Below, piece by piece: positions 1 to 30,485 of a stretch of DNA of 30,485 bases (within the stretch, counting starts at the first letter, position 1; each line of letters begins with the position of its first letter). Both the position numbers and the translations under genes were made by a program. The stretch is from a virus. The stretch covers positions 1-30,485 of IMG/VR virus record IMGVR_UViG_3300042401_001412. One strand, written 5' to 3'. The notes below the pieces were generated by a model. It saw only the letters and a list, made by a program, of their open reading frames with translations. It made no database searches and was not told where the DNA came from.

Positions 1-13
1 CTTGGGGTTTTTT
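1..13. terminator. Left half of an end-spanning terminator / inverted end repeat
   Basis: CTTGGGGTTTTTT at the left end is the exact reverse complement of 30471-30483. If the ends are joined, the two copies make an A-tract, a CCCCAAG/CTTGGGG stem and a T-tract. The hairpin would lie one base after the minus-strand stop codon at 15-17, where an intrinsic terminator is expected. The match is seen directly; the joining is inferred. Confidence 0.6.
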
Positions 14-14
14 G

Positions 15-155
15 TTAGTGTGTTGTCTTATCTAAATGTTCTTCTATTAGTTTGTTGACCAGTGGTCCCATTTGTAGGTTCTTTTCAACACAAAAGATCT
101 TTAACCTGTAATGTACATCAGGACTTATTTGTAGGGGTTTTTGATATTTTCTCAT
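15..155 (-). CDS. Ribbon-helix-helix (Arc/CopG-like) transcriptional repressor, 46 aa
   Basis: The product starts MRKYQKPLQIS and ends EEHLDKTTH. It reads as a minimal RHH fold: a short basic arm, a beta strand (KPLQIS), helix A (about residues 12-25) and helix B (GPLVNKLIEEHL). Such proteins are dimeric DNA-binding repressors that insert the paired strands into the major groove. The ATG at 155 is the only sensible start. The gene is divergent from the early arm, and the 72-bp gap contains a palindrome, the usual arrangement for an autoregulated repressor. Its terminator appears to be completed by the other end of the window. The fold is seen in sequence pattern; the target sites are inferred. 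Confidence 0.75.
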   Translation of the reverse strand: MRKYQKPLQISPDVHYRLKIFCVEKNLQMGPLVNKLIEEHLDKTTH

Positions 156-178
156 TTTTTTTATATTTTGATATAATA

Positions 179-207
179 ATAATATAATTTATTTGACCTT
201 TTGTCAA
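179..207 (-). promoter_or_regulatory. Promoter of the RHH gene (TTGACA-N17-TATTAT)
   Basis: On the minus strand TTGACA (207-202) and TATTAT (184-179) are separated by 17 bases and lie 23 bases before the ATG at 155. This resembles a classical sigma-70 promoter rather than the TTTG/TAnnTTTG type used elsewhere in the window. The -35 box lies inside the palindrome at 193-207, so a bound repressor would cover it. Confidence 0.45.
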
Positions 208-222
208 TAAACAATATATTTA
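192..222 (+). promoter_or_regulatory. Bacteroidetes-type promoter of the early arm, near-leaderless
   Basis: TTTG (192-195), 19 bases, then TATATTTA (215-222), followed five bases later by the ATG at 228. This fits the Bacteroidetes -33/-7 promoter apart from a final A in place of G. The start of transcription should fall almost at the ATG, so the message would be nearly leaderless. Confidence 0.5.
193..207. promoter_or_regulatory. Candidate operator, TTGAC-N5-GTCAA
   Basis: A perfect inverted repeat of two 5-base arms around CTTTT sits between the divergent genes. It overlaps the upstream box of both promoters. The same TTGAC/GTCAA half-sites recur, in the opposite arrangement, in promoter cassettes at 4101-4114 and, less perfectly, at three to four other sites. 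Binding by the adjacent RHH protein is inferred. Confidence 0.5.
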
Positions 223-227
223 TTTAT

Positions 228-563
228 ATGAAAGAAAAAGAAGAGTTCCTAAAACGTAGAATAATGACTGATCACGGGTGGATGTATTTTTGTAGACAAT
301 GTATGGTCTATAAACCAGAAGTTGACTTCTACCGACGTAAAGATTCATCATTTGGTGTGGACTACCGTTGTAAGATACATCGTAAACAGTATCGTACAAA
401 AACCACTCCTACGGACAAATCTATGTCGTATCTGAAACTACACGGAATACGTGATTCCGATTTTGATGAAACAGAAAAGTTATTAAAAATACTTGGATAC
501 AAAATCTGTAAAACGTGTCCACCTGTTTGGGAACAATTCAATAAACGTTATAATCTAAACTAA
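228..563 (+). CDS. Small zinc-finger protein, 111 aa
   Basis: The product begins MKEKEEFLKRR. A CxxC pair (FCRQC, about residues 22-25) and a later C-x2-H (YRCKIH) form a zinc-ribbon-like unit about 35 residues long. This kind of unit is often found beside or fused to phage HNH endonucleases, but I see no HNH catalytic motif here. A second CxxC (CKTC) lies near the C-terminus, followed by EQFNKRYNL. The frame stays open upstream to a TTG at 201, but the ATG at 228 suits the promoter at 192-222. It is probably a nucleic-acid-binding early protein; its exact job is unknown. It is followed after two bases by the next gene. Confidence 0.7.
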   Translation: MKEKEEFLKRRIMTDHGWMYFCRQCMVYKPEVDFYRRKDSSFGVDYRCKIHRKQYRTKTTPTDKSMSYLKLHGIRDSDFDETEKLLKILGYKICKTCPPVWEQFNKRYNLN

Positions 564-565
564 CT

Positions 566-784
566 ATGGGAAAACAATATCTAACACCCCCAAGGGTAAA
601 ACTTATCAAACACCTTCATCATAACCGTGGTATCACACCATACTTTATAAATAAAACCTATGGAATTACCAGTCGTAGTAACATCTGTAAGATCCTCAAT
701 GAAAACAGATGGATGGAAGTGACCGTACCCCAAGAATCAGAAGGAGAATTATTATTTTGGAAATGGATACATAATGAAATTTAA
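566..784 (+). CDS. Small helix-turn-helix-like protein, 72 aa
   Basis: The product is basic and begins MGKQYLTPPRVKLIKHL. Residues about 8-48 resemble the helix-turn-helix found in small phage and resolvase-type DNA-binding proteins: a helix, then ITPYFINKTYGI as turn and approach, then TSRSNICKILNENRW as recognition helix with a final aromatic. The acidic, Trp-containing tail (ELLFWKWIHNEI) is unlike the rest. It begins two bases after the previous stop and shares its transcript. A DNA-binding role is inferred from the pattern only. Confidence 0.65.
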   Translation: MGKQYLTPPRVKLIKHLHHNRGITPYFINKTYGITSRSNICKILNENRWMEVTVPQESEGELLFWKWIHNEI

Positions 785-785
785 C

Positions 786-815
786 TTGATAATAAATAAA
801 TATATCGTATATTTG
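786..815 (+). promoter_or_regulatory. Bacteroidetes-type promoter, near-leaderless
   Basis: TTG (786-788), 19 bases, then TATATTTG (808-815), a perfect TAnnTTTG box. The ATG at 820 follows after only four bases, so the transcript should begin at or next to the start codon. Confidence 0.65.
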
Positions 816-819
816 TAGT

Positions 820-945
820 ATGAGTAAAACTAAAACCTTATTTGAACAAGTGTTTTTTGACTGGTCATCAAATGAACACTTGGATGATGAATACCTTTAC
901 GACCAAATAAACAATCCTAAAACCCTTTATGATTATGAACTATGA
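820..945 (+). CDS. Hypothetical acidic protein, 41 aa
   Basis: The ATG at 820 opens a 41-codon frame ending TGA at 943-945. The product starts MSKTKTLFEQVFFDW and ends LYDYEL. It is acidic with several aromatic residues and matches no family I know. Support comes from the strong promoter ending four bases upstream and from the overlap with the next gene, which suggests translational coupling. It lies where there would otherwise be a gap in the gene series. Confidence 0.6.
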   Translation: MSKTKTLFEQVFFDWSSNEHLDDEYLYDQINNPKTLYDYEL

Positions 946-1162
946 AGACAGACGTCAAGAACTAATTGTACGTCAATCACAAATGGAACGTGTAATTGAA
1001 TATTACACACTCCGTGGTATCAAACCCACAACACTTGAATTATTCACGACAGTTGAATTATTCTCGGATTTTATCTTGAACTCCATCACACCACAGGTAA
1101 AAGACCGTGTCACAAACATGGACAAGTACCTATCAACGAAACAAATAATGAACGTTGAATAA
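929..1162 (+). CDS. Hypothetical protein, 77 aa
   Basis: The product begins MIMNYEDRRQEL and is predicted mostly helical, with a charged first half and the segment TTVELFSDFIL in the middle. A second ATG at 935 gives a protein two residues shorter; the sequence does not decide between them. The start lies inside the end of the preceding small gene, and its stop shares one base with the next ATG (TAATG), so the three genes are tightly coupled. I do not recognise a family. Confidence 0.65.
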   Translation: MIMNYEDRRQELIVRQSQMERVIEYYTLRGIKPTTLELFTTVELFSDFILNSITPQVKDRVTNMDKYLSTKQIMNVE

Positions 1163-1476
1163 TGGAACAGGAAAAGGAAATATTCTACTTCGGTCAAATC
1201 ATTACCGAACCCCAACTGACTTGGACCGACTTCAAGATCGTCAACAACGAAATCGTTGGTAATTCAGGATGGTCTTGTTGGATACAAACGAATTCTAACC
1301 TACTTGACGGAACTGAAATCAAGTTATGGTCTGAAATACAATACGACCTAAATAAATGGAAGGACAAACCCGTTCGTTCAGGATCTATGGTCAAACTATC
1401 TTTGAAACAAATAAAGTCATCCAACATATCACCTGACGGAAAACGTTATTGTTTCAATATCGTTATAAGAAAATAA
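1162..1476 (+). CDS. Hypothetical protein, 104 aa
   Basis: The product begins MEQEKEIFYFG. It looks beta-rich with many Trp residues (TWTDF, SGWSCWIQ, KLWSEI, KWKDKP) and ends with a strand-like YCFNIVIRK. This resembles a small OB- or beta-barrel-type phage protein, but I cannot assign a family. It is the last gene before a strong intrinsic terminator at 1501-1529 and starts on the stop codon of the previous gene. Confidence 0.65.
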   Translation: MEQEKEIFYFGQIITEPQLTWTDFKIVNNEIVGNSGWSCWIQTNSNLLDGTEIKLWSEIQYDLNKWKDKPVRSGSMVKLSLKQIKSSNISPDGKRYCFNIVIRK

Positions 1477-1500
1477 AACCACGGATCTGCTTCATCTTTG

Positions 1501-1529
1501 GGGGGAGTTCGTGGTCTCCCCCTTTTTTT
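1501..1529 (+). terminator. Intrinsic terminator
   Basis: GGGGGAG (1501-1507) pairs with CTCCCCC (1516-1522) around an 8-base loop, followed by seven T residues. It lies 24 bases after the stop at 1476 and ends just before the next promoter box. An alternative stem, CCACGGA (1479-1485) with TTCGTGG (1508-1514), uses the loop of this hairpin. Confidence 0.85.
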
Positions 1530-1530
1530 A

Positions 1531-1538
1531 TATCTTTG
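1531..1538 (+). promoter_or_regulatory. Promoter -7 box, near-leaderless
   Basis: TATCTTTG directly follows the T-run of the terminator and ends four bases before the ATG at 1543, the same spacing as at 808-820. No good TTTG box is present 19-20 bases upstream, so the upstream half is weak. Confidence 0.5.
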
Positions 1539-1542
1539 TATT

Positions 1543-1866
1543 ATGAAAGAACTAATAGAACTTGTTGATCTTGAAGACCTTGGATTTGATGTGACATTTC
1601 AACGTCATGACACCCACCCACATCGTTATACGTGTACCGTACGTAGGTGGGATAAGAACAAAGAGAAATTCAAACAAGGTACATTTATGTGGCAACACGG
1701 ACGTCAATCCCCCGTTGATGTGGTGTTTTTCCCCGACAAATGGTTCATCTATCCATCCGATAGATTAAAAAGATACTTTCAAGAAAACTTCTTCAATATA
1801 GAAAAAATAACTGGTCTAAAAATAAATTGGAAAAAATATGATTCCCTACCCATCTTTGATAAATAA
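1543..1866 (+). CDS. Hypothetical protein, 107 aa
   Basis: The product begins MKELIELVDLEDLGF. It is rich in aromatic and basic residues (RHDTHPHRY, VRRWDKNKEKF, MWQHGRQS, DKWFIYPSDRLKRYF) and probably alpha/beta. The frame is open upstream to a TTG at 1498, but that would start inside the terminator; the ATG at 1543 lies right after the TATCTTTG box. It overlaps the start of the DruA-like gene by 29 bases if that gene begins at 1838. I do not recognise the family. Confidence 0.65.
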   Translation: MKELIELVDLEDLGFDVTFQRHDTHPHRYTCTVRRWDKNKEKFKQGTFMWQHGRQSPVDVVFFPDKWFIYPSDRLKRYFQENFFNIEKITGLKINWKKYDSLPIFDK

Positions 1867-2938
1867 ACTACAACCCTTTATGGACTTCTATGATTACGAA
1901 GACATTACGGGTTACTATGTGAAAAAGAAAATGGAACGTTTAAGACAGTTTTCCTTGGATGGGATAGAAGATCTTTTGTTCAATGACCCGTCAGTCAATC
2001 CGTTGGAGATGTCCTTGGAAATCAAAGAAATTGATGGTGGTCAATTCAATAAACTCGTCACAGGGATCGCGACCTTCCCGATAGAAAATCAAATAGGTCG
2101 TCAGATGATCTTGGGTGTAAAGGAAACCAACACGGATAAGTGGGTGGGGTTCGTTCGTTTGTCATCACCAGTGTCATCCATCAAACCAAGAAACGACTAC
2201 TTTGGTCAGACAATACCACTAAAACAGGTAAACGACTATTTCGTAAACGGTCAAACGATCGTCCCTGTACAACCTTTTGGATACAACTACTTGGGTGGTA
2301 AACTCCTATCGTTGATCTGTACGTCAGAAGAAGTACGTGAAATGTTCAATAAAAAATACGGGACAAACCTTTTGATGTTTGAAACAACATCTCTGTACGG
2401 AACAAGTAAAAATGTATCTATGTACGACGGTCTTGAACCCTACATCAAATTCCGTGGTCTAACAGAATCCACGAACTACTTGTTCCCAACAGACGAAGTG
2501 TACTTCCCCCTACGTGACCTATGTCGTGAATACTACGGGATAGAACATGAAGGTAATATGTTGGTCACTAAAAAAGGTTCATCACCCAAGTCAAGGGAAT
2601 TCAATAGGATGATCAGTATCATCAAAAATGAAATCCAAAGAAATGATCACACTTTGTATAGAGAATTTGTAGAGTTCATGAAAACGAAAACAAGAACATT
2701 ACAACAGAAACGTTTTTATACATCCACGTATGGGTTCACTAACGTCAAGGAACATTTGACCACTGGTGAAGACCTAATACGTCCTAACAAGGACAAATAC
2801 TCACTTGATAATATAATCGGTTATTGGAAAAACAAATCCTACAAAAGATGGTCTAAACTAAAACAGGAAGGTTTATTACGAAATGATCTTGAAATATACA
2901 AACTTGGTCAATTACATAATTTTGATATAATTCGTTGA
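1838..2938 (+). CDS. DUF4338 / Druantia DruA-like protein, 366 aa
   Basis: This is the largest protein of the early arm. Residues about 140-225 carry the pattern I associate with DUF4338: QPFGYNYLGGKLLSLICTS, then NKKYGTNLLMFETTSLYG, then YIKFRGLTES. The family includes DruA of the Druantia defence system and many stand-alone phage proteins; its biochemical activity is not established as far as I know. The part before it (IDGGQFNKLVTGIATFP, about residues 65-81) and the segment GFVRLSSPVSSI (about 103-114) fit the N-terminal half. The C-terminal third is basic and helical. Two starts are possible, the ATG at 1838 (overlapping the previous gene) or at 1880, 14 bases after its stop. The assignment rests on motif memory, not a search. 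Confidence 0.65.
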   Translation: MIPYPSLINKLQPFMDFYDYEDITGYYVKKKMERLRQFSLDGIEDLLFNDPSVNPLEMSLEIKEIDGGQFNKLVTGIATFPIENQIGRQMILGVKETNTDKWVGFVRLSSPVSSIKPRNDYFGQTIPLKQVNDYFVNGQTIVPVQPFGYNYLGGKLLSLICTSEEVREMFNKKYGTNLLMFETTSLYGTSKNVSMYDGLEPYIKFRGLTESTNYLFPTDEVYFPLRDLCREYYGIEHEGNMLVTKKGSSPKSREFNRMISIIKNEIQRNDHTLYREFVEFMKTKTRTLQQKRFYTSTYGFTNVKEHLTTGEDLIRPNKDKYSLDNIIGYWKNKSYKRWSKLKQEGLLRNDLEIYKLGQLHNFDIIR

Positions 2939-2944
2939 TCGGGA

Positions 2945-2976
2945 TTTTGCCATGTAAAAATCATGTTGTATCTTTA
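2945..2976 (+). promoter_or_regulatory. Promoter cassette, TTTTG-N19-TATCTTTA
   Basis: TTTTG (2945-2949), 19 bases, TATCTTTA (2969-2976), then an A-rich leader of 27 bases (CATCATAATCCT...) to the ATG at 3004. The same box and nearly the same leader recur at 3354. Confidence 0.6.
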
Positions 2977-3003
2977 CATCATAATCCTGAAACCTAAAAC
3001 AAC

Positions 3004-3327
3004 ATGACACAAGAAGAACAACAAGAACAAGCAAAAAACGTAGTTGAGACCCTGTACTCTAACTTGATTGAATCTTTGGAAACCACACGACAAATCACAA
3101 AACAACACGGTGATGAAACGTTTCAAACGAAGGTAGGTAACATATCCTTCAACGATATCTTCAACTTTGATAAAATTGACATCGTATCGTACATCGGTTA
3201 TCTGTTCATGACAAAACAGAACAATACGTACTTCGGTAACACAGATCACGAGACCGTTCAATTTGTCTTCACGGAGATTTACAGTAAGAAGGTGATGAAT
3301 TCTCTTGTGAAAAAATATCTTCACTAA
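3004..3327 (+). CDS. Hypothetical protein, 107 aa
   Basis: The product begins MTQEEQQEQAKNVV. The N-terminal 40 residues are a charged, Gln-rich helix; the rest is mixed, with FDKIDIVSYIGYLFMTKQ in the middle. No signal peptide or clear membrane segment is seen and no family is recognised. It is a single-gene transcription unit: its own promoter lies at 2945-2976 and the next promoter starts four bases after its stop. Confidence 0.65.
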   Translation: MTQEEQQEQAKNVVETLYSNLIESLETTRQITKQHGDETFQTKVGNISFNDIFNFDKIDIVSYIGYLFMTKQNNTYFGNTDHETVQFVFTEIYSKKVMNSLVKKYLH

Positions 3328-3330
3328 TAC

Positions 3331-3361
3331 TTGTGTAACCCAAAAACTTGCAGTATCTTTA
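3331..3361 (+). promoter_or_regulatory. Promoter cassette, TTG-N20-TATCTTTA
   Basis: TTG (3331-3333), 20 bases, TATCTTTA (3354-3361), then a 27-base leader beginning CATCATAATCCTAAAACC, nearly identical to the leader at 2977, up to the ATG at 3389. Confidence 0.6.
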
Positions 3362-3388
3362 CATCATAATCCTAAAACCAAAAACAAA

Positions 3389-3808
3389 ATGAAACTTTAT
3401 CCATCTTCACATGTTGACTCTCTCAAAGATTTCTTGGAACTGATCAACAACAATCAAGTAACCCTTCGTTTCGGTGTCACCCGTTCATCTGTTGACTCAC
3501 CCTACCGTGGTATGGTGTCTTTTCTGAATATCACGGATGAAACCTATTACAAGGTTGTATCATCTCTCAAATGGTTAGGTCAATCAGACATCCTACGTAA
3601 ACAATCCAAGAACAAATGGAAGAAGGTGATCTATTCAAACAATCTCCTTGAAATGATGTACGGTCTTGACGGATTCCACCAAATGATCGTAGAGTCAGGT
3701 AAGAAGAATCCCGAACTCAAAAAACTCATTGATCAAATTCAGTGGGATGATCAACCTTCTGAAACCGAATCACTAATGATGGAGGTCTGTGAAGACCTCC
3801 CCTTCTAA
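3389..3808 (+). CDS. Hypothetical protein, 139 aa
   Basis: The product begins MKLYPSSHVDSLKDF and ends in an acidic tail (EVCEDLPF). The segment VSSLKWLGQSDILRKQSKNKWKKVIYSN (about residues 51-78) resembles a winged-helix or other compact basic domain, so nucleic-acid binding is possible but not shown. It heads a two-gene unit with the gene at 3821 and has its own promoter cassette. Confidence 0.65.
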   Translation: MKLYPSSHVDSLKDFLELINNNQVTLRFGVTRSSVDSPYRGMVSFLNITDETYYKVVSSLKWLGQSDILRKQSKNKWKKVIYSNNLLEMMYGLDGFHQMIVESGKKNPELKKLIDQIQWDDQPSETESLMMEVCEDLPF

Positions 3809-3820
3809 TACTTATTTTTT

Positions 3821-4099
3821 ATGACACACAGAATTATTCTCCCGAACCAATATAAAAATACTGAACATTTCATCCACGTTCTCGTACACGATATTCTGAC
3901 CCGTAATGGTCAAGAAGAATTACTTGAAGGTATCGTTGATATTGAATACGACGAACTTGAACTCAAAGAAATCTACATCAACGTATTTGATATGTTGACT
4001 TGGACAATCATTATTTGGATTATAACCGATGATGAAGAAAACGTGTATGTGGAATATTCCCTACACGAAGGTAAAAAAACTTTTGACGACGTTATGTAG
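3821..4099 (+). CDS. Hypothetical acidic protein, 92 aa
   Basis: The product begins MTHRIILPNQYK and is strongly acidic (DIEYDELELKEIY, TDDEENVYVEY). A hydrophobic stretch, MLTWTIIIWIIT (about residues 58-69), is short for a membrane span and more likely a buried strand. It starts 12 bases after the previous stop with no promoter box between. Its stop lies one base before the palindrome of the next promoter. Acidic small early proteins of phages often inhibit host factors, but nothing here shows a target. Confidence 0.6.
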   Translation: MTHRIILPNQYKNTEHFIHVLVHDILTRNGQEELLEGIVDIEYDELELKEIYINVFDMLTWTIIIWIITDDEENVYVEYSLHEGKKTFDDVM

Positions 4100-4100
4100 T

Positions 4101-4123
4101 GTCAAATATTTGACGTATCTTTA
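4101..4123 (+). promoter_or_regulatory. Promoter box with perfect palindromic operator
   Basis: GTCAAATATTTGAC (4101-4114) is a perfect 14-base palindrome. TATCTTTA (4116-4123) follows, and a 27-base leader leads to the ATG at 4151. The upstream -33 box is poor here (TTATG at 4092-4096). The palindrome fills the spacer between the promoter elements, where a repressor would block polymerase. Confidence 0.6.
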
Positions 4124-4150
4124 CATCACTAACCTAATAACTGAACTGAC

Positions 4151-4372
4151 ATGAAATACAATCAAGGTGACGAAGTAATCGTCCAAGTACAAAAACACAC
4201 CTTTTACCACGCACAAGTGATTGGTGATAATGGTAAGTTTGTTGATGTGATACTCAAAGAAAAATCTCCTCGGTATAGGGACTTTATGTATGATAAGGAA
4301 TTTGGTATTACACACAATATGATCGTTGAAAAAACTTATGATAGTTTGACAGACAAATGTTTGGTCATCTAA
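4151..4372 (+). CDS. Hypothetical SH3-like small protein, 73 aa
   Basis: The product begins MKYNQGDEVIVQVQ. The first 45 residues, with the motif QGDEVIVQVQKHTFYHAQVIG and a following strand, look like a small SH3/KOW-type beta-barrel such as is seen in many short phage and regulatory proteins. The rest is mixed and basic. It is a single-gene unit; the promoter of the next unit begins inside its last four codons. The fold is an inference from strand pattern only. Confidence 0.6.
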   Translation: MKYNQGDEVIVQVQKHTFYHAQVIGDNGKFVDVILKEKSPRYRDFMYDKEFGITHNMIVEKTYDSLTDKCLVI

Positions 4373-4391
4373 AATATTTGACGTATCTTTG
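4360..4391 (+). promoter_or_regulatory. Promoter cassette, TTTG-N20-TATCTTTG
   Basis: TTTG (4360-4363), 20 bases, TATCTTTG (4384-4391): the best match to the Bacteroidetes consensus in the window. The spacer holds AAAATATTTGACG, half of the palindrome seen in the sister cassettes. It drives an unusually long leader. Confidence 0.7.
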
Positions 4392-4394
4392 ATA

Positions 4395-4523
4395 TATCAA
4401 ACAAGGGGATGTGGTGACCCCCAAAACACCACCCTCGTGAAGTAGAGGATTTACTTCGGGTCTGACCCACCTTGATCCTTTGGATAGAACGGGTTTACAT
4501 GTCTAACCTCAAAACCTAAAACC
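4395..4523 (+). other. Structured 5' leader RNA, about 129 nt
   Basis: Sister units have leaders of 20-29 bases; this one has about 130. Three hairpins are visible: GTGGTG (4411-4416) with CACCAC (4427-4432); GAAGTA (4439-4444) with TACTTC (4452-4457); ATCC (4475-4478) with GGAT (4482-4485). GGGG at 4405-4408 can pair with the C-run in the first loop, which would give a pseudoknot. The last 20 bases (CTAACCTCAAAACCTAAAAC) match the short leaders. It could be a cis-acting regulatory RNA or a small RNA. It matches no riboswitch I know. Confidence 0.5.
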
Positions 4524-4766
4524 ATGACCCCCACGATTATCAAAGGTGAAGAATTCACACTACAATTCTATCAACCAGTCGGTAAATACATGATCTACGG
4601 ACAGATCTTCAATAACGAAACCGAAGATGTGATCGTTGAATTACCTATATTCACCGATGTTTTCAGTGATATGTTGTGTCAGAGTTTTGAAATGTTTGAA
4701 GAAGATCCTGATATGGTAAAACATTTCAATAACATCACAGAAGATTTGGTCAATTCAAATATTTGA
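4524..4766 (+). CDS. Hypothetical protein, 80 aa
   Basis: The product begins MTPTIIKGEEFTLQF. The first half is beta-rich and the second half acidic and helical (FEMFEEDPDMVKHF). Its last codons and stop lie inside the operator of the next promoter, so the C-terminal NSNI is encoded by the regulatory sequence; the gene at 5061 ends the same way. It is preceded by the structured leader at 4395-4523. No family is recognised. Confidence 0.6.
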   Translation: MTPTIIKGEEFTLQFYQPVGKYMIYGQIFNNETEDVIVELPIFTDVFSDMLCQSFEMFEEDPDMVKHFNNITEDLVNSNI

Positions 4767-4776
4767 CGTACCTTTA
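4745..4776 (+). promoter_or_regulatory. Promoter cassette, TTTG-N20-TACCTTTA, with palindrome
   Basis: TTTG (4745-4748), 20 bases, TACCTTTA (4769-4776). The spacer holds TCAAATATTTGA (4755-4766), a perfect 12-base palindrome. The leader begins CAGAACTAACCTC. Confidence 0.65.
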
Positions 4777-4801
4777 CAGAACTAACCTCAAACATGGAAC
4801 A

Positions 4802-5017
4802 ATGACCAAGAAGGAAAATAAAAAAAGATTCAAAAAGATCTGTCAAATGTGGTTTTCACCAATTATCAGTGAGGATGTGTTTTTTCACTGTAAAGAAAAT
4901 TATGACATGAACGATGAGTATTCTGATGATGATATTCATGACCTTGTTACTTGTATGTTCCGTGATATGACTGATGAAAAAATCAAACCCGAAATATACT
5001 TCGGAGAACTTGTGTAA
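4802..5017 (+). CDS. Hypothetical protein, 71 aa
   Basis: The product begins MTKKENKKRFKKICQMWF: a basic N-terminal helix, then an acidic middle (NDEYSDDDIHDL), with three Cys. The frame is open to a TTG at 4763 but that lies inside the promoter, so the ATG at 4802 is chosen. A three-codon frame ATG-GAA-CAA-TGA (4794-4805) ends on this start and could couple or modulate its translation. No family is recognised. Confidence 0.6.
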   Translation: MTKKENKKRFKKICQMWFSPIISEDVFFHCKENYDMNDEYSDDDIHDLVTCMFRDMTDEKIKPEIYFGELV

Positions 5018-5040
5018 TCTAAATATTTGACGTATCTTTG
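5010..5040 (+). promoter_or_regulatory. Promoter cassette, TTG-N20-TATCTTTG
   Basis: TTG (5010-5012) within the end of the previous gene, 20 bases, TATCTTTG (5033-5040). The spacer has AAATATTTGACG, with the left palindrome arm degraded to CTAAAT. A 20-base leader leads to the ATG at 5061. Confidence 0.6.
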
Positions 5041-5060
5041 AAAACATAAAAAAATTAACT

Positions 5061-5252
5061 ATGAAAACTAAACAACAAAAACTTGATTTTATTTTAGACA
5101 AAGTAAAAAATATTGATGAGAATCAATTACACCTCAATAATATTATTGTGGATATTCGTTTTATGATAATGCATCCTGACCCTTTTCTTTTTTCACATAA
5201 AGGGTTGGATCAAATTATTTACCGAATTGGTTTGTGTAATTCAAATATTTGA
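5061..5252 (+). CDS. Hypothetical protein, 63 aa
   Basis: The product begins MKTKQQKLDFILDKV and is mostly helical, with the segment NNIIVDIRFMIMHPDPF in the middle. It ends CNSNI, where the last codons and stop are part of the next operator. It has its own promoter cassette and forms a single-gene unit. I do not recognise it. Confidence 0.55.
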   Translation: MKTKQQKLDFILDKVKNIDENQLHLNNIIVDIRFMIMHPDPFLFSHKGLDQIIYRIGLCNSNI

Positions 5253-5262
5253 CGTACCTTTA
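5231..5262 (+). promoter_or_regulatory. Promoter cassette, TTTG-N20-TACCTTTA, with palindrome
   Basis: TTTG (5231-5234), 20 bases, TACCTTTA (5255-5262). The spacer holds TCAAATATTTGA (5241-5252). The 29-base leader contains CTAACCTCAAAACCTGAAAAC, nearly identical to the end of the leader before 4524. Confidence 0.65.
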
Positions 5263-5291
5263 CAACTCTAACCTCAAAACCTGAAAACAAA

Positions 5292-5498
5292 ATGGAATAC
5301 ACGATCACCTTCACTCCACAATCTGTGTCTGATTACCTTGAAATCCCTGTTGGATTCGTGGAAGAGAATTGGGAACAATTTGAGAACTACTTGGAACACT
5401 TCCAATACAATTGGATGAACGAGACCCTATGGGAAGATTTTAGTTCCAACGCAGAAACTTGGGAAATTGAACTCCCTGATCAGGACGAAGAAGAGTGA
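5292..5498 (+). CDS. Hypothetical very acidic protein, 68 aa
   Basis: The product begins MEYTITFTPQSVSDYL and ends PDQDEEE. It has several Trp and an overall strong negative charge, a composition typical of small DNA-mimic or inhibitor proteins, though nothing proves such a role. It is the last gene of the early arm. Its TGA (5496-5498) abuts the stop of the converging virion operon with no base between. Confidence 0.65.
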   Translation: MEYTITFTPQSVSDYLEIPVGFVEENWEQFENYLEHFQYNWMNETLWEDFSSNAETWEIELPDQDEEE

Positions 5499-6143
5499 TT
5501 ACTCTCCTGAACCCCTGCTGCCATACCACCATGGTATTGGACATCCATAGAAACCTTGGTCTCCGTAATTTCCACCAAAAGACAATCCTGATGCGTTCTT
5601 TGAACCCGCACGACCGTAGGTCGGTAATGTAATGGGTGCTTTGAATGCACCCCCGAACTCGGGAATCAACTGACCATTGTTCGTAGTCAGTGTATATTGT
5701 GGGTATTTCCAGTTGTTGAAAACCAAGTGACGTCTCATCAAGTTGTCATTGAACTGTGCGTTGTCCCTCGCGTTGTTCTTCAAATACGTTAGACCTCTGA
5801 TATCAATCGGTGTTCCTTGTTCGGATCTCATATTCTGTAATCCGATATTGACGAACTTTACCCAAAAGTTATCCAACGCAAGGTAATAGGAATAACTAAT
5901 CAACGTAGGTGTAATAAAGTTATTCAACAGTTCCTTGTAATCAACCTTGATCGGATCGTTGATATCACCAGTCTTTACAAGATCCAAAATGTATTCATAG
6001 AGATTTGTACCCAAGGTCTCTTGAATAAAAATCTGTTGTGCTTGTTGAATAGAAAAACGTAATTCCGAACTGTCAACGTTGTCGTTGATCGGAGTATTTG
6101 ATTTCAGCTTTTGTTCGGATATTAGGAGTACGTCGTAGATCAT
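5499..6143 (-). CDS. Head-tail connector-like protein (DUF6712-like), 214 aa
   Basis: The product begins MIYDVLLISEQKLKS. The first 150 residues fit a helical connector known from Bacteroidetes phages: DNVDSSELRFSIQQAQQ, then ETLGTNLYEYILDLV, a run of helices (FITPTLISYSYYLAL), then QGTPIDIRGLTYLKN. The C-terminal 50 residues are Gly/Tyr/Trp-rich and probably extended. Its ATG overlaps the portal stop by four bases and it is the last gene of the virion operon. Its position after the portal supports an adaptor at the portal-tail interface. Family name is from memory. Confidence 0.65.
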   Translation of the reverse strand: MIYDVLLISEQKLKSNTPINDNVDSSELRFSIQQAQQIFIQETLGTNLYEYILDLVKTGDINDPIKVDYKELLNNFITPTLISYSYYLALDNFWVKFVNIGLQNMRSEQGTPIDIRGLTYLKNNARDNAQFNDNLMRRHLVFNNWKYPQYTLTTNNGQLIPEFGGAFKAPITLPTYGRAGSKNASGLSFGGNYGDQGFYGCPIPWWYGSRGSGE

Positions 6144-7213
6144 GATAGGATTTGGTTTTGTTGGATCACAAGATTTACTTGTTCGTTAGGATAGATCAGT
6201 TGTACAACAGGTTCAAGTTCTCTAATTAGGAATTCTTGTAGTGGTCTAACTGACGTGTTCATAAATAGTTTGTACGTAGTTTCAAGTTGTTCTGATGAAC
6301 TGTTGAAACCCGTTGGATTAGGTAATCCTATGATTGATCCATCCACGATCTTATGACCCGCGAGGATGTTTTCCCTAACAAGTCCGAAGATCTCTGCGTA
6401 TCCACCCGTTTGCATTGTAGGGGTGATTTGTGTGATTTCAGGTTTTCCACTTTCACCACCATAACTGACGATGATACGACCTGCGTTTTGACTACCACGG
6501 TATCGGTCTTCTAAACGACGTAGGATGTCCTCTTGATCGTTCTGTGAATCGGGTGCTTCCTGTGGAAAATGTACCCACATTGACGGTGACGCACCGTTTG
6601 AAATATTTGAAAGGTTGAACTCCGAAATAGCACGAGATAGACGGATGTCCAACATGGACGATAAGTAGTCAGGAACACCGTAAAAAATGTATCCAGGTGA
6701 GTATTGTTTGATATGCAGAATCTGACGATCAGTATAATTCTGTGGATCAAATTCTTTGAATTCCACGATACCTGCTTTTCTCCAATTAGCCCAATCGTGA
6801 CAATAGAACCATGAATCTGTCAGTAGTTCATTATTCTCGGGTCTCTTAGCACGAAGGTATTTTGATGGTATTACATGAAACCCTGCGATTCCGTCACGAC
6901 GGTCGTTCTTCCAAATGATCTCTAAAAACAAATTCCCACCAACTATAAATTCCCAAAACATCTGTTTGATTACATCGTTTAGGGTTTGTTTGTTGTTGAT
7001 CTTGTAATCGTTCGTAAACCCACGTCCTGATGAGTTATCCACCTTTGAACGAATACACGCGTTATGGATGGGTGAAAAATCTGCGTAGTCATACCAACGT
7101 TCAATTTCCATGTTGTCTAATCCCCATCTGACAAATTCCTCTCCCTTGTTCATTTTTTCAACGAACCGTTCAGGGGTAACCATACCAAAATTTAGTTTGT
7201 CTATCTTAATCAT
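6140..7213 (-). CDS. Portal protein, 357 aa
   Basis: The product begins MIKIDKLNFGMVTPE. It has portal hallmarks: a start on ligand-free helices (NACIRSKVDNSSGRGF), a core beta section (NLFLEIIWKNDRRDGIAGF followed by HVIPSKYLRAKR), a membrane-less stem region (QILHIKQYSPGYIFYGVPD), and long C-terminal helices with SSSEQLETTYKLFMNTSVRPLQ. It would form the dodecameric ring at the capsid vertex through which TerL packages DNA. An in-frame extension runs to 7291, but the ATG at 7213 overlaps the previous stop by eight bases and is the better start. Unusually, it is almost the last gene of the operon, far from terminase. Confidence 0.85.
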   Translation of the reverse strand: MIKIDKLNFGMVTPERFVEKMNKGEEFVRWGLDNMEIERWYDYADFSPIHNACIRSKVDNSSGRGFTNDYKINNKQTLNDVIKQMFWEFIVGGNLFLEIIWKNDRRDGIAGFHVIPSKYLRAKRPENNELLTDSWFYCHDWANWRKAGIVEFKEFDPQNYTDRQILHIKQYSPGYIFYGVPDYLSSMLDIRLSRAISEFNLSNISNGASPSMWVHFPQEAPDSQNDQEDILRRLEDRYRGSQNAGRIIVSYGGESGKPEITQITPTMQTGGYAEIFGLVRENILAGHKIVDGSIIGLPNPTGFNSSSEQLETTYKLFMNTSVRPLQEFLIRELEPVVQLIYPNEQVNLVIQQNQILS

Positions 7214-7643
7214 TGTCTGAATTGTATATGATAAATATATCATCTTCACCCTGATAAGAAACAGGGATATTCTGATTTGTACCAACAACATTTACCAAGG
7301 TCTGAAATACAACGTTTTCTTCCGTTGTAGGTTGTAATGTATTTCCAGACATTTGTTGGTACACTTTTAGGAAATATTCACCAGGTATTAGGTGAACGTT
7401 CGTTTGACCAGTCATCGTATCACCCGTTAGTGATTCTGGAATATTGTCAAAAATCCCGATATTGAATAGGTCATAACCAGGTTTGTAATTTGTTGTTGGG
7501 GGGATTCTATATGGGATAAAATTGAAAATCTCACCCGATAGTTTATGTTCCATATTCCACATATAGTAGGGGTCTACCATTGTGGAATTACGAGAACAAG
7601 ATCCCGAGGCGTTTGTGTATTGGTTTTGATATAGGTATATCAT
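7206..7643 (-). CDS. Hypothetical virion-operon protein, 145 aa
   Basis: The product begins MIYLYQNQYTNASGS. It looks beta-rich. The C-terminal part (GEYFLKVYQQMSGNTLQP, about residues 88-105, then VVFQTLVNVVG) recalls a small conserved protein found near portal genes in Bacteroidetes phages, possibly a head-fibre base or connector. Its ATG shares one base with the stop of the preceding beta-propeller gene and its end overlaps the portal start. Role inferred from position only. Confidence 0.6.
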   Translation of the reverse strand: MIYLYQNQYTNASGSCSRNSTMVDPYYMWNMEHKLSGEIFNFIPYRIPPTTNYKPGYDLFNIGIFDNIPESLTGDTMTGQTNVHLIPGEYFLKVYQQMSGNTLQPTTEENVVFQTLVNVVGTNQNIPVSYQGEDDIFIIYNSDND

Positions 7644-9400
7644 TATAATGTAGAGTTATTTGTTCCGTCAGAATTAGCCCTAACAATATGGTTATAATTT
7701 TGGTTGTAATATGATGTAAATGAACCAACCATATAAACTTTAGCAGTACTTCCTACATGTACCGCTTGACGGGCAGTAGAAGCCGAACCATTTACCCCAA
7801 CATTATTTGCTATCCAAGTTGTATCAGGTGTAAGGGTTGAAAGTTCTGCTTTCACCCAATAAGTTGAAGCATTTTTGGACATATATAAACTATCATTTGG
7901 AACATCTATAAATAATGTACTTGGAATTACACCAGTTTCTATATTACCTGTTTGTATTTCCGTTCCTGATGAATTTATTTTGTGTACCTGTGCCGCTGTT
8001 CCACCCCTGAAAGTAATTGTATCATTTGTGAGACAGTAATAAACATTATTTACACTATCGTAGGCTATGTCTTGTACTGCACCAGAAAAACCACTACCGA
8101 ATAAACCAGTATCCAAACCTGTTGATGGGTTTATTTCTGTAATTCTATTTACGGTCGTTCCGTTGAAAGTAGTAAATGTACCAACAACAACATAATTTCC
8201 TGCGTTATTTATTATAATCTTATTTACAGGGTTATTGAACCCACTACCAAAAGTAATACTTGTATCTAATGTTCCGTCAATATTTAGTTTAGCAATTCTT
8301 GTTCTTGTAGAACCTTGATATGTTGTGAACGCACCAGTTATAACCACTTTATTATTATCAACCACTAAACTACTAACGGTTGAATTGGCTGTCGTTCCTG
8401 TCACAAATCCAGAGTAAATATCTCCTGTTGTTGTGTCTATTTTTACAATACGGGTTACACCTTGTGAACCATAATTTTGATTGAAAGTACCACCTAACCA
8501 TAAATAATTTCCGTCAAGACCCATACATTGTACCGAACCCGAAGTAACACCACCGAACCCTGAACTAAATGTTGGGTCAATAGTACCATCATTATTCATT
8601 TTGGTAATAAATCGTGATATACTACCGTTCCAAAAAGAAAATTGTCCACCTACAAAAATGCTGTCTGTATTACTATCGTAAAGTATTGCTTCCGCGGTAA
8701 GGTCAAAACCTTGACCCACCACAAATAAATTCAATGGGGAAGGTGTCACCGTTGGTGTAACCGAAGGAGTAGGGGTAATACCCAAAGTTCCTGTTGGTGT
8801 AGGTGTTGGTGTCGGTGTCCTCGTTGGGGTTTGTGAAGGTGCTGCTGGTGTAGATGTGGGTGCGGGAGGACAAGGTGATGACCACATCGCATTGAGGGAT
8901 AATGGATCAATAGGATTTTCTAAAATTGGGTAAGCAGTATCACCAATAAAAGTAGTACCAGTATAAATCCCTATATATGATATTGGTAGGGGTGAAGTCA
9001 TACCTGAATAGATGGGTCTATTAGAATCAACCATCCTAAAATAGACCCATCCATTATATTGTGTATCCCACGCAATGTAGTAATAATAAGATGGAAAAGT
9101 TGTACCTGATCCACCCCAAGCAGGATAATTATAACCACCAATCTGAACATTTCTTGTCCAAGCAGTATAATTCTCTGGTACAGAAGTATTATAACTATTA
9201 CAATAAACCGATGTCAAACTACCACCCGAATAATCATATAAACGATCAAGTACTGAACCACCAAAATTTGAAGTAGCATCAATTAATATAATCTGTTCGG
9301 GACATATTGGATTTTGAGTATAATTAGTTACAATATCCAATATCGCTCGGTTCTCACCAAGATAATCACTGAATTGTTTTCTTTGAAATATTCTACCCAT
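7643..9400 (-). CDS. Virion adhesin with Pro/Thr linker and delta-60-repeat beta-propeller, 585 aa
   Basis: Three parts are visible. Residues 1-170 are an N-terminal anchor (MGRIFQRKQFSDYLGEN...). About 178-222 are a Pro/Thr linker (TPTPTPTPTGT). The rest is a series of five or six blades with the delta-60/DUF5122 signature, for example VGGQFSFWNGSISRF, ITGAFTTYQGSTRTRIAKL with NIDGTLD, and VVGTFTTFNGTTVNRI. Such propellers are usually found in secreted bacterial surface proteins. The gene lies between the capsid genes and the portal, so it may be a head-attached fibre binding cell surfaces or glycans. The ATG at 9400 overlaps the previous stop; an upstream TTG at 9421 is less likely. Confidence 0.75.
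   Translation of the reverse strand: MGRIFQRKQFSDYLGENRAILDIVTNYTQNPICPEQIILIDATSNFGGSVLDRLYDYSGGSLTSVYCNSYNTSVPENYTAWTRNVQIGGYNYPAWGGSGTTFPSYYYYIAWDTQYNGWVYFRMVDSNRPIYSGMTSPLPISYIGIYTGTTFIGDTAYPILENPIDPLSLNAMWSSPCPPAPTSTPAAPSQTPTRTPTPTPTPTGTLGITPTPSVTPTVTPSPLNLFVVGQGFDLTAEAILYDSNTDSIFVGGQFSFWNGSISRFITKMNNDGTIDPTFSSGFGGVTSGSVQCMGLDGNYLWLGGTFNQNYGSQGVTRIVKIDTTTGDIYSGFVTGTTANSTVSSLVVDNNKVVITGAFTTYQGSTRTRIAKLNIDGTLDTSITFGSGFNNPVNKIIINNAGNYVVVGTFTTFNGTTVNRITEINPSTGLDTGLFGSGFSGAVQDIAYDSVNNVYYCLTNDTITFRGGTAAQVHKINSSGTEIQTGNIETGVIPSTLFIDVPNDSLYMSKNASTYWVKAELSTLTPDTTWIANNVGVNGSASTARQAVHVGSTAKVYMVGSFTSYYNQNYNHIVRANSDGTNNSTL
8737..8868 (-). repeat. Pro/Thr linker repeat
   Basis: In-frame repeats of ACxCCx codons encode TPTPTPT/SVTPT-type sequence between anchor and propeller. 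Related stretches occur at about 10233-10377, 21751-21825 and 22010-22108. Confidence 0.8.
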
Positions 9401-9617
9401 GTAATTGTTGTACTTCTTCAATCAATTTATCTACGTTGACGTTATGTCCACCAGGAAAAGGATGTTTTACCAACCTTCTAATATTTTGATTAGAATAAAA
9501 GTATTCTGTTAGTACATAAATAGTGTCATTACGGAATAACCACTCAATACCGATGATTTCAAAACCATCATAAAGTTGATCACCCCACACTACTTGTTTT
9601 TTTGTACGTAATCCCAT
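9393..9617 (-). CDS. Hypothetical protein, 74 aa
   Basis: The product begins MGLRTKKQVVWGDQLY, is beta-rich in the first 45 residues and ends with a short helix (VDKLIEEVQQLHG). It sits between two Pro/Thr-linked adhesin genes and ends overlapping the ATG of the next, so it is probably a small virion or assembly protein needed with them. No family recognised. Confidence 0.6.
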   Translation of the reverse strand: MGLRTKKQVVWGDQLYDGFEIIGIEWLFRNDTIYVLTEYFYSNQNIRRLVKHPFPGGHNVNVDKLIEEVQQLHG

Positions 9618-9618
9618 A

Positions 9619-10539
9619 TTACCTCCACGTTGCTATTTGCCATACATTACTACCCGAATTGGCTAAACCACTAACGGTAATTGTTCTTGTACCTGTGGTT
9701 GCTTGTGTAAAATCAGCACCCGAACCTTGCGAAACAGTACTATAACCTATATCAAATCTTTCTGTTGCGTTTGTCCAAGTAATGTTTTTACCAGAAGCAA
9801 TTGAATTCATCAAACCAGTAACACCAACACTACCTGCTGATAATGATGTGGTTGTTTCACTCAATGATGTTGTAGCAGCACTTCCCACACCAAATGTATA
9901 AGTTGGGGTTGATGAATTGTAATTTGTGATGGTAAATACAGATAAACCATAAGCGTTATTTGCTGTTGTGAAATTGACTTTCACTGTTCCCGTTGAACCT
10001 GTGACGACACGATAATAAATACCGTGTACTAAACGGTTACTACCACCGAAATTATAACTGTTCAGTATCGCTTGTGTAGCGACAACACCACCAATAGTTA
10101 CATTGTCAATAGTACCACTATTGTTGTTTTCACCTTGTACCATCACAACTATCAAACCTGGTGTTCCGAAGTTACAATTTACAATTTCATCAGTTCCTTC
10201 AACTACTTGTCTATATGAAATGGACGCAGCAGCGGGTGTGGAAGGTGATGGTGTTGGTGTACTTGTTGAAGTTGGGGTAGGTGTTGGTGTTCCTGTACCC
10301 GAAGGTGTCGGGGTTTGTGTGGGGGTAACCGAAGGTGATGGAGTTGGTGATGGTGTCACTTGTGGTGTCGTGACAGGTTCTTTATAGATGTTCACGGGTT
10401 GATTCAGTATGGGTCTCCATACGTTTCCCTTATCAATCTTTTCACCCAAAGGTTTGAGTAATTCTTCAATTGATGATTCTTTTTTTGGATAGACAGGTAT
10501 TCCATACGCAGGTCTATAATTTCTCCCGTTCCACTTCAT
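9619..10539 (-). CDS. Virion adhesin with Pro/Thr linker, 306 aa
   Basis: Residues 1-55 form a basic anchor (MKWNGRNYRPAYGIPVYP..., then LKPLGEKIDKGNVWRP). Residues about 56-102 are a Pro/Thr/Ser linker. The C-terminal 200 residues are a Gly/Ser/Thr-rich beta-sandwich with few charges, ending VWQIATWR. The anchor resembles small proteins coded beside capsid genes in related phages, so attachment to the head is plausible. It follows the terminator at 10579-10615, suggesting lower expression than the capsid genes upstream. Confidence 0.7.
   Translation of the reverse strand: MKWNGRNYRPAYGIPVYPKKESSIEELLKPLGEKIDKGNVWRPILNQPVNIYKEPVTTPQVTPSPTPSPSVTPTQTPTPSGTGTPTPTPTSTSTPTPSPSTPAAASISYRQVVEGTDEIVNCNFGTPGLIVVMVQGENNNSGTIDNVTIGGVVATQAILNSYNFGGSNRLVHGIYYRVVTGSTGTVKVNFTTANNAYGLSVFTITNYNSSTPTYTFGVGSAATTSLSETTTSLSAGSVGVTGLMNSIASGKNITWTNATERFDIGYSTVSQGSGADFTQATTGTRTITVSGLANSGSNVWQIATWR
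10233..10377 (-). repeat. Pro/Thr linker repeat
   Basis: In-frame TP/SP-rich repeats (for example TPTPTPTSTSTPTPSPS), similar at DNA level to 8737-8868, so the stretches could recombine. Confidence 0.8.
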
Positions 10540-10578
10540 GTTTTTTGTATTCTATTTTTTTTTGAGAAAGGCTTTGAA

Positions 10579-10615
10579 AAAGGGGGAAGGTTTCCCCACC
10601 CCCTTTATTTTTTTT
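10579..10615. terminator. Bidirectional intrinsic terminator after the capsid genes
   Basis: AAAGGGGG (10579-10586) and CCCCCTTT (10599-10606) form an 8-bp stem. On the minus strand it is followed by TTTTTC, on the plus strand by an extended T-rich tract. It lies between the tail-tube candidate and the first Pro/Thr adhesin and would lower expression of the genes beyond. Confidence 0.8.
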
Positions 10616-10619
10616 GGAA

Positions 10620-11171
10620 TTATTCCGCAGATACAGTGATACCTGTCATAACCGCTGCTAATGTAGTGGTTACGATGATCTCCTGTGATGCATTTGGTTC
10701 ACCACCTACGATCGTCAACGCTGACAATCCATTGAGGTCTGCATAAGCAGTACCTGTTTGAATTGCACCCGCTGTGACAAGTCCTCCGTTCTCAAAAGCG
10801 AAAGACCAATAACGGTCGTTGTTATCACGAACGATTGCAAAGATATTATTCTGTGCAACCAAGCTTTGGAAAATATTTCTCAAATCCTGTGAAAGTTTAG
10901 GTAGGTTGATTGTTAGGGTAGGTTCAAATACAACTGATTGAGCAGTCGTGTTGACGGTGATCGCTTCCGAGAAGGAAGATGATTGTTTCACCAATTCAAA
11001 CTTGTAGAACCGCCCTGTACCAGAAATTGCAGTGATTGCCTCATTGACGTTTTCTGACCATCCTGTGATTGTATTACCTGAATCACCAAGTATCCAAATT
11101 GTTTTTAAGCCGCCGGTGCTTGCATTTCTGCAATCCAAGGTATAGCCTTCTGAAATATAGCAAGAACTCAT
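10620..11171 (-). CDS. Candidate major tail (tube) protein, 183 aa
   Basis: The product begins MSSCYISEGYTLDCRN. It is a small beta-rich protein with the run TGRFYKFELVKQSSSFSE, then LPKLSQDLRNIFQSLVAQ, then FAIVRDNNDRYWSF and GTAYADLNGLSALTIVGGE. I know this pattern from a family coded right beside the major capsid protein in Bacteroidetes phages and prophages, usually hypothetical. Size, the helix in the middle between beta halves and the placement before a terminator (high expression) suit a tail-tube subunit. A capsid-decorating protein is the alternative. Confidence 0.6.
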   Translation of the reverse strand: MSSCYISEGYTLDCRNASTGGLKTIWILGDSGNTITGWSENVNEAITAISGTGRFYKFELVKQSSSFSEAITVNTTAQSVVFEPTLTINLPKLSQDLRNIFQSLVAQNNIFAIVRDNNDRYWSFAFENGGLVTAGAIQTGTAYADLNGLSALTIVGGEPNASQEIIVTTTLAAVMTGITVSAE

Positions 11172-11198
11172 AATTTTATATTTTTTATTTTATTATGT

Positions 11199-12149
11199 TT
11201 ATGCTGCTGATACGAACGCAGGTACGTCAAATACACCTACACCGTAGGTTGCGTGTAAATTAATTTTAATTTGATCTTCAAATGGATCGTACATAGATTT
11301 GATTGTCATCATCTCGGAATTCATGCCCACCATTATGTATGAAGCAGGTCCTCCAATTACTCTTGACTGACTATTGAGACCTTGCGTTGGGATAACACGT
11401 ACATTAGTACCTGGTAACATTACTGACCACTCTTGACCTGATGCAGCGGATGCATCGTCAAAAGAGAACAAGTTCACAAATGAACTATTTCTCATACTTG
11501 CGATCAACGCACGATAATCAGAATATGAACAGTAAAGTACAAGATCGTTCAAGTGAAGAACGTTTTCAGGAATCGCTTGGTAGTAACGTGTAAATACGTC
11601 AAGACCATTAGTTGCTGTAGCTGCGGTGTATGCGATTGAAGTAGCACCATTACCTGATGTGATTAGGGTAGTGACACCATCAAAACATTGTGAGTTGTAT
11701 TGTGTTGCACCAGTTGCTGTGGTGTTTCTCCACAATTGGATTTCAATTTGGTTTGCAACTCTGTTTGAAATGTCTTCCATGATCGTTGCCTCAAATGGAG
11801 CAACTTCTTGGAAGTTATTGTTAGACAAGTACTGACTTAAATACGTATCATACAAATCATACGGGCAAAGTTGCTGGTTCACCTTTTTATTACACAAGTC
11901 AATTGTGACGAGATTTTGTACTGTATTGCCCGTAGGATCAAATCCACATGCCAGGTCTTGTAGAATTACGTCGTTTGTAACAAAACCTACCTTCTCGGTT
12001 GTCCCTTTTAAATTCGGGCGAATTGTTGAATACTTTGGAAGTGTAAGACCAAGGAACGCCTTGATAAGCATCTCTGATCCGTAACTATTATATTCAGGAA
12101 GGTTTGTTAAATCGTAATTAAAATTCATTTTTTTCTTTGAATCTTTCAT
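11199..12149 (-). CDS. Major capsid protein (HK97-like), 316 aa
   Basis: The product begins MKDSKKKMNFNYDL; the second Met (codon 8) could also be used. After an N-terminal arm it shows the expected pattern of an HK97-type coat protein: a spine helix region (PFEATIMEDISNRVANQIEIQLW), the A-domain section (VLHLNDLVLYCSYSDYRAL) and the end LNSQSRVIGGPASYIMVGMN...VFDVPAFVSAA. It follows the scaffold and protease genes at 23 bases, in the standard order. The lack of a recognisable long N-terminal delta domain fits a separate scaffold protein. Confidence 0.8.
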   Translation of the reverse strand: MKDSKKKMNFNYDLTNLPEYNSYGSEMLIKAFLGLTLPKYSTIRPNLKGTTEKVGFVTNDVILQDLACGFDPTGNTVQNLVTIDLCNKKVNQQLCPYDLYDTYLSQYLSNNNFQEVAPFEATIMEDISNRVANQIEIQLWRNTTATGATQYNSQCFDGVTTLITSGNGATSIAYTAATATNGLDVFTRYYQAIPENVLHLNDLVLYCSYSDYRALIASMRNSSFVNLFSFDDASAASGQEWSVMLPGTNVRVIPTQGLNSQSRVIGGPASYIMVGMNSEMMTIKSMYDPFEDQIKINLHATYGVGVFDVPAFVSAA

Positions 12150-12172
12150 TTTACTTTTTGTTTGTTTTTATT

Positions 12173-12952
12173 TTATTTTTTTGAATTCTTAATCAATTCA
12201 AGTTTCCAATCTAACAAATCTGATTTGTTAGTAGAGAACTTTTTAATAACTGGTTCTCTGTCTGGTTGTTTCTTGAACTCTTCAAATTCTGTTTTGAATT
12301 CTTTAAATTCTGTTGTGAATTTTTTCAATTCGTTCATCATGGATAATAATGAACTCATCGTTTCTTTCATTTTTTTCATGTCTTCAAGTGATCCTTCACC
12401 TTGTTCATCAGGGTATTTTACCCCCGTGATTACGGATTCAGAATCAACTGTTAGGACGATTCCTGATTCGGTTGTGTGTTCTCCTTCGGGTGCAACCACA
12501 CGATCACCTTCTTCGGTAATTACGTATAGTTTTTCCCCTACTTGGAAGTCACCTTCACCATCAGTTTCAATCTTCGTTCCATCTGCAAGAGTTGCGGAAG
12601 TCATATTTTCTCTTTTCATCATGTCTTCTTTTTCATCTTCAATGTCAGTGATTGATTCTTCAACTACACTATCCTCCATCGTTTCCATCTTCTTTTCCAT
12701 TTTGAAGATTACAGAATCTTCACCAACTGTGATCAAGATACCCTCACGGGTTTCGTGAACACCACTCGGTGCTGGTTGTAAAACACTCTCCTTGACAATA
12801 TACAATTCGTCACCGATTTGTAACATATCTTCACCATCTTTGTTGTTAGTGATTTCCGTGTCGTCAACCAATTTTGTAACCATGAATTTTTCTGATTTCA
12901 ATTTTGGTGATAGTAAGTCAATAATCTTATTGATTGCGTCTGTTGGATTCAT
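12173..12952 (-). CDS. Scaffold-like protein with duplicated beta domain, 259 aa
   Basis: Two similar domains of about 55 residues are in tandem. The first has FMVTKLVDDTEI, IGDELYIVKE, PAPSGVHETREGILITV; the second has TSATLADGTKIETDG, VGEKLYVITEEG, APEGEHTTESGIVLTV. Between them is an acidic, Met-rich linker. The C-terminal 80 residues are a coiled coil (MKETMSSLLSMMNELKKF, then repeats of FKEF/FEEF) ending in a basic LELIKNSKK that could bind the coat protein. I know this layout from scaffolds of Bacteroidetes phages. The ATG at 12952 overlaps the protease stop (TGATG); a TTG one codon upstream is ignored. Confidence 0.75.
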   Translation of the reverse strand: MNPTDAINKIIDLLSPKLKSEKFMVTKLVDDTEITNNKDGEDMLQIGDELYIVKESVLQPAPSGVHETREGILITVGEDSVIFKMEKKMETMEDSVVEESITDIEDEKEDMMKRENMTSATLADGTKIETDGEGDFQVGEKLYVITEEGDRVVAPEGEHTTESGIVLTVDSESVITGVKYPDEQGEGSLEDMKKMKETMSSLLSMMNELKKFTTEFKEFKTEFEEFKKQPDREPVIKKFSTNKSDLLDWKLELIKNSKK

Positions 12953-15324
12953 CAAATTACTGATTTTATGATTTGGTTTATTTTCTCCAATAAATATTCA
13001 TCGGAATTTTGACGGGAAAAATTTAGTAGAAAATTACCCTCTACACTCGCACCACGGACTATACCAGGTTTGATTAGTTCTTCCCATACTTTATCCCCCT
13101 CTTCTGTTTCAAGGACTTTGTAACCCGCCATCCATGTTCCAAGGGGTATCTGTTCTTTGGTAAATCCTAATGAATAGGACTTATCGTTTTCAGATTCTAC
13201 GATCCACGATTCAACCATTACCAAGTCCTTGAATTTTGTTTCAGAGTGTTCATAGTTCGTTTCACGTAATCTTTGTTCTAACATAAACTTATTTCTGATT
13301 TTTTCAATTACTTCTGGTTTGAATCTGACGTAGTATCTTTCTTTTGTTATTTCATCATATCTTGGTATAAGAATATTAGGAATCATAAGTGGTGTGAATA
13401 TCATCCTCTTTTCATCATCCTTTTTGAATATTTCTTGTTTTACTTGACTCATATTTTGTTGTGATATGATGTACGCAACTTCACTTTTTCTTTTCGTTTC
13501 TGGTGAATAATAACCACTGTTCGGCATTCTCTTTGGGGGTATACCAGGTTGACCCTTCACCATCCCCTTATCGGTAATCTTATTACCTTTTACTTCTACT
13601 TCCTTCCACGCATGGATGCAATTCGGGCCACCTTTGTATAACCACTTGCTATATGGTTGTTTGTTGTGTCCGAACTCCAAGTTGTAGGATCTCATTGCGT
13701 CAATCGCGAATCTTCTGAAATAATAGTTTTCAATACTACTACAAAAATCCCTTGTGGGTTCTCCTGAATCAACACGGATATACTGATAATATTTCTGTAC
13801 TGTTCTGTAATTGAATCCAAGTAATTCTTCACGTGTTACACCCTGAACCAATTGTGGTACAAGACGTTCAAATTCTTCGTAATTCGTTTCACGTAATTCA
13901 CCCAATAATTTCAGTCCTTCAATTTCCTCTTTGGAATATTGGTCAATACTGAATTCTACTTCTATGTTTTCCTGTCCCCCGATCGTTTGTATTTCACTAT
14001 CTTTGACGATAAGGTCTAACTGTGTCCCCATTTCTGTTGGGTGTGTCTCACACGACATATAGACGATGTTTCCATTTTCATCTTCATGACTATGGTGTCC
14101 TGAACATCCAAGTTCTTTTTCACCATACATCTCTGCTTCCTCGGGTGTTGTGAATATAGGTAATCCATCCATATACCCCAACATCTGAAATTTGTGTCTT
14201 GTAGGACATCCACAACCTTTTGAATAGTTGGATGGTTGACCAGTGGGTAGTTGTAAATCTGTTGATCCTGACGGGTTGTAATTAGTGTAGGGTGGTAGAT
14301 CACCCGTCTCGTAGTCAAAACGAACTGCAGTCGTCCCTAATTCTTTTCTAACGAAGAAATCATCGTCATAGTGACGAACCAATCCCATCTTCTTAATCAA
14401 ATCAATCTTTTCAAACCTGTTTTGGTAATTTTGTATATTACTACCAGGTATTCTGTATTGGTTTGTTAGTTCAATTAATTCCTTTGGTGTTCTTCCTTGA
14501 ACAAAGATCGTAGGGATTGACCCACGTCTCATTTCATTTTCAAATAGATCACGTCCGTAATCGGTTTCTAATACTGACCAGTCAAACGATACACGGTCAG
14601 GACTGAACTTATCTTTCTTTTCCCAATATGAATAACAGACCGCAGTTCTTTGTTCTTGATCAGGGAACTCACTTGTCATTTGACTATCACCCATACAACG
14701 ACCGATAAAGTCGTTTTCTTTTTCACCTGAATTAGGATATACAAACTCCTGACGTGATTGTTCAATTGGAATACAATTCGGTACTTCTACACCGTTTTTG
14801 ATCTTCGTTCCATACGCGACATAACCCGATTGACATGGATTAGGTGTGATGAATTCTTGACGTTCTTTTTTGATCTGTTCTAATTTACGGGACGCCCACT
14901 CAATACCTGCATCTCCCCCCCACGCTAACCACGCGACATATCCTTTATCCTTCCAAGGTGTTCCTTCAAATTCAGGGTTTATTTTACTATTCTCTCTGTG
15001 ACGTTGAAATCCTGACATACGACCGATCGTATCTTCACTGATCTTTTCACCTGAACAAAGTTGGTTAGCACGTTGGAGACCCGTCAGTTCCATACCACTG
15101 ACTTCATCACGTCCGTGTTCTTCAATCCATCGTAGGACTTTACACGCGTTTTCTCTTGCTTCCTGTGGGTAATCATCATACGTTTCAAAGTCCGATTTTA
15201 TCGTGTCCCTTGAAAAGTATATCATCTCTTGTTCTATCGCGGGGTACTCCACAAAAGCAACCTCAAAAACACCAGTGTCACCAGTGATGTTTTCCTCAAT
15301 ATCTAAATCAATTATTCGTAACAT
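12952..15324 (-). CDS. Multidomain prohead protease (XkdF-like), 790 aa
   Basis: The C-terminal 150 residues match the XkdF-type prohead serine protease pattern: TPLMIPNILIPRYDE, YYVRFKPEVIEKIRNKFM, NYEHSE, VMVESWIVES, IPLGTWMAGYKV and GASVEGNFLL, with the His and Ser as likely catalytic residues. Ahead of it are several phage cassettes: a start (VFEVAFVEYPAIEQ) split off from the protease core; LQRANQLCSGEKIS...WGGDAGIEWASRKL (about 82-147); a Cys-containing SGYVAYGTKIKNGVEVPNCIP (166-186); RCMGDSQMTSEFPDQEQRTAVC (209-230); GLPIFTTPEEAEMY with CSGHHSH (about 382-410); and FCSS...WLYKGGPNCIHAWK. A usual protease is 200-300 residues, so this is two to three times longer and may be processed or contribute to the prohead core. 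It sits directly before the scaffold and capsid genes. Confidence 0.75.
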   Translation of the reverse strand: MLRIIDLDIEENITGDTGVFEVAFVEYPAIEQEMIYFSRDTIKSDFETYDDYPQEARENACKVLRWIEEHGRDEVSGMELTGLQRANQLCSGEKISEDTIGRMSGFQRHRENSKINPEFEGTPWKDKGYVAWLAWGGDAGIEWASRKLEQIKKERQEFITPNPCQSGYVAYGTKIKNGVEVPNCIPIEQSRQEFVYPNSGEKENDFIGRCMGDSQMTSEFPDQEQRTAVCYSYWEKKDKFSPDRVSFDWSVLETDYGRDLFENEMRRGSIPTIFVQGRTPKELIELTNQYRIPGSNIQNYQNRFEKIDLIKKMGLVRHYDDDFFVRKELGTTAVRFDYETGDLPPYTNYNPSGSTDLQLPTGQPSNYSKGCGCPTRHKFQMLGYMDGLPIFTTPEEAEMYGEKELGCSGHHSHEDENGNIVYMSCETHPTEMGTQLDLIVKDSEIQTIGGQENIEVEFSIDQYSKEEIEGLKLLGELRETNYEEFERLVPQLVQGVTREELLGFNYRTVQKYYQYIRVDSGEPTRDFCSSIENYYFRRFAIDAMRSYNLEFGHNKQPYSKWLYKGGPNCIHAWKEVEVKGNKITDKGMVKGQPGIPPKRMPNSGYYSPETKRKSEVAYIISQQNMSQVKQEIFKKDDEKRMIFTPLMIPNILIPRYDEITKERYYVRFKPEVIEKIRNKFMLEQRLRETNYEHSETKFKDLVMVESWIVESENDKSYSLGFTKEQIPLGTWMAGYKVLETEEGDKVWEELIKPGIVRGASVEGNFLLNFSRQNSDEYLLEKINQIIKSVI

Positions 15325-15336
15325 TTATAATAAGTA

Positions 15337-18300
15337 TTATAGGGATGAAAGTTGTTCCAGTCTACGGTTTATTCCCTGTGTTTTTGTTATTTCAGATTCC
15401 AAGACGTATGCACGGATCGGTTCACTACGTTGACGTGAGATCGCTTCCACGATACGTGAATCATCAAAGTTATTTGTAACCAAAGGTTTACCCCCGCCAC
15501 TGACATTTATTTGGTTTAATAAATCATTATACCTAACGGAACTGACACGATTTATAACACTCTCCCCACCTTCCAATTCTATTCCACCACCTTGGTATTT
15601 TACACCACCATATTCATGTGACGGACCGACAACTAATCCACCCTGTCCTCTACGGATCATACCACCACGTTGTAGGGATTGTAGTTGTGATAATTGTTTA
15701 CCAATCAACGCGGTCTGTGCTATACCTACACCCGCGATAATACCCGCAGCAATCTGTCCAATCACTGGTCCTGCGGTAAATGCTTTTGTAATTGATTCAG
15801 CGACGTTCGCAGTGGATTGTAGTAACGCAATTCTCAATTGAGTAATCGCTTGTTGTTTTTGTAACTGTTTTACTTTTTCTTGGTATATCTGTTCCGATTC
15901 CAAACGTTTCTGTTGTGCTTCCTTCGTATCACCAATGATTTTACTTTGTATTTCTTCATTACGACTCGCGAGTTGGTCAAATTGAAATTCGTAGTAATCA
16001 TTAGTCAATTGATTTATTGAATTAAGGACTGATTGAAATTCTTGGATACCGAATTTTATATCTTGAAGTGTATCTTGTCTTTTCTTTTTCTTCTTGTCTT
16101 CCGCTTTTTCTACTTCTTCCACTTCCTTTTTCAAGAACCCTTGTAGGATCAACAGTTGTTCTTCATAGGTGAATTTAGATATATCCACACCCTGTTCTTT
16201 TAGTTGGGTTTCAAGGTCAAGAATATCAACCGCAAATTTCCTTTGAGTGTCAAATCTTTTCGTGTTGATTTCATTTTCAAGGGTTTCTAAATCTTTTCTG
16301 TTACGTGAAACAGCGTTCAAATCTACATCAAATGTCTTTGTGAAATCTTCTATGTTTTCAATCAGAAATCCTGCTTTCGCGGTTTCGGATAATTCCTTCA
16401 ATTTGTTATTTAGTTCCACGACCTTCAAACCAACTTTACCGACACCTTCTTCAAACTTTACAATCTCCGCACCTGAATCAATAAGTTGTCTGAATACAAC
16501 CTTTCCCTGTTCTTCTAATTTCTTGGTCTGTTCCACTAACGCATCACCCTTCAAACCTTTCAGGACATCTTTGTTTAGATCCTTGAACGCTCGTAGAAAA
16601 TCTTGTTCTACTTCGTCTTTTAGTTTTTGTACGTTTAGTAACGCTTCCGCTCTTTGTTCGGGTGTTCTTTCAGTGAAAGGGTCTATGGTGATCTGTTCGT
16701 TTAGTAACGCGAGATCCACAACCAATTTCTCGTATTCCTTCAAATCAAATGGTGGTTGAACCTTCGCTTGACGAAACTGTTCAAGTGTAATGAATACCTT
16801 TTCATATCCGTCAATATACTTGGTAAATAAATCCTGTTGTGTAGGTGATAAAATATCCTTATTGATTTCCAACTGTGTTTTCCTGTAATTTTGTAAACCA
16901 GTGACGACATCTATAATGGACATTTCACCTTTGGATAATTGGTCAAAATATTTCTCAGCGGTCACTTGGGATTCATCAAACAACTGTCCTAACTTATCTT
17001 GTTGTGGAACAAGTTGTCCCAACACTTTTAGATACTTGTCTTCAAAGGTCAAAAACCTTTCACGAACGGATGTAAATTTTTCTACCTCTGAAATCTGTTT
17101 CGTTAGTTGGTCAATTACCTCCGCTTGTAAGGGGTTCAATTTACTGATTACACCCAAACGTTCGTTTTCAATTTTTAGTTGTTCCAAAAGAAGATTTGAT
17201 TCATTGACAAGTTCAGCGACCCTCGCGTCGTTTGCTGCTTTTTGTTCCGATCTTTGACGATCACGGAGTGCTTTCTCTTGGTCAAATAGTTCTTTTTGTT
17301 TTGTCTTTGAATCCAAGATTTTCTGTTGGTATTGTATGAATGCTTCCGCTTCTTGATCCAATGCTTCTTTATTTGCATCAGAAAGTTGGTTCTGTCTTTG
17401 AATTGTTTCAAATCTACGTTTTGCGAGTTCTGCTTCCTGATCCGCTAGACTTATTTCAGATTTACGGATCTGTTCCAATGCTTTCAATCGGTCTGCGAGT
17501 GATAGATTTTCATCATTGATTTTTAGTTTCGCGTCCGCGATCAATACGTTCTGTCTTGCACGTTCCTTGTTCAAATTCCTTGTAGAATCTGTTATGTCTT
17601 GAAGGATACCTTTTAGTCGTGCAGCTTCCTGTGCTTCGGAAACAATTTCCTGACCGATCCCCGATAGTGATCCACGGAAATCCTCAACAGCACCTTTTAG
17701 GTCAAGTGTGAATAGTTTACCAATCGCGGATGAGAATTTCAGGAATCTATCCCGAAGGACATCCACGACTGCACCTAACCCCGCGAAGATACGTTCCATT
17801 TGTTCTGCACCCGCCTTTGTAGAGGTGAACGCTTTATACAACAGGGTCAACGCACCTACGATCGCAGCGAGAAACGCGATAATAGGATTAGCGAGTAATA
17901 TTTTCATCGCTTTCGCGACACCACTAATCCCTTGTGCAAACTGACCAATCGGACCAGGTATTTCTTTCAATTCTTCACCTGTCTTTTCCAAGGATGATGA
18001 CATTTCATCTAATGGTTTCTTGATGGATTCAAACACTCGTCTTGCGGTATTACCAATCTTTTCCGTATCAATACCAAAAACTTTCAATGTCTGATTCGCA
18101 GCAGAAAATGCAGACCCTACGAGTTCACCCGCTTGTTTCAGGAGACCCATCTTTTGTGGTGCTTTCATATCGGAAGCAGTTTCTTCAAATCCCTTCAACG
18201 CAGCGTCCGCGAGGTTGATCTCTTCCGTCAATTGTTCAAACGCAAAACTACCTTCTTCTAATCCTTCTAATGTCTTCTTCGCACCATCTATGGATGACTT

Positions 18301-18372
18301 TAATTTGTTCACATCCGTGACCACTTCTGATACACCATTTAGTGTAATTTTCAATCCAATATTTTCACTCAT
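15337..18372 (-). CDS. Tail tape measure protein, 1011 aa
   Basis: The product begins MSENIGLKITLNGVSEVV and is the longest protein of the window, dominated by coiled coil (strong about 250-430 and 680-830). A hydrophobic segment lies at about 148-182 (LLANPIIAFLAAIVGALTLLYK), and another near the C-terminus (PVIGQIAAGIIAGVGIAQTALIG). It ends with the Gly-rich tail typical of the family (RGGMIRRGQGGLVVGPSHEYGG, GGGIELEGGESVINR) and RAYVLESEITKTQ. It sets tail length; by the usual 0.15 nm per residue rule, about 150 nm. It lies between the baseplate-like protein and the prohead protease. Confidence 0.9.
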   Translation of the reverse strand: MSENIGLKITLNGVSEVVTDVNKLKSSIDGAKKTLEGLEEGSFAFEQLTEEINLADAALKGFEETASDMKAPQKMGLLKQAGELVGSAFSAANQTLKVFGIDTEKIGNTARRVFESIKKPLDEMSSSLEKTGEELKEIPGPIGQFAQGISGVAKAMKILLANPIIAFLAAIVGALTLLYKAFTSTKAGAEQMERIFAGLGAVVDVLRDRFLKFSSAIGKLFTLDLKGAVEDFRGSLSGIGQEIVSEAQEAARLKGILQDITDSTRNLNKERARQNVLIADAKLKINDENLSLADRLKALEQIRKSEISLADQEAELAKRRFETIQRQNQLSDANKEALDQEAEAFIQYQQKILDSKTKQKELFDQEKALRDRQRSEQKAANDARVAELVNESNLLLEQLKIENERLGVISKLNPLQAEVIDQLTKQISEVEKFTSVRERFLTFEDKYLKVLGQLVPQQDKLGQLFDESQVTAEKYFDQLSKGEMSIIDVVTGLQNYRKTQLEINKDILSPTQQDLFTKYIDGYEKVFITLEQFRQAKVQPPFDLKEYEKLVVDLALLNEQITIDPFTERTPEQRAEALLNVQKLKDEVEQDFLRAFKDLNKDVLKGLKGDALVEQTKKLEEQGKVVFRQLIDSGAEIVKFEEGVGKVGLKVVELNNKLKELSETAKAGFLIENIEDFTKTFDVDLNAVSRNRKDLETLENEINTKRFDTQRKFAVDILDLETQLKEQGVDISKFTYEEQLLILQGFLKKEVEEVEKAEDKKKKKRQDTLQDIKFGIQEFQSVLNSINQLTNDYYEFQFDQLASRNEEIQSKIIGDTKEAQQKRLESEQIYQEKVKQLQKQQAITQLRIALLQSTANVAESITKAFTAGPVIGQIAAGIIAGVGIAQTALIGKQLSQLQSLQRGGMIRRGQGGLVVGPSHEYGGVKYQGGGIELEGGESVINRVSSVRYNDLLNQINVSGGGKPLVTNNFDDSRIVEAISRQRSEPIRAYVLESEITKTQGINRRLEQLSSL

Positions 18373-18375
18373 TTC

Positions 18376-20952
18376 TTAACAAGATGTTTGTAGTATCCTA
18401 CCATAATTATCTATCACGACATACAGATCTGATGAACTTATATCACGTAGGTATGTCCCCATCGGTAATAGTGATAATGTTGTACCAGTGTCTTCGTATA
18501 CTTTTAGTAGGTTGTTTAGTCCCGTTACAGTTCCGAGTACTGTGATAGGTTCTATGGTTGCTGACCCGTTACATACATCCGTTTGAGATCCTACAAAACA
18601 CGTAACGACAGTGAATAACCCTAAACCAGGATACGGTGTATTACCCGATATCGGATAAAAAGGTGCGGGTGGTTCAACCCTATAATAAGGGACACGATCT
18701 TTTATAAACATAACCTCGGTTAGTTTTTTGTTCACAAGGTCTGCTTCATTTATCTTCTCTATCGTGTAATAACTATCCTTGATGTATATCTTATCCCGTA
18801 ATGATGTCTGATAGATGTCCACAGGGGATAAAAACACCCTACACGTCAACCTCCTTGTCTCGGGTGAATATAGGTTTTCCACATAATCTTCCCAATATAA
18901 GTTATACAATGTATATGGTGTAAACTGAACAGGTTGATTATTACTATTACCGAAGAAATCAAATGTACCTTGGAAATTCAAATCGGACACAAGGTCAGGG
19001 ATTTGTACATCCAAAGATGATAAGTGTGATACACACGGATATGTGGTCTGTCGTACAGGTGTTGATCCTGATAACATATACCACGAACCTTGAATTGTCT
19101 TGATTGTATCCTTGTACATGAATCTGTTTCCACTCCAAAAGAATAAATGTGGTGGTGTCTGATAGGGTACTTGTAATCCGTTATTTAGGTAATAGAATTC
19201 TGGTATAATAATGTTGGGTGCACCCTGTAAGGAATTCGTAGGTACTGAACCAAATGGTGTCTCGTAAATCTGTTCACCTGAAAAGATGTTATTCGGTGTG
19301 ATGAACTTATACCTACCAAATACGTAATTATTCTGTTGGTAGAAATTGAAGTTTAGGATATCTTCATCTGGTTCTTGATTTGTCCAAGTCAACTGTTTTG
19401 ATAATTCAAATGATAATGGTTCAATCTTCAACTGTGAATCAGTATCTACTATCTGTGTCCAATCCTTCTGTGGTCTGTCTGTATCGTTATAATACCAGTT
19501 ATAAGGTTCAAACCTAATTACCCCTTGGTTTTCATCTTGGATGACAACAAGGTTGAACATCGTGATTAGGGACTTGATAAAATCTAACGAATTCATGTTG
19601 TTGATTCCAAGTGAAAAATCTACGATCTGTTGACCAATTAGTGTCGGTGAATTGTAGAGTTCCCACATCGGGTTTACGGTTGTAACACCACCGAAGTTAT
19701 AACCTGTTAGTTTTACCTGTGTCCCAAATGTTGATGAAGTACCATCTAACAGGATGAAGATCTTTACATACTCACCCGCTTGACAGTTTGCGGAAAAATA
19801 CAGGTCTGCTTCTGTCTCCACACCCGCAACCGTGTTCAATTGTGGTGACGAATAAAACGTAAAGTTCTGTATGTTTGACAGACTGGTACTTTTGTTCCCT
19901 TGTATGTAGAACGTTGACGACCCTAAAACAAAGTTCGGATTAGTGTAATTGAACCTTATGTTGAAGAAGTAATCCCCCGTATAGGGTGCTTGGAAATACC
20001 CCTCGTTTGTGGGTGCTATCTGACCAGAAGTTCCCAATTCAAAATTACCCAACGGATCATATCCATCAGGTTGTTCTGATCTCCAATTCAACGGAAAATA
20101 CTGAATAGAATTGTTTTGTGTGAAGATAGGACTCGGTGTGTTGATGTCGTTCGTATAGACACGGAATAGGTTTTGATTCGTCACCGCGGATGCACCTAAC
20201 ACTCCGACTTGACCATCCGTAAACGTATCCATGTAAATGGAATTGAAATAGTCGGTATTGAAAAAGTCAGACTGGTATGAATACTTCGTCTTCTCAAATA
20301 TCTTATCCAATATCGTTTTTATCCTCACTGCGGGTTTGAAATACGTTGGTGGTACAGAATTACCTGATAAGGAAAAAGATGTCCCTGAAACGAAATCAAA
20401 CGACCAATTAGGTGTCGTTGATGTCCCTTCGTAGAATAGTCCGTAGTTGATAAGTGGATAGATGACATCCCCGTTCAGGAGTCCATCAGTCGTGTTGGGT
20501 TTCGCTTCCCAACTTTGTGTCACGGAACTGTAATTGTTTGCGTGTTGTAGACCAATCCAATCTAATTCTTGTAATGTGTAATCACGTATTTCACTGGTAA
20601 AATCTGTTACTTCACCCAATATGTATATTTCCCATACCCTACTTGATTTGGTTTGTGTAACTGAATTCAAACGTAAGACACCAGTGAAGATATCTGTTCC
20701 ACGATATTGAACAACACACTGTAATCTTGATAGTGGATTGAAGTCAATTCCGTTCACTTCAAAATAGTTTTCAAAGACAATTGAGTTCTGTGATGTATCA
20801 GGTAACTGAATCGTCTTTGAATAGGGTACACGTCGTCCTGTCAGATCCGTTAGGTCTGATTGTTGTATAACAAGTGAAATAGGGATATCTTCAAAAATAT
20901 CTACCCTTTCATACGTTACACCATCCGTGGAAACAAGTAGTGTCGTATTCAT
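18376..20952 (-). CDS. Baseplate/tail-tip protein, 858 aa
   Basis: The product begins MNTTLLVSTDGVTYERVD. The segment IPISLVIQQSDLTDLTGRRVPYSKTIQLPDT (about residues 24-54) and IFTGVLRLNSVT are hallmarks of a large protein found beside the tape measure in Bacteroidetes phages, thought to be part of the tail tip or hub. The middle is Asn/Thr/aromatic-rich beta structure. No Pro/Thr linker is present. It starts one base after the stop of the 177-residue tail gene and ends three bases before the tape measure gene. Confidence 0.7.
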   Translation of the reverse strand: MNTTLLVSTDGVTYERVDIFEDIPISLVIQQSDLTDLTGRRVPYSKTIQLPDTSQNSIVFENYFEVNGIDFNPLSRLQCVVQYRGTDIFTGVLRLNSVTQTKSSRVWEIYILGEVTDFTSEIRDYTLQELDWIGLQHANNYSSVTQSWEAKPNTTDGLLNGDVIYPLINYGLFYEGTSTTPNWSFDFVSGTSFSLSGNSVPPTYFKPAVRIKTILDKIFEKTKYSYQSDFFNTDYFNSIYMDTFTDGQVGVLGASAVTNQNLFRVYTNDINTPSPIFTQNNSIQYFPLNWRSEQPDGYDPLGNFELGTSGQIAPTNEGYFQAPYTGDYFFNIRFNYTNPNFVLGSSTFYIQGNKSTSLSNIQNFTFYSSPQLNTVAGVETEADLYFSANCQAGEYVKIFILLDGTSSTFGTQVKLTGYNFGGVTTVNPMWELYNSPTLIGQQIVDFSLGINNMNSLDFIKSLITMFNLVVIQDENQGVIRFEPYNWYYNDTDRPQKDWTQIVDTDSQLKIEPLSFELSKQLTWTNQEPDEDILNFNFYQQNNYVFGRYKFITPNNIFSGEQIYETPFGSVPTNSLQGAPNIIIPEFYYLNNGLQVPYQTPPHLFFWSGNRFMYKDTIKTIQGSWYMLSGSTPVRQTTYPCVSHLSSLDVQIPDLVSDLNFQGTFDFFGNSNNQPVQFTPYTLYNLYWEDYVENLYSPETRRLTCRVFLSPVDIYQTSLRDKIYIKDSYYTIEKINEADLVNKKLTEVMFIKDRVPYYRVEPPAPFYPISGNTPYPGLGLFTVVTCFVGSQTDVCNGSATIEPITVLGTVTGLNNLLKVYEDTGTTLSLLPMGTYLRDISSSDLYVVIDNYGRILQTSC

Positions 20953-20953
20953 A

Positions 20954-21487
20954 TTATTTTCCTAATAGTTGGATGTTATTTGAGTATCTATATGTCAATT
21001 CAAGGTTATAGATCGTTCTATTTCCTTCTATCTTTTTTTCAAATTCTGTGTTCAAAATATTGATACCATATAACCCACCATTAGGTTGAATTTCATATAC
21101 AGAATTGGATGTGTATAATTCTTCCAAAAACTCAAAGTCAGGTTGATTGATAAAACCAGTGTTTACGACGATCGTTTCAACCATAGATACCTGTGAATCT
21201 GTTGTTCCACGACTGTACTGTTGTTTTTGTGGATCACTACTACCCCAATCTATATTCCAAGAATCATAAGTTTCACGTAGTATTCCCATACCATCGTAAC
21301 GATTACCATAAAATGTATAGTAGTCGTAGTGTCCGTACCTGTTTTTCCACATCAACTGATAATGTTGATTACTTGATCGTGTGGGGATACATCCCACGTT
21401 GAACGTGAATATCTCCGATACGGGTGTGAATCCCGAACAATTTCCTTGTGTGTAACCCGTAGGTACTGGTTGTGGTGTTAGTCCCAT
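20954..21487 (-). CDS. Tail protein, C-terminal part of a usually single-chain family, 177 aa
   Basis: The product begins MGLTPQPVPTGYTQGN. Residues about 41-62 (HYQLMWKNRYGHYDYYTFYG) and 101-135 (VSMVETIVVNTGFINQPDFEFLEELYTSNSVYEI) match what I remember as the second half of a single Bacteroidetes-phage tail protein whose first half looks like the start of the neighbouring 507-residue protein. It ends YNLELTYRYSNNIQ, as such proteins do. One base separates it from that gene. The split is unusual. Confidence 0.65.
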   Translation of the reverse strand: MGLTPQPVPTGYTQGNCSGFTPVSEIFTFNVGCIPTRSSNQHYQLMWKNRYGHYDYYTFYGNRYDGMGILRETYDSWNIDWGSSDPQKQQYSRGTTDSQVSMVETIVVNTGFINQPDFEFLEELYTSNSVYEIQPNGGLYGINILNTEFEKKIEGNRTIYNLELTYRYSNNIQLLGK

Positions 21488-21488
21488 A

Positions 21489-23012
21489 TTAGCAAGTTCC
21501 GTTATCTGTTATTTCACCATCACTTTGTACTTGGAAGTAGTATCGTGTTCCTACTCCACCAACCGTCAACGCGATGTACTGACCACCACCATTTGTTGGT
21601 GATGATGGATACGTGTCGTAAAGGTAATCACCTGTTGTTAGTGATGATAATGATTTATTTGATTGATATCCTCTGACAGTAGAGTAATTAGAACACGCTA
21701 ACGCTCCGTCGGGTTGATCAGGTGTTGTCCTACCCAAATAGTTGAATACCGATTGTGATGGTGTCGGTGTTGGTGTCTTTGTTCTTGTAGGTGTTGGTGT
21801 AGGTGTTGGTGATGGTATACATGAACCCCCTGTTATAATATTGATATCAGGATCACTAAACGGTGCACTACATGAACAAATTTCATATATTACACCACAA
21901 CTTAGTTTGATGGTTTGTATTGTTCCGAAGTTACAGTTCGTAAACGATACTGACCCTAACGACTCACACGAACCTGTATATTGTAATTGATATGTAGTAC
22001 ACGTTGGACAAATAGGTGTTGACGATGGTGTCGGTGTAGGTGTTGGTGTTATACTTCCACGTGTCGGAGATGGCGTTGGTGTGGGGGATGGTTGAATTGG
22101 TGTTGTTGTACCAGTGAATTTACCGAATAACTGAACTGTATATTGAACACAGTTTGATGGGAAGTTGGGTATGTTCTCTGGTCCTGCTCCGACATACAAG
22201 GTATTCCAATCTGAATCTTGATATGGATCAATTAGGAATAACTGTGGGTAGACCTGATTACAGGTTGTTCTTGGACCACCACCATTTGTTGTTATATTCT
22301 CATAGGTAGTTGCGGATATCAAAACACCTTGATCATTATAGAAGTTGTATTTGACGTAATATGGTTCAGATAGTGTATTACCTGTTGAAGATGGATTTAG
22401 ATAGTAATTCGTGAATCCAAGTGTATACCACTCATTAGATTGTACTTCACGTATCCTTGGTGAGTTTGTTAGGAATAATCCTGATGTTGTAGGGTTTGTC
22501 CCCGTAGGTGTTCCTGATAAAACAAATGGGTCTATGTCAAACGATTGTTGGGTTGCACGTCCGTTCACACCCATCGTTGACTTGAAGGTCTTGAAAGAAT
22601 TTGACTGAAATTCAGGATCACCAACCGTGTTTCCGATACCAGTAAAACCTGTAACGGTTTCTAATGGATCGTTTGAATATTCATAACCACATTTTACGTA
22701 GTATGTAATGGTTTCGTTTTCTGATGGTCTTGAAAATGGAAATGTCTGATGTGTGTAGATCGGTGTAGTATTCCAATATGATACAACGTTGTTATCACAA
22801 TAGTTTTCCAAGACCTGTTGTAGGTCTACAATACCCAATCCGTATGGGTTAGGTGTACACTTCCCACCGAAGACATACAGATCGTTTACATATAACTCGT
22901 ATATGAACCTATATTTGAATTTTCCCGTCGTATCTCCCGACAAGGTGAAGTACAGATCATCCGATAAAACTGGTTGAAACTGTGAAGGGTTTTTTGTTAT
23001 CTGTAAACTCAT
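21489..23012 (-). CDS. Tail adhesin with two Pro/Thr linkers, 507 aa
   Basis: Residues 1-300 look like the first half of a Bacteroidetes-phage tail protein (SLQITKNPSQFQPVLSDDLYF, FIYELYVNDLYVFGGKCTPNPYGLGIVD, FLTNSPRIREVQSNEWYTLGF). Then follow linker 1 (about 302-336), a Cys-rich module of about 65 residues (CPTCTTYQLQYTGSCES, NCNFGT, CSCSAPF), linker 2 (about 402-425) and a final 80-residue module (GRTTPDQPDGALACSNYST...YFQVQSDGEITDNGTC). Modular ends of this kind probably bind the host surface. Its ATG overlaps the stop of the gp10-like gene by four bases. Confidence 0.7.
   Translation of the reverse strand: MSLQITKNPSQFQPVLSDDLYFTLSGDTTGKFKYRFIYELYVNDLYVFGGKCTPNPYGLGIVDLQQVLENYCDNNVVSYWNTTPIYTHQTFPFSRPSENETITYYVKCGYEYSNDPLETVTGFTGIGNTVGDPEFQSNSFKTFKSTMGVNGRATQQSFDIDPFVLSGTPTGTNPTTSGLFLTNSPRIREVQSNEWYTLGFTNYYLNPSSTGNTLSEPYYVKYNFYNDQGVLISATTYENITTNGGGPRTTCNQVYPQLFLIDPYQDSDWNTLYVGAGPENIPNFPSNCVQYTVQLFGKFTGTTTPIQPSPTPTPSPTRGSITPTPTPTPSSTPICPTCTTYQLQYTGSCESLGSVSFTNCNFGTIQTIKLSCGVIYEICSCSAPFSDPDINIITGGSCIPSPTPTPTPTRTKTPTPTPSQSVFNYLGRTTPDQPDGALACSNYSTVRGYQSNKSLSSLTTGDYLYDTYPSSPTNGGGQYIALTVGGVGTRYYFQVQSDGEITDNGTC
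21751..21825 (-). repeat. Pro/Thr linker repeat (linker 2)
   Basis: In-frame PTPTPTPTRTKTPTPTP repeat joining two terminal modules of the 507-residue tail adhesin. Confidence 0.75.
22010..22108 (-). repeat. Pro/Thr linker repeat (linker 1)
   Basis: In-frame PSPTPTPSPT/ITPTPTPTPSS repeat joining the tail-binding part to the Cys-rich module. Confidence 0.75.
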
Positions 23013-23620
23013 ACGATGTCAAATGTTATTGTCATACTTTTATCTTCTGTTCTTTGTCTTTGTCCTGAACGTCCTTTTGTAAAAGGTTGTTCCCACTTTA
23101 CTAATATCTCATTACGAATCACATTATTCAAGTACTCTTGTCCATATTGACCAAGTAAATCTAAAAGATCGTTCTGAATTTCCTGATACGCAGATTGTAT
23201 GAAGTTAATTCCAAATATACCTTGTTCCTTAATTGACCTCGCAACCAAGAAGGTTCTTTGATCAATTGACAAACCAGGATAATTCAACGCGGGTTTTGAT
23301 TCAACCCAATCACGTATGTCTTGTATATTCGGATAACGTAGTGATGGTTTACGTCCGTAGTTGACCACTGACCAATAGTTTGCACCTTGGAAATCCACGA
23401 CCAACTGTGGTTCACCTTCTTCAAACCCCGTTTGAAAATAAACATCCACGGAATTGTACAACTCACTTGTAACTACTTTTGGTGATGGTTGTGGTGAACC
23501 ATAATTCTGATTGACTGGTTTTGGTGTTCCATCATACGAACGTGATTGTCTTGGGATCAATAACTGTTTTTGTATTGCTCCCTTCAACAGTTCGGATATC
23601 GTATTTTGAATTTCGTCCAT
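23009..23620 (-). CDS. HK97-gp10-like tail completion protein, 203 aa
   Basis: The product begins MDEIQNTISELLKGA. Residues about 50-100 have the core of gp10-like proteins: VVTSELYNSVDVYFQ, a strand pair, then ANYWSVVNYGRKPSLRYPN, followed by helices and FLVARSIKEQGIFGINFIQSAYQEI. These proteins sit at the neck or join tail to head in siphoviruses. The C-terminus is basic (FTKGRSGQRQRTEDKS). It lies between the long fibre and the tail adhesin genes and overlaps the latter by four bases. Confidence 0.65.
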   Translation of the reverse strand: MDEIQNTISELLKGAIQKQLLIPRQSRSYDGTPKPVNQNYGSPQPSPKVVTSELYNSVDVYFQTGFEEGEPQLVVDFQGANYWSVVNYGRKPSLRYPNIQDIRDWVESKPALNYPGLSIDQRTFLVARSIKEQGIFGINFIQSAYQEIQNDLLDLLGQYGQEYLNNVIRNEILVKWEQPFTKGRSGQRQRTEDKSMTITFDIV

Positions 23621-23640
23621 TATTATACAATGTCAAATTA

Positions 23641-26241
23641 TTAGGAAATTCTTATTTTCATATCCCCGTTGTTGTGGTATATCTGTCCAAGAACAACACC
23701 ACCCGCTGCTGCTGCTCCATCGTTAGGGAAGTCAAGTGCTGCGTAATTGAAGACCACCAAGTTTTCCACAAAAGTAGCTGTTGACCTTGTAGATGTTCTA
23801 CCACTACATCCCAACATAACTGCTTCTGTATGACCACTAATGGTTGAACCACTTGATGCGATAATTGTGGAACGGTCAGCATTAGAAATAACACTACAAT
23901 AATCACTACCTATGATTTCTGATGTATCAGTAGAACCTGAAATGGTGTTATATGTTCCAAATAGAATTCCATTATTTATACCATTTCTAATTTGGTTATT
24001 ATTACCACCCATAATTTGTGAGTATTGTGCTTCGTGTAGTGTTGAAGCATCAGCACCATAGATACCCATATTTTGGTCATTGGTTCCATCACCTGTAATC
24101 GTGCAATCATTACCACCTATAATAACATTATTATCACTTTGTGATGCGGTGTTTCCTACTTGTATTTCACTTCCATAAGAAGCGATAATCGCACTTTGGT
24201 TTGTGACACCTGAAATATAACATTGGTTAGCACCAATAATAACACTTCCGTTCAACGATGTACTACTCTGTGTGATGTATGAAGTAGTTGCCGCAGCAAT
24301 CATATTTCTAGCAGAACCTGTTGTGAAATTCATATCACAATCTTCAGCACCTATCATAATATTTTCGTGGGTTTCATCCCCCGCAGTAATTGTACAAACT
24401 TGTGAACCAATCATAACATTGTGTTTTGTATCACCCAATGTCATATCATTACCTTCACCGAACAACATACCATTTTGTCGTGATGTTTTACCAGCGGAAA
24501 CAGTTATTGAACCATTATCACAACCCATAATCATATTTCTGAAACTTTGGTTTCCATTTATATCACTACCCGTTGATGCTAATATACCTGACATTTGACC
24601 TGGTGCGTTGTGTGAATTGTTATAACCACCAATTAGGAACGCAAACCTTTGGTCTGCGGTGAACCCACCAGCCTCACTTGAAAGAATTGTATTTTTGAAC
24701 CCTGATTGAATACTAACACCGTTTGATGAACCAATCAACAATTCTGACCCTGTAGCAGGTATTGTACAAGAACTTGAACCAATTATAACTTGTCGTTCCC
24801 CACCATTTGTCATATTACTATTATTGGATGAATATATCCCTTGAAAAAAACCTCTTTCAATATAGGAGTTTTGTGAACCAGCAATAATACCAGCACCTTG
24901 TTCACCACCTTCACGGATAGATGAACCGATAGAACCTATTATACCAAATGCTCTACCACTATCCAAGTCAATATAACTATTGACCGAACCCAAAATAGCC
25001 ATCTGTCCTTTATCATCACCAGGTGAAGCAGAATAATCAGTATAAGAACTTTTACTTCCCCCAATAAACGATGTCCAAGTTGTATCAGTAATGGTTGAAC
25101 CTGTATTACCAAAAAGGTCTTCTACAAATATTTTTTGGTTTTGTGTTTGTGCGTTATTGAGTTTTGGGATATAATCGTTTTGGGCGTAATCATAAACTTG
25201 TGTAAAACCCGAAATAGGTAAAGCAACACCTGAACTACCACTCGTTCCCGAACTACCTGATGAACCGCTTGTTCCTGATGAACCTGAACTACCACTTGTT
25301 CCACTTGAACCCGAACTACCACTTGTTCCCGAACTACCTGATGAACCGCTTGTTCCTGATGAACCTGAACTACCACTTGAACCTGAACTACCACTTGTTC
25401 CTGAAACACCACTACTGCCGCTTGTACCTGATGAACCACTTGAACCACTGGTTCCTGAACTACCACTTGAACCTGTCCCCCCGCTTGTTCCTGATGAACC
25501 TGAACTACCACTTGTTCCCGAACTACCTGATGAACCACTTGATCCTGATGAACCTGACGTTCCTGAACTACCACTTGAACCACTACTTCCACTTGAACCT
25601 GAACTACCACTTGTTCCCGATGAACCTGTCAATCCCTGAAATACAAAGTTCCAAACGGAATAAGTACCAGTAGATGTTGAAAAGTTCTGAACTATTACTA
25701 CTTGTATTTCAGTTGGTGAAAAATCTTCAACTTCCATTATGTAATAACCTGTCATACCAACTGCGGTCACCTTAAATGTTTGTCCTGTAAGTAATGAAAT
25801 ATTACCATTTAGTGTTAGTGCGTTATAAACCAAGGATGTTCCAATAGTCCAACCAGTATTATTTTTTACATCACTTGAACTAATTTCAGTTGGAAAAGTA
25901 AGACCCGAAGTACCACTCGTTCCCGAACTACCAGAAGATCCTGACGTTCCGTTGATTCCTGATGTTCCCGAAGTTCCTGAACTACCTGATGATCCTGAAC
26001 TACCAGAAGACCCCGATGATCCACTCGTACCTGATGATCCTGAACTACCAGAAGAACCCGATGATCCACTCGTACCTGATGATCCACTTGATCCTGACGT
26101 TCCTGACGTTCCTGATGCACCGATAAAATTTTCCCTCTGTATCTTAAAGGTTTCGGTTTGTGTTGAGTTATCTACCACAAGGAAAGTCCCCGTTGGACTT
26201 CCTACAAATAGTGGTAATTCTGATATTTTTTTATTAGCCAT
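23641..26241 (-). CDS. Long fibre with collagen-like repeats and beta-roll head, 866 aa
   Basis: Residues 1-40 are an anchor (MANKKISELPLFVGSPTGTF, VVDNSTQTETFKIQRE). About 41-113 and 204-339 are Gly-x-y triplets of the SGTSGSSG kind, interrupted by a globular domain of 90 residues. From about 390 the protein consists of short beta-roll repeats such as IIGGNDCTITG, IMGGNNNQIRNG and IIGSDYCSVIS, similar to the head region of trimeric adhesins. It ends NYAALDFPNDGAAAAGGVVLGQIYHNNGDMKIRIS-like with small residues. A trimeric receptor-binding fibre is likely. It lies between the small tail gene and the gp10-like gene. Confidence 0.8.
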   Translation of the reverse strand: MANKKISELPLFVGSPTGTFLVVDNSTQTETFKIQRENFIGASGTSGTSGSSGSSGTSGSSGSSGSSGSSGTSGSSGSSGSSGSSGSSGTSGTSGINGTSGSSGSSGTSGTSGLTFPTEISSSDVKNNTGWTIGTSLVYNALTLNGNISLLTGQTFKVTAVGMTGYYIMEVEDFSPTEIQVVIVQNFSTSTGTYSVWNFVFQGLTGSSGTSGSSGSSGSSGSSGSSGTSGSSGSSGSSGSSGTSGSSGSSGTSGGTGSSGSSGTSGSSGSSGTSGSSGVSGTSGSSGSSGSSGSSGTSGSSGSSGTSGSSGSSGTSGSSGSSGTSGSSGSSGTSGSSGVALPISGFTQVYDYAQNDYIPKLNNAQTQNQKIFVEDLFGNTGSTITDTTWTSFIGGSKSSYTDYSASPGDDKGQMAILGSVNSYIDLDSGRAFGIIGSIGSSIREGGEQGAGIIAGSQNSYIERGFFQGIYSSNNSNMTNGGERQVIIGSSSCTIPATGSELLIGSSNGVSIQSGFKNTILSSEAGGFTADQRFAFLIGGYNNSHNAPGQMSGILASTGSDINGNQSFRNMIMGCDNGSITVSAGKTSRQNGMLFGEGNDMTLGDTKHNVMIGSQVCTITAGDETHENIMIGAEDCDMNFTTGSARNMIAAATTSYITQSSTSLNGSVIIGANQCYISGVTNQSAIIASYGSEIQVGNTASQSDNNVIIGGNDCTITGDGTNDQNMGIYGADASTLHEAQYSQIMGGNNNQIRNGINNGILFGTYNTISGSTDTSEIIGSDYCSVISNADRSTIIASSGSTISGHTEAVMLGCSGRTSTRSTATFVENLVVFNYAALDFPNDGAAAAGGVVLGQIYHNNGDMKIRIS
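25227..25632 (-). repeat. Collagen-like (Gly-Ser-Ser/Gly-Thr-Ser) coding repeat, long array
   Basis: About 135 codons of in-frame 9- and 15-base units encoding SGTSGSSGSSG. The near-identical units make this a site of slippage and recombination, and a weak point of short-read assembly. Confidence 0.85.
25900..26121 (-). repeat. Collagen-like coding repeat, short array
   Basis: About 73 codons of the same triplet type, following the fibre anchor directly. Confidence 0.85.
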
Positions 26242-26246
26242 AAATG

Positions 26247-26795
26247 TTAGTTGTTGTATGTGTTATATTCCAATTGGAAATTGTCTTCTGTTGTCCATAT
26301 ATCAAGGTCTTCAAACAATAGAAAGAAATCTTCATAGTAATCACACGCGTTGATGTCCTCAAAGACAATGATGTTAGCGGTTATTTGTACCCCCCCTACG
26401 TGGTCGGACATGCGTTCAACGAAGGGTAATCCTGTGACACCGATTTGGATGTCCATAAAATCATATAATGCGGGGATTTGTCTCATACCTCTTTTGATAA
26501 ATGAAATGAAACGTCTCGCTTCAAGGGACATTTGGGATACGACATCTACGTCGTTGTACACTGTCGTGTCCAAAATATCCGTAAACATAATCGCGAGTGA
26601 ATAGGTTGTCGTATTTTCATCATACGTGATGGATTGTGGTGTCACAAACATATAGGGATACTGAACAGTACTACCCGAAGTATTCTTTCCAAAGTCAACC
26701 AAGTTTCCCCACCCGTACGTATTGAGTACAGGTGAATATTCCACATACTTTTGGAATAACTTGATGATATGTTTATACGTAATATAATGTTCCAT
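26247..26795 (-). CDS. Tail terminator/completion-like protein, 182 aa
   Basis: The product begins MEHYITYKHIIKLFQ. It has a helical start, then a beta section (VQYPYMFVTPQSITY, TTTYSLAIMFTDIL), a helix (VSQMSLEARRFISFIKRGM), and an acidic, aromatic C-terminus. Size and the strand-helix order resemble tail terminator proteins, which cap the tail tube. The ATG at 26795 overlaps the stop of the frameshifted chaperone ORF (TGATG), showing that the shifted frame is the coding one. Family assignment is weak. Confidence 0.55.
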   Translation of the reverse strand: MEHYITYKHIIKLFQKYVEYSPVLNTYGWGNLVDFGKNTSGSTVQYPYMFVTPQSITYDENTTTYSLAIMFTDILDTTVYNDVDVVSQMSLEARRFISFIKRGMRQIPALYDFMDIQIGVTGLPFVERMSDHVGGVQITANIIVFEDINACDYYEDFFLLFEDLDIWTTEDNFQLEYNTYNN

Positions 26796-27600
26796 CAAAC
26801 GTATTTTGTTTCATTTTTTATCTTTTTCAGTTCATTTTGTTCTTTGACTCTACGGTCTTTCAAAATAGAACAGGTATTCAATACTAAATATACGTTCATT
26901 TGTTCTATCTGTTGGAATTTAGTAAGGTCTTCTTGACAGATGGATAGAGTAAGTTCAAAATAAAACCGAGAGGTAGTTTCCTTTGCAGGAATCGTGGTAG
27001 TTTCTTCCACATCCTCTGTAACCACATCATCCTTTTCATCATCAAGTTCAAAGAACGACTTGTATCGGTAGTGTATAACTTGACGACTTGAAAAAAAAAA
27101 TTGGCAGAGTTGAACCATATTTGAACGGGTATTTCTTTGAATATGACCATACGATCCAATACTTTCTTGGGATCGTATTCTTCTATTGTATACCCCTTGT
27201 CTGATTTACTTGTAATGGGTCTGTAAAGGATAGATAGGACATGATGGATGTTTTGATCAATGTCTTCTGATGATAGGATTTCAAAATCTATCCATGCACC
27301 CCAAGTGAGTTTTGACCAATCTTTTTCCAACCCATATTCTATTCCGTTATGGGTAAATGTTTCCACTAACTTATTACCCTTTTTTTGAACAAACTGACTG
27401 GTTATGTATTCCAATACAAATCCTACTTGATCAGGTGGGAATTTCATTATTTCATTGGGGTCTTCTTCTAATATCAATCCAAGTAAATTTGATGGATGTG
27501 AATCATAGTGATCCTTTCGTTTTATGTATTGTTGATATACCCCAACTGTAAGTTGTTCGGGTAGTTGTCTTGTTTTGTTTCCTATTTGTAGTTCAATCAT
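26795..27600 (-). CDS. Tail assembly chaperone, -1 frameshift product, 268 aa (0-frame product 231 aa, ends 26905)
   Basis: The 0-frame product begins MIELQIGNKTRQLPEQLTVG. Its N-terminal 90 residues (strand, LTVGVYQQYIKRKD, then NEIMKFPPDQVGFVLEYI) look like tail assembly chaperones of Bacteroidetes phages. At codons 167-170 (AAT TTT TTT TTT, a run of ten T) a -1 slip joins the next frame. The shifted tail is acidic and protein-like (ELDDEKDDVVTEDVEE..., KDRRVKEQNELKKIKNE), while the unshifted 61-residue tail is basic and ill-composed (LMMKRMMWLQRMWKKL). The shifted frame ends on the start of the next gene. As with lambda G/GT, both products may be made; they would bind the tape measure. A one-base sequencing error in the run is the alternative. 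Confidence 0.7.
27091..27102 (-). other. Slippery run for -1 frameshift (T10)
   Basis: On the coding strand AATTTTTTTTTTC is read as AAT-TTT-TTT-TTT-C in frame 0 and as T-TTT-TCA after slipping back one base. No clear stimulatory structure was sought beyond it; a T run this long may also slip during transcription. Confidence 0.65.
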
Positions 27601-28748
27601 TATACAATTGTAAATTTCTTTGGTTTATTTCCGACCTTCATTTCTAACACATATCGTATTGGGTCAATACAGTGATTATGATTGTCAATGGGTTCATCAA
27701 GGTTTTTTAGGTTTTTATCTTGTTTCCAAACATATTGATTTAATTCCCCGATCAGATTGACACTACGATTTGTTACGTAGAAGTCATGACGTTTTATCAG
27801 GTCAATTCCGTGTAGGATCGTGTTCTTCATAACTGGTTTACAGTTGATACCTGAACGTCTCATTTCCTCAATCGCTTGGGGTTGTGATGAATCCGCAATA
27901 AAATCATCCTTCAAATTGATACCCAAATCTTTGATCTTGTAAATAAAGTCAGGAATCGTTATATGTTTCATGTACAATAATTCATCACAGTATATCTGTT
28001 CACCGAGTTTGTAGACCCCTATCAGTGTCTGTGCGTCGTGGTAACCGTAGTCAATCCCATAACCAAGTAATTTTGATTCCTTTGGTATGTCATCAACATA
28101 CTTCTGATGGTTGAATACAACACGTGTCGGTACACCCTTCTGACCTAATCCAAACACTCTCCATAGGTTTTGATCCCTGTCTTTAAGTTTTTCAATTTCT
28201 TTGATCTGAACGTCAGATAAAAATGGGTTTGACTTGTAGGTCACTATCTTGTAGAAAACGTCGTCCTGACCTTCTAAATCGTATATCCAACTCTCCCACA
28301 GTGATGGGTTCAGGTCTATAACTATTCTGTCTACTGTACGTAGAATAAGTTGGATGTATTCTTGTTCGTTGATTTCGGTCGCTTCGTTGATAAAGAGGTA
28401 ATCTCTTTTACGACCTCTGATCTTTTCTTCTGAATCCAATGAAAACCACTCTATTGTATTTGAACCGAGTTCATAATACCCGTCAACTTGATGCCATTTA
28501 TTTTCATCATACACACCAAAACTACGTAGGATTTCTTTCAGGTCTTTGAGTACTGATCCCTTCAACGATGGTAGTGTTTTCCTGACGATAGAGAGGGTTT
28601 TACCTTCTTCTTGAAGTAATCTATAAACCCAATAGATTAGGATGTTATACGTCTTGGATGCACGTGACGATCCTTGAAAAACACATATACGTTTATCTGT
28701 CGTGATCAGGTCTTCAAATACAACTGTTGTTGATATTTTGATATTCAT
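27600..28748 (-). CDS. terL: Terminase large subunit, 382 aa
   Basis: ATPase: an adapted Walker A, QGSSRASKT (about 25-33), and Walker B, DYLFINE (116-122), with the ATPase coupling region after it (TEINEQEYIQLILR). Nuclease of the RNase H type: GIDYGYHD (231-238), DDFIADSSQP (281-290) and HCIDPIRY (359-366), giving three acidic metal ligands. It cuts concatemeric DNA and pumps it into proheads through the portal. The length is on the short side for the family. Its start overlaps a 23-codon ORF, and its stop overlaps the chaperone start by one base. Confidence 0.93.
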   Translation of the reverse strand: MNIKISTTVVFEDLITTDKRICVFQGSSRASKTYNILIYWVYRLLQEEGKTLSIVRKTLPSLKGSVLKDLKEILRSFGVYDENKWHQVDGYYELGSNTIEWFSLDSEEKIRGRKRDYLFINEATEINEQEYIQLILRTVDRIVIDLNPSLWESWIYDLEGQDDVFYKIVTYKSNPFLSDVQIKEIEKLKDRDQNLWRVFGLGQKGVPTRVVFNHQKYVDDIPKESKLLGYGIDYGYHDAQTLIGVYKLGEQIYCDELLYMKHITIPDFIYKIKDLGINLKDDFIADSSQPQAIEEMRRSGINCKPVMKNTILHGIDLIKRHDFYVTNRSVNLIGELNQYVWKQDKNLKNLDEPIDNHNHCIDPIRYVLEMKVGNKPKKFTIV

Positions 28749-28816
28749 ATAAACATCATTTCATCGGGATCATAGTCATCAAGTATTTCCTGATCAATGA
28801 GTTGTTCCTGTTTCAT
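28745..28816 (-). CDS. Mini-ORF between TerS and TerL, 23 aa
   Basis: An ATG at 28816 opens MKQEQLIDQEILDDYDPDEMMFI, ending with an ATGA overlap on the terL start. It also overlaps the end of terS by 23 bases. It fills the only gap in this part of the operon and probably couples terL translation; whether the acidic peptide itself has a role is unknown. Confidence 0.35.
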   Translation of the reverse strand: MKQEQLIDQEILDDYDPDEMMFI

Positions 28817-29228
28817 CTAACGTCTGTCTGACTATTTCAATCTGAATTTTATTATCAGATTGTATCTTATCCCCACCTGTTGTTATGTCAACTTGTTTTT
28901 CATCAGTCCAGTTATCACGGAATTTGTTCTTCATAATGATTGTCCACAACCTCTGATTGAACTTATTGGATTCACCTTTTACGATACTCTCGTACGCTTT
29001 ATTATACCACCATTGTTCACACAACTTGTTGTATTCTTTGATGGTTTCAGAATATTGTTTATTTCGTTTGATAAGTTCGTAGTGGGTTTCATAAGAAAAC
29101 CCCAACTTAATCAGAAAATCTGTCAGGTGTTTTCCTTCACGTCCTGAATCTAAAATGATCTCCTTCCACATTGGGTCTATGTATGTTTCAACCCTTGGTC
29201 TACCCACACCTCTTTTACCTTGTTCCAT
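28794..29228 (-). CDS. terS: Terminase small subunit, 144 aa
   Basis: The product begins MEQGKRGVGRPRVETYI. The AT-hook-like GRPR is followed by a helix-turn-helix region (REGKHLTDFLIKLGFSYETHYELI), a helical central part with two Trp (CEQWWYNKAYESIV) and the family signature near the end (LWTIIMKNKFRDNW followed by DITTGGDKI). It recognises the packaging site and loads TerL. It precedes terL and starts on the stop of the CxxC gene (TAATG). The hairpin-rich region upstream of the operon may contain the packaging site. Confidence 0.85.
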   Translation of the reverse strand: MEQGKRGVGRPRVETYIDPMWKEIILDSGREGKHLTDFLIKLGFSYETHYELIKRNKQYSETIKEYNKLCEQWWYNKAYESIVKGESNKFNQRLWTIIMKNKFRDNWTDEKQVDITTGGDKIQSDNKIQIEIVRQTLDETGTTH

Positions 29229-29473
29229 TATCTTTTTACTTTGATGTATTGAAATGAATTTTGTATGTCTAACAACACTTTTTCCCTTGAAGGTACTCCA
29301 CTACTATTTGGGTAGATAAGATTCCACATTTGAAGTAATTCAAGGTAATCAAGGTCTGTTACGTTGTCCCCCAACTGTACATAACGGTCATACACTTCTT
29401 TTACTTGTTTTAGGATTTGTTGATTCTTCAAATTGTTGATAGGTTTGAATTTACCACCACAGGTTCTACACAT
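29228..29473 (-). CDS. Small CxxC protein, 81 aa
   Basis: The product begins MCRTCGGKFKPINN with one CxxC pair and no second pair in the chain, so it would bind zinc only as a dimer or not at all. The rest is helical with aromatic residues (YDRYVQLGDNVTD, LELLQMWNLIYP). It lies just ahead of terS and overlaps the previous gene by eight bases. Short CxxC proteins before terminase occur in related phages, with no known function to me. Confidence 0.65.
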   Translation of the reverse strand: MCRTCGGKFKPINNLKNQQILKQVKEVYDRYVQLGDNVTDLDYLELLQMWNLIYPNSSGVPSREKVLLDIQNSFQYIKVKR

Positions 29474-29708
29474 GATACTTTTCTTTTAATTTGTCTTTTA
29501 TGGATCTGATCATTTCACATACTTCGTATTCTTCTTTTTCAGATGATTGTAATAATAGTTGGTCAAGTTTTATTATTACTTTTTCTAAATCAGGGTTGTT
29601 ATATTTGATTACAAATTCTACATCTCTGTATATTGAATCAAATATTTCTTTTTTTTCAACATCTGTTTTTTTGAAATAATCCCGAGTATATTCAGATAAA
29701 TCCTCCAT
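29466..29708 (-). CDS. Small helical protein with UVR-like motif, 80 aa
   Basis: The product begins MEDLSEYTRDYFKKT. The last 35 residues (LDQLLLQSSEKEEYEVCEMIRSIKDKL) resemble the UVR motif, a helical hairpin used in UvrB/UvrC and some regulators for protein contact. It is the first gene of the virion operon, preceded by a possible promoter at 29725 and a branched hairpin. Its role is unknown. Confidence 0.6.
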   Translation of the reverse strand: MEDLSEYTRDYFKKTDVEKKEIFDSIYRDVEFVIKYNNPDLEKVIIKLDQLLLQSSEKEEYEVCEMIRSIKDKLKEKYHV

Positions 29709-29724
29709 AATAATATAAATATAA

Positions 29725-29732
29725 CAAAATTA
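29725..29732 (-). promoter_or_regulatory. Possible promoter -7 box of the virion operon
   Basis: TAATTTTG on the minus strand fits TAnnTTTG and lies 16 bases before the ATG at 29708. No clear TTTG occurs 19-20 bases upstream; the T-run after the GGGGGG stem is there instead. Confidence 0.35.
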
Positions 29733-29744
29733 TGTTAAAAGAAA

Positions 29745-29800
29745 AACCCCCCTTGATGAAACATTGAAATGTTACGGACAAATCTGTTTTCAGGGGGGTT
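29745..29800 (-). terminator. Branched hairpin / terminator ahead of the virion operon
   Basis: AACCCCCC (29745-29752) pairs with GGGGGGTT (29793-29800). Inside are two smaller stems, AACATT-GA-AATGTT and ACGGA-CAAA-TCTGT, so a three-way junction forms. On the minus strand the outer stem is followed by TTTTTC, as in an intrinsic terminator. Confidence 0.6.
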
Positions 29801-29801
29801 A

Positions 29802-29845
29802 TGACGGGAAAGTAATAAAATGGCAAGTATGAACAAAACCCGTCA
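29802..29845. repeat. Inverted repeat TGACGGG / CCCGTCA
   Basis: Seven-base arms at 29802-29808 and 29839-29845 are separated by 30 bases. It is one of three stem structures packed into 160 non-coding bases near the terminase genes. Confidence 0.5.
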
Positions 29846-29880
29846 GTAAATATAAATATATCCTTCTTCACTTAAATGTA

Positions 29881-29905
29881 AAACCCTCTGACTGTCAGAG
29901 GGTTT
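29881..29905. terminator. Perfect 11-bp hairpin, terminator-like
   Basis: AAACCCTCTGA and TCAGAGGGTTT flank a CTG loop. It lies 65 bases beyond the stop of the membrane protein gene at 29970. The T-tract is short on both strands (TTT/TTTT), so termination strength is uncertain. Confidence 0.6.
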
Positions 29906-29969
29906 CACGTTTTCCTAAAACCTATTATACGACAATGGGGTCACATAACAAAAATAAATATACGTTACT

Positions 29970-30137
29970 TTATTGTTTGGTCAAGTTTTTCTTTTTGATA
30001 TTTTTGTAGATCAAAATTAGATTCAGTATCATTGCTGTAAACAGTGATAATACTGTGAATAGTGGTATCAAATCCATGAAGGTCATAGATAGTGATGATA
30101 GAGTCCATACGTTAGCGATTACTTCTGGTTTGTTCAT
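29970..30137 (-). CDS. Small membrane protein, possible holin, 55 aa
   Basis: The product begins MNKPEVIANVWTLSSL. Residues about 17-45 are hydrophobic (LIPLFTVLSLFTAMILNLILIY), enough for one membrane span, followed by a basic tail KNIKKKNLTKQ that would stay in the cytoplasm. This is the form of a class III-like holin or other small phage membrane protein. No endolysin is recognisable in the window, so lysis cannot be assigned with confidence. It is followed by the hairpin at 29881-29905. Confidence 0.6.
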   Translation of the reverse strand: MNKPEVIANVWTLSSLSMTFMDLIPLFTVLSLFTAMILNLILIYKNIKKKNLTKQ

Positions 30138-30297
30138 CTAAAATATTTTTTGTGATGTATTTGGTTTTTTTGTTTTTCTTATCTATAATTATATCAAGAT
30201 TGGATAAAGGGTTGGTAACTTGACCCTCCAAGACAAGAAGGATTGTTAAATCACGAATTACTGCTTCCAAGGGACTTGTCAGTGTTGTGAACCTCAA
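30112..30297 (-). CDS. Doubtful small ORF with TTG start, 61 aa
   Basis: The frame has no ATG; TTG at 30297 is the likely start. The product is charged and plausible (LEGQVTNPLSNLDIIIDKKNKKTKY) and its end overlaps the start of the membrane protein gene by 26 bases. The good composition favours a real gene; the missing ATG and the absence of a visible promoter argue against it. Confidence 0.4.
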   Translation of the reverse strand: MRFTTLTSPLEAVIRDLTILLVLEGQVTNPLSNLDIIIDKKNKKTKYITKNILDEQTRSNR

Positions 30298-30485
30298 AAG
30301 AGAAACCCTCTATTGATTAGGTCAGTCCACCCACCCACTCACTGATTGCGAGTAGGGGGTAAGGGGGACTTGATTTTTTCACCTAAAAGAGAAATATCCT
30401 TCTTGGAAAACAAGTTATTATAGAGTATAATCTACTTCTTCTACGAGTCCCTAACTTATGAAGTAGAATAAAAAAACCCCAAGAG
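30298..30485. other. Non-coding region with stems and G/C tracts
   Basis: No gene is seen. There is a C-tract (ACCCACCCACT, 30329-30338 region) that can pair imperfectly with a G-tract (AGTAGGGGGTAAGGGGGACT, 30351-30370), followed by a T-run. TCTACTTC (30431-30438) pairs with GAAGTAGA (30460-30467). The end forms the second half of the terminator that spans the window ends. Origin, packaging or regulatory roles are possible. Confidence 0.45.
30471..30483. terminator. Right half of the end-spanning terminator / inverted end repeat
   Basis: AAAAAACCCCAAG is the exact reverse complement of positions 1-13. With AG at 30484-30485 as loop, joining the ends gives a 13-bp stem. Confidence 0.6.

Follow-up and report, generated by a model that had tools for sequence, protein, structure and literature searches.

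The gene that follows the terminase in the 30,485-nucleotide stretch of viral DNA analysed here (referred to as the window) most probably gives rise to two proteins, G and GT, by programmed −1 recoding at a run of ten T residues. We put the probability of this reading at roughly 0.88, a figure that leaves aside any mechanism based on the polymerase. Most copies would stop in frame 0 and yield G, a protein of 231 amino acids with a dual-coded, basic and helical tail, and a minority would go on in the −1 frame to yield GT, of 268 amino acids; we infer both the synthesis of GT and its proportion to G. By analogy with G/GT of phage lambda, the two products would be the short and the long version of a tail assembly chaperone; the former would coat the tape measure protein, and the tail tube subunits would be brought in by the T domain of the latter. 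The change of frame could come about in transcription, if RNA polymerase slips on the run and inserts an additional U, or in translation, if tandem tRNAs slip on U UUU UUU.

The T run and its conservation

The positions of the features are listed in Table 1. The plus strand of the window contains an A10 stretch, and the coding strand reads GCC AAT TTT TTT TTT CAA GTC, i.e., exactly ten T. When we rechecked the sequence and its frames, the run, the coordinates and the product sizes (231 and 268 residues) agreed with those of an earlier note on this DNA, that had proposed a frameshift at this point from the sequence alone. As it had also described, the −1 frame goes from the run to a TGA at 26797-26795 that forms part of a TGATG overlapping the ATG of the next gene. 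On the other hand, its statement that the run had no standard heptamer partner was wrong, as T_TTT_TTT is present in phase within the T10 run and likewise within the run of at least nine T of every relative.

Table 1. Features of the recoded gene and its immediate neighbours in the window.
Feature	Position	Strand	Description and evidence
Terminase large subunit	27600..28748	−	Directly upstream of the G/GT gene; Nonlabens phage P12024S has the same order
G, 0-frame product, 231 aa	26905..27600	−	ATG at 27600, stop 26905-26907; relatives by tblastn and profile; phrog_32199 E 1.5e-4; model pLDDT 84.7
T10 run, putative slip site	27091..27100	−	In-phase T TTT TTT inside; at least 9 T in all frameshift-type relatives
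T part, −1 frame extension giving, with G, the 268-aa GT	26795..27100	−	Acidic linker, then helical domain; TGATG end; conserved T profile; hhalign 97.4% to the C-terminal domain of the fusion
Dual-coded overlap: basic 0-frame tail of G, T in the −1 frame	26905..27090	−	About 60 codons; open length, amino acid identity against null, helix in model
Next gene, about 182 aa	26247..26795	−	Start overlaps the T stop (TGATG); neighbour conserved in Nonlabens phages too; from its position, possibly tail-terminator-like

Conservation in relatives had been suggested as a check of the frameshift. With the protein and small alignments as queries, and with search patterns that excluded the T run, we collected 101 distinct relatives of the window branch, which formed 46 clusters at 80% identity (first domain) and went down to 17–22% identity. 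All 101 had an uninterrupted run of at least nine T at the junction and needed a −1 shift, and none was fused in frame. The run was T9 in 22 clusters and T10 in 24, with T12 in one member. A deeper branch of about 49 relatives, reached by way of the cultured marine Nonlabens phages P12024S/L that belong to it, had T9, once T10, and always the −1 arrangement, although the pattern used there (FFYHLGND) overlaps the slip site, so that amino acid conservation at this place is partly by construction and only codon choice is independent. The 0/−1 arrangement with at least nine T is therefore kept in 101 plus about 49 relatives. Elsewhere in the same loci A/T runs of nine or more were found only 3 times in 216 kb, and the conservation of the T run at the junction is far above chance. 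In the searches, tblastn of the window protein alone against cultured phages gave no match, two relatives (L012 and L006) being needed as queries, and a search of genome contigs with the family query A1 found no relative.

Long homopolymers are generally error-prone and hypermutable. A run miscounted in sequencing or assembly, which the earlier note had kept in mind, or a phase-variable run subject to replication slippage would hide a gene that is really a single open frame. However, either of these should show up as members with the gene in frame, and all of the ca. 150 distinct relatives, which come from independent assemblies and from cultured phages, are out of frame, so the arrangement at the T run is real. 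The 0-frame tail is, besides, conserved in its own right, and we give practically no credit to this explanation.

A sister branch of 83 loci (L151, L152, L154 and L226-L305) provides a natural control for the frameshift reading. In 83 of 83 both domains were found in one open frame, fused at the junction, and there was no T run of 8 or more. A separate short overlapping gene (G) was located upstream of the fusion in 82 of these loci, the remaining one being cut by the end of the contig. In profile comparisons the G of the window matched the N-terminal domain of the fusion at 97.5% and the −1 part (T) its C-terminal domain at 97.4%, the two alignments meeting at the position of the T run. The upstream short gene in turn matched both the window G and the N-terminal domain of the fusion at 92–93%, and by BLASTP it was similar to the fusion gene of its own branch (E 2e-6). 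The matches of G and T to two domains that join at the T run indicate that the family would have two ways of obtaining both protein lengths, one recoded gene or two genes, and nothing else argues as strongly for the −1 fusion as the intended product. Together with the presence of the run in every frameshift-type relative, this arrangement speaks for the programmed −1 shift that had been proposed. In one locus of this branch (L227, 3475-8750) the short and the fused genes share one strand, and the opposite strand carries genes that look structural, a long coiled-coil gene among them.

The annotation of gp38 and gp39 of P12024S as two proteins in GenBank would fit a different situation, in which translation of G stops in frame 0 and reinitiation then yields T as a protein of its own, with no fusion. 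However, the conserved −1 reading begins at the run, upstream of the annotated internal Met, and the sister branch physically fuses both domains at that same point. Two separate proteins would also leave the conservation of the T run without explanation, and we consider them very improbable.

The 0-frame tail had been described as basic and odd. It is indeed basic, but several observations do not agree with its being odd. It remains open for 61 codons in the window gene, compared with a mean of 11 in the null, and for 55 codons compared with an average of 24 in a null generated from the −1 protein and codon usage. The amino acid identity of the tail between relatives was 34%, with 22% in a null from the −1 protein alone (250 pairs). 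In the predicted structure of G (pLDDT 84.7) the helix 159-199 crosses the junction into the tail, the length of which ranges from about 40 to 86 codons across the family. The open length, the amino acid conservation and the modelled helix indicate that the tail is a part of G and that both frames are used. Judging from these sequence comparisons and from the model, the tail is dual-coded and conserved beyond chance.

Protein identity and gene neighbourhood

The protein is probably a divergent tail assembly chaperone. The identity proposed in the earlier note was supported indirectly, by the G/GT layout, the tail-gene neighbours and the fold, and found no significant counterpart among sequence families. 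When the model of G was compared with 350,542 PDB chains, the top match in Foldseek was the HK97 tail assembly chaperone 2OB9, a weak one (E 0.33), and 2OB9 was again first in VIA-align, also weakly (Z 3.3, 74 residues, 4.2 Å). This match, though weak, owes nothing to the frameshift argument and agrees with it. Phage_TAC_7 appeared repeatedly in the sister branch with weak matches (E about 0.1). Searches of Pfam, PHROG and PDB sequences retrieved no significant chaperone or named-tail-function family, and the model of the T domain (pLDDT 69) had no meaningful match in PDB. The only named relative of G was gp38 of Nonlabens phage P12024S (phrog_32199, with no assigned function), which matched the window G at E 1.5e-4 and the relatives L012 and L006 at 3.4e-8 and 1.4e-6, respectively. 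Among the papers searched, none described this gene family.

The negative result among sequence families, and the place of the gene in the window, where it comes after the terminase, could also be taken to mean that the recoding is real but affects a phage protein of a different kind, likewise made in two lengths. Tail assembly chaperones are typically encoded beside the tape measure gene, a position that is not strictly defining. In the window the G/GT gene is not adjacent to it, and a tape-measure-like coiled-coil gene (15337-18372) is found several genes off. The G/GT layout and the tail-gene neighbours argue against a protein of another kind, as do the two programs with 2OB9 as best fold match and the Phage_TAC_7 matches of the sister branch, and we regard it as unlikely.

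The structural genes of the window (6140-28748, minus strand) have an unusual order, with the terminase, G/GT and tail genes first, the long coiled-coil gene in the middle, and the protease, coat-like and portal genes last. Some of their products, all encoded on the minus strand, have peculiar sequences. Two genes downstream of the frameshift gene there is an 866-aa protein (23641-26241) with very long collagen-like repeats of the type GTSGSSGSSG. Three structural proteins (7643-9421, 9619-10539 and 21489-23012) have in common low-complexity linkers of the PTPTPTPS type; the same kind of linker was found in the neighbour gene of two relatives (L004 and L005), together with an extra C-terminal domain not present in the window copy. 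In a 790-aa protein (12952-15324), a long N-terminal region precedes an XkdF-like serine protease domain (Peptidase_S78_2, E 1.1e-12) that is confined to the C-terminus (residues 630-764).

RNA polymerase or ribosome

The ribosome slipping on U UUU UUU and the polymerase adding one U would both yield the −1 product. We lean towards RNA polymerase slippage adding one U as the more likely frame-changing step, because the runs are never shorter than nine, because no stimulatory structure was found and because of published slippage thresholds. Transcriptional realignment would be recognized by a conserved A/T homopolymer of about 8–9 or more at the junction, and the minimum was nine in all relatives. 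The RNA polymerase of Escherichia coli slips on seven or more T, and T7/T8 give ~5–10% of insertion product (PMC6260861), while in bacterial genomes selection against slippage commonly sets in at nine A/T (PMC1088944). Lambda requires about one GT per 30 G (PMC5009743). Downstream of the run there was no excess of RNA structure (mean z −0.32 ± 0.15, compared with −0.18 ± 0.15 in a control region), and upstream of it no consistent Shine-Dalgarno (SD) stimulator motif was detected, SD-like sequences being present in 10 of the 46 clusters.

What the length of the run indicates depends on the slip site that is assumed. If any T TTT TTN sufficed, the presence of at least nine T in 46 of 46 clusters would have a probability of ~10^-11.7, with T TTT TTY only 10^-2.1, and with a strict T TTT TTT log10 P = 0, in which case the amino acids in both frames force at least nine T and length is uninformative; all these values treat the 46 related clusters as independent. 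Run length alone as a proof of polymerase slippage was dropped, since the enumeration showed that CTG for TTG at codon 3 is not free in both frames. On the tree, the run has moved against the frame at least 21 times, and its length was never below nine. If left and right flanks were combined at random, about 11 of 58 rows would have runs shorter than nine, but there are only 3–5 phylogenetically independent pairs, too few for significance, so that this compensation between flanks supports polymerase slippage, not decisively.

A ribosomal −1 shift is the route in most described tail-chaperone genes. Acting alone, it would consist here of tandem tRNA-Phe slippage on U UUU UUU (or U UUU UUG), the long run arising incidentally from the Phe/Leu codons of the two frames. 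The in-phase T_TTT_TTT found in every run of nine or more would serve for it, and a strict need for this heptamer would make run length uninformative, as mentioned above. Ribosomal shifting is established in lambda G/GT (PMC5009743) and has been measured at 6–7% in HK97-like chaperone genes (PMC3711429). However, none of the ca. 150 relatives combined a run shorter than nine with T TTT TTC, TTG or another XXXYYYZ site, the ribosome would have to act with neither a stimulatory structure nor a consistent SD, and the offset of the run moves yet its total length stays at nine or more. We take the ribosome alone to be a serious but less probable explanation, and polymerase and ribosomal slippage working together to be rather improbable. 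For polymerase slippage as part of the complete picture we see even chances, i.e., that a widespread and undescribed phage family, aquatic and in part at least flavobacterial, would regulate the G:GT ratio of the tail chaperone through slippage of RNA polymerase on nine or more T, and not ribosomally, with a dual-coded 0-frame tail and with a sister lineage that gave up recoding for two genes.

Comparison with known systems

To our knowledge, frameshifting in tail-chaperone genes has been described almost wholly as ribosomal. The window family resembles gpG/gpGT of lambda in having a short and a long product with a common N-terminal part, a −1 shift close to where the first frame ends, a location among tail genes and a long form that would be minor by design. 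It differs in several aspects. No sequence homology between both was detected, the slip site of the lambda type is a GGGAAAG-type heptamer whereas all members of the window family have at least nine T, the 0-frame tail of ~40–86 codons is dual-coded, and the window gene adjoins the terminase instead of directly preceding the tape measure gene. With the HK97 chaperone 2OB9 the likeness is that of the weak top fold match of the G model, and there is no sequence similarity.

Another related case is that of the Nonlabens (Persicivirga) phages P12024S/L, in which gp38 and gp39 are homologous to G and T, with a T9 run, the same −1 arrangement and the same place after terL; the gene order terL, G/GT and neighbour is common to the window and P12024S. 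The differences are an identity of 28% and an annotation as two hypothetical proteins, in which the frameshift went unremarked. In P12024S (NC_018271, 7977-8668 in our locus L156) gp38 (phrog_32199) and gp39 (phrog_38404, the T piece annotated from an internal Met), both listed with no function, would be the two parts of a single gene recoded at the T9 run. Being cultured, these phages make the question of slippage directly testable. Among Flavobacterium phages, laban has one continuous frame at the matching gene and 6H several, a relation too distant to be used. In 6H (L306, 10047-10939) the pieces of the gene are in several different frames and no slip site is evident, which could be due to sequencing errors, and an unannotated frame of 105 codons follows gp10.

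Programmed transcriptional realignment at A/T runs takes place in Thermus dnaX (A9), IS elements and Shigella mxiE. The window family has in common with them an uninterrupted run of at least nine A/T at the frame junction that is kept between relatives, and differs in that it concerns a structural-assembly gene of a phage, for which slippage is a candidate put forward from the sequence alone. A phage family in which all members keep an unbroken run of at least nine T is a good candidate, and a strong one, for reaching through RNA polymerase slippage the same regulatory end that is reached in other phages by the ribosome. By analogy, the system would work like lambda G/GT, and what appears to be new is the family itself, the homopolymer as slip site, the dual-coded tail and the sister lineage with two genes.
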